DNA from: Thermosulfuriphilus ammonigenes
GTDB taxonomy: Bacteria > Desulfobacterota > Thermodesulfobacteria > Thermodesulfobacteriales > ST65
DNA: 64,000 bases
Assembly: GCF_011207455.1 (NCBI RefSeq)
Contig: NZ_CP048877.1
Span: forward strand, 302,576 to 366,575
Reading direction: 5' to 3'
Shown: piece after piece, positions 1 to 64,000 of the stretch
Numbering within the stretch: position 1 is the first letter of the stretch
How the letters are laid out: each line of letters starts with the position of its first letter
The notes under the pieces: generated by a model
Database searches by the model: none
What the model was told of the DNA's origin: nothing
The model's input: the letters and a program-made list of their open reading frames with translations, nothing else
Position numbers and translations under genes: made by a program

Positions 1-245
1 TCTACCCTACGGCCCTTGACTCTGTAAACCAGAATGAAAGGAAGACCTGAAATGGCAAGCTCGCGCGTTCCAGGTACTCGGTCAAGGCGTCCCATGGCGG
101 GATGATCTCGAAGATTTAGAGCCACCTCATAAACCCTTTGCACTACTTTTTGCGCCGCGGTGGGATTGTCCTTAGCAATGTAGGAAGAAATCTCGTCCAA
201 GTCTCTCAAAGCAAGGCGCAGCCACTTGAGGGAGGCCTTAGACAT
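1..245 (-). CDS. parE: RelE/ParE-family toxin, 3' end cut by window edge
   Basis: Reading the minus strand from an ATG at 245 gives an open frame that runs off the window at position 1. It begins MSKASLKWLRLALRDLDEI and contains RVYEVALNLRDHPAMGR and a LAISGLPFILVYRV segment. This is the layout of the ParE/RelE toxin fold: an N-terminal helical hairpin followed by a beta sheet carrying the GLPFILVYRV strand. The family inhibits DNA gyrase (ParE) or cleaves mRNA on ribosomes (RelE); which applies here cannot be told. The start overlaps the last 8 bases of the upstream antitoxin gene, as is usual for coupled toxin-antitoxin pairs. The final residues lie outside the window. Confidence 0.85.
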   Translation of the reverse strand, partial: MSKASLKWLRLALRDLDEISSYIAKDNPTAAQKVVQRVYEVALNLRDHPAMGRLDRVPGTRELAISGLPFILVYRVKGRRV

Positions 246-480
246 CTACTCCCCACTTGAGAAAAAACTCGCGTACTTCCTCTTCGGTGGCGAAATTGCC
301 AGCCTCGGCTTCCTGAACACCCTCAAGAATTGCCTCTATCTGCCAGGCGTTACGCTCTACATAATTTTGGAGGGCTTCGCGCACAATGTGGGCCAGGCTA
401 CGCCTTGTAACCTTGGAAAGACGATCCAAAGATTCTTTAAGCTCTGGTTCTATTCTGGCTCCAACTAAAACCTTTTTCAT
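238..480 (-). CDS. parD: CopG/ParD-like ribbon-helix-helix antitoxin
   Basis: An 80-residue protein. The first 45 residues (MKKVLVGARIEPELKESLDR onward, then LAHIVREALQNYV) fit a ribbon-helix-helix DNA-binding domain: a short beta strand, then two helices. The acidic tail (NFATEEEVREFFLKWG) fits a toxin-neutralising segment. It overlaps the ParE-like toxin gene by 8 bases, so the pair is translationally coupled. Such antitoxins bind their toxin and repress their own promoter. Assignment to ParD rather than another CopG relative rests mainly on the ParE-like partner. Confidence 0.85.
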   Translation of the reverse strand: MKKVLVGARIEPELKESLDRLSKVTRRSLAHIVREALQNYVERNAWQIEAILEGVQEAEAGNFATEEEVREFFLKWGVDV

Positions 481-487
481 GTTTACA

Positions 488-515
488 AGTGTAGCAAATA
501 GAAAAACTTTGACAA
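488..515 (-). promoter_or_regulatory. Putative sigma70 promoter of parDE
   Basis: On the minus strand TTGTCA (510-515) and TACACT (488-493) are separated by 16 bases. The -10 box ends only 7 bases before the ATG at 480, so the transcript would begin at or next to the start codon. No Shine-Dalgarno sequence fits in that space, which suggests leaderless translation if this promoter is real. Confidence 0.5.
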
Positions 516-516
516 G

Positions 517-702
517 CTAAAGGGGCTCCATCCCTAGGCTCCAAAGCTTTCCCCAATCATAGTTTATGCTGATGACCGCAAAATCCGGCTCTTTGCGGAA
601 AGGGCGCCATACATAACGTATCCGGCATTGGGAGAGCACCTCTTCCGGAAACTCCGTGGCCTCTCCCTCAAGCTCAAGCCCTTCTAGACGAAACTTAACC
701 AT
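517..702 (-). pseudogene. Duplicated C-terminal tail of the SNF2/DUF3883 helicase
   Basis: The 61-codon frame (MVKFRLEGLELEGEATEF to WSLGMEPL) is nearly identical to the end of the helicase remnant at 1441-1610 (LELEGEATEF ... SVNYDWGKLWSLGVEPL). The motif (Y/R)VWRPF-KEPDFAV-S-NYD matches the extreme C-terminus of DUF3883-containing helicases, so this is a detached 3' fragment rather than an independent gene. It sits 1 base after vapC and could be co-transcribed with it. A new role for the small protein cannot be excluded, but nothing suggests one. Confidence 0.75.
521..689. repeat. Direct repeat copy A (helicase 3' end)
   Basis: About 170 bases match 1441-1610 in the same orientation with only scattered differences (for example ctttgcggaa against ccttaaggaa). 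Similarity stops sharply near 689/1610. The two copies flank the complete vapBC operon, which suggests that vapBC arrived with, or within, a partial duplication of the helicase 3' end. Confidence 0.85.
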
Positions 703-703
703 T

Positions 704-1099
704 TTATTCCGCCCAATTTTCCAATTTTAACCCCTCTATGCGGCCAAAATGTCTAACATTATTGGTAACCAAAGTTAAATTGTAGCATAGGGCGGTAGCG
801 GCCAGAATCAAATCGAAATCGTCAAGGGGCAGGCCTTCCCTTTCCAGTCCGGCTTTGAGATCTCCAAAGGTTTCGGCAATTTCAGGGCCCACGGGGATAA
901 TTTCAAAGACCTCTTCTATGGCTCGGATTCTTGCCAGATTGGCCCGCACTTTCTGCGATTTGTAGGCTCCGTAATAAAGTTCCATTAAAGTTGCCGCACT
1001 CAGGGCCATGGGATCATCACGATGAGCTTCAAGATGGGCTAAGACGGGAGGAATGCCTTTTAAGGCATAGATCACTATGTTCGTGTCAAGAAGATACAT
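704..1099 (-). CDS. vapC: VapC-family PIN-domain toxin ribonuclease
   Basis: A 131-residue PIN-domain protein. Family acidic residues are visible: Asp5 in MYLLDTNIVIYALKG, a Glu in the ATLMELYYG helix, and the Asp pair in LPLDDFDLILAATAL, followed by LTLVTNNVRHFGRI, which closes the fold. VapC toxins are Mg-dependent endoribonucleases that cut tRNA or rRNA. The start overlaps the preceding antitoxin gene by 14 bases. The pair lies between two copies of a helicase 3' end, which marks it as part of a mobile or recombining accessory patch. Confidence 0.93.
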   Translation of the reverse strand: MYLLDTNIVIYALKGIPPVLAHLEAHRDDPMALSAATLMELYYGAYKSQKVRANLARIRAIEEVFEIIPVGPEIAETFGDLKAGLEREGLPLDDFDLILAATALCYNLTLVTNNVRHFGRIEGLKLENWAE

Positions 1100-1370
1100 T
1101 TAAGCCCTTCTCGAATTTTCGTGACGGTTTCCGAGACGCTTTTAACTCTTCAATTATGGCCTCGGCCGGTCTTTCGTCCTCCCAGGAGCCTGCAAGCTCA
1201 AGCAAAAGAGCTCCGGGGGTTTTAGCTTTTGAAAGCCTCTTTTCTTTAGCGAGATATTCCTTAAGCATAATAAGAACTTGCTGGGATAACGAACGCCCTT
1301 TCTCTTTGGCTAGAAGCTTCAGGGCCTCGTAAAAATCGTCATCAACGCCTTTAACTTGAAGATTAGCCAT
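1086..1370 (-). CDS. vapB: VapB/FitA-like ribbon-helix-helix antitoxin
   Basis: A 94-residue protein whose N-terminus (MANLQVKGVDDDFYEALKL then KEKGRSLSQQVLIMLKEYL) has the strand-helix-helix pattern of FitA/Arc-type antitoxins. The C-terminal half is charged and probably wraps around the toxin. It overlaps vapC by 14 bases. A perfect 16-base palindrome just upstream (1395-1410) is a likely autoregulatory operator. Confidence 0.88.
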   Translation of the reverse strand: MANLQVKGVDDDFYEALKLLAKEKGRSLSQQVLIMLKEYLAKEKRLSKAKTPGALLLELAGSWEDERPAEAIIEELKASRKPSRKFEKGLNVSS

Positions 1371-1380
1371 ACATACCTCT

Positions 1381-1410
1381 CATGAATGCGCATGAATTTT
1401 CATGAAAATT
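1381..1410. promoter_or_regulatory. Candidate VapB(C) operator
   Basis: Positions 1395-1410 form the perfect palindrome AATTTTCATGAAAATT. The block also contains CATGAA three times at exactly 10-base spacing (1381, 1391, 1401), so the repeats fall on the same face of the helix. It lies 11-40 bases upstream of the vapB start, where ribbon-helix-helix antitoxins usually bind for autoregulation. Confidence 0.6.
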
Positions 1411-2444
1411 TATATCATATGGTTATTGGAACGGTCAAGGAGGGGCTCCACCCCTAGGCTCCAAAGCTTTCCCCAATCATAATTGACGCTGATGACCGCA
1501 AAATCCGGCTCCTTAAGGAAAGGGCGCCATACATAACGTATCCGGCATTGGGAGAGCAGCTCTTCCGGAAACTCCGTGGCCTCTCCCTCAAGCTCAAGCT
1601 GAAACCTTCTAGACGAGGGACTTCTACCAAAGCCAGGCCCCAATCATCCGGCTTATTGAAGGCACAGAGAATTTCGTTGCGGGTGATGGTCACCGTAGGG
1701 GCGCCGGAAACCCGGCCCTTGACCTCAATGAAGCGCAATTTTTCTCTCCCGCCATCCAGGTGAATAACGGACTCTATGTCATAGCCAAGATTTTCTCGGC
1801 TAGCGTCAACGGGATCATGGCCGAGCCGGCGCTCAAGGGCCATGACCGCGGCCATGGCCACCGGGATCTTTCTCGTCAACCAAAATGGCGCCTTGTTTCA
1901 GGAGGTCCTGGTAGCGTTCCAGAATAAGATTGATCACCGTATCAAGGAGAGGGTGGCCCGGAGCGACAAAGTCTGCGGTGGGCTTTCCGGGGACCTGGCG
2001 CAGTTCTTTTTCAAAGCAGATGCGCTCATAACTGCGCAGGATGTGGTCGGAAAACCCCAGACGCCTTCCTCTTTCCCGGATGATGGCTGGCACATAGCGA
2101 AGCTGGTAACGCCCGGGCTCCCGCTCCACGATGGTTCCGCCAAGGTGTTTGAAGGCCGCTTTGAAAAAGGCGGCAATAAAATGAGGCTGAAGCCGAAGGG
2201 CCTCCATGCGCTCCATCATCTTCTTGATGGCAAAGACCTGGACCACGTCCATGATCTCGTGGGCCAGCGCCTTCTCTTCGATAAGGGCTTGTAAACGACG
2301 GTGATCCAAAGCCCCTTCCACTTTCTCTCTGAGGCGGGCGCGCACCTCGGGTGTATCTCCATACCGGATGGCTTCTATGATAAGCTGGCGAAGCTCTTTG
2401 CCGTCTATGGCCTTGCCTAAGACATCAAAGACCGCGCCCCCCAA
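1410..2444 (-). pseudogene. C-terminal part of SNF2/DUF3883 helicase, frameshifted and internally deleted
   Basis: This continues the helicase of 2417-4432 in other frames. The frame 2444-1833 ([54 protein letters not shown]) is the usual region after the helicase core. Near 1860 it breaks and joins a DUF3883 segment (MAAVMALERRLGHDPV, GYDIES, RFIEVKGRVSGAPTVTITRN). Normally a few hundred residues lie between these two parts, so sequence appears to be deleted. A further single-base shift near 1603 separates DUF3883 from its own tail (YVWRPFLKEPDF). At least three lesions make a working full-length protein unlikely. Confidence 0.82.
1441..1610. repeat. Direct repeat copy B (helicase 3' end)
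   Basis: Partner of 521-689. This copy is still attached to the DUF3883-encoding sequence, so it is probably the parental position, and copy A beyond vapBC is the derived one. Confidence 0.85.
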
Positions 2445-4432
2445 AGTCTTGCTTCCTGCTCAAGCTTTTTAAGAAGGGTCAGATAAACGTCTCCCTCTCT
2501 GGTCTCCTCGGCCACCAGGTTCCATAGATGGCATACTTCGGTTTGACCGATCCGGTGAATGCGGCCAAACCACTGCTCTATGCGGTTGGGATTCCAAGGG
2601 AGATCGTAGTTGATCATCAAATGGGCACGCTGGAGGTTGATACCTTCTCCAGCGGCATCTGTGGCCACCAGGATGGACACTTCTTCGTTTTGGATAAATT
2701 GCTCCTGAACAAAGCACCGCTGGTCGCGTCTCATTCCGCCGTGGATGGTGACGACAGCTTCCGGACGACCAAGTAAAGTCCGAATGCGGGAGGCCAGGTA
2801 ATTCAGAGTGTCACGATGTTCGGTGAAGATGACAAGCTTGCGGCGTCGGCCATGACGATCAAACATGATTTCTTTTTCCTGAAGGAGCTTTGAGAGCTCT
2901 TCCCACTTTCGGTCAACACCGCTTGCGCGCACGGCAAGGGCCAGCTTTTCAAGGCGCTTCAAGGTCTCTATTTCACTGCGCAATTCTTCAATGGTCTGAG
3001 CCGCCGTGGCCTGATCTATTATTTCCTCTTCCAGAGCTTCCATTTCTTCGGCCGGAAGATCCTGGAGATCTTCCACTTCCTCTTCGGTAAAGGAAATCTC
3101 TTTCGTTTCCTTGGGGAGGGAAACAAGGGAACCACGGTAAAGCACTTCGGCTTCACGCAGGCGAGATTCTAAGCGCTCCCGGCGTCTTTTGAGGGATTGA
3201 TAGATAGCCTCAGGTGATGAAGCCAGTCGCCTTTGGAGGATGGTCAGCGCAAAACCTACGGTGCCTTTGCGATTCGGGTCCTTAAGCCTTTCCACGCGGT
3301 TAAACTCATCCCGCACATAGGCCGTTACCTCTTCATAGAGCTTGGCTTCAAGGTCATATTCATATCTCCTTAACCTCCCATCCCTTGTAGTTACCTCTTC
3401 ATAGAGCTTGGCTTCAAGGTCAGAAAGCTCGTAGGTGACGGTATAGGCCCTTCGTTCGGGGAAAAGACGGGTACCGTCGAATTTGAGAAGCTCCTCTTTG
3501 AGCATCCGGCGCATTAGATCAGAAACATCCGTATCGTGTACGCCGGGCCGATAACGGCCTTCAAACCGGTCCGGGTCAAGCAGGGCCATAAAGAGCTGAA
3601 AGTCTTCCTCTTTGCCGTTGTGGGGAGTAGCAGTCATTAAAAGGAAATGGCGAGTGATCTGTGAGAGGCGCTGTCCCAAGCGATAACGTTTGGTATATTT
3701 GACCTCGCCTCCAAAATAGGTGGCGGACATTTTGTGTGCTTCATCCACCACGATCAGGTCCCAATCTACCTGGGCGAGTTTTTCCTGAAGGTCTTCGTTT
3801 CGGGCAAGTTTGTCGAGACGGGCGATCACCAGAGGCATTTCCTGGAAAACGTTGCCGGTGCGGGCCGATTCAATGCGATCATTGGTGAGGAGCTCAAAGG
3901 GCAATTGAAAACGCTGCCAAAGTTCGTCTTGCCATTGTTCAGCAAGATTGCCCGGGCAGACGATAAGGCAACGCTGAAGGTCGCCACGGATCATCAATTC
4001 TTTGATGTAAAGCCCGGCCATGATGGTTTTTCCGGCCCCAGGGTCATCCGCCAGGAGAAAGCGCAGGGGCTGGCGGGGCAGCATCTTTTCGTAAACCGCA
4101 GTGATCTGGTGAGGAAGAGGGTCAATCATCGAGGTGTGCACGGCAAGGTAAGGGTCAAAGAGGTAAGCCAGACGAATGCGCTTGGCCTCGGAAACAAGCC
4201 TCAAAAGCTCCCCGTCGGCCTCAAAACTCCAGGGCTGCCCTTCGGTAACCAGCTCAAGCCGTTCTTCATCGCTTCGGAAAAGGAGCTGGTTCCCTACCCG
4301 ACCGGAGGCGTCTTTGTAGGTGAGTTCAATGGCATCGGTTCCATACCACTGAACACTAACTACCGTGACGTCCTGTCCAGGAAGGACACCCCGAATGGTG
4401 GCTCCTTGCTTAAGATCCTCAAGCCTGGCCAC
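2417..4432 (-). CDS. SNF2-family helicase, N-terminal part (broken gene)
   Basis: The 671-residue frame contains a full SNF2 motor. The Walker A motif is ADDPGAGKT, motif II is VVDEAHKM, then [18 protein letters not shown]. The second RecA lobe has [31 protein letters not shown] and the arginine motif [10 protein letters not shown]. The frame ends at [15 protein letters not shown], where related helicases continue with a GGRVFDVLGK-type region; that continuation is present one frame away (2444-1833). Relatives with a DUF3883 tail often sit in defence islands such as DISARM, but no methylase or other partner is visible here. An unusual 33-base direct repeat lies inside the gene at 3324-3422. 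Confidence 0.85.
3324..3422. repeat. 33-base exact direct repeat, period 66, inside the helicase
   Basis: Copies at 3324-3356 and 3390-3422 are identical. In the protein [11 protein letters not shown] appears twice, separated by [11 protein letters not shown]. The reading frame is preserved (66 bases), so 22 residues are added to the helicase between the two motor lobes. Such a tandem duplication is consistent with relaxed selection on this gene. Confidence 0.9.
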
Positions 4433-4478
4433 TGGATCCTCTCATCCCTCGTAAGCCTGCCATCAATATAAAAGAGCA

Positions 4479-5201
4479 CTAGCATAAAACCAAAGGAAGG
4501 AGGCCCCGGTAAAGAAGGATACCCTCGTGGGGTTGGTACTCAAGCAAGAATGGATAGACCCCTACTCCGCAGGATACAGCCTCTTTGAGAAGATCCGCAA
4601 AGTGAGGGTCAACTTCTCGATAAGGGGCAAATCGCCGGGCCTCGGGCCGAAAAACAAGAAAAAAGACTGCCGCTCCCTCGCCCTCCTCTTTTAAAGAGAT
4701 GAGTTCCCTGAGGTGTCCTGCTCCGCGGGCGGTGGGGGCATCTGGAAAGAGGGCTAGATCTCCGCGGGCCAAAGTGCAGCCTTTTACCTCTAACCAGATC
4801 CGGGATCCCGTTTCAGCCGTGAGGAGAAAGTCCAGCCGGTGTCGGCCCCTTCTTGGTTCGGCAAGCCTTTCTGCTGGCCCAAAGGGGTTTGTCAGGCTAT
4901 GGGCAAGGAGCATCTCCGCTATCTGGCGGTGAAGACCGGAGTGGACCAAAACCCAATGATCATTTTTTCGGACAGCGATAAGATCCCAGGCTGTCTTTCG
5001 GAGCCGAGGATTTCGGGCCCGGCGGAGAAGGACCTCCCTTTCGGGAATAAGAAGATCCGGAAGCCGACCCGGGTCATGGACATGAACTTCAACTGGCCCT
5101 TTTTCCTTGCCCCCCCTGATCTTTACCCGGGCTAAAAATCGATTGGGCCTCTCTAGAAAGACTCCCGTAGCGTCAGGAAGAATAAAAGGGAATTTGACCA
5201 C
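4479..5201 (-). CDS. sfsA: SfsA family protein (sugar fermentation stimulation protein homolog)
   Basis: The 240-residue sequence carries SfsA hallmarks: FLERPNRFLARVKI near the N-terminus, HVHDPGRLPDLLIPEREVLL, a nuclease-like core RLDFLL then WLEVKGCTLA, and FPDAPTARGAGHLRELISL. The Asp and Glu-x-Lys pattern (RLDF, LEVKG) matches the PD-(D/E)XK arrangement reported for the family; its physiological role is unsettled. Length is typical of SfsA. The gene lies 46 bases upstream of the helicase on the same strand and 45 bases after the Fe-S carrier gene. Confidence 0.93.
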   Translation of the reverse strand: MVKFPFILPDATGVFLERPNRFLARVKIRGGKEKGPVEVHVHDPGRLPDLLIPEREVLLRRARNPRLRKTAWDLIAVRKNDHWVLVHSGLHRQIAEMLLAHSLTNPFGPAERLAEPRRGRHRLDFLLTAETGSRIWLEVKGCTLARGDLALFPDAPTARGAGHLRELISLKEEGEGAAVFFLVFRPEARRFAPYREVDPHFADLLKEAVSCGVGVYPFLLEYQPHEGILLYRGLLPLVLC

Positions 5202-5246
5202 GGAAGGAAGTTGGGGGGCCAGGGTTTCCCCTGCCCCCCTTGATCG

Positions 5247-5594
5247 CTAACAGCAACCACCGGCCCCACAGGAGCTACCACACCCGGAGGCCAGTTCCTT
5301 TTCTGAGGAGATAGAAAAACCGCTGCCCCCGCAACCACAACCGCAGGAGTCGTCGGCCTCGATGAAATCCACCTTGATCTGGCCGGTGTGGTCTAAAAGA
5401 GAATCGTTGACGACAAAGGTAAGACCGTCTATCTCAAACTCCTTGTCTCCAGGACGGCTCTCATCCAAGACAAGCCCCAAAGAAGGCCCCATGCATCCAC
5501 CACCCATAAGGGTGACCCGAATGCAGCCGGAGACCTTATTGGCACTGATGAATTCCTTGATCTTGCTGATGGCTGTAGGTGTCACTTGAAGCAT
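5247..5594 (-). CDS. A-type Fe-S carrier (IscA/HesB-like) with Cys-rich tail
   Basis: The first 90 residues form an A-type scaffold: VTPTAISKIKEFI, a Cys in GGGCMGPSLGLVLDE, and the C-terminal CGCGCGG replacing the usual CGC ligand motif. A 25-residue tail, ELASGCGSSCGAGGCC, adds five cysteines beyond the family fold. Such extended HesB-like proteins occur in sulfate-reducing bacteria, where they probably handle Fe-S clusters or metals. The stop codon is TAG, so the tail is not a truncated selenoprotein. RBS GGAGG is 7-11 bases upstream. Confidence 0.85.
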   Translation of the reverse strand: MLQVTPTAISKIKEFISANKVSGCIRVTLMGGGCMGPSLGLVLDESRPGDKEFEIDGLTFVVNDSLLDHTGQIKVDFIEADDSCGCGCGGSGFSISSEKELASGCGSSCGAGGCC

Positions 5595-5664
5595 TCCTTA
5601 CTCCTCCTTAAGGACCTAAAAATTAAAGGGGTTATTATACTTACGGCCACCAAAATGTCTAGAT

Positions 5665-6204
5665 TTAAAGAAAAAAGAGAGAAAGCAAAAGGACAAGCCC
5701 TCCCATAAGGAGGAGAAACCAGTCGGCCCGCCGGAGAGGAAGAAGGAAGAGCCCGGTAAGGGCCAGGATAGCCATCATTAAGGCCAGGGCGTCGGCCAGA
5801 AAAACCCACCAGAATGAAAAGCCAGAGGCCCGATGCAGATCATTTAGGCGGGAGATCACCGGCCAGGGGGATTTTTCTATTATCTCCATTTTTCCTCGAA
5901 GGGGATCAATGACATAAGTCACCTTTCCATGGGTTCCATAAAGGAACTCAATTAAGCCATCGCCCCTGATACGGATCACCCGAGGGCTATCCGAACGACC
6001 AATCTGCTGACGATAAAAATCAATAAATTCTTTAATGGAAGAGTCATCGTGGGGAGCCACACTCTTGAGAGTGCGATATTTGTGGAGGAAGTAGCCAAAA
6101 TCCCGGCGATGATTAAGAAGAACCCCTGTCAAACAGTAAAAGAGAAGAGGGAAGAGAAGGAAGAAACCAGACCAACGGTGGAGTTTAAGAAACCATCTTT
6201 TCAT
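5665..6204 (-). CDS. PepSY-associated membrane protein
   Basis: Starting at the ATG at 6204 (AGGA 8 bases upstream) the 179-residue protein begins MKRWFLKLHRWSGFFLLFP, the signature of PepSY-associated transmembrane proteins. It has one N-terminal membrane helix, a periplasmic PepSY-like domain (PRVIRIRGDGLIEFLYG, YVIDPLRGKMEII), the HRASGFSFWWVFLADALALMM helix, and a final hydrophobic hairpin separated by LPLRRADWF. A TTG at 6276 would add 24 residues but lacks a ribosome site. Relatives sit near respiratory or iron-uptake genes; the function is unknown. It is divergent from the molybdoenzyme gene. Confidence 0.78.
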   Translation of the reverse strand: MKRWFLKLHRWSGFFLLFPLLFYCLTGVLLNHRRDFGYFLHKYRTLKSVAPHDDSSIKEFIDFYRQQIGRSDSPRVIRIRGDGLIEFLYGTHGKVTYVIDPLRGKMEIIEKSPWPVISRLNDLHRASGFSFWWVFLADALALMMAILALTGLFLLPLRRADWFLLLMGGLVLLLSLFFL

Positions 6205-6363
6205 AACCGTCCTAAGATACAGAAGCCTCCAGGGGCTGCAAGCCGCCCCGAGACCCAAAAACACTAACTTCTTCAATTCAATAGCTTTATTCTATTGATG
6301 GTATCTGCCCAATTTATAATTTCTATTGGACGCCTCCCCAAAGACTCGCCTATAAAGGCGAGC

Positions 6364-9300
6364 ATGACCACGAGACGAGATTTTCTGAAGATTGCCGGGC
6401 TTTTGGTAATTTTAGGGCCGGATCTGGCAGATGGCAGGATGCGGGCCGGAGAGGGCTCCCTGAGAAGGCCGGCGCTCATTATCGATCAGACCAGGTGTCT
6501 TGGGTGTCAGGCCTGTGCCGTTGCCTGCTACAATCAGGCCCCGGGGGCCTATCGCTTACGGCTGGCCTTAAAGGAAGAAGGAGGCTATCCCCAGGTAAGG
6601 CCGGTCTTTGAGCATCTTGTCTGTCGTCAGTGCCGTCAACCCTTATGCCTGCCGGCCTGCCCCCAGGGGGCCCTTGAAAAAAGGGCCGGCGTTGTGGTGG
6701 TTAATGAGAAACGCTGTCGAGGTCTGGGCCACTGTCTTAAGGCCTGTCCTTATCCAGGGGGGCTAATCATAAGGGGCAGGAGGGCCCGGAAATGTTCTCT
6801 CTGTCTTGATCTGGTAGGTCAGGGTCTTGTTCCGGCCTGTGTCGAGGTCTGCCCCTCGGGAGCCCGGATATTTGGTGATCTCCTCAATCCCTCAGGGGCT
6901 TTACTCGGCCTTCTGGCCAACAAAGACGTCGCCCGGGCCCTGGCTGATCACCTCCAGATAAAGATCCCTCAGGGCCGGTTTTCGCCAAAGATCTACTCCC
7001 TGTGGCCCAAACACCAAAGGCGCGATCTTCCCCTTGGTGGTCATCACCGTCTGGTCCATACCGTCTGTTTGGCCTGCAATGCCCGGTGTGGTCTCAGAGT
7101 CTGGGCCGCTGGAGAGAGGGTGGTCAAGGTTGAGGGTAACCCATACCATCCTTACAACCGTCGAGGTCGGCCCATTGACTACCACACTCCCCTTAAAGAA
7201 GCCCTTCGGGAGACGGCCAGCACCTGTGGCAAACCCCAGTGTGATCAGGATTACCTAGAAAATCCTTATCGGCTCCGGGTTCCCCTTAAACGCAACGGGC
7301 CTCGGGGTTCGGGGCGCTTTGTACCCATCTCCTGGGAGCAGCTCATCCGCGAAGTGGCCGAAGGGGGGCGGCTCTTTGCCCACCTTGGGGAAGATCGCCA
7401 TGTTCCTGGCTTAAGAGAGGTACTCAGCGACGAGCCAATTTCCCCACGAGCCCCCGAACTTGGGCCGCGTCGGAACCAGCTGGTCTGGATTACGGGACGT
7501 TCTCAGGCCGGTCGGAAGCACTTTATCAAACGTTTCGTTTGTCAGGCTGTGGGATCAACCAACTATATCGGCCACACCGACATCTGTGGTCTGGGGTTTC
7601 GTATGGGAAACTGGGCCTTTACCGGCCAGAAGGAGGTAGAGCTTAAGGCCGATCTCTGGAATGCTCGCTATATTCTCATCTTTGGCTCCAACATTTATGC
7701 CGCCCTTCAGCCGGGGGTCAACACCGCCGGGGCCACCCTGGCCGAAAGGGCGGCCAAGGGAGATCTCAAGTATGTAATTATCGACCCCCGGGCCCATGAG
7801 GCCGTGTCCCAGGCCCACCTTTGGTTACCGGTGCGGCCCGGGAAAGACGGAGCCCTGGCCATGGGGATCATGCACGTTCTCCTCAAAGAGGGGCTCTATG
7901 ACCGGGAGTTCCTCTCTCTGGCAAACCAAAGAGCCGCCGCTAAAAAGGGGCGTAATGTCTTTAGCAATGCCACTTATTTGGTGATCACCAGCCCGGGGCA
8001 CCCGGCCTGGGGGCGCTTCATAAGGGCCAAAGATATCGCCCCGCCCCCGGGAAATGAGAATGACCCGCTGGTGGTCTCGGCCTCCGGAAGGGTGGTTCCG
8101 GCCAGCCAAACTGACCGTGGCCTTCTTGAGTGGCAGGGAGAGATAACCCTTAAGGACGGCTCGCGGGTAAAGGTCAAGACAGCCTTTTCTATCCTCAAAG
8201 AGGAGGTCCTCTCCCGGAGTCTTTCTTTCTATGCCCGAGAGTCTGGGGTGGCCGCTTCAAAGATTCGCCAGGTGGCCCGGGAGTTTGCAGAGCATGCTCC
8301 TCAGAGTGCGGCTTTTGCCTACCACGGCGGGGGAAATTACGTTGGAGGCACCTACGCCAGCTACGCCATTGCCCTTCTTAATGCCCTGGTGGGCAACATC
8401 AACCTTCGGGGCGGCTATCTTCCGGCCGGCGGGGGTGCTGGCCCCTGGCGGAAGGGTCGATATGATCTCCGAAGCTTTCCCGGAGCCATAAGACCTCAAG
8501 GGGTAAAGATCTCCAGGGAGCGGGCCGCTTATGAGAAAAGTCGCGAATTCAAAGAGAAGGGGTATCCCTCTAAGCTGCCCTGGTTTGCCTTTACCAAGGG
8601 AGGGCTTTCTGCTTCGGCCATGGCCGGCATTGAGGCCCGGTATCCTTACCCTATAAAGATTCTCTTTACCTACTTCTTTAATCCCGTCTACAGCATTCCC
8701 GGGGGGAAACGCTTTGAGGAGACCCTAGCCAGCCCGGAAAAGGTCCCTCTTCACGTTTCTATTGACGTAACCATCAACGAGAGCAACATCTACGCCGACT
8801 ATATTGTCCCTGATGTTACCTATCTTGAAGGACACTATGGGTTTCTGACCCCTCACGCCCCGGGCCAGAAATTTACCGCTGTGAGGACGCCGGTGGTGGC
8901 TGCCCGCACGGGCCAAACGGACGATGGTCGTCCCTTCTGTCTGGAGACCTTCCTCATTGACTTGGCCGAATACCTGAAACTTCCGGGCTTTGGGCCCCGA
9001 GCCATTGCCGACTCCAGGGGAGGGCTCCATCCCCTACACCAGGCCGAAGACTTCTACCTCCGGGGAGTGGTCAATCTGGCCGAGGGTCTGGGAATCCCCC
9101 CGGCCTCTCCTGAGGAGAGGGCCTACGTGGAGGCCAATTATCCTGTGGCTGCCCACCGCCGGATACTCAGCTCCGAAGAGTGGGCACGGTGTTGCAGTAT
9201 TTTGGCCCGCGGTGGGGTCTTTTTGCCCCCGGAGGCTGCCTTCGATGAAGGGGGCAATCTCAAAAGGGGCATTCCCCAGGTCTTTATCTGGAACGAAGAT

Positions 9301-9897
9301 CTGGCCACCAGCCGCAACAGCTTAAATGGCAAACCCTTCTGGGGAACAGCCAGATATCAGTCGGCCCATCTGGCTGATGGCCGCCTGGTGGAGGAGGTTG
9401 ATGCCTCCTATCCTCTGGTCCTTATCACCCACAAACTGGCCCTTCACACCCAGTCCCGAACCATCTGTTATCGCCGGGCCCTTGAACTTTTACCTGAGCC
9501 CAGAGTCCTCCTTAACCCTCAAGACGCCCGGGGGCTTAAATCCGGGCAATGGGTGAGGTTGATCTCGGCCTCAAATCCTCGGGGCCTTAAGGCCCGGGTG
9601 GAGCTCTCCGAGAGGGTTCGCCCCGGGTGTCTGGTCGTGCCCCATCATTTCGGCCACTGGCAACACGGGGCCTCGGAGCTTGAGATTGAACGCGGCCAGG
9701 AGGCCCTCCTGGGGGGCAAAGACCTGGTCTTCGGCTCAAAGGTAAGGGCTGACAAGAGCCGGGCTCGGGGGATAAGCCCCAATCTGCTGGCCAGGTTAGA
9801 TGAAACCCTTGATAATCTTCCCTTGGTTGATCCGCTGGGAGGGATCCCTGACTTCAGCAGCACGCGGGTGGCCATTTTAAAGGAGGAAAGGCCATGA
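6364..9897 (+). CDS. Fused ferredoxin/molybdopterin oxidoreductase, tetrathionate-reductase-like (TtrB-TtrA fusion)
   Basis: Starting at ATG 6364 (not the TTG at 6295) places the Tat signal MTTRRDFLKIAG at the N-terminus, predicting export of a folded, cofactor-loaded enzyme. Residues about 30-190 are a four-cluster ferredoxin (CLGCQACAVAC, CRQCRQPLCLPAC, CRGLGHCLKAC, CSLCLDLV). Residues about 230-1177 are a molybdopterin subunit with CLACNARC for its own [4Fe-4S] cluster, NPYHPYNRRG, a likely Mo ligand Cys in TDICGLGFRMG, and NIYAALQPGVNT, all resembling TtrA. Normally TtrA and TtrB are separate. One ferredoxin ligand is missing: CRGLGHC has Leu where CxxC expects Cys. No TtrC-like membrane anchor is adjacent. 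Tetrathionate as substrate is inference; another sulfur oxyanion is possible. Confidence 0.8.
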   Translation: MTTRRDFLKIAGLLVILGPDLADGRMRAGEGSLRRPALIIDQTRCLGCQACAVACYNQAPGAYRLRLALKEEGGYPQVRPVFEHLVCRQCRQPLCLPACPQGALEKRAGVVVVNEKRCRGLGHCLKACPYPGGLIIRGRRARKCSLCLDLVGQGLVPACVEVCPSGARIFGDLLNPSGALLGLLANKDVARALADHLQIKIPQGRFSPKIYSLWPKHQRRDLPLGGHHRLVHTVCLACNARCGLRVWAAGERVVKVEGNPYHPYNRRGRPIDYHTPLKEALRETASTCGKPQCDQDYLENPYRLRVPLKRNGPRGSGRFVPISWEQLIREVAEGGRLFAHLGEDRHVPGLREVLSDEPISPRAPELGPRRNQLVWITGRSQAGRKHFIKRFVCQAVGSTNYIGHTDICGLGFRMGNWAFTGQKEVELKADLWNARYILIFGSNIYAALQPGVNTAGATLAERAAKGDLKYVIIDPRAHEAVSQAHLWLPVRPGKDGALAMGIMHVLLKEGLYDREFLSLANQRAAAKKGRNVFSNATYLVITSPGHPAWGRFIRAKDIAPPPGNENDPLVVSASGRVVPASQTDRGLLEWQGEITLKDGSRVKVKTAFSILKEEVLSRSLSFYARESGVAASKIRQVAREFAEHAPQSAAFAYHGGGNYVGGTYASYAIALLNALVGNINLRGGYLPAGGGAGPWRKGRYDLRSFPGAIRPQGVKISRERAAYEKSREFKEKGYPSKLPWFAFTKGGLSASAMAGIEARYPYPIKILFTYFFNPVYSIPGGKRFEETLASPEKVPLHVSIDVTINESNIYADYIVPDVTYLEGHYGFLTPHAPGQKFTAVRTPVVAARTGQTDDGRPFCLETFLIDLAEYLKLPGFGPRAIADSRGGLHPLHQAEDFYLRGVVNLAEGLGIPPASPEERAYVEANYPVAAHRRILSSEEWARCCSILARGGVFLPPEAAFDEGGNLKRGIPQVFIWNEDLATSRNSLNGKPFWGTARYQSAHLADGRLVEEVDASYPLVLITHKLALHTQSRTICYRRALELLPEPRVLLNPQDARGLKSGQWVRLISASNPRGLKARVELSERVRPGCLVVPHHFGHWQHGASELEIERGQEALLGGKDLVFGSKVRADKSRARGISPNLLARLDETLDNLPLVDPLGGIPDFSSTRVAILKEERP

Positions 9898-10916
9898 GGA
9901 CGGTGATCTTCATCTTGGTGGCCCTTCTCTGGAGCCTTCCGGCCTGGTCTGCAGGCCTCCAGAGGGGGGAGGTCACCTGGGTTTTTCGACCCCAGGCTGA
10001 TCCCGGGGCCAAAGAGGCCAGGCTCTGGATCCCCTATCCTCCGACGACGAAGTATCAGCGAATCAGCCGCCCGGAGATCTTTGGTAACTTTGCCTACCAT
10101 GGGGTCTTAAACGACGTGCGGGGCAATCTGATCATCTACGCTGAGTGGGATCTCAGCAAAACTCGCTCCCCGGAGATGAAGGTCCGTTACCTGGTAGAAA
10201 GAAAGGAGATCCACCCCCAGGATCTCCCCCAGGGGACGGCCCCCTGGAATCCGGTCCACTTTGCTCCCTATCTTCAGCTTGACTCAGAGCTTGAGGGGCT
10301 CTCAGGGCTGGCCGCCCAGATAACCCGGGGGAAGACAACCCCCTTGGCCAAGGCCCGGGCCATCTATGACTGGGTGGTGGAAAACATGCGCCGGGACCCC
10401 AAGGTCAGGGGTTGTGGCCGGGGAGATGTTTCTCGTCTAATTAAGGTAAAAGCCGGCAAGTGCGCCGATATCAGCTCGGTCTTCGTGGCCCTTTGCCGGG
10501 CCGCCGGCCTACCGGCCCGGGAGGTCCTCGGCCTGAGACTCGGTGGAAAGGAAGAGGCGGAAATCACCAGCTGGCAGCATTGCTGGGCCGAATTTTTCCT
10601 GCCGGGCTACGGCTGGGTCCCGGTGGATCCAGCCGATGTCCTTAAAGCCCTTCTCATCAAAAAAACCAACCTCTCTGACCCAGAGATCGTTCGGTTAAGG
10701 GAATATTTTTTTGGAGGTCTCGATCCCTTTCGTCATCAGCTGGCCATCGGACGGCGGCTGAATCTAAACCCTCCCCCTGAAGAGCCTCCCAGGACTTTCT
10801 TCATGTACCCTCATCTGGAGATAGACGGCCAGGCCAAAGACCCCCTTGACCCCAAAGGCTTCGCCTATCAGATCTACTTTCGCCCCCTTGTCTCTGAGGA
10901 ACCCCTGGCCAGATAA
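9894..10916 (+). CDS. Exported transglutaminase-like (papain-fold) protein
   Basis: A 340-residue protein with a signal peptide (MRTVIFILVALLWSLPAWSA). The transglutaminase core has a clear Cys-His-Asp triad: Cys in KAGKCADISSVFVALCRAAG, His in WQHCWAEFFLPGYGW, and Asp in VPVDPADV. The family contains cysteine proteases and cross-linking enzymes; the substrate is unknown. Its ATG overlaps the stop of the molybdoenzyme gene by 4 bases (ATGA), so the two are translationally coupled. This suggests a role in maturation or partner processing of the exported reductase, which is inference. Confidence 0.85.
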   Translation: MRTVIFILVALLWSLPAWSAGLQRGEVTWVFRPQADPGAKEARLWIPYPPTTKYQRISRPEIFGNFAYHGVLNDVRGNLIIYAEWDLSKTRSPEMKVRYLVERKEIHPQDLPQGTAPWNPVHFAPYLQLDSELEGLSGLAAQITRGKTTPLAKARAIYDWVVENMRRDPKVRGCGRGDVSRLIKVKAGKCADISSVFVALCRAAGLPAREVLGLRLGGKEEAEITSWQHCWAEFFLPGYGWVPVDPADVLKALLIKKTNLSDPEIVRLREYFFGGLDPFRHQLAIGRRLNLNPPPEEPPRTFFMYPHLEIDGQAKDPLDPKGFAYQIYFRPLVSEEPLAR

Positions 10917-11012
10917 GCTACTCTTGCCTGAAGGATATTTTCAGGGCAGGTAACATCTATTTAAGATAAATAAAATCTTGTGTTACTAAATTTAATTTGA
11001 TATTAAGAATTC

Positions 11013-11861
11013 ATGTCTTTCGCGGATCTTCTTAGCTCTGACTTCTGGAAGAGCTACACTGGAGAGGCGGCCGAGTGGTCGGTGGTGCGAAGGGGGTTTG
11101 AATCCCATCGCTGGGACGTTATCGCTGACAGTTACCAGGATTTTGTTCGTTCCACCAGCTACGGAGAGACCGTCAAAAGGGTTGTCTCCATCCTCCAGGC
11201 CAAAGGGGTTCTGGGGCCGGATAAGACGGTCCTGGATGTGGCCTCTGGCCCGGGAACTTTCGCTTTGTTGATGGCCCCCATGGTGTCCCGGGTCACTTGT
11301 ATCGACATCTCCCCGGCCATGATTAAGGAGCTTGAAGCAGAGCTCAAAAAGCGCAGGCTCACCAATGTCCGGAGTATCTGCCAGGATTGGTTTACCTACG
11401 AGTCTGAAGAGGACTTTGACCTGGTCTTCTGCGGCATGAGCCCTATTCTCGATGATCTCAGGGCCCTTGACCTAATGCTTAAACGTTCTCGTCGTTATTT
11501 AGCCCTGCTTTACTGGGCCGGCCCCTATGAAAACGACCTCTTTCTCCGTCTGTACCGGGAGGCCACCGGGGAGGAGTTGCGCTGGTTTTCGGCCAACGCC
11601 GTGGCCCTCTTTAATTATCTTTACGGCCTGGGCTACCTTCCGGAGATCAGCTTCTTTAAGCAGACTTGGGAGCTAGAGCTACCGATAGAGGAAGAGGTCT
11701 CTTATCTTCTCTGGTGTTTGAGCTTCTATAAGGAGCCCTCTCCCCTTGATGCCCAGATTGCCCACCGCCTCGTCCAGGAAAAGGCCTCAGAAAAAGGGCT
11801 TATCAAAGACGTAACCCGCACCAAACTGGCCTTTATTTTCTTAGACAAGAAGGCCGACTAA
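11013..11861 (+). CDS. Class I SAM-dependent methyltransferase
   Basis: A 282-residue protein with methyltransferase motif I VLDVASGPGTFALLMAP, motif II VTCIDISPAMIKELEAEL, and a later QDWFTYESEEDFDLVFCGMSPIL segment. The N-terminal 65 residues (FWKSYTGEAAEWSVVRRGFESHRWD) form a helical cap. The substrate cannot be predicted. It lies immediately upstream of a TonB receptor and two metal-uptake-like genes on the same strand. Similar methyltransferases beside TonB receptors may modify a metallophore or regulate uptake, but that link is speculative. Confidence 0.8.
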   Translation: MSFADLLSSDFWKSYTGEAAEWSVVRRGFESHRWDVIADSYQDFVRSTSYGETVKRVVSILQAKGVLGPDKTVLDVASGPGTFALLMAPMVSRVTCIDISPAMIKELEAELKKRRLTNVRSICQDWFTYESEEDFDLVFCGMSPILDDLRALDLMLKRSRRYLALLYWAGPYENDLFLRLYREATGEELRWFSANAVALFNYLYGLGYLPEISFFKQTWELELPIEEEVSYLLWCLSFYKEPSPLDAQIAHRLVQEKASEKGLIKDVTRTKLAFIFLDKKAD

Positions 11862-11900
11862 CCCCACCCCAGGGGCCCATTCCTCAGCAAAATTTTTTTA

Positions 11901-11924
11901 AAAAAAAGTGGTAGCACTTTTTTT
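11901..11924 (+). terminator. Candidate terminator hairpin between methyltransferase and TonB receptor genes
   Basis: A perfect 10-base stem AAAAAAAGTG/CACTTTTTTT with a 4-base loop is followed by more T-rich sequence. The stem is AT-rich, so it may terminate in both directions weakly, or serve instead as a regulator-binding palindrome for the receptor gene. Confidence 0.5.
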
Positions 11925-11994
11925 ATTTTTTTGTTATTTAGGGAGGCCACTTGGTGTTATAAATTTTAAAAACATAGCAAAAAGGAGGTTTTCC

Positions 11995-13821
11995 ATGCGC
12001 TTTCTTTGGTTGTTGGTTGCCCTTTTTCTCCTTCTTCCTGGCTCCTCTCTGGCCCAAGAAGAGGGCGAGAGTCTGGGAGAGATCGTGGTCACTGCCACCA
12101 GAACCCCCCATCGTCTTAAAGATGTCCCGATAGAGACCGAAGTCATCGATCGTCGTCAGATCGAAGACTCAAACGCCCTCACCATAAGCGACCTTCTTCG
12201 CTATAGCCCGGGACTCTTCATCCGGGCCGAAGACCTTCCCGGCATCTCGGCCTGGCGCTCCCGGATAAGGGGGCTTGACCTCAATAGCGGCTACGGCCTT
12301 ATCCTCGTCGATGGCCAGAGGGTTAAGGGAGGGGGCATGGGAGAGTATGGCTACGGACTCAACCAGATCCCCTTAGAGCTCATCGAACGAATAGAAATCG
12401 TCAAAGGCCCGGGATCTGTCCTCTACGGTAGCGATGCCGTGGTGGGGGTTGTAAACATCATCACCCGGCCCACTCCCAGCAAGACCTTTCTCACGGCCTC
12501 GGGGCTTTACGGAAGCTACAAAACCAAGATGGTCAACCTCACCGGAGGAGGCCCGGTAGGTAATAATTCTGGAATCCTGCTAAGCCTTGACCGGGAGGAA
12601 GCAGATCGACGCAAGTATGGTGGCCCGGGAGATGAATATCAGCGGGATCACTTCTGGGCCAAAGCCAGTCACCAAATAAATAAAGATACCCTGGTTGACC
12701 TGACCTTTAAGTGGGAAGAGCGCGACCGTCTTTACGCTGACGAAGAAAAGCTGCGTCTCTCCCCTGCCCTGACCTGGGACCTTAAAGGCGACCTCCGGCT
12801 CCGCCTATCCGGATATCTCTATAAGTGGGATTTCCATCATTTCACCCCCGGGTACACCGAACGCAAGGGGAACATGACCTATCGTCAGGGTGAGTTTCTT
12901 CTAAGCGGCCCGCTGGGAAGACACCTTCTCACCCTGGGAGGGGAGTTCCTGGAGGAGTCTCTGGATTACAACCTGGCTGAGAAGACCATCGATACCAAAA
13001 GTCTTTTTATTCAGGACGAGCTGGAGGCCCTTGAAGAAAGGCTGAGTCTGGTAGCCGGAGTGCGCTACGATGACCACTCCGTTTTCGGGAGCGAAATCAA
13101 CCCCCGAGTGGCGGCCATGTGGCGTTTCGGTAAGACCGGAAGACTTAGGGCCTCTGTTGGTCGTTCATTTAAATCACCCACTGTCCGTCAGCTCTACTAT
13201 CGAGAGCCCTTCCTACACGGAAGCTATTACATAAAGTCAAACCCTAACCTTGATCCTGAGACTTCCTGGGGCTTCAGCCTGGGGGTGGAGGGAGTGATAG
13301 CCTCCGGGATCTGGACCTCGGCTACCCTGTTCCGTCATGACGTAGAGGATATGGTCGTAAGGGTGGAGACCAACGAGAGCATCGGAGGAATACCCGTAAG
13401 AACGTATGAAAATGTCCAGGAGGCTTACACCGAGGGCCTGGAACTAGCCCTGAAGATAGTGCCTACAGCGGCCAGCGAGATCAATCTCAGCTACACCTTC
13501 CTGGAGACAGAGAACAAAGACACCGGAAAGGATCTGCCTTACAGCCCCCGTCACTCTCTGGCTGTGCGTTTGGGCTACCAAGGCCCCTGGGGTCTGAAGA
13601 CTTTAGTCGGAGTCCAGTTTGTGGACCGGGTCTATAGCAACACCACCAACACCAAAAAGATCGACTCTTACTGGCTGACTGAGGCCAAAATCATAAAGAA
13701 CTTTGGCAAAGGCTGGGAGATTTTTATGGAAGTGGACAACCTTTTTGAGACCAGCTACGGCGAACCATCCAGAGATTGGGCCGGAAGGAGCGTTTTTGTG
13801 GGGACGAAAATGAGATTCTAA
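11995..13821 (+). CDS. TonB-dependent outer-membrane receptor
   Basis: The start at ATG 11995 follows an AAGGAGG site and gives a signal peptide ending GSSLAQ. The TonB box region reads EIVVTATRTPHRLKDVP. The plug domain is clear (LLRYSPGLFIR, RIRGLDLNSGYGLILVDGQR, RIEIVKGPGSVLYGSDAVVGVVNIIT), and the 22-stranded barrel follows, ending in the terminal aromatic motif SVFVGTKMRF. At 608 residues it is in the compact cobalamin/metal-chelate receptor range. Downstream NikK-like and NikL-like genes suggest nickel or cobalt (or a metallophore) as cargo; this is inference from context. Confidence 0.92.
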   Translation: MRFLWLLVALFLLLPGSSLAQEEGESLGEIVVTATRTPHRLKDVPIETEVIDRRQIEDSNALTISDLLRYSPGLFIRAEDLPGISAWRSRIRGLDLNSGYGLILVDGQRVKGGGMGEYGYGLNQIPLELIERIEIVKGPGSVLYGSDAVVGVVNIITRPTPSKTFLTASGLYGSYKTKMVNLTGGGPVGNNSGILLSLDREEADRRKYGGPGDEYQRDHFWAKASHQINKDTLVDLTFKWEERDRLYADEEKLRLSPALTWDLKGDLRLRLSGYLYKWDFHHFTPGYTERKGNMTYRQGEFLLSGPLGRHLLTLGGEFLEESLDYNLAEKTIDTKSLFIQDELEALEERLSLVAGVRYDDHSVFGSEINPRVAAMWRFGKTGRLRASVGRSFKSPTVRQLYYREPFLHGSYYIKSNPNLDPETSWGFSLGVEGVIASGIWTSATLFRHDVEDMVVRVETNESIGGIPVRTYENVQEAYTEGLELALKIVPTAASEINLSYTFLETENKDTGKDLPYSPRHSLAVRLGYQGPWGLKTLVGVQFVDRVYSNTTNTKKIDSYWLTEAKIIKNFGKGWEIFMEVDNLFETSYGEPSRDWAGRSVFVGTKMRF

Positions 13822-13849
13822 AAAAGCAAAATTAACAAGGAGGTTGGAA

Positions 13850-14635
13850 ATGAGACACCTGATAACCTTTTGTCTTTTAATCTTCTCGGTGACCGCCTTG
13901 CCCCCGGTAGCCGAGGCCCATTTCATGTGGCTAAACCCTCGTACCTATGCCTTTATGCCTGGAGAATCCCTCCAGATGACCCTGGGATGGGGGCATTCCT
14001 TTCCTGGCCAGGGGGGTGACTTTCTGCCTCAAGAAAGGCTTAAAGAGGCCTTTGCCCTCTCTCCTTCGGGGCAAAAGATTTCCCTGTCAGCCTCAAAGAT
14101 CCCCATCATCTTTCGCGCCCAGACAGCCTTCGAGGAGGAGGGAAGCTATTTATTGGCCGCCCAGCGTAAGGCAGGATTCTTTACCAAGACGACCTCCGGT
14201 TACAAGCGACAACCCAAAAAGGGCCTTAAGGGGGTCATTGAATGTAAGTTCTCCAGAGGATATGCCAAGGCCATTGTCAGCGTAGGAAAGGCTGGCGGGC
14301 AGGTTTACCGAAAGGTTCTCGGTCACGAGCTAGAGATAGTACCCCTTAAGGACCCTAACATCCTCCGGCCGGGAGACTACCTTCCCATACAGGTAACCTT
14401 TAAGGGAAAGCCCCTGGCCAAACATTTTGTCTATGCCACCTACGCCGGTTTCTCTCCCACGGGGGAAACAGACTTTGCCTACGCCACTGAAACCGACTCC
14501 CAGGGTCGGGCCCAGATTCGGCTTGATCGTCGCGGAGTCTGGCTAATAGTGGTCCGTTACCTGACACACTATCCTGATTCTCGGGTGTGCGATCTCTACA
14601 AGGTGGTCTCTACCTTGACCTTTGAACTCCGATGA
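13850..14635 (+). CDS. DUF4198 exported protein, NikK-like metal-uptake component
   Basis: ATG 13850 lies 6 bases after AAGGAGG; a TTG at 13844 is too close to it. The signal peptide ends at VAEA, leaving a mature N-terminus HFMWLNPRTYAFMPGESL, typical of DUF4198, in which the exposed His is thought to help bind metal. Two immunoglobulin-like halves follow, with LGWGHSFPGQGG and HFVYATYAGFSP. DUF4198 proteins (NikK) accompany ECF-type nickel/cobalt transporters. Here the transporter itself is absent and the gene follows a TonB receptor instead. Confidence 0.78.
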   Translation: MRHLITFCLLIFSVTALPPVAEAHFMWLNPRTYAFMPGESLQMTLGWGHSFPGQGGDFLPQERLKEAFALSPSGQKISLSASKIPIIFRAQTAFEEEGSYLLAAQRKAGFFTKTTSGYKRQPKKGLKGVIECKFSRGYAKAIVSVGKAGGQVYRKVLGHELEIVPLKDPNILRPGDYLPIQVTFKGKPLAKHFVYATYAGFSPTGETDFAYATETDSQGRAQIRLDRRGVWLIVVRYLTHYPDSRVCDLYKVVSTLTFELR

Positions 14636-15105
14636 TAGCTCTCAGAAGGGTCCGGCCGAAAGGTGGCCGGACCCTAATAGCCTTAATTCTGCTGGGAAGT
14701 ATCCTTCAGGCCTCTCCGCTATGGGGTCACCGGGTGGGGTCCCGGGTAATTCAAGGCGGAGTGGGACTTGAGGCCTTCTACGGTGACGGCTCTCCCATGG
14801 CCTACTGTCAGGTGGAGGTTTTCCGCCAAGGGGACAAACTCCCCTTTCAAACCGGGGCCACTGACAAAAATGGCCGTTTCCTCTTCTTTCCTGATCCACC
14901 GGGTAGCTACCAAATAGTCATCAGCGACGGTCAGGGACACCGACTGGAGAGAACCATAGCCACCGGAAGGAAGAGCCAGCCCCAGCCCGGAGAAGAGACC
15001 TCAAAGAATCAACTAAAACCTGCTCTCCTGGATATTCTCAGGGCTGGATCAGGCCTGGTCTTGATTTTGATCTTTTATTTCGTGCTTAAGAGATATCTCA
15101 AGTAG
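14632..15105 (+). CDS. NikL-like protein: carboxypeptidase-regulatory-like domain with C-terminal membrane helix
   Basis: A 157-residue protein. A signal peptide (TLIALILLGSILQASPLWG) is followed by a His at the likely mature N-terminus. A beta-sandwich of the carboxypeptidase-regulatory type follows (VEVFRQGDK, ATDKNGRFLFFPDPPGSYQIVISDGQGH), then a charged spacer, and one C-terminal membrane helix (AGSGLVLILIFYFVLKRYLK). This is the architecture described for NikL, an accessory protein of nickel uptake systems. It overlaps the NikK-like gene by 4 bases (ATGA). Confidence 0.72.
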   Translation: MIALRRVRPKGGRTLIALILLGSILQASPLWGHRVGSRVIQGGVGLEAFYGDGSPMAYCQVEVFRQGDKLPFQTGATDKNGRFLFFPDPPGSYQIVISDGQGHRLERTIATGRKSQPQPGEETSKNQLKPALLDILRAGSGLVLILIFYFVLKRYLK

Positions 15106-15173
15106 TCTTTTCTCTGATCCTCCTTTGGGGCCGATCAAATCTAAAAGGCCTAAAGGGCCCAAAGGAGGAAAAA

Positions 15174-16199
15174 ATGTTGCGAATCACCATTGCCAGCCTG
15201 CTTATAGTCATCCTTCTTTCCTGTGGTCGAGAAGCCTCCCGGCCCGGAGTGCTCGACGAAGCCGGCCTTCTTAGCAAAGAGGAAAAGAAGCGCATCGGCC
15301 GCATACAAGAGGTCCTCCTCAGGGATCTGGATATAGAGCTAAGGACCGTTGTTCTCAAAAAGAGGGCCCCGGATATAGATCTTCTGGCTGTCCAGATCTT
15401 TGAAAAAGAGGCCCTCGGCTCAAGGACCAAGGGCGCCAGGGGCATACTTCTCCTGATTGACCCAGCCGGAGAAAAGGTTCGGCTGGAGATAGGCTATGAT
15501 CTTGAGCCCATCCTTACTGATGTCTTCGTGGGGTATATCGAACGCAAACAGATGGTTCCCTTCTTTACCTCCGGCAAGATAGGACCAGGAATAGAGGCCA
15601 CCGTAGAGCTTATCGCCGCTAAACTTCTTGAGGCCATAAATGAAGGGGACTATCAGCCCGAGGCCTCCCCGGAAAACCGCCCTGAATACCTCTCCGGAGG
15701 AGGAGGGGCCAAGGCCTCCCTGAGGGTGAATCAGCCTCTAAAGACCCCTGAATCACCCAATCTCAGGGACCTCTTCGGCCCCCAACCAACCCCCTTAGCC
15801 GCCCTTGAAAAATACAAGCAGGTCCTCAAACTCCACATAAAGGCCGCTGACCTCGGGCTCTATACCCCAGAGACCCAGAGGTTTTTTCGTCAGTGGCTGG
15901 TAACCGACGCCCAGCAGGAAAATGCCTTAAAGTCTCTTCTAAAGGCCCCGCCGGCTGAGGTCATCATCCTTGGAGACCGTGCTGTCATCCGCTTTCCGGT
16001 GGAACAAAGGGAATATCCCCCCTATTTTCTCCGCCGAGGCCAGCAAGGTTGGATGCTCGACTTTGCTACCATGAACCGGGCCATTCAGTTTAACCACCTT
16101 AATCAATGGCACTTTCGCACCCTAGAACACCCTTATATGTTTGGCTTTAAAGATTTGATCTTTGATGATAACGGCTTTCCCCATAAACCAAGCCGCTAA
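15174..16199 (+). CDS. TPM-domain lipoprotein
   Basis: A 341-residue protein. The N-terminus MLRITIASLLIVILLSCGRE has a lipobox with Cys17, predicting a lipoprotein. Residues 25-155 match the TPM (YgcG) fold: VLDEAGLLSKEEKKRIGRI, GILLLIDPAGEKVRLEIGYDLEP, FVGYIERKQMVPFFTSG. The remaining 185 residues are not recognised; they include a DFATMNRAIQFNHLNQWHF segment near the end. TPM proteins have been linked to membrane-protein repair and phosphatase activity. It follows the NikL-like gene by 68 bases with its own AAAGGAGG site. Confidence 0.8.
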   Translation: MLRITIASLLIVILLSCGREASRPGVLDEAGLLSKEEKKRIGRIQEVLLRDLDIELRTVVLKKRAPDIDLLAVQIFEKEALGSRTKGARGILLLIDPAGEKVRLEIGYDLEPILTDVFVGYIERKQMVPFFTSGKIGPGIEATVELIAAKLLEAINEGDYQPEASPENRPEYLSGGGGAKASLRVNQPLKTPESPNLRDLFGPQPTPLAALEKYKQVLKLHIKAADLGLYTPETQRFFRQWLVTDAQQENALKSLLKAPPAEVIILGDRAVIRFPVEQREYPPYFLRRGQQGWMLDFATMNRAIQFNHLNQWHFRTLEHPYMFGFKDLIFDDNGFPHKPSR

Positions 16200-16228
16200 T
16201 TAAAATTTTCTCTAATCAAAAAAAATTC

Positions 16229-16257
16229 TTGACACCCCGCAAATAAACAGGTATTAA
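16229..16257 (+). promoter_or_regulatory. Sigma70-type promoter of the rrf2-sulfite reductase operon
   Basis: TTGACA (16229-16234) and TATTAA (16252-16257) are separated by 17 bases, 35 bases before the Rrf2 start codon. This is one of the best matches to the sigma70 consensus in the window. Confidence 0.75.
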
Positions 16258-16259
16258 AG

Positions 16260-16280
16260 ATCCTAAATATTATTAAGGAT
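16260..16280. promoter_or_regulatory. Candidate Rrf2 operator
   Basis: An imperfect palindrome, ATCCTAAATATTATTAAGGAT, covers the expected transcription start just after the -10 box. Its two halves mirror each other around the centre except at two symmetric pairs. Position and shape fit autoregulatory binding by the adjacent Rrf2 protein; this has no direct support beyond location. Confidence 0.5.
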
Positions 16281-16291
16281 GAAACCTTAAA

Positions 16292-16717
16292 ATGAACAAC
16301 ATCATCAGGCTATCCGAAGCCGCCTCTCTGGCCCTGCACGCTATGGCCTTTCTGGCCTCTCGGGAGGGAAGGCCCACCCGGGTAAAGGAGATAGCTAGCA
16401 GCCTGGGGGTCTCTGAATCCCACTTGGCCAAGGTTCTCCAGCGCCTGGGGCGCCAGGGGCTACTAAAGTCCACCCGGGGGCCCAAGGGAGGATTCATCTT
16501 AGGACGGCCAGCCGAAGAAATTCGGCTTCTGGAGATATATGAGGCTATCGAAGGGCCACTGCTGCCAGAAAAATGTCTTTTTGAGACCCCTATCTGCGAT
16601 GGCCTCTACTGTATTTGGGGAGGGTTGCTGGAGGAAATCACCAAAGTGGCCCGAAACTATCTGGCCCAGACAAAACTGATAGAAACCAAAAGGGTCTTTG
16701 AGAAGAAGGCCCAATAA
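16292..16717 (+). CDS. Rrf2-family transcription regulator with Cys cluster
   Basis: A 141-residue protein. The winged helix is evident: ASLALHAMAFLASREG, VKEIASSLGVSESHLAKVLQRLGRQGLLKSTRGPKGGF, and the wing followed by IYEAIEGPL. Three cysteines in KCLFETPICDGLYCIWG sit where IscR/NsrR/RsrR relatives bind an Fe-S cluster, so redox, NO or Fe-S status sensing is plausible. It is 35 bases upstream of a siroheme sulfite reductase gene, which is its likely target together with itself. Confidence 0.9.
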   Translation: MNNIIRLSEAASLALHAMAFLASREGRPTRVKEIASSLGVSESHLAKVLQRLGRQGLLKSTRGPKGGFILGRPAEEIRLLEIYEAIEGPLLPEKCLFETPICDGLYCIWGGLLEEITKVARNYLAQTKLIETKRVFEKKAQ

Positions 16718-16752
16718 AAACAAAAGACAAAAAACAGAGAAGGAGGTTCATT

Positions 16753-17439
16753 ATGCTCAAGGACGGAGAAAAGGGTGCGGTGCTTCAGCGAGACAAGACC
16801 ACCTACGCCATTGTTCCCCACGTGCCTCTGGGAGTGGTCACCCCGGAGTTTCTGCGGAAGATCGCCGACATCGCCGAAAAGTATGGGGCCAAGGCCCTCA
16901 AGCTGACCAGTGCCGACCGGATTGCCATTGTCGGCGTCGCCGAAGAAGACATAGATCGCATCTGGGAGGAGCTAGGAGTCAACCCTGGCGCTGCAGTAGG
17001 AGCCTGTGTCCGGAGCATCAAGGTCTGTCCCGGCACAACCTTCTGCCGCCTGGGGCAGCAGGATTCCCTGGGTCTGGGGGCTGAACTTGATCGCCGTTAT
17101 CACGGCTATAATCTGCCGGCCAAATTCAAAATCGGCGTGGCCGGTTGCCCCAACCAGTGTTCGGAGACCTGCATCAAGGATCTGGGGTTCATCGGCAAAG
17201 GCAAGGGCTGGACAGTAACGGTTGGCGGATGCGGCGGTGCCCGGCCGCGTCTGGCCCAGACCCTTATCGAAGGGGTTTCCACTGAAGAGGCCCTGGAGAT
17301 CGCCGATCGGATCATCAAATTTTATGAAAAACACGCCAAAAAAATGGACCGGCTAGGACGACTCATTGACCGCATAGGCTTCGAGGAGTTCAAGAAGGCC
17401 ATTCTGGGAGAAGAGGCCGGAGAGAAAAAGGTAGCCTAA
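16753..17439 (+). CDS. Small siroheme-[4Fe-4S] sulfite (or nitrite) reductase
   Basis: A 228-residue protein with an N-terminal ferredoxin-like half (VPHVPLGVVTPEFLRKIADIA) and the siroheme/[4Fe-4S] motifs C-x5-C (CPGTTFC) and C-x3-C (GCPNQC). SETCIKDLGFIG and VTVGGCGGARPRL then follow. This single-module size matches the low-spin assimilatory-type sulfite reductase of sulfate reducers (about 220 residues), half the length of CysI or NirA. It would reduce sulfite to sulfide, or nitrite to ammonia, in the cytoplasm. It forms an operon with the upstream Rrf2 regulator. Confidence 0.88.
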   Translation: MLKDGEKGAVLQRDKTTYAIVPHVPLGVVTPEFLRKIADIAEKYGAKALKLTSADRIAIVGVAEEDIDRIWEELGVNPGAAVGACVRSIKVCPGTTFCRLGQQDSLGLGAELDRRYHGYNLPAKFKIGVAGCPNQCSETCIKDLGFIGKGKGWTVTVGGCGGARPRLAQTLIEGVSTEEALEIADRIIKFYEKHAKKMDRLGRLIDRIGFEEFKKAILGEEAGEKKVA

Positions 17440-17476
17440 AATAATAAAGGGGGGGATCTCCCCCCTTTATTATTTT
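17438..17476 (+). terminator. Strong terminator hairpin after sulfite reductase gene
   Basis: The stem pairs AAAATAATAAAGGGGGG with CCCCCCTTTATTATTTT around a 5-base loop. It begins in the stop codon and ends in T-rich sequence. The symmetric flanks could also terminate the convergent cytochrome gene on the other strand. Confidence 0.85.
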
Positions 17477-17491
17477 AAAGAAAGTGTTTGG

Positions 17492-17752
17492 TTATTTTCT
17501 TTGGGAGAGAAAATCGATGATCTCCTTACGCTCATCTGAGGTAAGTTCTGCCCCGTGTCGGATCATCCGATCGATGGTCTGCTCCCACCAGGCACGCCCC
17601 TGGCGAGCCTTATAAATACGCTCTGTGGTATGACAGATGGTGCAGCGTTTTTTGATCAAGGCCTCAACCTCTCTGTTCTCCCCCGGACCACGATCGCAGG
17701 CCCAGAGAAAGATAGAAGCAAGCAGAAAAACAGCCATCAACAATCTCCTCAT
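17492..17752 (-). CDS. Small monoheme c-type cytochrome lipoprotein
   Basis: An 86-residue protein. The signal peptide MRRLLMAVFLLASIFLWAC has a lipobox Cys19. One heme site is present (CTICH, in LIKKRCTICHTTERIY), and a conserved-looking RAWWEQTIDRMIRHGAELT segment follows. This pattern matches short cytochromes in which a Met downstream (here in DRMIRHG) serves as second ligand. It faces the sulfite reductase operon and shares its terminator region. The redox partner is unknown. Confidence 0.85.
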   Translation of the reverse strand: MRRLLMAVFLLASIFLWACDRGPGENREVEALIKKRCTICHTTERIYKARQGRAWWEQTIDRMIRHGAELTSDERKEIIDFLSQRK

Positions 17753-17922
17753 ACAGAACCTCTCTCGAAAAGTATTTATTAAAAGATTTTAATTATTCTA
17801 AATCAGTCCGAACAGGCTTCAATTAAAATCTTCAACCTCAACCCAAGACCTCGCAAAGCCGACCAGATGGGCTACAATTAGGAAACCCCAAGACCGGAAA
17901 GCCTTGATCTAAGGAGTAGCTC

Positions 17923-18435
17923 ATGGGGGCCATTGTTCGACTCATTTACGCCATTGTCCTTACTGTCTGGGTCCTTCACCCTAGCCGGGGGTTTTACGCC
18001 TATGCCGGGGCCATCATCTCTACCCTCTCCTGGCTTATCTTTCTTCAGAGACGAGCTGAAGAACAGATCCGCCCCTTTGAACCCCGGCTTAAAAGAGAAC
18101 TCTCCGAAGAAGATCTCTCCAGGCTCAAACAATACGGGGCCTTTTTCCTGTGGCCCCATATCTGTCGGGCCTTTTCTTATTCCTGTAGTTTTTTTGTCTA
18201 TGGGGCCTACCTAGCCGCCATTCTCTTTGTCCTCAGGCACTATTACCTTCAGACCGTAGTAGCTATTCTGGGAACATTCCCCATGGAGTGGGCTGCCAGA
18301 CAGTTTCATCCCATCCGCCACATAAATTCCAAAGCCAAGAGGAAACCGGCCCGCTATCGAGCCCTTAAGGAATCTCTTGAACGAGTGGCCGAATTTATGC
18401 GCACCCGCTGGTCCGAAGTAATCTCCCATCAGTAG
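17923..18435 (+). CDS. Membrane protein of unknown function
   Basis: I do not recognise this 170-residue protein. An N-terminal hydrophobic stretch ([38 protein letters not shown]) probably makes two membrane helices, followed by a charged loop ([19 protein letters not shown]). A further hydrophobic block ([28 protein letters not shown]) and a basic C-terminus follow. Its end overlaps the convergent dgt gene by 7 bases. An ATG and a GGAG-like site upstream support the start. Confidence 0.65.
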
Positions 18436-19466
18436 ACCAGCCAGGGCCGGGGGATGAAGAGCTCCTTGTAGAGGTTAAGGGCATAACGGTCGGTCATTCC
18501 GGAGATAAAATCGCAGGCAATACGATGACGCGAAGTCTCCGGCCCATAAAGGGTGGCCTCCTTTTCCCAGATGTTCTCCTGGGCCAGAAAATATTCATAA
18601 AGCTCACGCAGGAGTTTTTCGGCCTTGATAAATTCGGCATGAACGGTGGGAGATTCATAGACATTCTCGAAGAGAAAATCCCTCAAGGCCTCCATGGCCT
18701 CAAGGACTGCCGGATCAAGATGAAGCCGGCCATCGTCGGCCTCTTTGGTCTTTTCAACCAGAGAACGAACCATGGTTCCGATACGCTGGGAATGACGGCT
18801 CCCTAAGATCTTAAGGCACCAGCGGGGGATATCATCCATGGTAATCACCCCCGCCCTGAGAGCGTCATCCAGATCATGATTGATGTAGGCAATTATATCG
18901 GCCACCCGCACCACCTGGCCCTCCAGGGTTGCCGGCCCATCTTCTGGTCCGGGAATAATACTGGCCCGGCCCTTGGAGTGTTTGAGGATTCCATCCCTTA
19001 CCTCCCAGGTGAGGTTTAGCCCCCGGCCGTTTTTCTCCAGAAACTCCACTACCCGAAGCGACTGCTCATAATGGCGAAAGCCGCCAGGATGAAGATCATC
19101 AAGGACCTTCTCTCCGGCATGTCCAAAGGGTGTGTGGCCCAGATCATGGCCGAGAGCGATAGCCTCCGTTAAGTCTTCATTAAGCCTTAAGGCCCGGGCG
19201 ATGGTCCGGGAGATCTGGGCCACCTCCAGGGTGTGGGTCAACCGGGTACGGTAATGGTCTCCGGTAGGAGAGAGAAAGACCTGGGTCTTGTGTTTAAGGC
19301 GTCTGAAGGCCTTGGAATGAATAATGCGGTCACGATCACGCTGAAAGGCCGTTCTCAGAGGGCACTCGGCCTCAGCCCTCTGGCGCCCTCGACTTCGAGA
19401 AGACAGAGCGGCATAGGGCGAAAGCGTTTTCTCCTCAAGCTCTTCCAGGTAGCCCCTGAGATTCAT
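18429..19466 (-). CDS. dgt: Deoxyguanosine-triphosphate triphosphohydrolase-like HD protein
   Basis: The ATG at 19466 gives [20 protein letters not shown], the normal N-terminus of dGTPase type 2 proteins; an ATG at 19529 would add 21 residues. HD-domain metal and active-site residues are clear: [28 protein letters not shown], then [15 protein letters not shown], and later [17 protein letters not shown]. Enzymes of this family hydrolyse dGTP or other dNTPs to the nucleoside and triphosphate. It is divergent from lptF, and the region between them carries no room for separate long promoters. Confidence 0.92.
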
Positions 19467-19537
19467 ATCCTGGTCTGCTCTCTCTCTCATCTGCCGCCGC
19501 TTGTCAAGGCCTTGGGCCCCCTGTAGCATTGTCTTTT

Positions 19538-20647
19538 ATGGGACGAATTATCTTTGGCTATATCTTCCGGGAGCTTTGGAGCCCCTTTCTTATCTCTCTT
19601 TTCTCACTTACCAGTCTTCTTTTGACCATAAGGATGATCCCTCTCTCTGGTCTGCTTCTTAAAGAGCGGGCCGGGGTTTCGGAGTTTTTCCAGGTCTTTC
19701 AATCCCTTTATCCCTATTTTTTGGTCTTCTGTCTGCCGATGTCCGCCCTGGTGGCCAGCCTGGTGGCCTTCTTGCGCCTTTCTCAGGACAGTGAACTTCT
19801 GGCCTTTGAGGCCCTGGGGGTAAGCTTCTATGAGCTTTTGGCCCCGGTGACCACCTTTGCTCTAATCGTCTTTTCTCTAACCATGCTGGTCACCGTCTAT
19901 GTCTTGCCCCAGAGTAAGGCCAATTTCCGTCAGTTTATGCGTCATCTTTTAAGTCAGAAGATCGCCCGAGGCCTTCCGGAGAAGACCTTTGCCTCAGAGA
20001 TTCCTGGTCTGACCATCTACGCCGGCCAGACCCACGGGGGAGGGCTAAGATTACGGGAGGTCTTCCTCTACGACGGCCGGAAAAAGGATCCGGAAAGCCT
20101 TATCCTGGCTCAAAGTGGTCGAATAGACCCCAAAGGCCCTACCCTTATCCTTAAAGACGGTGTTATCCACCGCTTTTATCAAAAGCAGGACAAAGGAGAG
20201 ATCATCCGTTTTGGCACCATGACCATCAAGCTAACCCTTGGTGCCCCCCCAGGTACTGCCAAAAGGCGGGGTGAGATGGGGCTCCTTGAGCTCAGAGAAC
20301 GGGCCAAAGATTTTCCTCCAGGAAGCAAACGTCGTCTCAAGCTGGAGAGCGAATTTCACAAAAGACTGGCCTTCCCCTTTGCTTCCATAATCTTTAGCAT
20401 CTTGGGGGCCGCTCTGGCCGCCCAGATAAAAGGATCAGGCCGGTCGGCCGGAGTCAGCCTGGCCGTAATCCTCTTTCTTCTATATTACGGGGCCCTAGCT
20501 GGAGCCACAGGATTGGCTGAGACGGGGAGGATCCCTCCTGTTTTATCCCTCTGGCTTCCTAACATCTTTTTCGGCCTTCTTTCTGGAGGGCTGGTCCTGC
20601 TCTCTGGCCAGAGTCTCAAAATTACCCTCGGCAGGAAGAAACCATGA
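19538..20647 (+). CDS. lptF: LPS export ABC transporter permease LptF
   Basis: A 369-residue permease of the YjgP/YjgQ family starting at ATG 19538. Helices are seen at FRELWSPFLISLFSLTSLLLTIRMI, VFCLPMSALVASLVAFLRLS and FALIVFSLTMLVTVYVLPQ, then a periplasmic beta-jellyroll domain (IPGLTIYAGQTHGGGLRLREVFLYD), then C-terminal helices (FPFASIIFSILGAALAAQIKG). With LptG and the ATPase LptB it extracts LPS from the inner membrane, so the organism has an LPS outer membrane. It overlaps lptG by 4 bases. Confidence 0.93.
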   Translation: MGRIIFGYIFRELWSPFLISLFSLTSLLLTIRMIPLSGLLLKERAGVSEFFQVFQSLYPYFLVFCLPMSALVASLVAFLRLSQDSELLAFEALGVSFYELLAPVTTFALIVFSLTMLVTVYVLPQSKANFRQFMRHLLSQKIARGLPEKTFASEIPGLTIYAGQTHGGGLRLREVFLYDGRKKDPESLILAQSGRIDPKGPTLILKDGVIHRFYQKQDKGEIIRFGTMTIKLTLGAPPGTAKRRGEMGLLELRERAKDFPPGSKRRLKLESEFHKRLAFPFASIIFSILGAALAAQIKGSGRSAGVSLAVILFLLYYGALAGATGLAETGRIPPVLSLWLPNIFFGLLSGGLVLLSGQSLKITLGRKKP

Positions 20648-21720
20648 GGCTTATAAGTCGCTATATTCTTCAAGAATACCTGCGTGTTCTTTCCATATTG
20701 GCTCCAGCGGTAGTGGGGCTCTATCTCCTGGTAGATTTCTTTGAAAAATTAGACGAATTCATGGCCGTTAAGGGAGGACTCTCTCTTGCCTGGCGATACT
20801 ATCTCTATCGGGTTCCGGCGGTGATTGAGGAACTCCTGCCCTTGGTGCTTTTCCTCTCGGCCCTCATCACCCTGGCCCTCCTGGCCCGGGGGCATGAACT
20901 CCTGGCCCTGAGGGCCTGTGGCTTTTCTCCCTGGGAGATCCTGGCCCCTTTAGTCTTGACCACACTGGCCATGGCTACTCTTTCCATCCCCCTGTCTGAG
21001 GCCCTGGTCCCCTGGGCCACGGCCAAGGCCGAAGAGCTCTGGCAGGTAGAACTTAAAAAGGAGCGTCCCCGGGGAATCCTTATCGGTGAAAGGCTATACT
21101 TTAAAGGCGAAGATGGCTTTTACCTGGGGCTGGTCCTGGATCCGGAAGGCCGAAGGCTCAAAGACTTCTGTTTCTTGGCAGTAAGTTCCTACCCTCTTCC
21201 GAGGCTTATCCTTTGGGCCAAGGAGGCCACCTGGGAGGGAGGAGTCTGGCGGCTAAAAGATGGAGAAAAGCGCCAACTTGAACAACAAACCTACCAACGA
21301 AGCCTCTTTGAGGAGAAGCTTGTCTCCCTTAAGGCCTCCCCTGAGGATTTCCTGGCCCTTAAGCGCCCGCCAGAGGTAAAGGATCTCTTTGCCCTCTGGG
21401 GACAGATAGAACTCTTTTCTCGAGCAGGCCTTAAGACAGCCCCCCTGGTTACCGAGTTTTTCAGGCGCATCATCTACCCCTTTATGGCCCCGGCCCTCTT
21501 TCTCCTTGGCGGAACGTTCTTTGTCTCCCGGAGGGGAAAGCACATTATCGCCACAGGTATCTCTCTAGGACTGGTCCTCGGCGTGGCGGCCTGGATCATC
21601 TGGGGGCTGGCTAATACCCTGGCCACCTCAGGAAGGATATACCCCCCCTTGGTAGTAGCCACTCCCCCCCTGCTTTTTGCCCTGGGAGGTCTGTGGCTTC
21701 TGAAGAAAAGTTCAACCTGA
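20644..21720 (+). CDS. lptG: LPS export ABC transporter permease LptG
   Basis: A 358-residue paralogue of LptF with the same plan. N-terminal helices are RYILQEYLRVLSILAPAVVGLYLLVDFFEKL and LPLVLFLSALITLALLARGHELLALRACG. A periplasmic domain spans about residues 130-250, and three C-terminal helices follow (IIYPFMAPALFLLGGTFF, GISLGLVLGVAAWIIWGLANTLA, LVVATPPLLFALGGLWLL). The RACGFSPWEIL coupling helix contacts LptB in this family. It starts in the lptF stop (ATGA). Confidence 0.93.
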   Translation: MRLISRYILQEYLRVLSILAPAVVGLYLLVDFFEKLDEFMAVKGGLSLAWRYYLYRVPAVIEELLPLVLFLSALITLALLARGHELLALRACGFSPWEILAPLVLTTLAMATLSIPLSEALVPWATAKAEELWQVELKKERPRGILIGERLYFKGEDGFYLGLVLDPEGRRLKDFCFLAVSSYPLPRLILWAKEATWEGGVWRLKDGEKRQLEQQTYQRSLFEEKLVSLKASPEDFLALKRPPEVKDLFALWGQIELFSRAGLKTAPLVTEFFRRIIYPFMAPALFLLGGTFFVSRRGKHIIATGISLGLVLGVAAWIIWGLANTLATSGRIYPPLVVATPPLLFALGGLWLLKKSST

Positions 21721-21732
21721 TTCTAATGTCCT

Positions 21733-22309
21733 CTAATTAGAATCTTCTTTTAGTATTTTCTTATGGGCGGTATCATCCGGTGCCTGACCAAACCTCTTAG
21801 TTAACTCCTTCCAGAATTCTCGGTCTCTCATGTATCCATGACAGGCAGCACAGGTGTTCACCCGGAGAATTCGATCCAGCTCTTCTTTATTAAAGGGTCT
21901 GGCTCCCTCAGCCCAGCCCTTTCTTCTGGCACCTGAGCATCGGTGTCCTCCACCGCAAGATTACCATAGAGCGACTCCCTGGTCTTCTGAGCCACCCAGG
22001 TGTAGCGGGCCCCGCTTATGAGCCCCGCACTGGTAGCATGAAGACTTTTTTAAGCCGAGAGACAATGTCCATATGGCATTGACCAAAGGCTTTATCAACC
22101 ACTCTTGAGTCAGAAGGGTTTCGCCAAAGACTCCGATGGGCCTCGTCTTTGGCGGTGGCTTGGGGATTGCCGCGGTAACATGTTTTGCAGAACACGGGGA
22201 TATCTAAACCGAACTCTGGTCCGGGAACAACCGACACAAATTCTCTTTTAGGCTGAAAAAAAGCCTCTGGCCCCCAAAGGAAGGCTTTACGATCTAAAAG
22301 AGACTTTCC
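21733..22309 (-). pseudogene. Multiheme c-type cytochrome remnant
   Basis: Three pieces in different frames make one cytochrome. Upstream: PVFCKTCYRGNPQATAKDEA to FGQCHMDIVSRLKK. After a one-base loss in an A run near 22048 it continues as SLHATSAGLISGARYTW, QKTRESLYGNLAVEDTDAQ. It then joins KGWAEGARPFNKEELDRILR and VNTCAACHGYMRDREFW to a proper stop at 21733. The first heme site reads CKTCY instead of CxxCH, the start codon and signal peptide are missing (TAA at 22310-22312), and the heme-rich middle is deleted. The pieces are recognisable as one family, so this is a decayed gene. Confidence 0.8.
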
Positions 22310-22316
22310 TTAAGCC

Positions 22317-23081
22317 TTAATATTCTTCTGGAGAGTAGCCGGCCTCGGAGGAGCGGTGGATGTCCACCATCTTCATGCCACCAGGATACTCCTTACTCTC
22401 ATAGCGAACAATGCGGCCAATCTTCTTGGTAATGCTAGCGATACGAAGGGCCTGCTCCTTGATCACCGAAAGCGAGGTGTAAAGGGGATGGGATGGATCC
22501 AGCTCCATAAGGAGAAGCTCTATCTTGCCCAGGATGATCTGCAGGGGCTGATTAAGTTCATGAGAGGCCGCTCCGGCCATCTCTAAGATCCCTTCAAGGC
22601 GGATTCGCTCCTGTTTTTCAAGCTGGAAGTCTTTGATCCGAAAGGCCACCCGGATGCGGGCGATAAGTTCTTCATAGTTGATGGGTTTGCGCAAAAAATC
22701 ATCCGCCCCGGCCTCAAGGGCATAGACCTTACTGTCTTGAGCATCAAGGGAGGTGACCATTATCAGATAGGTATCCTTGAACTGGTCATCAAGACGCACC
22801 TGGCGACAAAACTCGATACCATCCATCCCGGGCATCATCCAATCGACAACAACTACCGGCGGATGGTGCTCTCTGAGGAGATTCAGACCCTCGAGGGCGC
22901 TTCTAGCCGTGATGGCCCGATAACCCGCCTTTGTCAGCCTTTTCTCAAAGATCCGGAGTAACATTTCGTCATCGTCCACCACCAGGACGGCCTTCTCCGG
23001 CACCTTTTGGTCACTATGATCCATAACTACGCCTATATGTTTTTTTCTCTCCAAACCAGAAGTTATGTCCATCTCTTTCAT
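22317..23081 (-). CDS. Response regulator receiver fused to a histidine-kinase-type dimerisation domain, no ATPase domain
   Basis: The ATG at 23081 has GAGG 6 bases upstream. Residues 30-150 are a receiver: AVLVVDDDEMLLRIFEKRL, phosphoacceptor Asp in VVVVDWMMPGMDGIEF, Thr in IMVTSLDAQDS, Lys in DDFLRKPIN. Residues about 165-235 resemble a kinase DHp helix pair with the phosphorylatable His in AGAASHELNQPLQIILGKIELL. No HATPase region follows; the protein stops after MVDIHRSSEAGYSPEEY. It could be a phosphorelay intermediate that receives and passes on phosphate. The adjacent cytochrome remnant gives no target. Confidence 0.8.
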   Translation of the reverse strand: MKEMDITSGLERKKHIGVVMDHSDQKVPEKAVLVVDDDEMLLRIFEKRLTKAGYRAITARSALEGLNLLREHHPPVVVVDWMMPGMDGIEFCRQVRLDDQFKDTYLIMVTSLDAQDSKVYALEAGADDFLRKPINYEELIARIRVAFRIKDFQLEKQERIRLEGILEMAGAASHELNQPLQIILGKIELLLMELDPSHPLYTSLSVIKEQALRIASITKKIGRIVRYESKEYPGGMKMVDIHRSSEAGYSPEEY

Positions 23082-23207
23082 TTGGTCCTCAAAACAATAG
23101 GTCATAAAAGAAAAAAATCAAATCTAAACATAGTGATTACAGATCAATCCTTCTTCACTTAGAATCGAGAAAACATGAATAAAAATTTAATTCAATCCTG
23201 TTACTTT

Positions 23208-23870
23208 TTAGTTAGAGTGATGTTGCTTTTTGGTTAAAGCCAGAATAATTATTCCTGCCCGGCGATCAATCCCCGGTCGGGGTGTCTCCTGCCCTATCCT
23301 TTGATGGTCAGGTGGATTAAAGATGGCCGAAACGGCCGTCTTTATCTCAAAGCCGACCCGACCTACTAGTAACTTCACCTCTTCGGGATCAAAAAAGTGG
23401 GCCAGGCTATAAAGGGGATGACCCTCTTTGGCCTTCTCCTGATACCATCTCCCCCAGGAAGAAGCCCGGTTGATAAAGGCCAATCGGAGTTCACCTTCCC
23501 GGCCAAGAACCCGGCTAGCCTCTTCAAGGGCCTTTACCGGGGAGACCAAAAAACAGAGACTAAATAGACAAAAGACAGTTCGAAAGACTCCACTTCTGAA
23601 AGGTAAAGCCTCCGCCTGCCCACAAATAACCGTAATCCCCCGTCTCCTGGCTATCTGGAGCATGGATAAAGCCGGGTCAAGACCAAAACCCACTTTAAGA
23701 GGCCCGGCGAATCGGCCCGTTCCCACTCCCACCTCTAAAGAAGGCTGAGAAAAAGGCCCTAATAGATCGAGGGCCTTGAGCTCTAGGCCATAGAGAGGAT
23801 TTTTCTCATACCAGGCATCATAGGCCCGGGCCTGCTCATCAAAGGCTCGAGCTACCTTTTGATATTCCAC
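23208..23870 (-). CDS. Class I SAM-dependent methyltransferase (type 11)
   Basis: A 220-residue protein with LEVGVGTGRFAGPLKVGFGLDPALSMLQIARRRG carrying motifs I and II. Then GQAEALPFRSGVFRTVFCLFSLCFL (motif III/IV) and a REGELRLAFINRASSWGRWYQ region follow. This is the UbiE/type-11 pattern; the substrate is unknown. It begins 2 bases after the stop-side of mrp (mrp start lies upstream, stop at 23873), so the two are one transcription unit. Confidence 0.85.
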   Translation of the reverse strand: MEYQKVARAFDEQARAYDAWYEKNPLYGLELKALDLLGPFSQPSLEVGVGTGRFAGPLKVGFGLDPALSMLQIARRRGITVICGQAEALPFRSGVFRTVFCLFSLCFLVSPVKALEEASRVLGREGELRLAFINRASSWGRWYQEKAKEGHPLYSLAHFFDPEEVKLLVGRVGFEIKTAVSAIFNPPDHQRIGQETPRPGIDRRAGIIILALTKKQHHSN

Positions 23871-23872
23871 CT

Positions 23873-24964
23873 TTAGGGAGAACAGGCCTTAAGTCTTTCC
23901 AGCTCTACAGCCCTAGCCCTTACTTTTTCGGCAATTTGGGCAAAAATAGCCCCAACATTACTGGTAGGGTCTAGGGCGGCCGGTTTACCTCGATCCCCTC
24001 CCTCTCTTACTTGAGGTTCGAGAGGGATTTTGCCCAAAAAGGGAACCCTTAGTTGCTGGGCCATTTTCTCTCCCCCACCCTCACCAAAGATATCTACCTT
24101 TTCCTCAGAGCCGTCTGGACGAATCAATCGCAAAAAGGACATGTTCTCGATCAGGCCGATCGTCGGCACCTTGAGATCCTCAAACATGCCTACACAGCGG
24201 GCGACATCAGAGAGGGCGACTTTCTGAGGGGTGGTGACAATAATGGCTCCCCGGAGGGGAAAACTCTGGGCCACGGTTAAGGGAGCATCACCTGTGCCAG
24301 GAGGAAGATCGACCAGGAGGAAATCCAGAACACCCCACTCCACGTGAGCCGCAAACTCTTTAAGGGCCTTCATAATGAGCGGCCCCCGCCAGACAATAGG
24401 TTGCCCCTCCGGGGCCAGAAGCCCCATGGAGACCACCTTCACCCCGTATCTTTCTGGAGGAATAAGCATACCCTCTCGGGTAAAGGGCCTTTCACCCTCC
24501 AGGCCCATCAAGATATGGACATCTGGACCATGGATATCGGCATCGAGAATGCCGGCCTTAAGCCCTTTCTGAGCCAAGGCTACCGCCAGGTTGACGGCTA
24601 CAGTGGTTTTGCCTACACCGCCTTTTCCGCTGGCGACAGCTATTATATGGCGGACATCTTTTATCCCCCGGGCCTCCTCTTCCTGAGACCGGCGTCCAAA
24701 GATCTTCTCCCGCTCTTCAGGGGTCATAGCCGTCAGCTCCACCTCCACCGACTCCACTCCCTCAAGGGAGGCTACGGCGGCCCGGACATCCTCTCGAATC
24801 TGGGACTTCAGCGGACAACCGGCAATAGTTAAAGCGACAACCACCTTCACCCGCCCCTGGTCTATAAAGAGGTCTCTGATCATCCCCAAGTCCACCAGGC
24901 TCCGACCAAGTTCGGGGTCCTTTACCCCCTTGAGGGCCTCAATCACTTGCTCCCTAGTAACCAT
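23873..24964 (-). CDS. mrp: Mrp/ApbC (NBP35-type) Fe-S cluster carrier ATPase
   Basis: A 363-residue protein. Residues 1-90 form a MIP18/DUF59 domain (VKDPELGRSLVDLGMIRDL, VVVALTIAGCPLKSQI). The P-loop NTPase follows with the deviant Walker A ASGKGGVGKTTVAVNLA, then DADIHGPDVH and LLVDLPPGTGDAPLT. The CxxC usually near the end of Mrp proteins that bind Fe-S clusters is not visible; the C-terminus ends ERLKACSP. It probably loads or carries Fe-S clusters. Neighbours are a NifX-like protein and a TrxB-like flavoprotein. Confidence 0.9.
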   Translation of the reverse strand: MVTREQVIEALKGVKDPELGRSLVDLGMIRDLFIDQGRVKVVVALTIAGCPLKSQIREDVRAAVASLEGVESVEVELTAMTPEEREKIFGRRSQEEEARGIKDVRHIIAVASGKGGVGKTTVAVNLAVALAQKGLKAGILDADIHGPDVHILMGLEGERPFTREGMLIPPERYGVKVVSMGLLAPEGQPIVWRGPLIMKALKEFAAHVEWGVLDFLLVDLPPGTGDAPLTVAQSFPLRGAIIVTTPQKVALSDVARCVGMFEDLKVPTIGLIENMSFLRLIRPDGSEEKVDIFGEGGGEKMAQQLRVPFLGKIPLEPQVREGGDRGKPAALDPTSNVGAIFAQIAEKVRARAVELERLKACSP

Positions 24965-24981
24965 ATCTGGCTCCTTTTTAT

Positions 24982-25302
24982 TTAAGAGATCTCTCCCAAG
25001 TTGCCCGTCCGAAGGGCCTCCTCTACCGAGGACCAGCTCCCAGTAATTACCTGAATTCCCAGGCGCTTAAGAGCCTCTCGGGCCTTTGGCCCCACCCGTC
25101 CAGTAACTACCACCCGAGCTCCCTTTTCAGCCACCAAAGAGGCGACTTTTATTCCCGCCCCCTGTGACTCAAGATAAGGATTCTCTAAAGTCTCCACGTT
25201 GCCTGAGCTGGTCTCATAGAAGAGAAAATACGGGCTTCGACCGAAACTCTCCTCCATAGGAGCAGAAATTTCCTTACCCTTAGCCGTAAAACAGATCTTC
25301 AT
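24982..25302 (-). CDS. Dinitrogenase iron-molybdenum cofactor domain protein (NifX/NifB C-terminal-like)
   Basis: Starting at ATG 25302 gives MKICFTAKGKEISAPMEESFGRSPYF, the normal N-terminus of the small NifX-like proteins. GAGIKVASLVAEKGARVVVTGRVGPKAREAL then completes the ribonuclease-H-like fold. Members bind Fe-S or Fe-Mo cofactor precursors. In non-nitrogen-fixing anaerobes they commonly sit next to Mrp/NBP35 ATPases, as here (17 bases apart), and their role is not settled. GGAGGGG lies just upstream of this start. Confidence 0.85.
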   Translation of the reverse strand: MKICFTAKGKEISAPMEESFGRSPYFLFYETSSGNVETLENPYLESQGAGIKVASLVAEKGARVVVTGRVGPKAREALKRLGIQVITGSWSSVEEALRTGNLGEIS

Positions 25303-25364
25303 GGCCCCCCTCCCCAAAAACTTGGAATTTAAATTATTGAGATTACACTAATTTAGTCGGCGGG

Positions 25365-26291
25365 TTAAGAGTTGAAGAGGGCCTTTCTCTTCTTTATGGC
25401 ATAGCTTGAGGCCTCAAGACCAGCAATACAGCCCTCTCCCAGGGCCTTAGCTACCTGAAGGGGAGGGCCACAGATGTCACCGGCGGCATAGATCCCGTCT
25501 ATGTTAGTCTCCTGTCTCTTGTTAGTAACAATATAGGTAAACTTTTCGGGATCAAGCATGACCCCTAAAGTGGCGGCCAGCTCCATGGCTCCCTTGGCCC
25601 CAAGCTCAATAAAGAGGCCATCAAGTTCTAGAGGATGGCCGTCGTCAAGAATAACCCCTTCCAGCCTTTCCGCCCCTCGAATCTCCTTTATCCAGCGACC
25701 GAGAAGGAGCTCCACCTGGCTCTCCCGGAGCTCTTTCTCCAACTCCGGAGCCACTTTAAGATCCTTGGCGATGAGATAGACTTTGGAAGCGTATTTTAAG
25801 AGGGTTAGGGCCCCAAAGGCTGCGGCACTTTCATTGCCTACAACGGCCACCCGGGCTCCTCGGTAAAAGTTAGCATCACAGTCCACACAATAGCTCACTC
25901 CCCGACCGATAAGTTCCTTCTCCTTTTTAAGACCCAAACCCTTTCGACTGACTCCAGTGGCGAAAATCAAGGAGAGACCGTAAAATTTGCGTCCGCTTTC
26001 TGTCTCTACCATGAAGAGATCACCTTCCTGGGCGGTCTTAACCACGTCCTCCTCTACCACCGTGGCCCCAAAATGTCGGACCTGTTCCAGACCAATAGAT
26101 AACAGTTCTTGGCCATCTCTCTTCCCGGAAACGAAACAGAGATTTTCCAGGTGGGCTCGATAAAGGGCACTGGCCTGGGGATGGCCAAAAAGGATAACCC
26201 GGATCTTCTTGCGGGCGGCGTGAATCCCGGCCTGAAGACCAGCTGGCCCTGTTCCGATGATAAGCACATCATAAACCTCTGTTTCTCTCAT
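25365..26291 (-). CDS. Thioredoxin-reductase-like FAD/NAD(P) oxidoreductase
   Basis: A 308-residue flavoprotein. The FAD motif is [20 protein letters not shown], the redox-active pair is [11 protein letters not shown], the pyridine-nucleotide motif is [21 protein letters not shown], and the C-terminal FAD motif is [22 protein letters not shown]. The order matches TrxB. The NAD(P) motif GNESAA differs from the typical GGGxSA, so cofactor or partner preference may be altered. The start overlaps the yacG stop by 4 bases. Confidence 0.88.
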
Positions 26292-26494
26292 TCCTTCTTC
26301 TCCTCCTCTGGAAAATGAAGTTCCTCCACCCCCTCCGGACCAGTGGTTAAGCGATAGTCCTCTTTAAGCCAACTGCCAAGATCAATCAACTTACATCGTT
26401 CAGAGCAGAAGGGTCGGAAGGGATTTCCTTCCCAGAGGGCCTTTTTACCGCAGATGGGACAGCGAACCTTTCGAGTCTTCAGGCGACTACCCAT
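26288..26494 (-). CDS. yacG: DNA gyrase inhibitor YacG
   Basis: A 68-residue zinc protein with the YacG signature: [38 protein letters not shown], giving a CxxC...CxxxC zinc site. YacG binds GyrB and blocks DNA binding in enterobacteria. The acidic C-terminus (FPEEEKKE) is usual. It overlaps both its upstream Usp gene (16 bases) and downstream trxB-like gene (4 bases). Confidence 0.92.
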
Positions 26495-27432
26495 ATAGCC
26501 CTGTCCATAAGACCAAAGATGACTTTGGTAGAGGTGCTGCCGAGAATCATCTCCTTGAATCCGCCCTGGCCTCTGCGCCCCAGAGCCACCGTACCGTAGT
26601 TGCCCCTCTGAGCCTCATTAATGATGTCAGCAGCCACATTGGTACTACCAGTCTTTATCTTCACCCTAATCTGGTTCTCTGAAAAGTTACCCTCGGCCAG
26701 AATCTTTGAGGCCTCCTGAAAAAAGGCCCGGGCCCGTTCTTCTTCTTTCTTAAGGACCAACTCCTCTATCTCCCCCAGAAAGAACTCTTCTTCTTTGGCC
26801 ATAAAAGGCCGGAAAGAAGGAATTACATGATAAAGAACTATCTCGGCCTCTGAATCTCCGGCCAAAATAAAGCCTACGTGATCAATCACCTTAAGACAAT
26901 CCTCACAGAGATCCACGGCCAAAAGATAACGGGAATTAACTACCTGGCCGTCTATAAGCCAAACGGGAACCTCACTCTGACTCTGAATAAGCTTGTAGGA
27001 GACACTGCCCATAAAGGAGGCCGCCATACGCGAAAGCCCCCGACGACCAACGGCCACGGCATCATACTTTCCCATCCGGGCCTCAAAAAGAATATCCCGG
27101 GCCACATCTGCCCGTTGAACTAAAGCCTTGGTATGGACCCGGGAAGGAGGAAAACCATGGGAGACGAGAAACTCCTTGGCCCGGATCACAATGTCTTGAG
27201 CCAACTGGAAATGCTTGGCTTCTATCTCTTCCACCAGTTTCCAGCGCTTAACCTCATGGAGGGCCGGATTTACCTGACGCAGATGGGAAGGCACCGGTGG
27301 AGCAATAGAGACGATAGTGACCTCAAAATCAGAACGCCGGGCAAAGAGTTCACTAATATAAGCCAAGACCCGTTTGGCGTTAGGTGAGCCATCACTAGCC
27401 ACCAGGATGTGACGGGAGAGTTTTTCAACCAT
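26479..27432 (-). CDS. Tandem-domain universal stress protein
   Basis: The ATG at 27432 gives [26 protein letters not shown], the usual start of a Usp domain; an upstream ATG at 27495 adds 21 unlikely residues. Domain 1 (about 8-150) ends in [25 protein letters not shown]. Domain 2 (about 155-315) ends in [25 protein letters not shown]. Each carries the GRRG-x(9)-G(S/T) ATP-binding pattern. Tandem Usp proteins respond to starvation and oxidative stress; the exact role is unknown. Confidence 0.88.
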
Positions 27433-27518
27433 GTTCCAAGTATAGGGACCCCTTACCGACAAGACAAGCCCGATTAGGCTTTTATTGACAAACAAGACTT
27501 ATCTGTTACAAGCCCCTC

Positions 27519-28586
27519 ATGGGGGAAGAAAAAGTCGTCATTTTAGGGCTATCTCCCCATAGAGTGGAGTTCCTTCCTTTGCTTACCCCACTCCTAAAAG
27601 GAAAGGATCTAATCATCCTTGAAGAACCACCCCACCCGGCCTGGAAAAGCTATCTTCAAGGAGACCTTGGCCCTGAAGAGCTGGCAGAGGCCCTTGAGGC
27701 CGGATTCCCAACGTATAGCAGTAAGATGGCCCGTATTCTTAAGGGGTTTTGGCTTGGGGGAGCCAAAATCTGTCAGGTGGAACCTTACCTGGAGGGGCTA
27801 CTGGAGATCCAGACCCTTTTAGAGGAAGGTCTTTCCCCAGAGAAGATAGCCACCCTAGATCAGCGATTCGGTATTATATACCAGATGGAACACCAAACCA
27901 CCGCTACCCTTCTTGACTTCTATGCCTCCCTCGGAGCCACCTTTGATACAATGGTCGCCCGGGTCAAGGCCTTTGCCCAAGCAGATGCCCAGCGCATTCG
28001 GCTAAGAGATCAGCTGCGAGCTGAGGCCATCTTTCAGATCATCAAAGCCTCGGCCCCTAAAAGTATTTTCGTTGAGGCCGGATACATACATGGACGTCTC
28101 TCCTACTTTATGGCCAAAAAGATCAAGACCCTCGGATATCGCTTGATTTGTAAAAACCTCCTCATTGAGGCTACTCAAAAACTGATCCGGAGATGGCCTC
28201 AACTGCCCCGAGCCTTTCTCCCTGCTCCCGGCGATGGTCTTACAGCCTCTTATCTCTTTAAACGTGGCCAGCAACAGCGAGACCTACTTGCCGCTAGAAG
28301 TTTGATATATATCAAACTTATCACCAAAGAAGAGCTCCTTCCCTCTCCAGAGATCCCTTTCCCCCATCTTTTAGACGAGCTTTACTGGAAGTTGTTCGTC
28401 TCTCGCCTTGACTACCACCATTGTCGCCGCATTATGGAAAAGATCCGCCTGCTTGGCACCGAGGAGGCCCGGCAACGGGCTCTAAAGATAGCTTCAGACT
28501 TAGGCATAAAGATCAATGATTTGCCCCCGCTCTTTGACAACTACCACCAGGGCCCGGGCATCATACAGGCTAGGCCCCTTTCCTGA
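27519..28586 (+). CDS. Conserved-looking cytoplasmic protein of unknown function
   Basis: I do not recognise this 355-residue protein. It has no signal peptide or membrane helix. A first beta strand (EKVVILGLSPHRVEFLPLL) and a later IFVEAGYIHGRLSYFMAKKI suggest an alpha/beta fold. The central part (QMEHQTTATLLDFYASLGATFDTMVARVKAFAQADAQRIRLRDQLRAEAIFQII) is strongly helical. It is divergent from the Usp gene, with 86 bases between them. Confidence 0.6.
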   Translation: MGEEKVVILGLSPHRVEFLPLLTPLLKGKDLIILEEPPHPAWKSYLQGDLGPEELAEALEAGFPTYSSKMARILKGFWLGGAKICQVEPYLEGLLEIQTLLEEGLSPEKIATLDQRFGIIYQMEHQTTATLLDFYASLGATFDTMVARVKAFAQADAQRIRLRDQLRAEAIFQIIKASAPKSIFVEAGYIHGRLSYFMAKKIKTLGYRLICKNLLIEATQKLIRRWPQLPRAFLPAPGDGLTASYLFKRGQQQRDLLAARSLIYIKLITKEELLPSPEIPFPHLLDELYWKLFVSRLDYHHCRRIMEKIRLLGTEEARQRALKIASDLGIKINDLPPLFDNYHQGPGIIQARPLS

Positions 28587-28707
28587 AGGATAGGTAAAGA
28601 CCCGCCTCCGGGGTTCTTCAAAGTGGGGACTTGATGATTTTTTATCGCTTCTAAGCGATGTTGGGTCATAAATGATGGAAAAATTGACACTTTCAACTCT
28701 CATCTCT

Positions 28708-28734
28708 TAAAGTATTCTGACCCTCAACCGATAA
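28708..28734 (+). promoter_or_regulatory. Sigma28 (FliA) flagellar promoter of the flgM pair
   Basis: TAAA (28708-28711), then exactly 15 bases, then ACCGATAA (28727-28734). This matches the sigma28 consensus TAAA-N15-GCCGATAA at all but one position. It lies 20 bases before the start codon of the gene preceding flgM. A sigma28 promoter driving the sigma28 inhibitor is the classic feedback arrangement. Confidence 0.85.
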
Positions 28735-28753
28735 GAAATACGAGGGTGAGAGT

Positions 28754-29161
28754 ATGAACATACTTAATAACCATATCCAGCATGTCATTCGTACCTACGG
28801 ACGCCAAATGGGAAGCGGCTTTCGGGCCTTGCGCCGCACTGATTCTACTCCTAAACTGGATTTGGTTACCATCACCCCTGAGGGAAAAAGGCGTCAACTT
28901 CTTGACAGGTTGACCTCTCAGATCATGGAACGCCTCCTTAAAGGAGGTAATGAATTGCCTCCTGAGGCCCTTAAGGAAGTGGCCGTTCAGGAGGGGCTTG
29001 ATGTTGTCTCCGGTAAAGTTAAAGATGGAAAGTTTGTTTTCCGATTATATCATCCCGAACAGGGCGAAGTCATCAAAGAGTTAGATCTGGAACAAATGGC
29101 CGAAGTGGCTAAAAAGATAGCCGATCGTCAGCTAAAAGAATTAGAGGAGAAGGAGCTATGA
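28754..29161 (+). CDS. Small protein co-transcribed with flgM, function unknown
   Basis: A 135-residue soluble protein rich in charged helices: RRQLLDRLTSQIMERLL, PPEALKEVAVQEGLD, and LEQMAEVAKKIADRQLKELEEKEL at the end. Between them is a short beta-type stretch (KFVFRLYHPEQGEVIKELD). Desulfovibrio-type genomes have a similarly sized unnamed gene next to flgM. Its start follows a sigma28 promoter, and its stop overlaps the flgM ATG (ATGA), so a flagellar role is likely. Confidence 0.75.
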   Translation: MNILNNHIQHVIRTYGRQMGSGFRALRRTDSTPKLDLVTITPEGKRRQLLDRLTSQIMERLLKGGNELPPEALKEVAVQEGLDVVSGKVKDGKFVFRLYHPEQGEVIKELDLEQMAEVAKKIADRQLKELEEKEL

Positions 29162-29469
29162 AAATTATAGACCTTTATCAGAAGCTAGGCCAGACCAATC
29201 CTCTGGAGCAGAGTCGTCAAGCCCAGGAAACAGCGCAAACCCAAAAGGCTCAAGAGGCTCAAAGCCAACCGCCGCAGGGGGACCGGGTGGATCTCTCTCA
29301 AACCTCAAAAGATCTCAAAAAAGTTCAGGCCGTCTTAGAAAACACACCTGATGTCCGGGCTGATAAGGTTCGGGCAATCAAGGAGCAAATAGAAACCGGA
29401 ACCTACCAGGTAGATTCCAAAAAGGTCGCCCAGGCCATGTTAACTGACCTCCTCAAAGATCTAGGTTAA
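29158..29469 (+). CDS. flgM: Anti-sigma28 factor FlgM
   Basis: A 103-residue protein: an N-terminal disordered Gln/Ala-rich part (QAQETAQTQKAQEAQSQPP), then DRVDLSQTSKDLKKVQAVL, and the sigma-binding C-terminus VRADKVRAIKEQIETGTYQVDSKKVAQAMLTDLL. That last block is the FlgM signature. FlgM holds FliA inactive until it is exported through the finished hook-basal body. The gene is translationally coupled to the upstream small protein and is driven by a sigma28 promoter. Confidence 0.93.
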   Translation: MKIIDLYQKLGQTNPLEQSRQAQETAQTQKAQEAQSQPPQGDRVDLSQTSKDLKKVQAVLENTPDVRADKVRAIKEQIETGTYQVDSKKVAQAMLTDLLKDLG

Positions 29470-29487
29470 CTCCTGCCCTCCTGCCAG

Positions 29488-29522
29488 AAGGGGGGAGGTT
29501 TCTCCTCCCCCCTTTGATTTTT
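29488..29522 (+). terminator. Rho-independent terminator of the flgM operon
   Basis: The stem AAGGGGGGAGG/CCTCCCCCCTT has a 5-base loop and is followed by TGATTTTT, 19 bases after the flgM stop. Confidence 0.9.
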
Positions 29523-29653
29523 GCTTGACCCAATCACTCCTAGAAGCACCGCAGAATTAAAGCGTCTTGGATGATTGCCTCTAAAGCCCTCTCCTTTAAG
29601 GGCCACCTTCTCCATGATTATCTTTTTATAAAAACTTTCCCTGGAGGAGATAA

Positions 29654-30784
29654 GTGTCAGAGCTTGAACTTCTTAAAAGATCTCTTCCTCAGAGGTTTAA
29701 AAAGAGCCCTGAGGAGATGCTTAAGGCCCTTGAGGAAGGACGCCTCGAACCCATGTCCATGGTATCAGGATTCAGGGTAAAAAAGGGGCTCTGGGGTCTT
29801 GAACCAGGAACTGTTTTAACCCCAGAGTGGCTAATCCCGGCTTTCCCCCGAATTCCTCGACTTTTCGTTCTCAAAGAAGGGCTGAGGCGCAACTTCACCG
29901 GACCTTTCTACGCCGAGGAAAAGATAGAAGGTTATAACGTCCGTCTGGTCAGGCTATCAGGGAAGATAGTCGCCATTACTAGACGTGGCTATATATGTCC
30001 TTTTGCCACCGATCGTTGGCCCGATTTCCTCGATCTTGAGGCCTTTTTTGATAGATACCCCCACTTGATGGTCTGCTGTGAGGTAGCCGGACCGGAGAAC
30101 CCCTTTCTTACCGAATGGCCGCCGTATATCTCCCGTGATATAAGATTCTTTGTCTTTGATCTGCTGGATCTCTCCACAGGTTGTCTCCTCAGTCCGGAAA
30201 AACGATATCGCCTGACAGAAGAATTTTCCTTCCCGGCCCCTGAGGTACATGGACCGTTCTCTGCCCACCAGTGGCAGGAGGTAGCTGAAATCCTCAAACG
30301 CTACGATCGAGAGGGTCGAGAAGGCCTTGTCTTTAAAGAAAGACAGGGCCAACGAGTCTTTAAGTATGTAACGCCCCGTTCAAATCTTGAAGACCTCCGG
30401 GTCTCTATAGCCTTTGCCGGAGATCTCCACCCGGCTTACTACCTTCACCGAATCATTCGCCTGGCCTTAGCCCACTTAGAACTGGAGGAAAGAAGGGATG
30501 AAGAACTCTGGCGAGACTTTGGTCAGGCAGTCTTTCCTCCCCTTCTTTCTGCCCTCAAAGAGGTCAAGAGAGGGGGGAGAATCACCGAACAGTTCCGAAT
30601 AAGATTGCGAAGCAAGCTGGCCTTTGAAAACCTTCTAAAGCACTTCGCCAAGACCCAGGTGAGGATTAAAATTCTTCATCAGAGCTGGGAAGATGGCTAT
30701 CTGGTGGTGACCTTTTCTAAGGAATATCCCCGATCCACAGACTTCTGGGCTAGCAAGCTCTCAGGAGCGCCGGAGGTGGACTAA
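29654..30784 (+). CDS. ATP-dependent RNA ligase, Rnl3 (Pab1020-like) family
   Basis: A 376-residue protein from a GTG start with GGAGG 7 bases upstream. The nucleotidyltransferase lysine is in motif I, EEKIEGYNVR (KxxG); motif Ia/III elements AITRRGYICPFATDRW and VCCEVAGPENPFL follow. Motif IV is EGLVFKERQGQRVFKYVTP, with the motif V lysine in VFKYV. The C-terminal 130 residues form the dimerisation region of Rnl3 enzymes, known mainly from archaea and a few thermophilic bacteria. The in vivo substrate is not known. It faces its usual partner (PIN protein) with a 24-base 3' overlap. Confidence 0.9.
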   Translation: MSELELLKRSLPQRFKKSPEEMLKALEEGRLEPMSMVSGFRVKKGLWGLEPGTVLTPEWLIPAFPRIPRLFVLKEGLRRNFTGPFYAEEKIEGYNVRLVRLSGKIVAITRRGYICPFATDRWPDFLDLEAFFDRYPHLMVCCEVAGPENPFLTEWPPYISRDIRFFVFDLLDLSTGCLLSPEKRYRLTEEFSFPAPEVHGPFSAHQWQEVAEILKRYDREGREGLVFKERQGQRVFKYVTPRSNLEDLRVSIAFAGDLHPAYYLHRIIRLALAHLELEERRDEELWRDFGQAVFPPLLSALKEVKRGGRITEQFRIRLRSKLAFENLLKHFAKTQVRIKILHQSWEDGYLVVTFSKEYPRSTDFWASKLSGAPEVD

Positions 30785-31363
30785 CGACTCCACCGTTTCC
30801 CTAATTTCCTCCGGGCATATCCACCTAAGTCCCAATTTATCGGCCAGGTTAAGAACCCCTTGGTCGGCCGAAAGAAGTAAACCATCAAGTTCCATGGTCA
30901 GGAGAACGAGTTCAATATCCTCCTTGCTATCGACGATCCCTTCTCTTAGGGCTTCGCGATATTTACGCCGAAGGGTATTGATAATCTCGGCCTCCTCCCG
31001 AAAACTGGTTGATCTTACGGCCTCCTCAGCCACCCGCAACCCCTTGTTTATCCTCTGACGGATATCGTCAATAAGCTCATAGAGCAAAAAAGCGGGAATT
31101 TTCAGCTCATACTTTTTGGGAGATTTAATACGGAAGACAGCCCGGGCGGCCCGAGAGAGCTCATGGGCCTTTAATGACCTTTTAAGCTCACTGTAGACAG
31201 AAGAGGGCATGTAAACACGAAGGGAAGGGGCCTGGCCCACAAGCTCTAAAAAGTTGAGAAAGGCCCTTGTGGGCTCAGGCCCAAATTGTCGGTAAATCTC
31301 AGGATTGGTGAAGACGCTGGTATCAACTACCAGCCTTTCACCCTCGAGATCTTTGGCTTTCAC
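30761..31363 (-). CDS. RNA ligase partner protein (PIN-domain nuclease)
   Basis: A 200-residue PIN protein. The first catalytic Asp is in [19 protein letters not shown], an acidic position is in [35 protein letters not shown], and WICPEEI closes the domain. This is the protein family named for co-occurrence with Rnl3 RNA ligases, and here it sits convergently next to one. A matched RNA cut-and-join pair is the natural hypothesis. Its start overlaps the thi4 stop by 4 bases, so transcription comes from the thiazole synthase promoter. Confidence 0.88.
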
Positions 31364-32145
31364 TTACCCTGTTTTAGTCTCTCCTCAATAAGGGAGGCCA
31401 CCTTTTCCCCGGAGAGAAGCATTCCTCCGAAGATAGGCCCCATGCGAAAGGAACCAAAGGTGGCATTGGCCGCCATCCCGGTGACAAAGACGCCGGGAAA
31501 GGCCTCTTTGGTATTCTCCAGGGTGGTAGTCTCCGCCATCTCGGCCCAGAGAGACTTTTCTCCAATGATCTTGCCAGTCTCAGTAAAGAGACCTCCACCC
31601 AGCTTGCGCTCAATCACTCTTAAGACCTCGCAGTCGTGTCCGGTAGCCTCGACCACATACTTAGCGCGAACAGCCAAGGGATCCACATGGAGAGAGGCCA
31701 TTTCCACCGCCGTCCAGTTAATAACCAAACCAGTAACCCGATTTTCTCTCACCATAACATCTTCAACGCTAATAAGGTTAAAGACCTTGACTCCGGCCAG
31801 ACAGGCCTTGGAGGTCAGGGTGGTCATGCAACAAACGGCATCGGCGGTATAATAACCGTCATCATAGGGCTCAGCGGGAACACCAAGTTCCTTAAGGATC
31901 CGAGCCCCCTCCTCCTGGACAACAATTTCATTAAACATCATTCCGCCGCCCCACATACCGCCGCCGATTGAGAGTTTACGCTCAAAGACGGCTACCTTGT
32001 AACCTGCTTCGGCCAGCTTTAAGGCCGCCATCAGGCCCGAAGGCCCGCCTCCGACCACGGCGACATCGAGATCCAGGCAGTCGGAAAGCTTTTGAAAATA
32101 ACGATCAAGAATGGCCCGTGAGATTTTGATCTCGTCTAAAGACAT
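31360..32145 (-). CDS. thi4: Thiazole synthase, Thi4 family (sulfide-dependent type)
   Basis: A 261-residue protein starting at ATG 32145 after GGAGGAGG. The FAD/NAD fold reads [45 protein letters not shown], then [22 protein letters not shown] and a C-terminal [24 protein letters not shown]. Thi4 makes the adenylated thiazole precursor of thiamine from NAD and glycine. In anaerobic prokaryotes it uses free sulfide with a metal ion rather than its own Cys; the position usually occupied by the suicide Cys reads as His (VDPLAV and EATGHDCE region), which supports the sulfide-dependent type. Confidence 0.9.
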
Positions 32146-32273
32146 AAAAAACCTCCTCCTTTCTTTGTTTTTGCCTGCCCCGGGCTCAAGGCAGGATTGG
32201 GGTGGCCATCGACCCCATTTGACTCCTCTCCCCTTTAGGAAGGGTGAAGGCCCCCTGGAGGAGAGTCCAAGGT
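32146..32273 (-). promoter_or_regulatory. Structured 5' leader of thi4, no THI-box seen
   Basis: The predicted transcript carries about 128 untranslated bases containing several hairpins: CCTGCC...GGCAGG near the ribosome site, TGGGG...CCCCA before it, and an imperfect GACTC...GAGTC stem around a CCCTT/AAGGG inner stem. Conserved THI-box pieces (CUGAGA and the CUGGxUAAUxCCAG pair) are absent. The leader may be a regulator of a type I cannot name, or simply structured. Confidence 0.4.
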
Positions 32274-32279
32274 GTATCC

Positions 32280-32307
32280 TACATACCCGGCCTAGGGCCG
32301 TTGTCAA
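32280..32307 (-). promoter_or_regulatory. Promoter of thi4-PIN operon
   Basis: Minus-strand TTGACA (32302-32307) and TATGTA (32280-32285) are 16 bases apart. The -35 box lies on top of the fdhA stop codon, so thi4 can be transcribed independently of the formate dehydrogenase gene. Confidence 0.65.
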
Positions 32308-35300
32308 GGCAAAGGTTCCACCCTTACGGCACAGACCTTATATTCCGGAGTCATGGTCTTAGTATCCACACCCGGGCTGGTAAGGAGGTTGACCGGGGTT
32401 TCGGGGTGATGGAAGGCCATAAAGACACAACCAGGCTGGCTCTTGTCTGTTACCTTTACCCTAACCTTGATTTTCCCCCTTCTAGAGGAAACCCGAACCA
32501 TTTGGCCATCGCGGATGCCCAAGGCCTGGGCGTCTTGAGGGTTCATTTCCAAGAGCTCTTCGGGACCGATAATTTCAAACCCCTCGGCCCTTCTGGTCAT
32601 GGAACCATTATTAAAGTGAACCAGCCGGCGTCCAGTGATGAGAATAAATGGATAGTCCCGATCAGGCAGTTCTTCTGAGGGAACATAATTGGCAGGGACA
32701 AATTTGGCCCGCCCTCTGGGGAAGCTCTCGGTATGCATCCTGGCTATCCCTGGACGACCAGGCTCCGGACAGGGCCAATGAAGACCCTCAGGCCCCAGAG
32801 TCTGATAAGAAATTCCCTTAAAGGGCGGGGCCAAACGGGATATCTCGTCCATGATCTGCCCGGGATGATCATATTTCATGGGATAACCCATAGCTTGAGC
32901 CAGACGACAGACAATCTGCCAGTCTGGCAGGGCCTCCCCCGGAGGATCAACGGCCTTAAAGAAACGCCTTACCCGCCGCTCACCATTAGTGTAAGTACCC
33001 TCTTTCTCAAAAACACAGGCCCCAGGAAGAACCACATGGGCCAACTTGGCTGTCTCTGAGAGAAAAATATCCTGGACAATAAGGAGCTTGAGAGACTTAA
33101 GGGCCTCTCGAATACATCCGGCATTACCCCCGGTTTGGGCCGGGTCATAACCAATAATGTAAAGGGCCTTAAGATCGCCTTTGAGAGCCGCTTGATACAT
33201 CTGGGGTTCCATGAGCCCCTTTTCCGTGGGAGGGGCCACCCCCCAGAGCTCTTCAAACTTTTTAATGGCTACTGGATCAGCCGGGCTCTGATAGCCAGGA
33301 AGCACATACGGCAGACAGCCCATGTCACAGGCACCCTGAACATTGTGCTGACCTCTGAGAGGATTTATTCCCGCCCCTTCACGTCCGACCTGACCGGTAG
33401 CCAGAACTAGATCAGCCAGGGCAATAACGCCCTCCGTACCACCCTTATGCTCAGCTACCCCCAGGCCGTAGAGGATCATGGACCGTTCTGCTGTAGCGAA
33501 AAGCCTAGCGGCTTCGATGATCTTCTCTTTAGGAACCCGGGTAATGGCCTCGACCCGATCGAGAGGAAATTCTTCAAGAATGTACTTCTTTAAGCCTTCA
33601 AAACCTTCGGTTCGTTCGGCAATAAAATCTTCATCATAAAGGTTTTCTTTAAAGATGACATGTAACATGCCATTAACCAGAGGAACATTGGTGCCAGGCT
33701 TTAAGGGAAGCCAAAGATCGGCCCTTCGGGCCAAATCGGTCAGACGAGGATCAACGACGATAAGTTTGGCCCCGGCCTGGGCCGCCTCCATTATTTTAAG
33801 ACCGATGATGGGATGGGCCTCAGTGCTATTGGCCCCAAAGACCATCAGGACCTGGGCTTTATAGATATCAGCAAAGGGATTGGTCGCCGCACCGGAACCG
33901 ATAGTGGCCGCGAGACCCGCGACCGAAGGCGCATGTCAGACCCGGGCGCAGTTATCGACACTATTTGTGCCGATAACTGCGCGGGCAAATTTTTGGTAAA
34001 GGAAATTTTCCTCGTTACTACAGCGAGCTGAGGCCAAAACCCCTATGGCCTGAGGTCCGAGACTGTCCCGAATCTCCTTAAGGGAAAAGGCGGCAAACTC
34101 TATGGCCTCCTCCCAGGAGACCTCCCTAAACGGGGAGTCAATGCTGGTCCGAATAAGGGGTTTGGTCAGACGATCCTTGTGGCGATAGAAGGTGTAGCCA
34201 AAACGACCTTTAACACAAAGGTTGGCAAAGTTTGGAGGAAGATTCTCATTGGCCTTGATCTCCACTATCGTGCCACATTTGGTGTGAATTTCCAGGTTAC
34301 AACCGGTACCGCAGAAGGTGCAGACACCTGGAACTTTAGTCATTTCTGAAGAGGAGGCTGGCAGAACAACTGTCTTCTTCGTTAGGGCCCCCGTAGGACA
34401 AGCATCCACACAGGCCCCGCAAGAGAGGCAATTGTCCTTGAGTCTGATGGAAATTTCCGGCACTTGGCCATCATTAATGGAAAGCTCAAGGGCTCCATAG
34501 GGACAGGCCCGCTCACACCGAGTACAGGCAATACACTTGTTGGCATCAACAATAATAAAGGGATGGCTACTGTCTACCGGAACCCTGAGGCGAGTAGGGG
34601 CGTGGGAAACCTTGGCCTGATGTTCTATGATTTGATCCCGGAAGCTACATTTAGAAAGACCCAGACAACCACAGGAAAGACAGCGGCTGGCCTCCCGACG
34701 GGCCATAGCCTCATTGAAACCGAGCTCTACCTCCTCAAAGTCTCCCACCCGGACTTCAGGAGAACGCTCGGGCATCCTCTCCTGAAGTTTTATGGTGTAC
34801 TCCTGATAGTTGCGTAAATCAACGTCCTCAAAACGACGGCCTTTTGTAAAGTTATATCGTACCGTCGAAGAGGACTTAACCTTTACCCCTCGAAGATAGG
34901 CATCAATGGCCTCAGCGGCCCGCCGGCCGGCAGCCACGGCCTGAATAACTGTTCGAGGGCCAGAGACCAAATCTCCGCCCGCAAAGATTCCCTCCAGATT
35001 GGTCTTCATAGTTGAGGGATTGGCCTTAACCGTGCCCTTGGGGGAGACAGCCAGCTTGGCCTCAAGTTCATCAAAGGTGAGAAAAGAGGTGTCTGGCATC
35101 TGGCCCTGGGCCGAAATAACCGTACCGGCCTCCATAATCACCCGGGAACCCGGTACAGGCACTGGATGACGGACACCCTTTTTGTCCGGCTCGCCGAGGA
35201 CCGTCCGGGCCAGCTCCACGGAAAAGAGCCCGTTGCCGGTAGGCTCAACACGCATGGGAGTAGCCATAAGGAAAAAGCGAACCCCTTCTTTTTCGGCTTC

Positions 35301-36398
35301 ACGAATATCCCGCTGATGGGCCGGCATTTCCATTCGAGAACGAGGATAAATAACGGTAACCTCTTCAGCCCCCAATCTCCGAGCTGCCCGGGCGCACTCT
35401 ATGGCCACATCCCCGCCACCAAAGATGACCACCGGCTGACGAATCTCGGGCCTCAGTCCCTGATTTATTTGCCGGAGAAAGGAAAGCCCTCCCAGAAGAT
35501 GTTCGCTTCCCGGAACCTCCAAGGGCTTCTCCTTCCAGGCTCCGGTAGCAATAAATATGGCCTTGTAGCCTTCTTCCTTTAGGCTCTTGAGGCTAAAATC
35601 TTTGCCCCAGCGCTTTCCGGTGTGAACCTCTACTCCCAGGGAAAGGATATTCTGAATCTCTCGATCAAGGACCTTTTTGGGCAATTTGTATTCAGGAATT
35701 CCGTAACGGAGCATTCCTCCCAGCTCATCCATGGCCTCAAATATAACTGCCTGATGCCCCGCCTTAGCCAGATAGTAAGCCGCTGAGAGACCAGCCGGCC
35801 CTCCACCAATAATGGCCACCCTATGTCCTGTAGGGGGAGCCACTTCCTCCGGGGGCTCTCCATGTTGCATGGCCCAATCGGCTAGAAAACGCTTCAGGTG
35901 GTTGATGGCAATAGGCTCATCCACCAAGACCCGTCGACACCGCGGCTCACAGAACCGGGGACAGACCCGGCCTACCGAAAGGGGGAGAGGATTTCTCTCT
36001 TTAATGAGACGAAGAGCGGCAGCATACTGTCCTTGAGCAATGAGATTTACGTAACCTTGAACATTGATCCCCCCTGGACAGGCCTGACTACAGGGAGCTT
36101 TACAATCTCCATAGTGATAGGCAGCCATGGCCTCAAGGCGTTCTCGACGGTGTTTGAGAAGCTCCTCTGAGGCCGTGGTGACCACCATTCCCTCCTCCAC
36201 CGGGGTGGCACAGGCCCGCAAGGGAGAAGGTTGACCCTCTACCTCTACCAGACAGAGACCACAGGGACGATCCGAGGAACGTTTACCTTCTAGATGACAG
36301 AGGGTAGGAATGGTGATGCCCGCCTGACGCGCGGCCTGCAGAATGGTCATCCCTTCAGAGACTTCGACCCTTTTGCCATCTATCTGGAGTGTGATCAT
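32304..36398 (-). CDS. fdhA: Formate dehydrogenase catalytic subunit, selenocysteine-containing, with fused diaphorase-like and ferredoxin domains
   Basis: A 1364-residue protein if the in-frame UGA at 33936-33938 is read as Sec821: [17 protein letters not shown] is the conserved FdhA active site (usually CAR(L/V)UH). Residues 1-80 hold a [2Fe-2S] domain ([16 protein letters not shown]). Residues 95-560 are a glutamate-synthase-like flavodomain ([40 protein letters not shown]). Two [4Fe-4S] ferredoxin motifs follow ([24 protein letters not shown]). The molybdopterin domain starts at [12 protein letters not shown]. The enzyme reduces CO2 to formate, the first methyl-branch step. The fused flavodomain predicts NAD(P)H or bifurcating electron input. 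It is downstream of acsE on the same strand. Confidence 0.93.
33906..33938 (-). promoter_or_regulatory. SECIS element of fdhA
   Basis: Eleven bases after the UGA, GGTCGCG pairs with CGCGGCC (one G-U) around the 5-base loop GGTCT. GGUCU is the apical loop of the E. coli fdhF SECIS that binds SelB. This supports recoding of the UGA. Confidence 0.88.
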
Positions 36399-36488
36399 AG
36401 TAGCCCCCGATTCCGAATTAAAGGTGGCTCCTTTATAAAGAAAAAGGAGGTGGGAAAGGGGGCAAGGGAGTTGACTCCCCTGCCCTTG

Positions 36489-37382
36489 CTAGAGTTCCAA
36501 CCAGGATTCAGAAAAAATAGTCTTACCCATCAATACACGAACAGTCTTGTATATCTCTAACTCCTTCTCACTCAAACTACTAGGATCTGGCTCATCACCA
36601 TCCATCATGTCATGCACTAACTTCACCCAATCAGGATGCTCACCCTTCGCTATCTCCACTAACTCCTTGTCATACACATTCAATATCGCCGAATATATCC
36701 CATACTTCATCAACATCATCAAATAAACACGATCTAAATACGGACGTAAATGACGCGATACCCCATTCGATACATTCGATAAACCCACCGTACTCTTCGC
36801 ACCAGGCGCTATCTCCGGCAACATCGATAAAAACTCAAAACCATACGATAACTGATCCGCTCCCAACGTTATCGGCGTCGCTATCGGATCAAACCATATC
36901 CGCTCATTCGGTACACCAGCCTCATTCAACCTCATCATCAAATCCACCGCCATCGCCGCCCGCTCATTCGCATCACGAGGCATCCCCTCAGGCCCCCATA
37001 AAAGCGCTACCACATCCACACCACTCTCCGCCGCAACCGGTATCAACCTCTCCATACGCTCAGGCTGAGCCGATATCGAATTCATCAATATACGCTTCCG
37101 ACGAGAAGCACTAATCCCTGCTACCATCGCCTCAGGATTCGTCGTGTCTAACGATATCGGTACATCCACCTCACCCTCCACTACCTCCACTATCCACGAC
37201 GCTAACTCCGGACCATCCTTCTTCGCCGGACCTATATTCAAATCTAAATAATCCGCCCCTAACTCCACCTCCTCACGCGCCATACGACGAATAGGATCAG
37301 GATCCCTCTCCCTCATCGCTCGACCTATACTCCGAGACATAATGTTAATGCTCTCTCCTATACACACTACCTTGCCAGACAT
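36489..37382 (-). CDS. acsE: Methyl-tetrahydrofolate:corrinoid/Fe-S protein methyltransferase
   Basis: A 297-residue TIM barrel with pterin-binding signatures: CIGESINIMSRSIGRAM, ELGADYLDLNIGPAKKDGP, ISLDTTNPEAMVAGI, FDPIATPITLG and TVGLSNVSNGVSRHLRP. It moves the methyl group from methyl-THF to the cobalt of AcsCD. Start at ATG 37382 follows GGAGGGAG. Codon use departs sharply from the neighbours: Leu TTA/TTG, Ser TCG/AGT, Ala GCG, Arg CGT, Gly GGT, Ile ATA, and hardly any codon ends in C. The change begins at the start codon, so this gene is probably a recent replacement from another genome. Confidence 0.93.
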   Translation of the reverse strand: MSGKVVCIGESINIMSRSIGRAMRERDPDPIRRMAREEVELGADYLDLNIGPAKKDGPELASWIVEVVEGEVDVPISLDTTNPEAMVAGISASRRKRILMNSISAQPERMERLIPVAAESGVDVVALLWGPEGMPRDANERAAMAVDLMMRLNEAGVPNERIWFDPIATPITLGADQLSYGFEFLSMLPEIAPGAKSTVGLSNVSNGVSRHLRPYLDRVYLMMLMKYGIYSAILNVYDKELVEIAKGEHPDWVKLVHDMMDGDEPDPSSLSEKELEIYKTVRVLMGKTIFSESWLEL

Positions 37383-37399
37383 AACTCCCTCCTTATGGT

Positions 37400-38749
37400 T
37401 TAGGCCGCCTGCCATTCTTTAAGGTAAGAAGGCAGATGACTGGCTTCCCGAGGGCCGATAAGGATTTCCCAATCAGGAAGCTCTTCCTCCAGCTCCCCTT
37501 TAATGGAGGCCAGGTAGCCAGGAATTATCAACTTGCGATGTTTGACCTTCTCGGCGATACCACACTTTTTGACAAAATCGGCAATAGAGTCAGCCCCAAA
37601 CTTACCGGCGGCCCAGGCGGTAAGTACCGAAAGGCCCTCGGTGTCTTTTATGAGTAGCCAAGAAGGCACCCGGCTGGTTTCGATTTCGCCAGAGACAATA
37701 AAGTAAGTAAGGGCAAAATTACAGGTTACCAATACCGGACTCTCCTCATCCGGACCATTGATGGGATAGATCCCCTCCTGAACCACCAGGGGCTTCTGGG
37801 GATCGGTAAAGATATTCAGACGTTCTACCAAGAGAGGGAAGAGAATATCTCCTTTAAGGTCGGAGAGCACCACAATGCCGGCGTATTTAGGGATGAGAAC
37901 CGAGGCGATGAGGGCTTCCAGGAGATCGTCATCTGTCATCTCGCAAGGGAAGGTTATACTAGGATAGCCAAGAGGCCGGTATTTGTGCTTTATCGCTGCC
38001 CGGCGCATGGCGATCTGATCTTCATAGAGGGCTCGAATGGTTCGGGCCCCAGTATCGAGGACCAGATCCTTTAGGCCAGCCTTGCCGAGCTCTTCGGCCA
38101 GAAAGGCCGTCTCCCCGATATCCGCCCCCTTTACAGCCAAAGGAGCTCCCGCAGCCTTGGCCACCTCAGCCATGGCCTGATAGTTGTCCATGGTGGCCGC
38201 ATATAAAAGAGGTTTAAAGTCTCCACACACATCCGCCCCAGCCTTAAGGGCTTCAGGATCCTGGCTCATGAGGATAAGGGGAGCTCCGGGGATCTCCTCT
38301 CGAACCCTCTTGACGAGATTAACAAAGGCCCCTTTGTCTCCTGCATCCTTAATGGCCACCAGGTCAGCCTTGAGCATAATTCCTACCCGTTCATATTCGA
38401 GCTTCTTGAAACGCTCAAGGCGACCGGTAACCTCATCTTCGGCCATATCTGTAGTTATTAAGACGGCAATCCCGGTAGGATGTTCAAAACGCTTCTCATG
38501 CCGGAAAAGGACTGTTTCCCCACCACAGGAGAAGGTGTGATCTCCACCCCCCAGTTTTACGGTCCGAATGGGCGGAGCTGAGGCCTCGCTGATCTTGGCC
38601 TTGACCTCCTCAGAGACATAAGGACAATCAGCAATGTCCGTCTGACCAGCAGCCACCTTCATGGCAAAGGCCAGACAAGTGGGGAACTTACACTCACCAC
38701 AGTTCTTCTTTGGTAGCATCTGAAGGATCTGTATCCCTGTCAGTCCCAT
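37400..38749 (-). CDS. acsC: Corrinoid iron-sulfur protein large (gamma) subunit
   Basis: A 449-residue protein. The [4Fe-4S] site that reactivates cobalt is at the N-terminus: KKNCGECKFPTCLAFAMKVAAGQTDIADCPY. A TIM barrel follows (GERV-like strands such as VAIKDAGDKGAFVNLVKRV, PLAVKGADIGETAFLAEELGKAG) and a C-terminal corrinoid-binding part with PVLVTCNFALTYFIVSGEIE and WAAGKFGADSIADFVKKCG. It pairs with the AcsD half of the MetF fusion and carries methyl from methyl-THF to acetyl-CoA synthase. It lies 17 bases upstream of acsE. Confidence 0.94.
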   Translation of the reverse strand: MGLTGIQILQMLPKKNCGECKFPTCLAFAMKVAAGQTDIADCPYVSEEVKAKISEASAPPIRTVKLGGGDHTFSCGGETVLFRHEKRFEHPTGIAVLITTDMAEDEVTGRLERFKKLEYERVGIMLKADLVAIKDAGDKGAFVNLVKRVREEIPGAPLILMSQDPEALKAGADVCGDFKPLLYAATMDNYQAMAEVAKAAGAPLAVKGADIGETAFLAEELGKAGLKDLVLDTGARTIRALYEDQIAMRRAAIKHKYRPLGYPSITFPCEMTDDDLLEALIASVLIPKYAGIVVLSDLKGDILFPLLVERLNIFTDPQKPLVVQEGIYPINGPDEESPVLVTCNFALTYFIVSGEIETSRVPSWLLIKDTEGLSVLTAWAAGKFGADSIADFVKKCGIAEKVKHRKLIIPGYLASIKGELEEELPDWEILIGPREASHLPSYLKEWQAA

Positions 38750-38783
38750 CGCTACTCCCCAGGTATTTTTTTTGCCTCATCGG

Positions 38784-40988
38784 CTAGACCAAAGGCGGCA
38801 TCTCCAAAGCCGGATGGCCGACCTTCTTCAGAAACTCGAGAACCTCCTCCTCTGTAGTGCCTACGCTCTCATCGGCAATCTTATCCAGAAGATCGGGCAT
38901 GCCTTCTTCCTCACAACGCTTAAGGAGTTTGTCCTTTAGCTCCTCTTTGAGCATCTTGGGCATCCAGACCACCCGCTTAAGCCCTCCCTCGGCTTTGAGG
39001 AACTTCCGACTGGTAATGTAGTGTTTGGAAACACCCAAAAAGCCCGGAGTCACCTGACCGCCGCCAACCATTCCGGCCATAGTGGTAAACTTCATCCCGG
39101 TAGGAGTCATTCCCAGATAGTCACGATTGACGATCATAATGCCGTTGCAGGCCGGAAGCATGGTGGCAATACACTCAAAGCAACCACAGGCCGTCATGGG
39201 ATCGACCATCAGGCTATAGAGAGAGACCCTTTCCACCTTGTTACGGCTATTTTTATAGACATATTCGTTGATTCCCTTGAACTGACCGAGAACCGGATCA
39301 ATACACTCTCCTTTGGGGACAGGCTGGTTAGGACCAGTGGGGTTGATCTCATAAGAAGCCTTACCATCGAGCCAGTTGTAGGCCCCACACATCCCCACCC
39401 GCTCCGGGGTAATGATGCAGACATGATTAGGGGCAAAAGACTGGCAAAGGGTACAGGAGTAGAAAATCTCTTCGGTCTCATCGGTCATACCCTCAATCCG
39501 GGCATCCCGGCGGGCATAGACCTGTTTGGCCAGCTCCATGATCTCCTTGACCTTATCTTCCTCGGTGTAAATGGTCACCTGAACCTTATCAATTATGGAA
39601 CCAAAATCTTGGTGAAGCTTAGCGTGAAGAATGCGGCCAATATGCTCAAATTTAAACCCCTTCTCTCGGGCCTGCTTGCTTACCCTGAGCCACATGATGT
39701 TTCTCTGGCCCACGTGCATAATGCCCTGGGCATAGTTGATGAGATGATGAAACTGACGCTCAATAATGGGCTCGAAATCCTCTTGCATGCTCCGACCGGC
39801 CACTTCCACCAAGATAGCCAGGGGAAGACGACTTCCCTCAGAAACTTCATCCATCTCCGGCCCCACCACCTCTACCTTGCCGTCCTGCACCTCATGCATC
39901 TCCCGAGAAAGGAGAAGCTCTACCGCCATGGTCTTACCACCGCCGCACTCAAGGTAGAGGTCGTCTTTACGGACGCGTTCCCCCTCAAAGGCCGGACCAT
40001 AGGAGACGGGAATATCGATCTTGGTGACCGTGACCTTAAGCCCTCTGACCTCGATGGCCTTCTGAACGATCTCCTCATGGGGAACATTGCTGACCACATG
40101 TTCATAGGTGCAGATTCCGGTGGGCAGAATCTGCGGGATATCCCAATCAGAGATGGTAGGGAAGCCCCAGTTTATAGCCCCAGCGGCATTGGCATACCAC
40201 TCGTCTGAGACCGGCCCGAAGGCAATAACAAAGGCAAAGGTTCGGTCCTTATTGTAGAGAAGATTGCCCAGATAATCTCCTGGTTTGATGCCCCCGAAGG
40301 CCAAAGCCACCCGACAGGCAAAACCTATGGCAAAGATGGCCGATGAGGTTGTCGGCCCAAAAGGAACCAGACGGGTGCTCCAGCCTATCTGAACATCCTG
40401 GTGGAGAAGTTGCTCGGCCATACGGCGGCCATCGGTATCCGAGTGCATAAAAACATAGAGGTTCTTTTCTTGAAGTTCACGGGCGATTTTGACGGCCGTC
40501 TCCTCAGAAGGAGGGGCCCCCAAAATGGCGGCAAACCCAGGGGCCGTACCATCGACGAACTCCACCCCCCTCTTTCGGAAGATGACGTCATCAGCGGCCC
40601 CCAGCCAGATACGATCGCCAACAGGATCCTCTGTCTTGGTGTAAAAATCGGGATCCTCCAGGTAGCGAATCGCCTCGACAACCTCCTCAGCAAAAAAGGT
40701 GGCCATGCCGGCATCCAGGGCCGGACCAAGGTAAGGAAGCCAATGATGTTCATCTGGTACCGGCGGCAGAAGCTTTCGGGCCTCCTCCAGAGCCTCTTGA
40801 CAATCTCCGAGTTTTTTGACCGGAAGTCCCAGAATAGAATAGATAATCGGCAAATAATAGGCCGTATTTGGAAAGGCCACCTCCTGATCCTTTCCAAACT
40901 TCTTGACCGCCTCTTCATATTTGGCCCAGGCCTCATCGACAATCTTGTGGGACCCACGAATGGCAGCACTAGCGATGATCTTGGACAT
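38784..40988 (-). CDS. acsB: Acetyl-CoA synthase catalytic subunit (CO dehydrogenase/ACS alpha or beta)
   Basis: A 734-residue protein. A-cluster ligands are clear: SCTLCQSFAPNHVCIITPERVGMCGAYNW and TACGCFECI, which supply the [4Fe-4S] and the Cys-Gly-Cys nickel site. The N-terminal domain (about residues 1-310) is present (SAAIRGSHKIVDEAWAKYEEAVKKFG), so this is the bacterial, full-length form. It condenses CO from CooS, methyl from AcsCD and CoA into acetyl-CoA. ATG 40988 is preferred over an in-frame TTG 12 bases earlier. Confidence 0.95.
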   Translation of the reverse strand: MSKIIASAAIRGSHKIVDEAWAKYEEAVKKFGKDQEVAFPNTAYYLPIIYSILGLPVKKLGDCQEALEEARKLLPPVPDEHHWLPYLGPALDAGMATFFAEEVVEAIRYLEDPDFYTKTEDPVGDRIWLGAADDVIFRKRGVEFVDGTAPGFAAILGAPPSEETAVKIARELQEKNLYVFMHSDTDGRRMAEQLLHQDVQIGWSTRLVPFGPTTSSAIFAIGFACRVALAFGGIKPGDYLGNLLYNKDRTFAFVIAFGPVSDEWYANAAGAINWGFPTISDWDIPQILPTGICTYEHVVSNVPHEEIVQKAIEVRGLKVTVTKIDIPVSYGPAFEGERVRKDDLYLECGGGKTMAVELLLSREMHEVQDGKVEVVGPEMDEVSEGSRLPLAILVEVAGRSMQEDFEPIIERQFHHLINYAQGIMHVGQRNIMWLRVSKQAREKGFKFEHIGRILHAKLHQDFGSIIDKVQVTIYTEEDKVKEIMELAKQVYARRDARIEGMTDETEEIFYSCTLCQSFAPNHVCIITPERVGMCGAYNWLDGKASYEINPTGPNQPVPKGECIDPVLGQFKGINEYVYKNSRNKVERVSLYSLMVDPMTACGCFECIATMLPACNGIMIVNRDYLGMTPTGMKFTTMAGMVGGGQVTPGFLGVSKHYITSRKFLKAEGGLKRVVWMPKMLKEELKDKLLKRCEEEGMPDLLDKIADESVGTTEEEVLEFLKKVGHPALEMPPLV

Positions 40989-41022
40989 AGTTCTTCTCAA
41001 CCCCCCTGTTATAGTCTCGTTT

Positions 41023-43677
41023 TTAAACCATGGCCTTGATGAGGGCCTTGGCCAGGGCGATAGCCCTGGGATGACGCATTATCAAGAAATCGCCGCCAGC
41101 CAGCATCATGCAGACAGCGGTAATAGCCTCCATAAGGACGGCCCGCCTCTCTTGATCCCCCAGCAGATCATCACTGGGAAGCCCGGCCTCTTTGCTCTTC
41201 CAGACCTCTCGCCCCAGATTACAGATAAAGGGAACCTGAAGCTTATCATCCTGCTGATAGAGGGCGGCCAATCTAATCCTTTCCATAACCGAATAGGTGT
41301 ACTCCAGCCCATACCCCAGAGCTCCAATAGAGGGATCCATAAGAATCCGCTCCAGAGGAACTCCAAGGTTTTCCAGGAGGATGTTGAGCTGCTTAGCCAG
41401 GTTTACGTCTATAGGGCTTGAGGCCACTACAGGATATTGATAGGCCAAGGCTGTGGCCCCCAGTTGGCGGTAATTCTGATCAACTACCGGACCGATAAGG
41501 ACGTTTTTGGGGCCCACCACCTCAGCTACCTGACGCATAACCTCGGTGTCTTTCTCGGCGTTACCGCACCCCCAGATAATCAAAGGAACATCCACAGCCT
41601 CAGAGACGGCCTTGGCTACCTGGGCCACCTCCTCGGCCGGACGATCCTGGGCGTTAGGATCAGCTCCAACAGCGTAGAGGCAGATAGCCTCGGCTTGATA
41701 AGATTCAACGCACTTTTTGGCCCAGGCCGCCGGATCACCGATGACATCGCCAAAGTAACGCAAAAGCGGCTCTGGCCACTCCTCAGGTTTGGTATCCAGG
41801 ACCTCCATGGCTATGCGAGGAGGATTTTTCATCTCTCCCTCAAAAAGATGGAACGGCAGGGCGTTGGTCCCCCCGGCGGCTATGGCCTTATCTCCAACGC
41901 CAATGGTTACCTCCTTGATCTCTCCATTTGCCGGATCAAGGACCACATCTTTGGGAATAGAACGAAGGCGATCAAATAGAGACTTCTCTTCCCGGGCCAA
42001 TTCAAACTCAAGGGCCTCCACCGGGGCAGGAGGAGCCTCCTCTTTGGGAGGTTCAGCCTCTTTGGCCTCTTTTTCCCTCTCAGCTATCAGGGTCTCCACC
42101 CGGGAAAGGCCTTCCTTGGCCTCGGGATGATCCGGCTTGAGTTTAAGGACGGCCTCAAAGGACTCCTTGGCCTTATCAAGGTCTTCGGCCTCAAGAGCCG
42201 TCCGAGCACCGGCCAACAATTCGGCTATCTCCCGGCGCTCCTTTATCTCCGTTAGGCCTTCTCTGGCCGGAGCATTTTCCGGCTCAAGTTCAAGGACTTC
42301 CTTAAAATGCCCCTCGGCCTTATCAAGATCACCAGCATCAAGAGCGGCCTTGGCGGCAGTAATAAGGCTGGCCACCTTGGCGGCCTTTTCCTCCTCCTCC
42401 CGTTTGCGGGCCTCCTCTGCCGGAGCCTCCGCCTCAGCCGGGGCCTCAGGTGGAGGAGGCACTTCTGCCGAGGGTGGAGAGGGCTCAGATGGTCTGGCCT
42501 CAGCCCCAGCCCCCAGGAGGGTCTCTTCAAGGCCAGCAATACCTTTAGTCAGGGCCTCGGCCCCTTTCATTAAATCACCAATACCAGCCTTAAGGACCGA
42601 GAAAACCTCCTTCAGGGCCTCGATGGGAAGAGAGGGAGCCGCCGGTGGTGTTACCTGAGGCGGAGCCTCAGGAGCGACCTCCTCCGGAGCCTCTTCCTTG
42701 GGCGGTGTCACCTCTAGAGGCTCCTTAGAGACCAGACGAACAGTAGGTTCAACTTCTTCCATCTCTGGCCGGGGATAAAGACCGGCCGCTTTGACGATCT
42801 CCGGAACAGCGGCCTCCCACTCAATGGCCATAATATGGACCCCGGCTACTCCGGGAATCTCCCGAAGTTGACCGATTATCTCCACGGCGATTTTAATCCC
42901 CTCCTCGCGGGGATCCTTGGCCTCTTTCATTCGTTTTAGCAAATCGTCTGGCACATCAAGCCCAGGAACAAATTTCTTCATATAGTTGGCCATACCGGCA
43001 GACTTAAAAGGCGTCACTCCAGCCAGAATATAGACTTTCTTATCCAGGCCGAGATCCCGAACCATTTCCATAAACTTGGCAAAGCGCTCTACGTTATAGA
43101 CGATCTGGGTCTGGATAAAGTCTGCACCAGCTTCGATTTTTTTGGCCAGACGATAGACCCGAAACTCAAAGGGATCGGCGAAGGGATTAGCTGCCGCTCC
43201 CAGAAAGAATCGCGGCTCCTGGCCCTTTATCTCCTCCCCGCACTGAAAACGGCGCTCATCGCGCATCTCCCGGACCATGGCCAGCATCTGAATGGAATCT
43301 AGATCAAAGACCCCCTTGGCCTGAGGATGATTGCCGAACTTGTGATGATCGCCGGTAAGACAGAGAAGATTCTTAATCCCCAAGGCCGCCGCCCCCAGAA
43401 GATCAGACTGCATGGCAATCCGGTTGCGATCCCGGCAGGTCATCTGAATAACAGGCTCGATCCCCTCCGTCATAATAAGGACGGCCGAGGCGATAGAAGA
43501 CATGCGCACAATAGCCGTCTGACAATCAGTGATGTTGGCGGCATCAACATAGCCTTTGATCAGACGCGCCTTCTCCAGGACCACCTCTGGATCGGCGTTT
43601 TTAGGCGGACCAATTTCAGCGGTGACGGCAAACTCTCCGGAGGTTAAAACCTTCTCTAAATGGCTTCCTGACTTCAC
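41023..43677 (-). CDS. metF-acsD: Fusion of methylenetetrahydrofolate reductase (MetF) and corrinoid Fe-S protein small subunit (AcsD)
   Basis: A single 884-residue frame. Residues 1-300 are MetF: FAVTAEIGPPKNADPEVVLEKA, DAANITDCQTAIVRMSS, LLCLTGDHHKFGNHPQAKGV, FIQTQIVYN, YILAGVTPFKSAGMANYM. Residues 300-440 form a Pro/Ala/Glu-rich linker with an amphipathic helix (LKEVFSVLKAGIGDLMKGAEAL). Residues 440-555 have two TPR-like repeats (ALDAGDLDKAEGHFKEVLEL and TALEAEDLDKAKESFEAVLK). Residues 575-884 are AcsD (GDKAIAAGGTNALPFHLFEGEMKNPP, IGALGYGLEYTYSVMERIRL, NLGREVWKSKE). I see no frameshift or stop at the joints. The two halves normally are separate genes doing consecutive methyl-branch steps. 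Confidence 0.93.
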   Translation of the reverse strand: MKSGSHLEKVLTSGEFAVTAEIGPPKNADPEVVLEKARLIKGYVDAANITDCQTAIVRMSSIASAVLIMTEGIEPVIQMTCRDRNRIAMQSDLLGAAALGIKNLLCLTGDHHKFGNHPQAKGVFDLDSIQMLAMVREMRDERRFQCGEEIKGQEPRFFLGAAANPFADPFEFRVYRLAKKIEAGADFIQTQIVYNVERFAKFMEMVRDLGLDKKVYILAGVTPFKSAGMANYMKKFVPGLDVPDDLLKRMKEAKDPREEGIKIAVEIIGQLREIPGVAGVHIMAIEWEAAVPEIVKAAGLYPRPEMEEVEPTVRLVSKEPLEVTPPKEEAPEEVAPEAPPQVTPPAAPSLPIEALKEVFSVLKAGIGDLMKGAEALTKGIAGLEETLLGAGAEARPSEPSPPSAEVPPPPEAPAEAEAPAEEARKREEEEKAAKVASLITAAKAALDAGDLDKAEGHFKEVLELEPENAPAREGLTEIKERREIAELLAGARTALEAEDLDKAKESFEAVLKLKPDHPEAKEGLSRVETLIAEREKEAKEAEPPKEEAPPAPVEALEFELAREEKSLFDRLRSIPKDVVLDPANGEIKEVTIGVGDKAIAAGGTNALPFHLFEGEMKNPPRIAMEVLDTKPEEWPEPLLRYFGDVIGDPAAWAKKCVESYQAEAICLYAVGADPNAQDRPAEEVAQVAKAVSEAVDVPLIIWGCGNAEKDTEVMRQVAEVVGPKNVLIGPVVDQNYRQLGATALAYQYPVVASSPIDVNLAKQLNILLENLGVPLERILMDPSIGALGYGLEYTYSVMERIRLAALYQQDDKLQVPFICNLGREVWKSKEAGLPSDDLLGDQERRAVLMEAITAVCMMLAGGDFLIMRHPRAIALAKALIKAMV

Positions 43678-43698
43678 AGAAACCTCCTTGAATGTTTT

Positions 43699-44370
43699 CT
43701 ACCGGGCCAGAAGATCCTCACGCTTTCGTCTTCTTAATCCCCCATGACCTGCTGGAGTCCAATCCTTAGCCGGCATAATCTGCTTCATGTTTTCCAGCCG
43801 ATTAAGTCTCTTGAGACGTTCATATATCTCGTGCCAGACACAGGGGACATCAGGACGGATCTCACACTTTCCACCTTGAGATCCACCGCAAGGACCATTG
43901 AGAAGATTTTTAGCACAGCGAGCAATGGGACACAGACCGGCTGTGAGGTGAAGGATACAATCACCACAGCCCCGACACTTCTCCTCCCAACTGCCAGCCT
44001 CCAGATTGGCCCCATAGAAAGTGGTATTTAAGGCCGGAAAAACGAGGGTATCCGGATAGCGGTCAGCGATAAGGTTCACCCCCACACCACAGGCCATAGA
44101 AAGTATGGCTTCAAAGTCTTTGGCCATCTCCGCCAGAGGCTCAAGGTATTCAGGATCACATTGGCGGACAAAAGTCTCCTGGAGAACCTCCATCTCCTGA
44201 CCGGCCTTTTTGGCCGCCAGTTTAAGGGCTTCAGCGAGGGTGGCTACCTCCTTCTCGCCCCCGGCATTACATACAGCTACACATCCCCGACAGCCTAAAA
44301 TCAGGACCTTTTTGAAGCTCTTGACCATAGAAAAGATCTCTTCAAGCGGCTTCCTCTCAGCAATAATCAT
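43699..44370 (-). CDS. metV: MetV, Fe-S/zinc partner of methylenetetrahydrofolate reductase
   Basis: A 223-residue protein of the MTHFR C-terminal family. It starts with EERKP-like MIIAERKPLEEIFSMVKSFKKVLILGCRGCVAVCNAGG, then CDPEYLEPLAEMAKDFEAILSMACGVGVN. A Cys-rich C-terminal half follows (CRGCGDCILHLTAGLCPIARCAKNLLNGPCGGSQGGKCEI). MetV receives electrons and passes them to MetF flavin. It lies 21 bases upstream of the metF-acsD fusion and directly follows hdrC/mvhD genes, as in the Moorella metVF-hdrCBA-mvhD cluster. Confidence 0.92.
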   Translation of the reverse strand: MIIAERKPLEEIFSMVKSFKKVLILGCRGCVAVCNAGGEKEVATLAEALKLAAKKAGQEMEVLQETFVRQCDPEYLEPLAEMAKDFEAILSMACGVGVNLIADRYPDTLVFPALNTTFYGANLEAGSWEEKCRGCGDCILHLTAGLCPIARCAKNLLNGPCGGSQGGKCEIRPDVPCVWHEIYERLKRLNRLENMKQIMPAKDWTPAGHGGLRRRKREDLLAR

Positions 44371-44419
44371 AGGCTACTCCTTGAAACATTTACCGAATAA
44401 GAATTTCGGAACCAGCTCA

Positions 44420-44836
44420 TCAAGCAGCCCCCTGCTTCCAGAGAGGCTCAAGGGAAAGAAGGGTGGCCTCCAGATCCCTGGCGGCCTGAATAAAAGGGCC
44501 GGCGTCAAGCCGCGGAGAATACAAAAAGACAATCCGCTCCGGAGATATCTCCAGTTCTTCCAAAATCTTCTTAAGGTGTTGAACTCTCATGGCTGCCCGC
44601 TTGCTTCCGGCCGCATTATGACACTGCCCCTCTTCACAGCCTACCACCAGAACCCCTTCAGCCCCCTGATGAAAGGCCTTCAAAACCTCAGCTGGCTCCA
44701 AACGGCCGGAACAGGCCAAAGGACGGATCTCCAGCCCTCGGGGGGCATCAGGAATAAGACGGATCTCCTCGGTCGAATCAGGGACACTATAACGACAGCA
44801 AAAAGCAACAATTCTAGGCCAGATCGGCTGTTCCAT
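44420..44836 (-). CDS. MvhD-like hydrogenase iron-sulfur subunit, divergent copy
   Basis: A 138-residue protein starting at ATG 44836 behind AGGAGAGG. Two of the three MvhD motifs are clear: LACSGRLEP and GVLVVGCEEGQCHNAAGSKRAAMRVQHLKKIL. The first motif is altered, FCCRYSVPDSTEEI in place of the usual CxWCxYxGAD. MvhD is the [2Fe-2S] protein that carries electrons into HdrA. A second, weakened copy beside a canonical selenocysteine MvhD suggests a structural or branch-specific role. Confidence 0.8.
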   Translation of the reverse strand: MEQPIWPRIVAFCCRYSVPDSTEEIRLIPDAPRGLEIRPLACSGRLEPAEVLKAFHQGAEGVLVVGCEEGQCHNAAGSKRAAMRVQHLKKILEELEISPERIVFLYSPRLDAGPFIQAARDLEATLLSLEPLWKQGAA

Positions 44837-44846
44837 CTTCCCTCTC

Positions 44847-45407
44847 CTAGGCATCCTGAAACTGCCCCACGGTCTCCTCAGGGGCCTTTTTGAGCTTTAT
44901 GGTCTGGGCCGGACACTCAATCACACAAATACCGCAGGCCCGGCATAATTTTTCATCAATGACAGCGTAACCATCCTTGACCACCCTAGGAGCCCCAAAG
45001 GGACAGACCCGGACACAAGTCAGACAGGCCACACAGTGTTCGGGATCCACTACGGCCAACTTGCCCCACTCAAAAAGCCTTTCTTTGGTAACCAGGCCTC
45101 TCCTCCGGGCCATCTCCCTTAAGGCAGCGATTACCTTGGCCGGAGCCACCTCCTGAGGACAGACCGGAAGGCAGGATTCACATTGGGAACACTCCCAGAT
45201 CATCTCTCCAGCCACAAGCTGCTCTTCCAAGCCCAAGGAGACCATATGAACAATTTTGCGAGGATCAAAGCCCTGGCTGGCTCGGGAGACCGGGCATATC
45301 CCCGAGCAAGCTCCACAAGTAAAGCAATAGGCTGCGGCCTCTCCGCCAGGGATGGAAGCCAGTTCCCTTAAAAAATCCTTTTTCAGCTCTTTGGGCGCAA
45401 TAGTCAT
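44847..45407 (-). CDS. hdrC: Heterodisulfide reductase subunit C-like protein with extra ferredoxin domain
   Basis: A 186-residue protein. The N-terminal 110 residues are HdrC: YCFTCGACSGICPVSR and WECSQCESCLPVCPQEVAPAKVI. The C-terminal 70 residues add a two-cluster ferredoxin (CVACLTCVRVCPFG and CRACGICVIECPAQTI) not present in methanogen HdrC. No HdrB (CCG-domain) gene lies in the cluster, so the protein probably passes electrons between HdrA and MetV rather than to a heterodisulfide. It is 3 bases after mvhD. Confidence 0.88.
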   Translation of the reverse strand: MTIAPKELKKDFLRELASIPGGEAAAYCFTCGACSGICPVSRASQGFDPRKIVHMVSLGLEEQLVAGEMIWECSQCESCLPVCPQEVAPAKVIAALREMARRRGLVTKERLFEWGKLAVVDPEHCVACLTCVRVCPFGAPRVVKDGYAVIDEKLCRACGICVIECPAQTIKLKKAPEETVGQFQDA

Positions 45408-45410
45408 AGC

Positions 45411-46175
45411 CTAAGCCCCCTCTTTTCTGGCCAAGGCGTAGCGGCCGTCTTCCTGGACAAGAACCTTTCTCTTGACCAGGGCCGCCAAAAGCTCCGAAAG
45501 CTCCTCCTCTTCAGCCCCCAAAGTGCTGGCCAGCTCACTGAGATCTTTGGGGCCCTTAGCCAGAAGAAGCTTTGCTCCCTCTGTTAGGGTTTCCGAACGC
45601 AAAGTCTTAAGGAGCTTGCTCTCCACCTTGGCGGCCAGGTGTTTGGGATCATAGTTGCCTTCTTTCTTTATCTCCCGGGCTAGATTGCCGTATAGACTGC
45701 GCAACCTGGTAGATTCCATGGCCCGGCGGGCCGCCTCCAGACGAAGAGCCAAAGCTTCTTCGGCAACACCCTCTTTGTCCCCCAAGGGACCGAGGTCTTT
45801 TATTTTCTGGGTAAATCCAGTCACCAGCTGGACAAACCGGGGAGCCTCCGCAGCCGAGGCCCACTCCAGAGTAAAACGCTCCGGACTAACCCCGGCTATC
45901 TCCAAAAGCCTTCGACTGACCTCAGCCATTATTAAAGCTTCGTAATTACCAGACTGGTAATGACATTCGTTCAGGTGTCACCCGCCGGCAAAGACCCCAT
46001 CAGCTCCGACCCGGAACCCCTCAACAATAAAGCGGGGATCCAGGCGGCCGGTACACATCACTCGGATGACCCGAATGTTTGGGGGATACTGATAGCGGGC
46101 CACACCGGCTGAATCCGCGGCGGCGTAACAACACCAATGACAGAAGAATCCAAGTATGCGCGGATCAAAGGCCAT
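45411..46175 (-). CDS. mvhD: MvhD, selenocysteine-containing hydrogenase iron-sulfur subunit with winged-helix-like tail
   Basis: A 254-residue protein if the UGA at 45978-45980 is Sec66. N-terminal motifs: FFCHWCCYAAADSAG, MCTGRLDPRF, and ADGVFAGG-U-HLNECHYQSGNYEA, where most MvhD proteins have Cys (GCH...CHY). Residues 80-150 complete MvhD (RFTLEWASAAEAPRFVQLVTGF). The last 100 residues are an extension with a predicted winged helix (GPKDLSELASTLGAEEEELSELLAALVKRKVLV). Sec at this position is known in VhuD of Methanococcus. It lies between hdrA and hdrC. Confidence 0.88.
45945..45980 (-). promoter_or_regulatory. SECIS-like hairpin of mvhD
   Basis: Sixteen bases after the UGA, ATTACC and GGTAAT form a perfect 6-base stem with loop AGTCT. 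The loop resembles the GGUCU of bacterial SECIS elements, with A for the first G. Confidence 0.72.
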
Positions 46176-46196
46176 ACGCTCAACCTCACTCTCGTT

Positions 46197-49100
46197 TTAG
46201 GCCGCCTGCTGGGCCTTCTTTTCTACCACCTTCTCTCGCCCAAAGGCGTCAATCTGGGCAAAGATGCTTTCATCAGTAAAGCCTCCCATAGAGATGGCCA
46301 GGGTTGGACAATGGCTGGCACAGATACCACATCCTTTGCAGGAGGCAGCAATGGTCTGGGCTTTGCGCCGCTTGCCCACCTTGACCATCTCAATGGCCTT
46401 GTATGGACAGAGGCTGACACAAATTCCACAACCGATACACTTTTCTTGATTGACCCGGGAGACCAAAGGAGCCACACTTACTGAGCCCTTGGCCAAAGGA
46501 ATAGCGGCCTTTCCGGCTGCTGCCCGGGCCTGGGCCAAAGTCTCCTCAAGGGGCTTGGGGGAGTGGGCCAGCCCACAAATGTAGATCCCATCCACGGCCA
46601 CCTCTACAGGCTTTAGTTTGACATGAGCCTCGAGGAAAAAGCCCTCTCTGGTAAGGGGAGCCTTAAGGAGGCGAGCCAGAGGCTCATTGTCTGCAGGAGC
46701 AATTCCTGTAGAGAGCACAAGGTAACTGGGCTGGATAACTATATCCTCCCCAAGGAGAGAATCATGGAAGGTAACCCGCAGGGCCCCTCGGGAAACCTGC
46801 TCCACTTTTGGTTCGTTCTCCTTGCTATAGCGCACAAAGACAATCCCCTTGGCCCGAGCTTCGCGGTAGGCATCCTCACTAAAGCCGTATGTTCTCATAT
46901 CGCGATGAAGGATAAAGATACGGGCCTCTGGGTTAAGCTCTTTGAGACGCAGGGCGTTCTTAACCGCCTGCTGACAGCAGACCTTACTACAATATGAAAG
47001 CCCCTGGCCTCGAGAGCCCACACACTGAATCATGACAATATCTTTGGCCTTGGCCATAGTTTTTGGAGAAGACTTAAGGAGCCTTTCCAGATCAAGCTGG
47101 GTAATCACCCGTTTGTTTTGGCCGTAGAGATACTCACTGGGCTGATAAGGCTGGCCACCGGTGGCCACAATAATCACCCCGTGGTTGACCATCTCTGTTC
47201 CTTTAGCCGAGGCGATAGTAGAAGTAAAGTTACCTACATATCCAGAGATACTCTCCACCGTGGCCTCGGTGAAGACCTTAATCAGCTTGTGTCTCTTGAC
47301 CTTCTTTTCCAGCTCGGCCAGAAGGGCTTGGGGATCCTCTCCCCCTAAACCGGCAGTAAGATAACGAAGATTGCCTCCCAGCTTCTTCTCCTTCTCAACC
47401 AGGAAGCACTTAAAGCCCTGCTCGGCCAAGGAGAGAGCCGCCGTCATCCCTGCGGCTCCACCGCCAATGACCAGAGCGGCCGGTGTTACAGGGACACTTT
47501 GGAGCTCAAGGGGCTCTAGCTCCAAGGCCTTGGCCACAGCCATCCGTACCAGATCTTTGGCCTTCTCGGTAGCCGCTTCGGGCTCATTGGCATGAACCCA
47601 GGCACACTGATCCCGAATGTTAGCCAGATCAAAAAGGGCCGGATTAAGACCGGCGTCCCTTAGAGTCTCCTGGAAAAGGGGTTCGTGGGTCCTGGGAGTA
47701 CAGGCCGCCACCACAACCCGATTTAGACGAAGATCACGGATCTTCTCTACCATAGACTGCTGGGTATCCTGAGAGCAGGCATAGACGACGTTTTCGGCGT
47801 GAACCACTCCCGGAAGCTGGGCCGCGTATCTCATGACCTCGGCCACATCCACCACTCCAGCGATATTAATCCCACAGTGACAGACAAAGACCCCTACCCG
47901 CGGCTCTTCTCTCTCTAGGGCCTCATCTTCTTCCGGATAGACCTTTTCAATGATCTCCTGACCTCGGGCCTCCTTCAGAAGCTCCGAGGCCGCTGCCGCC
48001 ACTCCCGAAGCCTGAGTGACACTTTCGGGAATATCCTTAGGCCCCTGAAAGGCCCCAATAACAAAGACCCCCGGACGACTGGTCTCAAGAGGACGGCCCA
48101 TATCAGTAGCAGCAAACCTGTACTTATTAAGGTCGATCCCGGTGATCTCGGCGATCTTTTCGGCATCTTCAGGCGGAGCCAAGCCCACCGAGAGAACAAC
48201 CATGTCAAAGACCTCGGTATGATGACGGCCATCTTCAGTCACATAATGGAGTAAAAGATGGCGGCCAACCTGCTCCACCTTAGGTACCCGGGCATAGTGG
48301 ATCCTGAGGCCATACTTTTCGATCGCCATTTCTCTGGCCTCATCAAAACCCTTACCCTGGGTCCGGATATCCATGTAGAAGAGGGCCATCTCTACATCCG
48401 GATCATGTTCTTTAACCACCGAGGCCTCTTTGATGGCATACATACAGCAGACACTTGAACAGTAGCCCTGCCCACAGGAGACATCCCGGGAGCCAATACA
48501 CTGGAGGAAGGCAATCTTTTTGGGGTGGGTCAGGTCAGATGGCCTGAGAATAGCCCCCTCTGTAGGCCCGGAGGCGCACATAAGGCGTTCGAGCTCAAGA
48601 CTGGTAACCACATCCGGATACTTTCCATAGCCGTACCTGGCTAGAACCTCCTCCGAAACCCGACCGAAACCGGTAGCTAAAACCACGGCTCCAACTTCTA
48701 ACTCAACTTCCTCGGGCTGCTGTTCAAAGTCAATGGCTTTAGCCGGACAGACATTGGTGCATATACGACAGGTCTCGTGCTGAAGATAGAAACACTCTCC
48801 AGCATCTATATAATAGGTTGTAGGTACGGCCTGGGCGTAATCAATGTGGGCCGCCCGGGTGATGTCTAAGCGCTCATTGTAGAGATCAACCACCGGACGG
48901 GGACAATACATCGTACAAAGACCGCAGGCGGTACATTTATCGGCATCAACATAACGGGGCTTTTTGAAAACCCTGGCCCTAAAGGCCCCCGGGGCACCCT
49001 CAAGGGATCTTAGCTCGGCATTGGTAATGATTTCGATATTGGGAGACCGACCGGCCTCCACCAGTTTGGGCGCCAGAATTCAGAGACTACAGTCGTTGGT

Positions 49101-49256
49101 CGGGAAGGTCTTATCCAGCTGGGCCATTACCCCGCCAACAGAGGCGGCCTTATCCACCAGATAGACGTAAAAACCCAGCTCAGAGATATCCAGAGCCGCC
49201 TGAACTCCGGCTACTCCCCCTCCCAGAACCAGGACAGAACCTTTCTTTTCGGCCAT
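46197..49256 (-). CDS. hdrA: HdrA, selenocysteine-containing tandem (double) heterodisulfide reductase flavoprotein
   Basis: A 1019-residue protein if the UGA at 49080-49082 is Sec59. It starts MAEKKGSVLVLGGGVAGVQA and reads FPTNDCSL-U-ILAPKLVEAG, where HdrA usually has Cys. Residues 60-385 carry two ferredoxin motifs (CTACGLCTMYCP, CRICTNVCPAKAID) and the flavin half. From about 390 a second HdrA begins (PRVGVFVCHCGINIAG, then VIGGGAAGMTAALSLAEQG) and ends with two ferredoxin motifs (CIGCGICVSLCPYKAIE, CKGCGICASHCPTLAIS). Such a double HdrA has two flavins. HdrA is the flavin-based bifurcation hub; in this cluster it probably drives MetVF. Confidence 0.88.
49042..49082 (-). promoter_or_regulatory. 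SECIS-like hairpin of hdrA
   Basis: Twenty bases after the UGA, GGAGGCC pairs with GGTCTCC (one G-U) around loop GGTC. The stem length and distance fall in the range of bacterial SECIS elements, and GG is present in the loop. Confidence 0.7.
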
Positions 49257-49334
49257 ATTACACTCCTGCAGTTCTCATTGTATAAGGGCCGGTTTTACCC
49301 GGCCCCGAAAAGAGAATCAAGGCCAAAAGCCCTT

Positions 49335-51326
49335 TTAGGTTGTCGGTCCGTGACACCCTACGCCCTGAAGTGGGGTGTCAAGCTGGCGCCTCATAGCCAT
49401 ATCAAAGAGGACGCGCTCCCGCTTCTTATCAAGGCCTAGGGCCTTTCTCTTTTGACGAATCTGATCAATCATAATGGAGGCAAAATCCTTGGCCTCCTTG
49501 GCCAAAAACCAGCGGGCTCCGTAGATTTCCTCCATCTCCTTAAAAAGATGATCCGTAGCCTCTTGAGACTTGGTGGTCGGAAAGGTAGGACCAAAGACAA
49601 CCGAAGCCCCGCTAGCCACAAAATACTGACCAATGGCTATAGCCTTCTCACTCATCCACTGAGGAGCACAACCAATGGCCGGAAGATCACTGATATCCTC
49701 TCCCAGGCCACCGGTGCGAACCATCTCGGTAGCGGCGATGAGAATCCGGCTGTTGTCCACACAAGAGCCCATATGAAGCACCGGCGGACAGCCGACAGCC
49801 TCCAGAACCTCCCTCAGCCCCTCACCGGCCAGCTCCGCAGCCTCTGGAGAAAGAAGGCCAGCCCGGCCAAGGCCGGTTGCCGCACAACCGGTGGTCAGCA
49901 CCAAGACGTTATTAGCAATGAGCTCTTTGGCCAGCTCTACGTGGACCTCATCCTGAATCCGGAAGTTATCACAGCCGACAATGGCCGCCACCCCGAGGAT
50001 GCGACCGTTGATGATGTTGTCGTTAAGGGGCTTATAAGAAGCCCGGAAGCGTCCACCCTGGATATAAAGGATGGTCTCATGACTAAACCCGGCAACCACG
50101 TCCATCTTGGCCTTGGGGATATAGACCTTGCCCCGCTTAGGAAAACGAGCAATGGCCCGACGGACAATATCCTTGGCCACCTCTAAGGCCCGATGATGAT
50201 CAAAGGGAACATGAGTCGCCCCGACAATTTCGGCCCGATCACTGGTGGTAATTACCTCGGTGTGGAAACAGCGGGCAATCTCCGGAAGAGACTGCATGAC
50301 ACACTGAACATCAACCACCATGGCCTCAACGGCTCCGGTGGTCAGGGCAATCTCTTGCTGAACAAAGCTACCAGCAATAGGGATCCCGCGACGCATGAGG
50401 ATCTCATTGCCGGTGCAGCATATTCCAGCCAGGTTGATCCCTTTGGCCCCGACCTTCTTGGCCTCGGCAATTATTTCCGGATCCTGAGCCGCCATGGCCA
50501 AGGCCTCAGCCAAAACAGGCTCATGACCATGAACCGTAATATTGACCATGTCCTCCTTCAGGACTCCCAGGTTGACCACCGTCCGAATGGGCACTGGGGT
50601 GCCAAACATTATGTCCTGAAGTTCTGTGGCCAGCATGGACCCGCCCCAGCCGTCAGCCAAAGCACACCGAGCAGCCTGGCGGAATATATGGCGAAAATCC
50701 TGATCCACCCCCATATGGGTTCGGTGCATGGTCTCCACCACTTCACGATCAATACCCCGAGGCACCACTCCCAGCTCCTGCCAAATTTCCTGGCGCTTTT
50801 GAGGAGCCCGACGTATAAAATGAAGGCTCCCCTCCTGCTTACCAAACTCCGCCAGGGCCGTCTCTCCCACCTCAAGGGCTAGCTGCTGAATGTCCTTCTC
50901 GGCGGGGTCTATGCCCAGCCAGGCAGCCATCCGGCGAAGTTTGAGGGTGTCTTTTATCTCGTAAGGGGTCTCCCCCTTTGCCGTAGCAATAAAGGCCAGG
51001 ACTGTCTCCCGGGCATGATCAGAGTGAGAAGCCGTACCGGCAGCCACTATCCGAGCGAAGTTGCGAGCCGCTACCGTAGAGGCGGTGGCCCCGCAGATGC
51101 CAATCATCTCCTCCACACCTTCGATAATCTGACAAGGCCCCATATTGCAGTTACGGCAACATGTCCCACCCTGGCCAAACAGACAGGGGGTAGCCCCTCG
51201 CTTCTCTACCCGGTGGGCAGCGGTGGTCACTCCCTGGGCCGGTTCCTGACAGAGAACCTCTCGGTTGACCAGGCACTGGATACTGGGACAGCCACCGTTA
51301 GACTTAAAACGCTTACTCGTATCCAT
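49335..51326 (-). CDS. cooS: Anaerobic carbon monoxide dehydrogenase catalytic subunit
   Basis: A 663-residue CooS/AcsA. The N-terminal cluster ligands are PCLFGQGGTCCRNCNMGPCQI. Later family blocks are ICCTGNEILMRRGIPIAGSFVQQE, VYIPKAKMDVVAGFSHETI, VLTTGCAATGLGRAGLLSPEA and VLHMGSCVDNSRILI. They supply the Ni-Fe-S C-cluster site. In this context it reduces CO2 to CO for acetyl-CoA synthase. It is the first gene of the cooS-hdrA-...-acsE run and has its own promoter at 51361-51389. The hdrA gene starts 78 bases downstream. Confidence 0.95.
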   Translation of the reverse strand: MDTSKRFKSNGGCPSIQCLVNREVLCQEPAQGVTTAAHRVEKRGATPCLFGQGGTCCRNCNMGPCQIIEGVEEMIGICGATASTVAARNFARIVAAGTASHSDHARETVLAFIATAKGETPYEIKDTLKLRRMAAWLGIDPAEKDIQQLALEVGETALAEFGKQEGSLHFIRRAPQKRQEIWQELGVVPRGIDREVVETMHRTHMGVDQDFRHIFRQAARCALADGWGGSMLATELQDIMFGTPVPIRTVVNLGVLKEDMVNITVHGHEPVLAEALAMAAQDPEIIAEAKKVGAKGINLAGICCTGNEILMRRGIPIAGSFVQQEIALTTGAVEAMVVDVQCVMQSLPEIARCFHTEVITTSDRAEIVGATHVPFDHHRALEVAKDIVRRAIARFPKRGKVYIPKAKMDVVAGFSHETILYIQGGRFRASYKPLNDNIINGRILGVAAIVGCDNFRIQDEVHVELAKELIANNVLVLTTGCAATGLGRAGLLSPEAAELAGEGLREVLEAVGCPPVLHMGSCVDNSRILIAATEMVRTGGLGEDISDLPAIGCAPQWMSEKAIAIGQYFVASGASVVFGPTFPTTKSQEATDHLFKEMEEIYGARWFLAKEAKDFASIMIDQIRQKRKALGLDKKRERVLFDMAMRRQLDTPLQGVGCHGPTT

Positions 51327-51360
51327 CAGACTTGCCCCCTTTTAATAAATGTGGAGGGTT

Positions 51361-51389
51361 AACCTAAAATGATTCTAAGAATTAGTCAA
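51361..51389 (-). promoter_or_regulatory. Promoter of the cooS operon
   Basis: Minus-strand TTGACT (51384-51389) and TAGGTT (51361-51366), spacer 17. The block covering the -10 box (51358-51374) matches 14 of 17 bases of the fhs promoter block at 54296-54312 at nearly the same distance from the -35, suggesting shared control. Confidence 0.6.
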
Positions 51390-51393
51390 TATT

Positions 51394-52293
51394 TCAGGCC
51401 ACTTCGCTGGGGAGACCGGCCCACATTTTGGCCGATTCAAGGGTGTTTTTCATGAGCATGGTGATGGTCATTGGCCCAACACCACCAGGGACAGGAGTTA
51501 TGGCCGCAGCCTTTTCCTTAACAGAATCAAAGTCCACATCGCCACAGAGGATAGCCTTTCCTTCAGGGGTGGTGCCAATACGATTAACCCCAACATCAAT
51601 AACCACTACCCCCTCTTTGACCATATCAGCGGTGATAACCTTGGGCCGGCCAGCCGCCACAATGAGTATGTCGGCCCGGCGAGTATGAAAAGAAAGGTCT
51701 TTAGTCCCGGTATGACAGACAGTCACCGTGGCGTTACCCACCGGCTTTCTCTTCTGAATAAGAAGATTGGCAATAGGTTTGCCGACGATGTTGCTTCGGC
51801 CCACCACCACCGCCTCAGCTCCAGAAACTTCCACTCCAGCCCGGTCAAGAAGAACCAAAATTCCGTGAGGGGTACAAGGCAGAAAACAGGGCTCCCCGAT
51901 GACCATCTTACCTACGTTTACAGGGTGGAAACCATCGACATCCTTGCGTGGATCAATGGCGTAGATGACCTTGCGCTCGTCAATGTGGCGCGGGAGAGGA
52001 AGCTGAACCAGGATACCATGAATGGCCGGATCATCATTGTATTTTTTAATAAGCGAAAGGAGGGCCTCCTCAGTAATATCCTCTGGCTGGTTGTCCTGAA
52101 TGGAGTGGAACCCAAGCTCGTGAGCTGCCCGCTGCTTGGCTGTGACATAGGAGACAGAGGCCGGATTGTCCCCAACCAGAATGGTCACCAAACCCGGCAC
52201 AATTCCATGCTTTTCTTTAAGCTCAGACACCTCGGCCTTAAGGGCTTCACGAATCTCCTTGGCGATATCCTTGCCGCTAATAATCTTTGCCGC
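51394..52293 (-). CDS. folD: Bifunctional methylene-THF dehydrogenase/methenyl-THF cyclohydrolase FolD
   Basis: A 299-residue protein from GTG 52293, 8 bases after GGGGGAGG; an ATG 78 bases earlier adds an unrelated-looking extension. Signatures: VTILVGDNPASVSYVTAKQRAAHELGF (with the catalytic Tyr/Lys in YVTAK), ILVQLPLPRHIDERKVIYAIDPRKDVDGFHP, VVGRSNIVGKPIANLLI, and PVPGGVGPMTITMLMKNTLESAK. It turns formyl/methenyl-THF into methylene-THF with NAD(P)H, feeding MetF. Confidence 0.94.
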   Translation of the reverse strand, partial: AAKIISGKDIAKEIREALKAEVSELKEKHGIVPGLVTILVGDNPASVSYVTAKQRAAHELGFHSIQDNQPEDITEEALLSLIKKYNDDPAIHGILVQLPLPRHIDERKVIYAIDPRKDVDGFHPVNVGKMVIGEPCFLPCTPHGILVLLDRAGVEVSGAEAVVVGRSNIVGKPIANLLIQKRKPVGNATVTVCHTGTKDLSFHTRRADILIVAAGRPKVITADMVKEGVVVIDVGVNRIGTTPEGKAILCGDVDFDSVKEKAAAITPVPGGVGPMTITMLMKNTLESAKMWAGLPSEVA

Positions 52294-52432
52294 CACTTCC
52301 TGTACCTCCCCCAGGTTTAAGACTTTAGACCCGCAAAAGGGCCATATCTTTAGTTGCGAAATACATGCCAAAGAGTATCCAGAAAAAACAAATGTTTTTA
52401 TCAGATGTTAAACAACACCCAGAAATTAGAGC

Positions 52433-52471
52433 CACACCACTGTCGGGAATTTTCTCCCCGACAGTGGTGTG
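52433..52471. terminator. 15-base perfect hairpin between fhs and folD
   Basis: CACACCACTGTCGGG and CCCGACAGTGGTGTG flank a 9-base loop. It begins 11 bases after the fhs stop. No T run follows on either strand, so it is either a Rho-aided terminator, an RNA-stability barrier, or a processing site separating fhs from folD. Confidence 0.55.
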
Positions 52472-52482
52472 AAATTCCCCAC

Positions 52483-54246
52483 CTAAAAGAGACCGGTTAC
52501 CTTCCCAGTCTCCACATCCACATCAATGCGCCGATAGGCAGGGTCAGAGGCCGTACCCGGCATGAGACTAATGGTACCGGCCACAGGGACGACAAAGCCC
52601 GCCCCTCGATAGATGAGGATGTCACGCACCGGAAGGACCCAACCCTTGGGCACCCCCTTAAGGTTAGGATCATGAGAAAGAGAAAGATGGGTTTTGACCA
52701 TGCAGGTGCCCAGTTTGCGAAGCTCGGGATCGGCGTCGATGATCTGAATCTTCTTTTCGGCCTCCGGGGAGTAGGTAACTCCGTCGGCACCATAGACTTC
52801 CTTGGCGATTCGTTCGATCCGGTCCTTAAGAGGCATATCAAGATCATAGAGGAAACGGAAGTTGACCGGCTCCTCGCAGGCATCTACCACGGCATCGGCC
52901 AACTCTAGGGCTCCTTCACCACCCTTTAACCAGTGTTCGGAGACCGCCACTCGGGCCCCAGCCTCTTCGCAGATCCGCCGCACGGCATCGATCTCAGCCT
53001 TGGTATCGGTATAGAAGGCATTGATACAAACCACCGGGTTGGAACCGCTCTTTTTGACGGTTTCGATATGGTGGAGGAGATTGGCGCACCCTTTCTCAAC
53101 CCAGTCCACGTGTTCTTCAAGATATTCCTTGGGCATCGGCTGTCCTGGACGAGGAATAGGAGCCCCTCCATGACATTTAAGGGCCCTTATAGTGGCCACA
53201 ATAACCACACAATTGGGAACCAACCCGGAGAAGCGGCACTTAAGATTCCAGAACTTCTCAAAGCCGATATCTGCAGCAAATCCACTCTCGGTAACGTGGT
53301 AATCAGCCAGCTTAAGGCCCACATAGTCAGCAATAATGGAACTCTGGCCAATAGCGATGTTAGCAAAGGGGCCAGCATGAATGAGAACAGGCTGTCCTTC
53401 TAAGGTCTGGATCATATTGGGATTGATGGCATCCACCATCCAGGCGCACATGGCCCCGGCCACTTCTAGATCCTCGGTGGTGATGGGATTTCCATACTTA
53501 TCAAAGGCAACGACGATTCGGCCAATCCGCTCCCGAAAGTCTTTAAGGTCCCGGGAAACAGCCAGAATGGCCATAACTTCACTGGCGACCGCGATCCAGA
53601 ACTTACTCTCCATGGGATAGCCGTCCATCTTTCCGCCAAGACCAATGACGATATGACGGAGGGCCTGAGCGCAGAAGTCGATCACCCAACCAAGCTCTAC
53701 CCTCTTGGGATCAATATTGAGACGCCGGAGATTCTTTTTGGCCAGGATTTCGTCATCATAGTTGGCCTCGTGCTGCATTCTGGCCGTAAGGGCCACCAGA
53801 GCTAGATTGTGGGCATTCATCACAGCATTGATATCACCGGTAAGCCCTAAGGAGAATTTATCCAAAGGAATTATCTGGGCCAGACCACCGCCGGCGGCAC
53901 TGCCCTTAATATTCATGGTGGGGCCCCCTGAAGGCTGTCTCAGGGCACCAATGACCTTTTTACCTCGTTTACCAAGCCCTTCAATGAGACCAATAGATGT
54001 CGTGGATTTTCCTTCACCTAGAGGAGTGGGGGTGATCGCCGTAACATCAATGTACTTCCCATTTGGACGATCCTTGAGACGTTCAAGAATGAGTTTGTAG
54101 TCCAGCTTGGCTACATAGTGACCGTAAGGAAGAAGTTCCTCCTTTGTCAGGCCAAGCTCATCGGCCAATTGATAGACCGTTTTCATGTGTTTTTCGCACT
54201 CGGCGGCGATCTCCCAGTCTTTCATCTTGGTTGGGTCAAGCTTCAT
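52483..54246 (-). CDS. fhs: Formate-tetrahydrofolate ligase
   Basis: A 587-residue protein of the family's normal length. ATP site [25 protein letters not shown]. Other blocks: [63 protein letters not shown], and [28 protein letters not shown]. It activates formate with ATP to formyl-THF. It has its own promoter (54299-54328) and precedes folD by 190 bases. Confidence 0.96.
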
Positions 54247-54298
54247 GGCATACCTCCTGCATAAAACTTTAGGTGATGGCCAAACTTTATTGGGCGTT

Positions 54299-54328
54299 TA
54301 CCTACAATCATTTTAGGGGCTTTGTCAA
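54299..54328 (-). promoter_or_regulatory. Promoter of fhs
   Basis: Minus-strand TTGACA (54323-54328) and TAGGTA (54299-54304), spacer 18. It shares an extended block over the -10 box with the cooS promoter. Confidence 0.55.
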
Positions 54329-54361
54329 ACATAACCGTACAGGTGGCCTCTTTTTTCTTAC

Positions 54362-54389
54362 TTGACAAGGAAGGGCCTCTAAATATAGA
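54362..54389 (+). promoter_or_regulatory. Promoter of cytochrome c3 gene
   Basis: TTGACA (54362-54367), 16 bases, TATAGA (54384-54389). The box pair is back to back with the fhs promoter on the other strand. Confidence 0.6.
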
Positions 54390-54479
54390 AAGGCTAGAAA
54401 TGAATATCTATTCAGTCAAAACCTTTGGCCCTAAAGTGGCCAGGAGGAACTTAAAAATTAAATGGAAGGAGGTTTTATC

Positions 54480-54869
54480 ATGAACAAGGTATGGGTATGG
54501 GTTATGGCCGTCTTTTGTGGCCTTGGTCTGACCTTGGGGGGCATGGCCATCGCCGGTGAAGGGCCGGCTGTCTTTAAACTGGAGAACAGAAAGGGTACGG
54601 TTACTTTCAATCACCATGCCCACCAGGCATTAGGGCTCAAGTGTGGTGCCTGCCACCACGGAGTTGAGGGCGGCAAGAAAGTTCCCTATAAAGCCGGCCA
54701 GAAAAACCAAAAGTGTGAAACCTGCCACAATAAGGGCAACACCAGCATGCCGGCTAAGTACCGCAAGCCCATGAGTGTCTTCCACAAGACCTGTAAGGGT
54801 TGCCATAAGAAAATGGCTGCCAATCACCCCAAGGCCCCAACCAAGTGTAACGGTTGTCATAAAAAGTAA
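54480..54869 (+). CDS. Tetraheme cytochrome c3 (class III)
   Basis: A 129-residue protein with start ATG 54480 behind AAGGAGG. The signal peptide ends GGMAIAG, so it is periplasmic. Four CxxCH sites are present (CGACH, CETCH, CKGCH, CNGCH) with interspersed His residues (FNHHAHQALGL, FHKTC, NHPKAP) for bis-His coordination. The high Lys content fits electron exchange with acidic hydrogenase or formate dehydrogenase partners. Cytochrome c3 is characteristic of sulfate-reducing and related bacteria. Confidence 0.92.
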   Translation: MNKVWVWVMAVFCGLGLTLGGMAIAGEGPAVFKLENRKGTVTFNHHAHQALGLKCGACHHGVEGGKKVPYKAGQKNQKCETCHNKGNTSMPAKYRKPMSVFHKTCKGCHKKMAANHPKAPTKCNGCHKK

Positions 54870-54891
54870 GCTTCAGGTTAGCTATTTTAGA

Positions 54892-54920
54892 GGGGGGCCG
54901 ATGGCCCCCCTTTTATTTAT
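54892..54920 (+). terminator. Rho-independent terminator of cytochrome c3 gene
   Basis: GGGGGGCC and GGCCCCCC form an 8-base stem with a 3-base loop, followed by TTTTATTTAT. Confidence 0.92.
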
Positions 54921-55001
54921 GGAAACCCTCCGTTGACCGGCCCTCCCTGTTGTTGCTAATAAGCCCTTAATAACCTTTAAGGATAAGGAGGACTTAATTA
55001 G

Positions 55002-56174
55002 ATGTTTATAAGGGGTTTAAAAATCCTCTTGCTGGCTTTCCTTCTCATCCCTTCTTTAGTCCTGGCAGGAGAAAAAGATCCCATTAAGATCGGGGCCTTT
55101 TTTGCCCTCTCTGGGCCAGCGGCCTTTATTGGCACCCCCACCAAGTTGGTAGCCGAGATGGCGGTAGCTGAAATTAACAAGGCCGGAGGGATAAATGGAC
55201 GTCCCATCAAGCTGGTCATGGCCGACACCGAAGGCGATCCCACTAAGGCTATCATGGCGGCCAAGCGATTTATCAACGTGGACAAAGTCGTGGCCGTTAT
55301 TGGGCCCACACGAACAGACACCGGCATGGCTGTAAAACCTATCTTTGAACGGGCCAGGGTGCCAATAGTGATGACCGTTGGAGGAGACCCGGTAATAATG
55401 GAAGGGGGGCGCTTTGGTTCAGCCCGTTATATCTTCAAGACCCCTCAACGGTCTTCTATTGCCGTGCGCAAGATCTACGCCTACATGCAAAAAATGCACA
55501 TTACCAGGGTGGCCCTCCTCACGGCCTCCGATGGCTTTGGTCAGGATGGTCGCCGCTGGCTTAAAAAACTGGCCCCTAAATATGGTCTCACCATTGTAGC
55601 CAGCGAATCCTTTAACCCCCGAGACACCGATATGACCAGCCAGCTCGTCAAGCTGGCCACTACCAACCCAGAGGCCATTGTTTGTTGGACCATCGGGCCG
55701 GCAGGGGCTATCGTGGCTAAAAATGTCCGCCAACTGAAGATAGACGTTCCTCTCTTTCAATGTCATGGCCTTCCGGGCCCCAAGTATATCGAACTGGCCG
55801 GATCTGCCGCTGAGGGGAATCTTATGCCTTCCACTAAGCTTATGGCCTGGGAACAACTTCCAGACTCAGATCCTCAAAAACCAGTAATTGCCCATTTTGT
55901 CCATCTTTATAATAAGGTTTATAGGTTGGGAGAGAAGTTCCCCATAAATACTCATTCTGGTTATGCCTGGGATGCTGTAAATCTTTTGGCCCAAGCTCTA
56001 AGAAAGGCTGGAGATAATCGCCAGGCCTTAAGAGAGGCCCTCGAGGAGATAAATGGCTATGTAGGGATATCTGGAATCTACCGTTTAAGCCCCCAAGATC
56101 ACTGTGGTCTTGATGTAGATTCCATGATTATCGTCAAGGTGGAGCAGGGCCACTGGAAGCTGGTTGACTATTAG
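55002..56174 (+). CDS. Periplasmic binding protein, branched-chain amino acid ABC type
   Basis: A 390-residue protein. Signal peptide MFIRGLKILLLAFLLIPSLVLAG. The type I periplasmic fold is plain: IKIGAFFALSGPAAFIGTPTKLVAEMAVAEINKAGGINGRPIKLVMADTEGDPTKAI, then VVAVIGPTRTDTGMA and VALLTASDGFGQDGRRWLKKLA. Relatives bind amino acids, amides or aromatic acids. No permease or ATPase gene is next to it, so it may work with a distant transporter or as a sensor subunit. Confidence 0.88.
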   Translation: MFIRGLKILLLAFLLIPSLVLAGEKDPIKIGAFFALSGPAAFIGTPTKLVAEMAVAEINKAGGINGRPIKLVMADTEGDPTKAIMAAKRFINVDKVVAVIGPTRTDTGMAVKPIFERARVPIVMTVGGDPVIMEGGRFGSARYIFKTPQRSSIAVRKIYAYMQKMHITRVALLTASDGFGQDGRRWLKKLAPKYGLTIVASESFNPRDTDMTSQLVKLATTNPEAIVCWTIGPAGAIVAKNVRQLKIDVPLFQCHGLPGPKYIELAGSAAEGNLMPSTKLMAWEQLPDSDPQKPVIAHFVHLYNKVYRLGEKFPINTHSGYAWDAVNLLAQALRKAGDNRQALREALEEINGYVGISGIYRLSPQDHCGLDVDSMIIVKVEQGHWKLVDY

Positions 56175-56183
56175 CTGCCAGTT

Positions 56184-56228
56184 AAGGGGGATGGATTCCT
56201 TCTTTGGGAATCAGATCCCCCTGTTTTG
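56184..56228 (+). terminator. Terminator after binding-protein gene
   Basis: AAGGGGGAT and ATCCCCCT pair around an inner GATTCC/GGAATC stem; TGTTTTGC follows. The start lies 10 bases after the stop codon. Confidence 0.75.
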
Positions 56229-56368
56229 CATCTCCCGTCAAAAGTTTAAGAAATCCAACCCTATTGATACCCCCTATAGCCATCTGGCCTCGCCATCTTT
56301 AATTACAATTTGATTCCCCCAGAAGCAGAGATATCCTCCCTAAAATTAAAAATTCCGAGGAGGTCTTC

Positions 56369-57118
56369 ATGTTTGCCAACTGGCAGGAGGTACTTTTCCG
56401 CCATCTCAAACTATATCATTATCCAGTAGGTATCCGTTTTCACTGGCAAGAGGAGAGTCTGGATCAAATCAAGGTGGACAAGGTCTGCAGAAACCGTCTG
56501 ACTTTTTGTCAATTTGTAGCTTTTACCCGGATGAGTGGTTATTCTACTTTAATCTCTCCCGGAGCCATCTCCTGTGTAACGGCTGCTGATGTTTTCGGTC
56601 TTCGGCCAGATAAGGAAAAGTGCCTCAAGGCGCTTAAAAAGTTTTTCCCCCAGGAAGATCCGGCCCAGGCCTTTTACCAGCAACGTCCTCGTTTGAGCCC
56701 TCAAGAACTAAAGGGCATAAGCCTCTGGCCCTTAGATAAACTCCCCTTTAAGGCGGATCTGGTCCTTTTGGTTTGCGACAATCTCCAGGCAACCCACCTT
56801 TTAGATGACACCATTGCTGTTTCTGGCCAGGCCAGTCTTCCTTTTGCCCATAAGGTTAACGGTGCCTTTTGCGGTACAGCTGTCTCGGCTTACAAACACA
56901 AACGGGTGGAGTTATCTTTGGCCTGTCCAGGAGCCTATACTTCGGGCAAGATGGAGCGAGGAGAATTGATTCTTTGTTTCCCGTGGGAAATATTTGAAAA
57001 AGTTATTGACCGCCTCCAAGAAAGGGCCATCAGGCAGGGGGCCTCCCTGCTTTCTGGAAGCCGAGACTATGTAGGACTTGACGTCTGCGGAAATTGCCCT
57101 CTGATGATATTTAAATAA
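56369..57118 (+). CDS. DUF169 family protein
   Basis: A 249-residue protein. DUF169 pattern: LKLYHYPVGIRFHW, KVCRNRLTFCQFVAFTRMSG, SCVTAADVFGL, LPFKADLVLLVCDNLQATHLLDD, KHKRVELSLACPGAYTSGKMERGELILCFPWEIFEKV. The C-terminus has DVCGNCPLM with two Cys. The family is common in anaerobes and its function is not established. A GAGGAGG-like site upstream supports the start; it follows the binding protein after a terminator, so it has a separate promoter that I cannot identify. Confidence 0.82.
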   Translation: MFANWQEVLFRHLKLYHYPVGIRFHWQEESLDQIKVDKVCRNRLTFCQFVAFTRMSGYSTLISPGAISCVTAADVFGLRPDKEKCLKALKKFFPQEDPAQAFYQQRPRLSPQELKGISLWPLDKLPFKADLVLLVCDNLQATHLLDDTIAVSGQASLPFAHKVNGAFCGTAVSAYKHKRVELSLACPGAYTSGKMERGELILCFPWEIFEKVIDRLQERAIRQGASLLSGSRDYVGLDVCGNCPLMIFK

Positions 57119-57202
57119 AGGACTTGAGAGTCCCTAATCGGGGGTTGTAAATATAACCTAAAGTTCCTTGTGAGGTTATTTCTCAACAGGGGGGGTAGAG
57201 AA

Positions 57203-57760
57203 ATGGGTGTCTATTTTGAGAGAGCGGGGCGGGAAAATACGGCGCGAGTCATTTCTATCGTCAAAGCTACTGTTAAAGAAAGAGGAATGAGACATGTGGT
57301 GGTAGCCTCGACTTACGGTGACACCGGGCTTCTGGCCGCCGAAGCCCTAAAAGGTCTTCCTGTCAACCTGGTAGTGGTCACTCACAATGTAGGATTCAAA
57401 GAGCCTGGAGCCCTTGAACTTACAGATGAGACTCGAGCCCGACTGGAATCCCTAGGAGCCAAGGTTTACACGGGAACCATGGTCATGAGAAATTTGGGGA
57501 CAGCCCTTCGGCAGAAGATGGGCTTCTCTGATCAGGACATAATTGCTAACACCCTGCGCATTTTTGGCCAGGGGATAAAGGTCTGTTGTGAGATCGCCAT
57601 GATGGCCGCTGACGCTGGGCTTGTCCCCCCTGAGGATGTCATCACGGTAGCTGGCACCGGTCGGGGGGCCGATACGGCGGCTATCATTAAGGCCATGCCT
57701 TCAAACATGTTTTTTGATCTCAAGGTTCGAGAGATTCTCGTCAAGCCCAAAGATTGGTGA
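57203..57760 (+). CDS. Pyruvate kinase C-terminal-domain-like protein
   Basis: A 185-residue protein from ATG 57203. It resembles the stand-alone PK C-terminal (alpha/beta) domain of COG1751: VYFERAGRENTARVISIVKATVKERGMRHVVVASTYGDTGLLAAEAL, VVVTHNVGFKEPGALELTDE, TLRIFGQGIKVCCEIAMMAADAGLV, VITVAGTGRGADTAAIIKAMPSN. In pyruvate kinase this domain binds the allosteric effector. Stand-alone members are found in anaerobes with unknown function, perhaps sensing a sugar phosphate. There is no catalytic domain. Confidence 0.85.
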   Translation: MGVYFERAGRENTARVISIVKATVKERGMRHVVVASTYGDTGLLAAEALKGLPVNLVVVTHNVGFKEPGALELTDETRARLESLGAKVYTGTMVMRNLGTALRQKMGFSDQDIIANTLRIFGQGIKVCCEIAMMAADAGLVPPEDVITVAGTGRGADTAAIIKAMPSNMFFDLKVREILVKPKDW

Positions 57761-57781
57761 TCTCCAAAGCCCCAAAAAACG

Positions 57782-58603
57782 CTATTCAAGGAGGCCCTCT
57801 TCATCCAGCAGCCTCTCCATGGTCTTTTGGCTCTTTCGCAAACGTTCGATAGCAATAGCCAAGCGTAGAAGTTCGTCTTTGACATCCTTTTCCTCTAAGC
57901 CGGAGACACCGAGATCTACGTCAAGATCGCCAACACTCATCATTTCCACCTTTTTGTTAAGGTCTGTAAGGGGAGAGATGAGCTCGAAACGAACTAATAC
58001 GTAGAGGGCCAACACCGCCACCAGAAAAAAGGCCGCATTCCAAACGGAAAAGGCACTGGAGAGGGCCTGCCAAATCCCCTGGCCGTAAATAGACACAGAA
58101 ATAACCCCTACCGCCTCCCCCAAGTGGAGGTAAGGTCTGGTTCCACCATTTTGATGGCAGGAGAGGCATCCCTTCTCCACAGTAAGAAGCTTCTGATAGT
58201 GGAAGGTTCCCTTCTCATAGGACCAGCTCTCTCCACTAGGGGGTAGCTGGGGTAGAGGGCCATTCAGTTTAATCTCTATACCTGAAGCCCCAATGGTTTT
58301 GGCCAGAGCCTTAGCGAGATCAGGATCATGGAGACGGTGGAGGGTGAGTTCCTGAGCGTTACGGTAGGCGGTGACAGTAGCCACAGTGGGGACAATAGAG
58401 GTATCTTGAGCCCACAGTCCCTTGACTGAATTAGCGAAACGGGGCACCCCGATGAAATAGGCTGCTGTGGCTCGAGCCCGACTCAGGAGCTCTTTCTGAT
58501 GATATTTCTGGACAGTAATCACTAGGCTTATGATAGAAAGCCCAATGACCAAAAGAAAAAAAAGGGCTACTTTGTTGGCCAGGCTCATGCCTCCTAGCTT
58601 CAT
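57782..58603 (-). CDS. Membrane-bound c-type heme sensor protein (Tll0287/DUF3365-like) with HAMP domain
   Basis: A 273-residue protein. The N-terminal membrane helix is KVALFFLLVIGLSIISLVITV. The periplasmic domain carries one covalent heme site, KGCLSCHQNGGTR. The second helix is VWNAAFFLVAVLALYVLVRF. It ends in a HAMP-like segment (ELISPLTDLNKKVEMMSVGDLDVDLGV) and a coiled coil. No kinase or methyl-accepting output is present, so the signal probably passes to the Roadblock protein in the same operon (its gene ends 4 bases into this start). Confidence 0.85.
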   Translation of the reverse strand: MKLGGMSLANKVALFFLLVIGLSIISLVITVQKYHQKELLSRARATAAYFIGVPRFANSVKGLWAQDTSIVPTVATVTAYRNAQELTLHRLHDPDLAKALAKTIGASGIEIKLNGPLPQLPPSGESWSYEKGTFHYQKLLTVEKGCLSCHQNGGTRPYLHLGEAVGVISVSIYGQGIWQALSSAFSVWNAAFFLVAVLALYVLVRFELISPLTDLNKKVEMMSVGDLDVDLGVSGLEEKDVKDELLRLAIAIERLRKSQKTMERLLDEEGLLE

Positions 58604-59226
58604 GACCGCCTCCCCGCTTCAAGAATCTCTTGGGCTTTTTTTATGACACTTTTTCGAAGTTTGGCCTCGGGAATCTCGGCTCCCAGTGCCAAAAGAAAGT
58701 CCCTTATCCTGGTGGGAGAAAGACCATCGGGGCTGGCTCCGGCCTGCTTGAGGGCTCTTTTGACCAGGATCTTAGCCGCCGGCCCATAATGTTGAGCCAA
58801 GACCTTGACCAACTCCCGAAGGCGTTCTAAGGGGAGAACATCGCCATCATTTACCGGCCGTGGAGTAGGGGCCTCTCCCTCTTCTTGAAATTTATCCAGC
58901 TTAAGGATAAGGGCATTTAGGGCCACACAGACTATGGGACTGGGCTCAGTAGTTTTAAGGAGCACAAAAAGCCTCCGGCCCTTTGACTCCCTCACCACCA
59001 GAGAACCGTTCTCAAATAGGGCAACAATCTCTTGAGGAGAATCTTGGACGCTCTCACTAACAAAGCCTGTAGATATTTCTTCTACCGATTGGATCACAGC
59101 CTCCAGGATCTCCTGGGTATAGAACTCCGGCAGATTGCGGGCCAGAATCTGTCCGCCTTTGTCAACGACAAAGGCTCCTAAAACCTCACTCAATTTGTTT
59201 AAACTGGCCAGAATTGTCTGCATCAC
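58600..59226 (-). CDS. Roadblock/LC7-domain protein
   Basis: A 208-residue protein. Residues 1-115 form a Roadblock/LC7 fold: LNKLSEVLGAFVVDKGGQILARNLP, VALFENGSLVVRESKGRRLFVLLKTTEPSPIVCVALNALILKLDKF. Residues 130-208 are a helical domain (LPLERLRELVKVLAQHYGPAAKILVKRALKQAG and RIRDFLLALGAEIPEAKLRKSVIKKAQEI). Such pairs act as GTPase regulators or bacterial signalling partners. It lies between a DUF4388 protein and the heme sensor gene. Confidence 0.85.
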   Translation of the reverse strand: MMQTILASLNKLSEVLGAFVVDKGGQILARNLPEFYTQEILEAVIQSVEEISTGFVSESVQDSPQEIVALFENGSLVVRESKGRRLFVLLKTTEPSPIVCVALNALILKLDKFQEEGEAPTPRPVNDGDVLPLERLRELVKVLAQHYGPAAKILVKRALKQAGASPDGLSPTRIRDFLLALGAEIPEAKLRKSVIKKAQEILEAGRRS

Positions 59227-59231
59227 GAGAC

Positions 59232-60218
59232 TCAGACCTCAAGAAGCTTTTTGCTCCAGCGGAGAATACCCTTGCGAGGAAAGGCTTTCAGGGCAATGGT
59301 CCGATTGCCTCTTTTCACCGCCGCCCAGAGGGTCTTGGCCCCCCCCATAGCAAAGCCTTTAAGATCTCCTAGAGCCAGATTTTCCCCGATTTCGGTGAGA
59401 TTTAGACTGATATAGGATGTCAGCCCAGAAAGAGCTTCTCGATCTCCTTCGCCGAAGGACTCCCGCACCGTCCCAGACTCATCTAGGACAACTATTAAAC
59501 TGGCCTCGGGAAAGATATCTCGAAGACGAGCAAGTTCCCCACTTTCTTGGGTAGAGGAGGCTGGTGTAAGTTCGTCTAGGTCAAGGAAAAAGTCAGTATC
59601 ATCGGTTTCATCCTCCAGGCGGGTCGCCTCAATAATAAGGGCCTGAATAGGACCAGAAATATTGGCCTCTTTAGGCCAAATCAAAGGGAAACGGACCTCA
59701 AATTGCCCAGAGCCTAAGCTAAGAATTCGTTTTAAGGCCTCCAAGCCAGAGAGAGTTTCCCGGCCCTGAAACTCTACAAAATAGACCTCTTCACCCTCAA
59801 GAAAGATTCGCCCGTGGCCCTCTTCCGAGAAGACCAGCACAACATGACGCCCACCTTTTACAGCCAAAAGTTGAAGCACATCAGGCAACGAGAAGGAAGA
59901 CAGATCTCCCCTTATAGAAGGGGCTTCAAGGAGTCTTTCTAGTTGGTTTTTGTCCCACGGACCCTCTGGAGAGAGCACCAAACTGGCCCCTAAGACCCGG
60001 GCCTCTTCCGGATCAATCCCATGACCGTTTACCATTACCCAAGGAGGATGAAGCCCCGAAGCCTTAAGAGGAGTCTCGGAGATGATAAGCGAGGCCTCAG
60101 AAATATCTTCCGGTAGCTCGGAAACAGTCCGAACCTCAAAGCCTGGAAAGCTCTCTTTCACCCAGGCTTCAAGAGAAGAAAGCCTGTTTCCCGGACTTAT
60201 AAGCAGGATTTGGGGCAT
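59232..60218 (-). CDS. DUF4388 (PATAN-like) signalling protein
   Basis: A 328-residue protein. The N-terminal 95 residues look receiver-like (PQILLISPGNRLSSLEAWV), with no obvious Asp acceptor. Residues 105-200 are DUF4388: IRGDLSSFSLPDVLQLLAVKGGRHVVLVFSEEGHGRIFLEGEEVYFVEFQG then GLEALKRILSLGSGQFEVRFP. The C-terminal 100 residues resemble another Roadblock-like domain (ASLIVVLDESGTVRES, LNLTEIGENLALGDLKGFAMGG). Function is signalling scaffold or type IV pili/motility control in relatives. The gene is 5 bases upstream of the Roadblock gene. Confidence 0.78.
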   Translation of the reverse strand: MPQILLISPGNRLSSLEAWVKESFPGFEVRTVSELPEDISEASLIISETPLKASGLHPPWVMVNGHGIDPEEARVLGASLVLSPEGPWDKNQLERLLEAPSIRGDLSSFSLPDVLQLLAVKGGRHVVLVFSEEGHGRIFLEGEEVYFVEFQGRETLSGLEALKRILSLGSGQFEVRFPLIWPKEANISGPIQALIIEATRLEDETDDTDFFLDLDELTPASSTQESGELARLRDIFPEASLIVVLDESGTVRESFGEGDREALSGLTSYISLNLTEIGENLALGDLKGFAMGGAKTLWAAVKRGNRTIALKAFPRKGILRWSKKLLEV

Positions 60219-60442
60219 TTAGATCAACTCCTCTTCTGCCATATTTTTCGGAAAAAGCCCCTAAAAACATCAATGCCCCCGGAAAAATCACTTTGTATCC
60301 CCAAAAGATTGGAAATTGAATTCACTGTTTAAGAGAAAAAAACTTCCTCAACTTCAAAAAGAGAAAACGTTTTCCTGTTAACATCCACTCTAAGACCCAC
60401 AATATAGAGGATTAGCGACCAATAGATATTTTTAAAAACGAG

Positions 60443-60458
60443 TGGCACAGGCATTGCT
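60443..60458 (+). promoter_or_regulatory. Sigma54 promoter of the PEP-CTERM gene
   Basis: TGGCACAGGCATTGCT matches the -24/-12 consensus TGGCAC-N5-TTGC exactly. The predicted start (about 60469) lies after the TTG at 60467, so translation must begin at ATG 60494. Confidence 0.88.
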
Positions 60459-60493
60459 TTATAGTCTTGAAATTCAAGAAGCGGGGGCTTGGG

Positions 60494-61255
60494 ATGTTTA
60501 GGAAGTGTTTTTACCTCTTGATTATGACCTTATTTGGGACATGGCTGAGTTTCTCTAATGTCTGGGGTTTTACGGTTGGAATAGACGGGAGCCTGGACGA
60601 TTGGGGCGTAATCCCTGGCACAGATTGGATTCCGAAGGCAGGGGCAAGTTATAGTTTAGAAGACAATGCCCCAAATAGTAGTGGATATGTTGGCCCGGGG
60701 TATGGGAATCAAGAATACGATGTTGAGGCCCTTTATGTTACCTGGGATTCGGCCAACCTTTACGTAGCTATCGTTACAGGTTTCCCTCAAACAGGTCGAG
60801 ACTACAATTCCATCCACTTTGATGCAGGAGACATTGCCATAGACGTAGGACTTGATGGAAATTACGATTATGCCTTAAGGGTGGCTGGAAGCGAAGTCGG
60901 CAGTTTTTATCAAGTCAGCTCCTGGGAAGATGTTTATTACAGTTCTTATGTGGAATCAAACCCCTTCCGGGCAGCTACAGGTAGTCTACTTGGCAGCGGA
61001 ACCCTTAGTTATTTGCCCTGGTCCGGTTGGGATGACAATGATCTGGCCAGTCAGAGATACATCATCGAGGCCTCCATCCCTCTGGCCCTATTCAATGGCC
61101 CTTTAGGGTCTTTTGGGGTCCACTGGACCATTGAGTGTGGCAATGACTACCTAAACGTTGAGGCCATTCACACTCCGGAACCGGCCACTCTTATCCTTAT
61201 AGGAAGCGGCCTCCTAGGAATGGGGGCTCTAAGAGGCCGGCGAAAAAATTCCTAG
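60494..61255 (+). CDS. PEP-CTERM exosortase-sorted exported protein
   Basis: A 253-residue protein with signal peptide (MFRKCFYLLIMTLFGTWLSFSNVWG). The body has IDGSLDDWGVIPGTDW, DVEALYVTWDSANLYVAIVTG and FDAGDIAIDVGLDGNYDYALRV, a cellulose-binding or cytochrome-related beta-sandwich of the type seen in PEP-CTERM proteins. The C-terminus TPEPATLILIGSGLLGMGAL followed by RGRRK is a PEP-CTERM sorting signal. The exosortase is not in the window. A sigma54 promoter fits PEP-CTERM genes controlled by PrsR-type activators. Confidence 0.9.
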   Translation: MFRKCFYLLIMTLFGTWLSFSNVWGFTVGIDGSLDDWGVIPGTDWIPKAGASYSLEDNAPNSSGYVGPGYGNQEYDVEALYVTWDSANLYVAIVTGFPQTGRDYNSIHFDAGDIAIDVGLDGNYDYALRVAGSEVGSFYQVSSWEDVYYSSYVESNPFRAATGSLLGSGTLSYLPWSGWDDNDLASQRYIIEASIPLALFNGPLGSFGVHWTIECGNDYLNVEAIHTPEPATLILIGSGLLGMGALRGRRKNS

Positions 61256-61969
61256 CATCTCTCGGAGGCGGCTGGCATTAAGCGGGGCCCAACCTTCGGC
61301 GTCATTATCAAAATAGACAAAGGTCAGTCGTCTCCACGTCTTTATTTTCATGGCCCAGGCCTTAAGTTCTTCATCGGTATAGCAAGAACGGTAAAGCTCC
61401 CGAGAACCGTGAAGCCGAAGATAAACAAAACCGGCGGTTATTTCCTCAACCATAGAAGGATAACGACCAGCTGTGTCGGAAATACATAAGGCTACCCCCG
61501 CCCGTCTCAAAAGAGCGAAGAATTCTTGATTATGAAAGCTAGCGTGTCTGACTTCTATGGTAGTAAGATATGTAGAGTCAAGCTGGGCCAAGAAATCTTC
61601 TATCAGAGACCTTTGGTAACCAAGGGTTGGAGGTAGTTGGAAGAGAATGGGCCCCACCTTCTCCTCTAATGGGGAGAGGCTTTCATAAAAGCGACTCAAA
61701 GCCTCCCTGACATCCTTAAGCCTTTTAACGTGGGTAATAAAACGATTGGCCTTGATGGAGAAGATAAACCCCCGAGGGGTTGTCTTATACCAAGTCTTGA
61801 AGGTCTTTGGTTTAGGGGTTCCATAAAAAGTGGCGTTTATTTCTACAGTGTCAAATTGGGTGCTATACCAGGAAAGCCACTTCTTTTGGGGTAGATCAGA
61901 AGGGTAAAACACTTCTCGCCAATGAGGATAGTTCCAGCCCGAAGTTCCAATATGAATCTCAAACTCCAT
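61229..61969 (-). CDS. DUF72 (YecE-like) family protein
   Basis: A 246-residue TIM-barrel-like protein: IHIGTSGWNYPHWREVFYPSDLPQKKWLSWYSTQFDTVEINATFYGTP, FIFSIKANRFITHVKRLKD, LFQLPPTLGYQRSLIEDFLAQL, IEVRHASFHNQEFF, and YVYFDN-like VYFDNDAEGWAPLNA at the end. The family is widespread and its function unknown. It overlaps the convergent PEP-CTERM gene by 27 bases at the 3' ends. Confidence 0.9.
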   Translation of the reverse strand: MEFEIHIGTSGWNYPHWREVFYPSDLPQKKWLSWYSTQFDTVEINATFYGTPKPKTFKTWYKTTPRGFIFSIKANRFITHVKRLKDVREALSRFYESLSPLEEKVGPILFQLPPTLGYQRSLIEDFLAQLDSTYLTTIEVRHASFHNQEFFALLRRAGVALCISDTAGRYPSMVEEITAGFVYLRLHGSRELYRSCYTDEELKAWAMKIKTWRRLTFVYFDNDAEGWAPLNASRLREMLGIFSPAS

Positions 61970-62433
61970 AATGAATTTTTACTCAAATATGGTGCCCTTT
62001 GTTTGAGGCAAAATCTACAAAATTCTAAAACTTTACCTAGATCTTGTAGGCGAAATCGTATTTGTTAAGCCCTTTTCCCAAACGAATTATTTCAAAAATA
62101 AATCTGATTAATCCAAATAAAGGCTGTATAATAGATATTTATGCATCATAATTTACCCTTAATAAAAAAATTTTGCCATTAAGTATAAATACTTTTCGGA
62201 ACATCTCCTTTTAATAAAAACTTGACGAAAGTAATCGATATGGTATTTAGAGGACGTACCCCTGTGGGTCCCCCATAATCTCCACCTCACAAAAAAGACG
62301 ACCAGATACCCACCTCCATCCTCCTTTTGCCCACAGGGGTACCTCTAAATACAGACCAGCTTGACAGAAACAGCCAAAAAATTATCTTTGGGAAGGTCTA
62401 AAGCCTTCCAAAAGAGATGAAGAGTGCCGAATT
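61970..62433. other. Long AT-rich intergenic spacer
   Basis: A 464-base gene-free stretch between the DUF72 and DnaJ-type genes. It holds a TATAAT box (62128-62133) with a weak -35, a long AT-rich run (62135-62220), and an inverted repeat (62243-62352). I see no tRNA, riboswitch or CIRCE sequence. Confidence 0.7.
62243..62352. repeat. Imperfect inverted repeat upstream of the DnaJ-type gene
   Basis: The left arm (62243-62268) and right arm (62330-62352) are reverse complements over 23 bases, apart from a 2-base insertion after GTATTTAGAGG in the left arm. Each arm contains TACCCCTGTGGG. The centre is 61 bases. TTGAC lies 16 bases before the left arm and 7 bases after the right arm. It could be a miniature element, a large hairpin, or a bidirectional regulatory site. 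Confidence 0.7.
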
Positions 62434-63372
62434 ATGCCTAAGGATTATTATAAAATTCTCGGAGTATCCAAAGACGCCACCCAGGAGGAGATAAAAAAGG
62501 CCTACCGGCGCCTGGCCCTTAAGTATCATCCGGACCGGAATCAGGGCAACAAAGAGGCAGAAGAGCGTTTTAAAGAAATAAATGAAGCCTACGCTGTCCT
62601 TTCCGATCCGGAAAAGCGCCGTCAGTATGACCAGTTTGGATCAGCTGAATTTGAGCGCCGTTTCTCTCAAGAGGATATCTTTCGGGGATTCGACTTTGAG
62701 GATATTTTTCGAGATTTGGGTATCGGAGGGGATATTTTTAGCCGCTTTTTCTTCGGCAGCAGACGGCGGGGGGGAATTAACTTTGGCGATATTTTCGCCC
62801 AAATTTTCGGCACCAGCAATTTTGAACGCCCCTTCACCCATGGCCGCCATGGAGAGGGTCAAGTTGATGCTGTCCTTGAATTACCTATTACCCCCCAAGA
62901 GGCTATAGAGGGGGCAGAGAAAATCATCTATCTGGGCAGCCTTGGGCGTCCGGAAAGACTTAAGGTTCGAGTCCCCCCTAGAAGCCATGAAGGGCGTCGA
63001 CTTCGTATTCCTGGAAAGGGCAAACTTGGGCCAGACGGACGCAAAGGAGATCTTTATCTTCAGATAAAAATTCTGGATGATCCTCGCTACAAAAGGCAGG
63101 GAGCCGACCTAATCATCGATAAAAATATTCGACTTTCTGAGGTCGCCCTGGGAACTAAAATTGAAGTCCCTACGATAGACGGTCGGGTAGTGAGTGTTCG
63201 AATTCCGCCAGGAACAAAGCCTGGAACCAAGCTCCGTTTAAAAGGCCTGGGCCTGCCTAAAGAGGGCGGCAGGCGGGGTGATCTCTATGTTCAGATAGGT
63301 CTTCAAATACCTCAAAGACTTAATAAGGAGCAGCGAGAGGCCCTTGAGAGGCTTGTCCAGGTTGGTCTTTGA
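62434..63372 (+). CDS. DnaJ-type co-chaperone, CbpA-like (no zinc finger)
   Basis: A 312-residue protein. The J domain has [33 protein letters not shown] with the HPD triad. A G/F-rich region follows ([35 protein letters not shown]), then two DnaJ C-terminal domains ([75 protein letters not shown]). No CxxCxGxG zinc repeats are present, so it is CbpA-type rather than DnaJ proper. It stimulates DnaK. Its stop overlaps the next gene by 11 bases. Confidence 0.93.
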
Positions 63373-64000
63373 TGATGAACGCCTTACCGATCTTAAACAG
63401 CGCCTTCTGGCCCCGGCCCACGATTTAGAGTGGCTCCTTAATCGAGGCTACCCAAAGAAAAGTTCTCTGGTTTTTGTTGGTAACCATTATCAGTTAAACG
63501 CCTGGGAACGGGATATTCTTTTCCGAAGTATTTTTCCCCGAGTTGAGGCCCTAGATGCTAAGAGGAAAAAGATCCGAGCAAGGGATCTCAAAGGACGATC
63601 ACTAGGGATAGATGGCTTTAACGTACTCATCACCTTGGAAAATGCCCTCTCCGGGGAATTACTCATCAGGGGAAATGACGGCTTTATTCGAGACACAGCC
63701 GGGGTCTTTAGGAGATGGCGCCGCTCAGAGAAAACCCTTCAGGCCCTAGATATGATACTCAGAGTTCTTAAAAGATATGAGGTAAAAAAGACTATATTTG
63801 TCCTTGATGCTCCATTTAGCGGAAGCAGAGAACTGGCAGGAATAATCAACCAAAATCTCCAAAAAATGGCCCTAAGTGGAGAGGCTATTCTTCAGAAACA
63901 GGTCGAGACCTGGTTAAGCAAATTCTCTGATATCGTGGCCACCTCTGATTCTCGGCTTATCCGTCGGGTCAAAAAGGCCTTTGACCTTACCGGTCATCTG
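63362..64000 (+). CDS. DUF434-containing protein, 3' end beyond window
   Basis: A TTG start at 63362 (AGAGG upstream) gives [18 protein letters not shown] and [27 protein letters not shown], which is a DUF434 N-terminal domain. It is followed by [36 protein letters not shown], and [15 protein letters not shown], a DUF5616-like nuclease-type fold. Function unknown. An ORF scan from an ATG misses it because the start is TTG. It continues past the window end and overlaps the DnaJ-type gene. Confidence 0.82.

Follow-up and report, generated by a model that had tools for sequence, protein, structure and literature searches.

A probable NikR-controlled TonB receptor–NikK–NikL cassette for nickel uptake and relay in Thermosulfuriphilus ammonigenes

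In the 64,000-nucleotide stretch of Thermosulfuriphilus ammonigenes DNA analysed here (the window), we found a cassette of a TonB-dependent receptor (TBDR), a NikK-like DUF4198 protein and a NikL-like protein, which probably serves NikR-controlled, TonB-driven uptake of nickel and its relay from the NikK-like to the NikL-like protein and on to a distant NikMQO. An earlier note on this DNA had proposed an outer-membrane-to-periplasm relay for nickel or cobalt. For nickel, that idea gained from the NikR boxes, from related cassettes that run on into NikMQO and from a fold match to a nickel-binding DUF4198 protein, but its premise of a missing ECF partner did not hold up for the genome, and the methyltransferase that it mentions is probably a separate unit. 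In the proposed route, nickel-loaded NikR would repress the cassette, and under nickel shortage the receptor would import a nickel complex, powered by the ExbB-ExbD-TonB complex of the genome. The soluble NikK-like protein would take the ion through its N-terminal His and a second His, and the NikL-like protein, anchored in the membrane and with a matching two-His pattern, would hand it over to the NikKMLQO importer, for final use by CooS, AcsB and further nickel enzymes. Nickel binding and transport by the cassette proteins are predicted from sequence and structure models.

Table 1. Features of the cassette, its flanks and two nickel enzymes, in window positions.
Feature	Position	Strand	Basis
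SAM methyltransferase	11013..11861	+	Methyltransf_25 50.2 bits; upstream neighbour
Hairpin then T-run, methyltransferase-receptor gap	11900..11924	+	RNA fold of 11860-11940, z -2.4
NikR-like box, outward type, GTAGCAC-N13-TTGTTAT	11911..11937	.	Genome pattern search
NikR-like box, inward type, GTGTTAT-N13-ATAGCAA	11954..11980	.	Genome pattern search
TonB-dependent receptor (TBDR)	11995..13821	+	Pfam Plug and barrel; clade of 19, SH-aLRT 100
NikK-like DUF4198 periplasmic protein	13844..14635 (start also given as 13850)	+	PF10670
NikL-like membrane-anchored beta-sandwich protein	14632..15105	+	NF058648, conserved His, model
TPM-domain protein	15174..16199	+	PF04536 72.5 bits; downstream neighbour
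AcsB	38784-41000		1119.1 bits, cut-off 800
CooS	49335-51326		626.6 bits, cut-off 478

The claim of a TonB receptor was borne out, as the Plug domain (83.5 bits) and the beta-barrel domain (183.8 bits) each scored above the Pfam cut-offs on the open reading frame at 11908-13821, and an energy complex is encoded in the genome. This frame starts with GTG at 11908; ATG 11995, preceded by AAAGGAGG, was favoured and is likely the true start. For the two putative carriers the outcome was mixed. PF10670 gave 146.7 bits with the NikK-like protein, well above its gathering cut-off of 34, which places it in DUF4198, but the NikL equivalog model NF058648 gave only 52.9 bits with the product of the third gene against a curated cut-off of 100, and 158.4 bits with NikL of the ECF operon in the same genome. 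Because the score is under the cut-off, the protein is termed NikL-like and not assigned to curated NikL.

A methyltransferase does lie upstream, as the earlier note had it, but it is split from the receptor by a hairpin, probably a terminator, that a consensus scan did not list. Because this hairpin with its T-run stands between both, the methyltransferase is set apart from the cassette and is probably a separate transcription unit outside the cassette transcript. Homologues (E <= 1e-5) were found at most two genes from TonB-system genes in all four other loci having one; a weaker match in locus L055 had no adjoining TonB-system genes. At the other end, the TPM-domain gene follows the NikL-like gene after a gap of 68 bases and has a lipobox seen by eye, and no counterpart was marked beside the other cassettes in the loci examined. 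It is doubtful that the TPM protein belongs to the cassette, and both flanking genes probably lie outside the unit.

The NikR-like sites that the earlier note had suggested looking for are present as two boxes within 11911-11980, just 5' of the receptor, each with one mismatch to a widened consensus. The strict consensus is GTGTTAC-N13/14-GTAACAC or its reverse, and the published delta-proteobacterial NikR consensus was widened to Y/R at four places; the widening followed inspection of sites at other loci and of those in the window itself, so the window boxes are no blind test. The outward box is the only place in the genome (2.287 Mb) with at most one mismatch to RTARCAC-N13-GTGYTAY and matches the strict consensus at 11 of 14 positions. 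The inward box (10 of 14) is among three places with at most one mismatch to GTGYTAY-N13-RTARCAC, and ends 14 bases 5' of ATG 11995; the box in L062 is equally far from its start codon. When the upstream 130 bases were shuffled base by base 20,000 times, no shuffle contained both one-mismatch boxes. Genome-wide matches with at most two mismatches showed no excess (14 against 28 and 10 against 22 in reversed controls), and the weight of the boxes therefore rests on their position. With predicted sites upstream and nikR on the chromosome, the receptor is a candidate NikR-regulated receptor. The outward box overlaps the terminator-like hairpin.

A comparison of receptors across loci leans less on the window than its own boxes do. 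The window receptor fell within a clade of 19 DUF4198-linked receptors (SH-aLRT 100) that was separate from five E. coli receptors, BtuB among them; a placement with siderophore or cobalamin receptors, which the earlier note had named as telling against its idea, was thus not seen relative to these five, in quick trees with SH-aLRT only, in which the deep nodes that link long branches are not reliable. The loci were selected by a DUF4198 match, so that the linkage of receptor and DUF4198 is partly built in, and the informative comparison is the one between receptor clades, which were all sampled alike. By the widened consensus, a NikR box (at least 12/14) stood upstream of 13 of the 19 clade receptors and of 0 of the 36 other DUF4198-linked receptors (Fisher p 1.9e-8), with L034 excluded as its receptor is cut by a contig end and with only about 120 bases to scan in four of the 36 (L037, L076, L097 and L117). 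Random stretches from the same loci contained a box in 45 of 3000 cases. None of the 32 other receptors with at least 300 bases scanned scored as high as 11 against the strict consensus. Across 102 loci taken together (1.367 Mb), the strict consensus gave 15 sites of at least 12, compared to 12-17 in five shuffles; only the receptor-upstream position and the widened consensus separate the boxes from background. The cassettes are not all independent, with L073 and L074 coming from two species of one genus and L038 and L039 being near-copies.

The 12 other genomes in which the receptor of the clade is scored as boxed all encode NikR, and the four unboxed clade genomes searched comprised two without and two with NikR; the search covered genomes other than those of L052 and L059. 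The L052 receptor was counted as unboxed, and the operon it belongs to opens with tonB, which is preceded by boxes of 14/14 and 13/14. L062, a near relative of the window cassette, has NikR boxes before the receptor and before exbB. In L073 and L074, both in the clade, an uninterrupted run of TBDR, NikK-like, NikL-like, NikM, NikQ and NikO genes was found, and L061 has the same run from the NikK-like gene onwards. A NikL-like gene lies directly 3' of the NikK-like gene in 13 of the 19 clade cassettes; exbB-exbD-tonB take its place in L041 and L042, and L082, L095, L100 and L105 (the last near a contig end) have neither. The position of the NikR boxes and the ties of the receptor clade to NikR and DUF4198, and in part of the genomes to NikMQO, were computed, and the steps of repression, import and hand-over are those that we infer.

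The predicted mature N-terminus of the NikK-like protein is a His (residue 26 of P0003), and a second conserved His is residue 51; signal-peptide cleavage was placed by visual inspection and with a regular expression that matches 17 of the 19 clade proteins. Both His were present in all 19 clade cassettes, and among all 103 DUF4198 genes the first was found in 101 and the second in 100. The NikK-like model (pLDDT 87.8) resembled most closely Zcp, the zinc capture protein of Neisseria gonorrhoeae (PDB 9mhi and others; Z 27.4 over 220 residues, 29% identity), followed by the Ni-bound DUF4198 protein of Ideonella sakaiensis (PDB 9gcb; Z 23.4 over 210 residues, rmsd 2.7, 23% identity); sequence matches among solved structures had E values of 2.3e-22 and 0.0028, respectively. 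The NikL-like protein likewise has a predicted mature N-terminal His (residue 33) and a second conserved His 70 residues on, and both columns are filled in all 55 NikL-type genes. In five of these 55 the first His is located past residue 70, namely in three NikM-NikL fusions and in two genes whose start is probably misplaced. The NikL-like model has a single C-terminal helix, and a Foldseek search of the PDB found nothing similar at E <= 0.001.

The proposed genome-wide search for NikMQO/CbiMQO was carried out on the single contig of 2,287,345 bases. No NikM, NikQ or NikO lies beside the cassette, and the locus does not qualify as a Ni/Co ECF system, so the absence of an ECF transporter is true locally; it is false for the genome, whose one CbiM/NikM is within a complete nikK-nikM-nikL-nikQ-nikO operon (C1:523092-526598) about 200 kb from the cassette. 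This operon has no upstream NikR box scoring at least 10, and no NiCoT was found across the genome. The chromosome also carries exbB-exbD-tonB, away from the cassette. CooS and AcsB are both in the window, as had been noted, with models above their cut-offs. NCBI models label NikM relatives 'cobalt transporter CbiM'. NikM itself begins Met-His.

It is improbable that iron or zinc is the metal imported, with the DUF4198 protein serving in capture in the manner of gonococcal Zcp or of the Fur-controlled proteins of Caulobacter. Zcp is the nearest solved relative of the NikK-like protein in both fold and sequence, DUF4198 genes adjoining TonB receptors are under Fur control in Caulobacter (PMC3751524) and respond to Fe in Alteromonas (PMC7190382), and FeoB lies near DUF4198 genes in L054, L062, L094 and L106. 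However, Fur and Zur motif scores upstream of the 19 clade receptors showed no excess over the null, whereas NikR scores exceeded it, and L062, for all its FeoB, has the NikR boxes described above. Zcp, itself zinc- and Zur-regulated (PMC13343924), shares the fold but has Glu at the position of the second His of the window protein (GYGE versus GWGH, sequence alignment), and the L073 and L074 cassettes run on into NikMQO. A cobalt or corrinoid substrate, with a BtuB-like receptor for cobalt uptake or B12 salvage, appears highly improbable. Among NCBIfam models, TonB-B12 (TIGR01779) fits the receptor best, but its 198.3 bits are far under the cut-off of 599.7, and the receptor clade leaves out E. 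coli BtuB. The methyltransferase is weakly like CpaM (40.7 bits, cut-off 180), the linked ECF permeases match CbiM models, and cobalt is predicted for some NikKMLQO systems in PMC2667541; against this, the NikR boxes indicate nickel, no Rfam match and hence no cobalamin riboswitch was found in the window, and eight further loci (seven related and the ECF locus of the genome) had only one such riboswitch, beyond NikO in L073. Identification as the vitamin B12 receptor BtuB was rejected on model score, tree and riboswitch, and as a TonB-dependent siderophore receptor (TIGR01783) on 164.8 bits against a cut-off of 223.5 and the null-level Fur scores.

A NikR-regulated system without a relay, in which the NikK/NikL-like pair would sense or store periplasmic nickel or aid the receptor and not hand the ion to NikMQO, is unlikely. 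The ECF operon owns a NikK and a NikL, so that import does not obviously call for a second pair, and the NikL-like gene is replaced by ExbB-ExbD-TonB genes or absent without them in the cassettes listed above; yet in L073 and L074 a single pair stands between TBDR and NikMQO, as a shared relay predicts. Counting against nickel uptake and relay as a whole are the closer likeness to Zcp, the Fur control of DUF4198 genes in Caulobacter, the strict-consensus scores of the two window boxes, the overlap of one of them with the hairpin, the missing genome-wide and pooled excess of box matches, the unboxed nikKMLQO operon of the genome, the two NikR-encoding genomes with unboxed receptors and the CbiM label of the NikM relatives.

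The cassette is best read as a variant of known systems. With NikKMLQO it has in common homologous NikK-type (DUF4198) and NikL-type proteins with His at the predicted mature N-terminus, and L073 and L074 have the pair followed by NikM-Q-O, whereas the window pair follows a TonB receptor, has no adjoining NikM, NikQ or NikO and is separate from the NikK and NikL of the ECF operon. FecA3, FrpB4, NikH and others are TonB-dependent nickel receptors (PMC11247825), with NikR control of FecA3 and FrpB4 appearing in titles cited there; the window receptor is alike in TonB dependence, NikR box and proposed nickel role, by description and not by sequence, but comes with dedicated periplasmic carriers. 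The Ideonella protein, according to PMC12537917, binds Ni with a Kd of 18 nM through His1 and His18 and has TonB receptors and NikR among its family's neighbours; the window protein shares the N-terminal His, a second conserved His (a possible equivalent of His18) and such TonB receptors.

NikK or NikKL away from NikMQO have been reported as orphans in Desulfovibrio vulgaris (PMC545781), Ca. Electrothrix gigas (PMC11247825) and a 2009 survey (PMC2667541), with no receptor partner mentioned in the available parts of these sources. There, the D. vulgaris nikK has a candidate NikR site, and the survey describes no explanatory neighbours and suggests Ni-independent roles. No description of NikR-boxed TBDR-NikK-NikL cassettes was found in the literature searched, which was covered in part. 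The best reading of the cassette offers a function for such orphan pairs, supplying them with a receptor and nickel-regulator boxes and also, for two species within the same genus, with an operon spanning from the outer membrane to the cytoplasm. This touches the question of how nickel travels between a receptor in the outer membrane and an ECF pump in the inner membrane that lacks an ordinary binding protein. Tentatively, NikK and NikL may not primarily be ECF subunits but a portable periplasmic bucket brigade for nickel, an envelope-spanning chain of N-terminal-His sites with no classical substrate-binding protein. The pair could then be plugged behind a NikR-controlled receptor, before NikMQO or both, and the N-terminal His of each carrier would become a metal ligand only upon cleavage of the signal peptide.

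The plus strand of the interval carries five genes (see table), and the gap between the methyltransferase and the receptor holds a hairpin followed by a T-run, so that the unit likely consists of the TonB-dependent receptor, NikK-like and NikL-like genes. As the earlier note said, CooS and AcsB are both encoded within the window. Its statement that there is no ECF transporter is correct for the surroundings of the cassette, but in a genome-wide search we discovered a nikK-nikM-nikL-nikQ-nikO operon, which holds the single CbiM/NikM of the genome (one contig of 2,287,345 bases). As this operon has its own nikK and nikL, the pair in the window is a second set of the NikK/NikL type, coupled to a receptor. 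The genome also encodes NikR, ExbB-ExbD-TonB, a third DUF4198 gene and, besides the receptor in the window, three TonB receptors; no NiCoT was found in it.

Coordinates of the genes of the interval (window positions) and of genes elsewhere in the genome (C1, its contig)
Feature	Position	Strand	Remark
SAM methyltransferase	11013-11861	+	
TonB-dependent receptor	ORF 11908-13821	+	likely ATG 11995, preceded by AAAGGAGG
DUF4198 (NikK-like) protein	13844-14635	+	likely ATG 13850
NikL-like protein	14632-15105	+	four-base overlap with DUF4198 gene
TPM-domain protein	15174-16199	+	
nikK-nikM-nikL-nikQ-nikO	C1:523092-526598		
NikR	about C1:851119-851538		
ExbB-ExbD-TonB	C1:2169538-2171274		

Of the 41 genomes of the class, 15 encode relatives of the NikK-like protein (P0003), T. 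ammonigenes being one of them; across the phylum, a profile of receptor-linked proteins had matches in 86 out of 395 genomes (E <= 1e-8). We fetched 16 loci from the class search, 80 from the profile search (weaker matches omitted) and four further non-duplicate loci, giving a mapped set of 102 sequences with the window and the ECF locus of the genome. In the tree the receptors near DUF4198 genes split into several clades, and the receptor of the window belongs to a clade of 19 among 73 rows (SH-aLRT 100). This clade also holds when E. coli BtuB, CirA, FepA, FhuA and FecA are included, which sets the receptor apart from these five. A DUF4198 gene lies downstream of the receptor in all 19, the loci having been selected for DUF4198, and a NikL-like gene is next in 13; in L041 and L042 exbB-exbD-tonB come next. 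In two species of one genus (L073, L074) the receptor, NikK-like, NikL-like, NikM, NikQ and NikO genes line up in this order on the same strand, no more than about 120 bases apart, and L061, from another family and ending at a contig end, has the same order from the NikK-like gene onwards. Additionally, Thermosulfurimonas dismutans has a tandem DUF4198 pair after the receptor (L040:8644-9911), the first of only 156 aa, and in seven loci (L067, L068, L080, L083, L085, L098, L111) an amino-acid-permease-like gene, named by eye, follows DUF4198, a distinct partnership.

The delta-proteobacterial NikR box is given in PMC545781 as GTGTTAC-N13/14-GTAACAC or the reversed order. Using a widened box (Y/R at four places, spacer N13) and requiring 12 or more of its 14 letters to agree, we found a match upstream of 13 of the 19 clade receptors versus none of 36 other receptors, and in 45 of 3000 random stretches. 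Strict perfect boxes precede tonB-receptor-NikK-NikL in L052, and a receptor-like gene and the NikK-like gene in L070; boxes scoring 12 or 13 precede exbB-exbD-tonB in L062, L090 and L112. With at most one mismatch, the outward pattern has a single site in the whole T. ammonigenes genome, at 11911-11937 of the window. At the same tolerance there are three sites of the inward pattern; one of them, at 11954-11980, ends 14 bases upstream of the start codon, the spacing also seen in L062. Single-base shuffling of the 130 bases upstream, repeated 20,000 times, gave one type in 6 cases, the other in 4 and both in none. Speaking against NikR control, the two boxes in the window are imperfect, one of them overlaps the hairpin, a genome-wide excess of NikR-like boxes was not found, and no box was found upstream of the genome's own nik operon. 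NikR is encoded in T. ammonigenes and in all 12 other genomes in which the clade receptor is scored as having a box; among the four searched clade genomes lacking the box it is absent from G076 and G078 and present in G023 and G215. The regulation of the cassette and the partnership of its genes are supported by computation.

Less probably, the metal would be iron or zinc, and cited papers tie DUF4198 genes to iron (PMC3751524, PMC7190382, PMC11870441, PMC8238504) or contain further zinc- or iron-related mentions (PMC4176598, PMC10826366, PMC7970244). The best fold matches of the model of the NikK-like protein (pLDDT 87.8, pTM 0.88) were the gonococcal zinc capture protein Zcp, at Z 27.4, and 9gcb, a DUF4198 structure with bound nickel, at Z 23.4; the following one scored 6.4. 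Zcp is closer by sequence too (E 2.3e-22 versus 0.0028), which lowered our confidence in nickel, and raised that in iron or zinc, by a barely perceptible amount. Fur and Zur consensus scores were at null level in the stretches upstream of the clade receptors. In 9gcb, nickel is described as bound by His1 and His18 with a Kd of 18 nM (PMC12537917). The NikK-like protein has a predicted N-terminal His after cleavage and a second in GWGHSFP, which may be the counterpart of His18; all 19 clade cassettes have both. The NikL-like protein is modelled as a small beta-sandwich plus a single helix at the C-terminus, and its two His are kept in all 55 NikL-type genes examined, ECF ones among them. In 50 of the 55 the first of them is no further in than residue 70, and a signal-peptidase-like motif usually precedes it (45 of 50 in a regular-expression search). 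The genome's NikM starts Met-His. These proteins may form a chain of N-terminal-histidine sites.

Previously, DUF4198 was noted beside TonB receptors and NikR (PMC12537917), and orphan nikK/nikL genes were described (PMC545781, PMC11247825, PMC2667541); a 2009 survey reported no neighbours explaining them and proposed Ni-independent roles (PMC2667541). For nickel, we infer transport, ligand and hand-off as follows: most likely, shortage would lift NikR repression, the TonB-energised receptor would import a nickel complex, and the ion would be taken by the NikK-like protein, handed on by the NikL-like protein and delivered by NikKMLQO to the cytoplasm, where CooS, AcsB and other enzymes would use it.

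Several other features were observed. Upstream of nikKMLQO, a small winged-helix-like reading frame seen by eye on the opposite strand (L011:4650-4900) could be a candidate regulator of that operon. Within L147:5441-13077 (C1:565440-573076) a one-mismatch NikR-like box lies between two radical-SAM-type genes, in a cluster that looks nif-like by eye and includes a cyanase-like protein. Reading the DNA upstream of the methyltransferase, we noticed the NikR-like half-sites GTAACAT and GTGTTAC with a spacing of 23 bases (10950-10986). Homologues of this methyltransferase (E <= 1e-5) are present in four other loci (L043, L044, L087, L114), in all of them at most two genes from TonB receptors, exbB/exbD or a FecB/BtuF-type binding protein. 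A strong hairpin 5' of the TPM gene (15118-15170, z -2.6) encloses its ribosome-binding site, and 6295-9897 encodes a 1200-aa TtrA-like molybdopterin oxidoreductase, the N-terminal part of which resembles the iron-sulfur subunit TtrB.

Follow-up and report, generated by a model that had tools for sequence, protein, structure and literature searches.

In Thermosulfuriphilus ammonigenes, methylenetetrahydrofolate reductase (MetF) and the small subunit of the corrinoid iron-sulfur protein (AcsD; CFeSP) are encoded by a single open reading frame, the two complete domains being joined by an arm of 270 residues (about residues 306-575). Read from the sequence, this MetF~AcsD fusion, which occurs in a branch of sulfur-metabolising bacteria that fix CO2, points to neighbouring steps of the fixation pathway being held together physically. 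The frame was analysed in a window of 64,000 nucleotides (contig NZ_CP048877.1, positions 302,576 to 366,575), to which the coordinates in Table 1 refer. A good ribosome-binding site, AAGGAGG, lies just upstream of its GTG start.

A complete MetF and a complete AcsD in one frame had been proposed in the first-pass annotation of this DNA, and Pfam, NCBIfam, AlphaFold2 and VIA-align bore this out. The MTHFR domain (PF02219) spans residues 7-299 (E 9e-43, 147 bits against a cut-off of 24) and is of whole length, as 2-287 of the 287 profile positions are covered. A fold search directed mainly at the two barrels matched residues 4-302 to T. thermophilus MTHFR (VIA-align Z 29.2; 7th5/1v93) and residues 576-884 to 2h9a_B (Z 43.4, 45% identity over 304 residues). 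Alignment with Escherichia coli MetF (b3941) placed E21, D110 and Q191 on Glu28, Asp120 and Gln183, all three being invariant. The CdhD/AcsD domain (PF03599) begins at residue 589 (E 9e-43, above cut-off). Among the NCBIfam profiles for AcsD, NF003376 was passed (392 bits, cut-off 280), NF003377 aligned with residues 584-883 (E 5e-145) at 484 bits, below its cut-off of 527, and the stricter NF040759 gave 333 bits, under its cut-off of 430. Both barrels were mostly confident in an AlphaFold2 model made with 27 sequences. Each domain of the fusion is typical of its family and, because the domains are complete, the MetF catalytic residues are kept and the folds match, both halves appear functional.

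Table 1. Coordinates of the fused frame, its parts, the surrounding cluster and related fusions (positions in the window, or in the locus named)
Feature	Position	Strand	Basis
MetF~AcsD ORF	41023-43677	(-)	884 codons without stop, GTG start
MetF domain (methylenetetrahydrofolate reductase, WLP/acetogen type), residues 1-305	42763..43677	(-)	PF02219, fold match, catalytic residues
Low-complexity E/P/A-rich arm, residues 306-351	42625..42762	(-)	pLDDT about 26-45; composition
Coiled-coil helix (type A element), residues 352-388	42514..42624	(-)	AF2 helix, heptad, conservation
Low-complexity arm, residues 389-419	42421..42513	(-)	pLDDT < 50
Helical bundle with two TPR motifs, residues 420-540	42058..42420	(-)	PF14559, PF07719; pLDDT 82-86
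Low-complexity arm, residues 541-575	41953..42057	(-)	pLDDT about 36-48
AcsD domain (CFeSP small subunit) and stop, residues 576-884	41023..41952	(-)	PF03599, NF003376, 2h9a_B
CODH (AcsA/CooS)	49335..51326	(-)	TIGR01702 E 4e-188
HdrA-like flavin/Fe-S protein	46197..49061	(-)	sequence; conserved gene order
HdrC-like Fe-S protein	44847..45407	(-)	sequence and place in conserved cluster
MvhD/FlpD-like electron-transfer subunit	44420..44854	(-)	PF02662 E 6e-26
MetV, MetF partner	43699..44370	(-)	PF12225 E 1.7e-38
AcsB, acetyl-CoA synthase	38784..41000	(-)	NF040764, E 0
AcsC, CFeSP large subunit	37400..38749	(-)	NF003195 E 1e-179
AcsE, methyl-THF:CFeSP methyltransferase	36489..37415	(-)	PF00809; NF005719 E 7e-61
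AcsC~AcsE fusions, three Thermodesulfobacterium-like genomes	L161 461-2863, L162 131-2458, L166 14111-16561
AcsD~CODH fusions, about 1120-1150 aa	L140 3816-7184, L141 1390-4794, L142 1425-4874

The fused gene is part of a minus-strand Wood-Ljungdahl cluster in the order CODH, HdrA, a small ORF, HdrC-like, MvhD, MetV, MetF~AcsD, AcsB, AcsC and AcsE. The MetV, MvhD and Hdr subunit genes (43699-49061) adjoin the MetF half, as expected of a Moorella-type MetFV-HdrABC-MvhD complex, and AcsC is encoded in the same cluster as the AcsD half. No second AcsD was found in the T. ammonigenes genome (one contig, 2.29 Mb); as the sole AcsD, the fusion must serve the pathway. A second MetF is encoded at G000 C1:1227327-1228673 (L002), a protein of 504 aa that is 30% identical and carries a MetV-type domain behind its MetF domain, and similar MetF~MetV frames of 506-651 aa are present in most fusion genomes. 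This second protein could serve biosynthesis, leaving the fusion to CO2 fixation. MetV, MvhD and HdrC are located elsewhere in Desulfobulbales-type genomes. In G195 the MetV gene belongs to a different operon, and because that operon is without MetF, the fused MetF is likely to be its partner in trans. A second AcsE (G000 C1:2172196-2173104; L180 3696-4608), 99.8% identical over 913 bp, is followed by a gene for a RACo-type corrinoid activator; G204 also has a second AcsE. A formate-dehydrogenase-like frame of 820 aa at 33600-36398 on the minus strand stops at a TGA (context NCARV-U-HAPSV), past which it continues open; this TGA is a probable selenocysteine codon.

The same joined frame was found in independent assemblies, including that of the isolate Thermodesulfatator autotrophicus (L035), which confirms that MetF~AcsD is a genuine fusion. 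Of the 395 genomes sampled from the phylum, 40 have it (count checked on fetched loci) and 254 have an AcsD match at 1e-40, with one such match in each listed fusion genome. About 50 genomes in all, that isolate and closed genomes among them, carry the fusion, and the recurrence of the frame in so many independent genomes rules out an assembly artefact to near certainty. When about 85,000 species were scanned for exact 8-residue patterns, a method of limited reach, further fusions turned up solely in this phylum, for example in Thermodesulfatator autotrophicus S606, Ca. Electronema aureum and a Desulfobulbaceae genome. Confinement to Thermodesulfobacteria-type genomes, as previously supposed, proved too narrow, the fusion being present in Desulfobulbales-type and Dissulfuribacter-type genomes as well. 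In one Desulfobulbaceae MAG (L038 8001-10873) a frameshift, possibly a sequencing error, breaks the AcsD half.

A single fusion event is the origin best supported by these sequences. One branch of the AcsD tree, with an SH-aLRT of 100, separates all fused forms and two split ones from the rest (L045 is labelled 'sep' in that tree solely since its contig begins inside the arm). In the MetF tree the fused forms lie on one side of a branch, with a support of 12, after long rows were dropped; by itself this tree speaks weakly for a single origin and does not prove it. Four unfused relatives (L040, L042, L074 and L088) have MetV, MetF, AcsD and AcsB as adjacent, separate genes, and because metF and acsD are neighbours there, loss of the stop codon between them is the simplest origin of the fusion.

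The long linker and the TPR-like repeats described in the first-pass annotation are both present, within the limits given in Table 1, but a coiled-coil helix between them had been overlooked. AlphaFold2 gave very low, disorder-like confidence at about 307-351, 389-419 and 541-575 (up to about 579), and a lone 37-residue helix at 352-388, of low pLDDT in the monomer model. TPR motifs lie at 438-530, where TPR_19 scored 36.8 bits against a cut-off of 25 in two stretches and both PF14559 and PF07719 were above cut-off. Across the fusions the arm measures 107-466 residues and is rich in E, A, P and K, with a composition that varies widely. TPR motifs also occur in the arms of Thermodesulfatator (L035) and of a 1000-residue group (L090, L100); Pfam detected none in the Electronema, Thermosulfurimonas-like and Caldimicrobium-like arms (L041, L108, L109), and arms without TPR otherwise resemble those with it. 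The feature kept across arms, as judged by conservation and profile comparison, is a short helical element, which is degenerate and below the profile threshold in five Thermodesulfobacterium-like genomes with short arms (107-116 residues). An essential docking role for the TPR repeats is not supported as a general feature, given their absence from several fusions, the range of arm lengths and the persistence of the helical element. Binding of AcsE or MetV by the arm, as proposed in the first-pass annotation, is a candidate role.

Two types of this element were distinguished. Type A, found in the Thermodesulfobacteriales, is among the arm's two most strongly conserved blocks; its core hydrophobic residues occupy heptad positions a and d at 82% and the other positions at 5-28% (p < 1/5000; 0 in 5000 shuffles). 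This pattern is that of a coiled coil with strict heptads, predicted to oligomerise. Type B is the best conserved stretch of the Desulfobulbales-type and Dissulfuribacter-type arms (conservation about 0.7-0.76, against an arm mean of 0.34-0.35), and its versions in these two groups match each other at 1e-8 to 1e-15. It appears as two short helices of low confidence in the Electronema model, and its only extra match outside fusions among 297 genomes was a weak one (E 0.003). A single element common to all lineages was considered but could not be demonstrated: the match between types A and B did not exceed that of shuffled controls, though comparing the profiles of type A and the Dissulfuribacter-type B gave a probability of 38%.

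The type A profile was then run over one family of 30 genomes. A single match, inside the fusion or a truncated contig thereof, was obtained in 20 of these, and no match in six, five of which could have the short-arm form (G065, G028 and G227 were checked). The remaining four, G100, G327, G414 and G417, had two matches each. In these four genomes MetF and AcsD are two genes: MetF stops just past the end of its domain, and AcsD, which retains the type A element at its N-terminus, has a new ATG and GGAGG site of its own. The second copy is at the N-terminus of CODH, encoded in the same cluster. Genomes of this family whose fusion matches the element have a single copy. One coiled coil on two enzymes of the pathway is what a role in assembly predicts, unlike a role as neutral filler. 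The four genomes are close relatives, so the split is probably one evolutionary event and its pairing with the CODH tag counts once.

Independent fusions join other neighbouring steps in related clusters. AcsC~AcsE fusions, joining the large CFeSP subunit to the methyltransferase through charged linkers of about 35-75 residues, occur in G100, G327 and G180. Since G180 also has MetF~AcsD, just two chains there carry MetF, the two CFeSP subunits and the methyltransferase. AcsD~CODH fusions, with an Ala/Pro-rich arm that includes a short helix-like stretch, were found in G026 and across the family of G312 (seven full-length examples); a single origin of this fusion was neither demonstrated nor rejected (AU p 0.25). 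The helix of this arm matched type A no better than decoys did. AcsD, recurring in several fusions and in tailed forms, is a repeated anchor point. The tailed forms have a low-complexity C-terminal tail of ~200 residues (L143, L144, L145, L148, L149), which in L143, L144 and L145 ends in a conserved helix-like motif, L(S)xVDKLLAQ(I/V)NRVN or SxVDKLLAQ(I/V)NRVN(K/R)R. The earlier suggestion that the fusion links the corrinoid carrier to the final folate-branch enzyme stands, and selection for tethering is supported by the roughly 50 genomes together with the AcsC~AcsE and AcsD~CODH fusions.

We lean towards the explanation that MetF is tethered to AcsD in one polypeptide by a flexible arm whose coiled coil gathers chains, or docks them, into a loose assembly. 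The AcsD half would pair with AcsC to form CFeSP, and the MetF half with MetV and, through MetV, with the Hdr/MvhD electron-supply proteins. The arm would keep the maker of methyl-THF within reach of the methyl acceptor and leave CFeSP free to shuttle between its methyltransferase AcsE and acetyl-CoA synthase, an enzyme that opens to admit CFeSP (PMC11321310). Newly made methyl-THF would then meet AcsE and CFeSP in one place, the steps from MetF through AcsE to CFeSP proceeding in one assembly. The coiled coil probably clusters several chains or fixes them to another enzyme of the pathway, which would bring the methyl-branch and carbonyl-branch enzymes into one loose assembly. We infer complex formation, a partner for the coiled coil and a kinetic benefit.

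Several points count against this explanation. In acetogens an untethered CFeSP is abundant and mobile. At the sequence level, types A and B are without detectable homology, and five short arms have a degenerate element. The covalent linkage between MetF and AcsD is dispensable, as the four split genomes demonstrate. A wider proposal, which we hold more tentatively and at somewhat less than an even chance, is that a scaffold of coiled coils and tethers holds the Wood-Ljungdahl enzymes in a single assembly. The same coil would act in the arm and, replacing the fusion, as N-terminal tags of AcsD and CODH; AcsD would be a hub, joined to MetF and to CODH in different clades, and AcsC is joined to AcsE in some.

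The fusion might instead merely fix production of the two proteins at 1:1, the stop codon between metF and acsD having been lost and the arm being neutral filler. This would fit the adjacency of the two genes within the same cluster of the unfused relatives, the wide variation of the arm in length and composition, and the later splitting of the fusion in one lineage without apparent harm. It is hard to reconcile with one strongly conserved helical element in the arm that recurs on the CODH of the split genomes, or with the fusion of other neighbouring steps, and we regard it as unlikely. We give even less credence to a role in electron supply, whereby the arm would bind MetV-MvhD-Hdr to CFeSP and so deliver low-potential electrons both to MetF and to a corrinoid that needs reductive reactivation. 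The MetV, MvhD, HdrC and HdrA genes do adjoin the fusion in most lineages, but MetV, MvhD and HdrC lie apart from it in the Desulfobulbales-type genomes, and the RACo-type activator encoded elsewhere in the genome gives reactivation its own enzyme.

Slightly more improbable again is that separate MetF and AcsD proteins are produced, through cleavage of the chain after translation or translation of AcsD from an internal start. A long unfolded arm is exposed to proteases, and GTG/TTG codons are present near the AcsD border (residues 553, 560 and 578), but the purine-rich stretches are too far upstream of these codons for a good start, and the fusion border does not show the clear SD site and ATG that the new AcsD gene of the split genomes has.

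MetF (with MetV) and AcsD of acetogens, represented by the MetFV-HdrABC-MvhD of Moorella and the CFeSP of Carboxydothermus (2h9a; 4djd), are the same enzymes with the same fold, and acetogen clusters share the neighbourhood of MetV, MvhD, Hdr, AcsB, AcsC and AcsE with the fusion. MetF and AcsD are separate polypeptides in acetogens, whereas here the 270-residue arm joins them. Another MetF is fused to an enzyme that uses methyl-THF in the bifunctional homocysteine S-methyltransferase/MTHFR (NF006396), whose MetF half is among the best NCBIfam matches of our fusion, at 242 bits and far under the cut-off of 453; its partner is the homocysteine methyltransferase rather than a CFeSP subunit. Folate-handling and corrinoid-carrying steps are placed on one chain with flexible linkers in the cobalamin-dependent methionine synthase MetH. 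MetH joins the methyltransferase and B12 domains, whereas MetF~AcsD joins the enzyme one step earlier to a CFeSP subunit, with AcsE separate. The E2 chains of 2-oxoacid dehydrogenases have Ala/Pro-rich flexible arms with a small docking element embedded between enzyme domains. This likeness is a works-like analogy, for which no sequence relation is claimed, and the fusion is without a lipoyl domain.

We found no mention of the MetF~AcsD fusion, the arm element or its re-use on CODH in the openly readable papers on the Wood-Ljungdahl pathway in these organisms. Papers on Thermosulfurimonas and Dissulfurimicrobium give methylenetetrahydrofolate reductase genes without noting the fusion, and a 2026 survey of the pathway in Desulfobacterota mentions neither MetF nor the fusion. 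The component domains were already known; what appears new, judged by those papers, is their combination, the conserved element of the arm and the re-use of that element on CODH. To our knowledge, it is not settled whether Wood-Ljungdahl enzymes mix freely or form an assembly that is held together. In this phylum, nature has linked consecutive steps through a covalent bond; one lineage later swapped the link for matching coiled-coil tags. The fused and split relatives, together with the coiled coil, offer genetic and biochemical handles on methyl-group channelling in an ancient CO2-fixation pathway, and parts of the fusion could be used for faster synthetic versions of it.

The fusion is also a warning for annotation, as labelling such a gene as MetF alone or AcsD alone conceals one half of its product. 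A separate observation concerns the short-arm Thermodesulfobacterium-like genomes, where a protein of 474-493 aa with a stretch like the C-terminus of CODH and 4Fe-4S domains is encoded at the usual place of Hdr (L163 9946-11367, L164 12009-13487).
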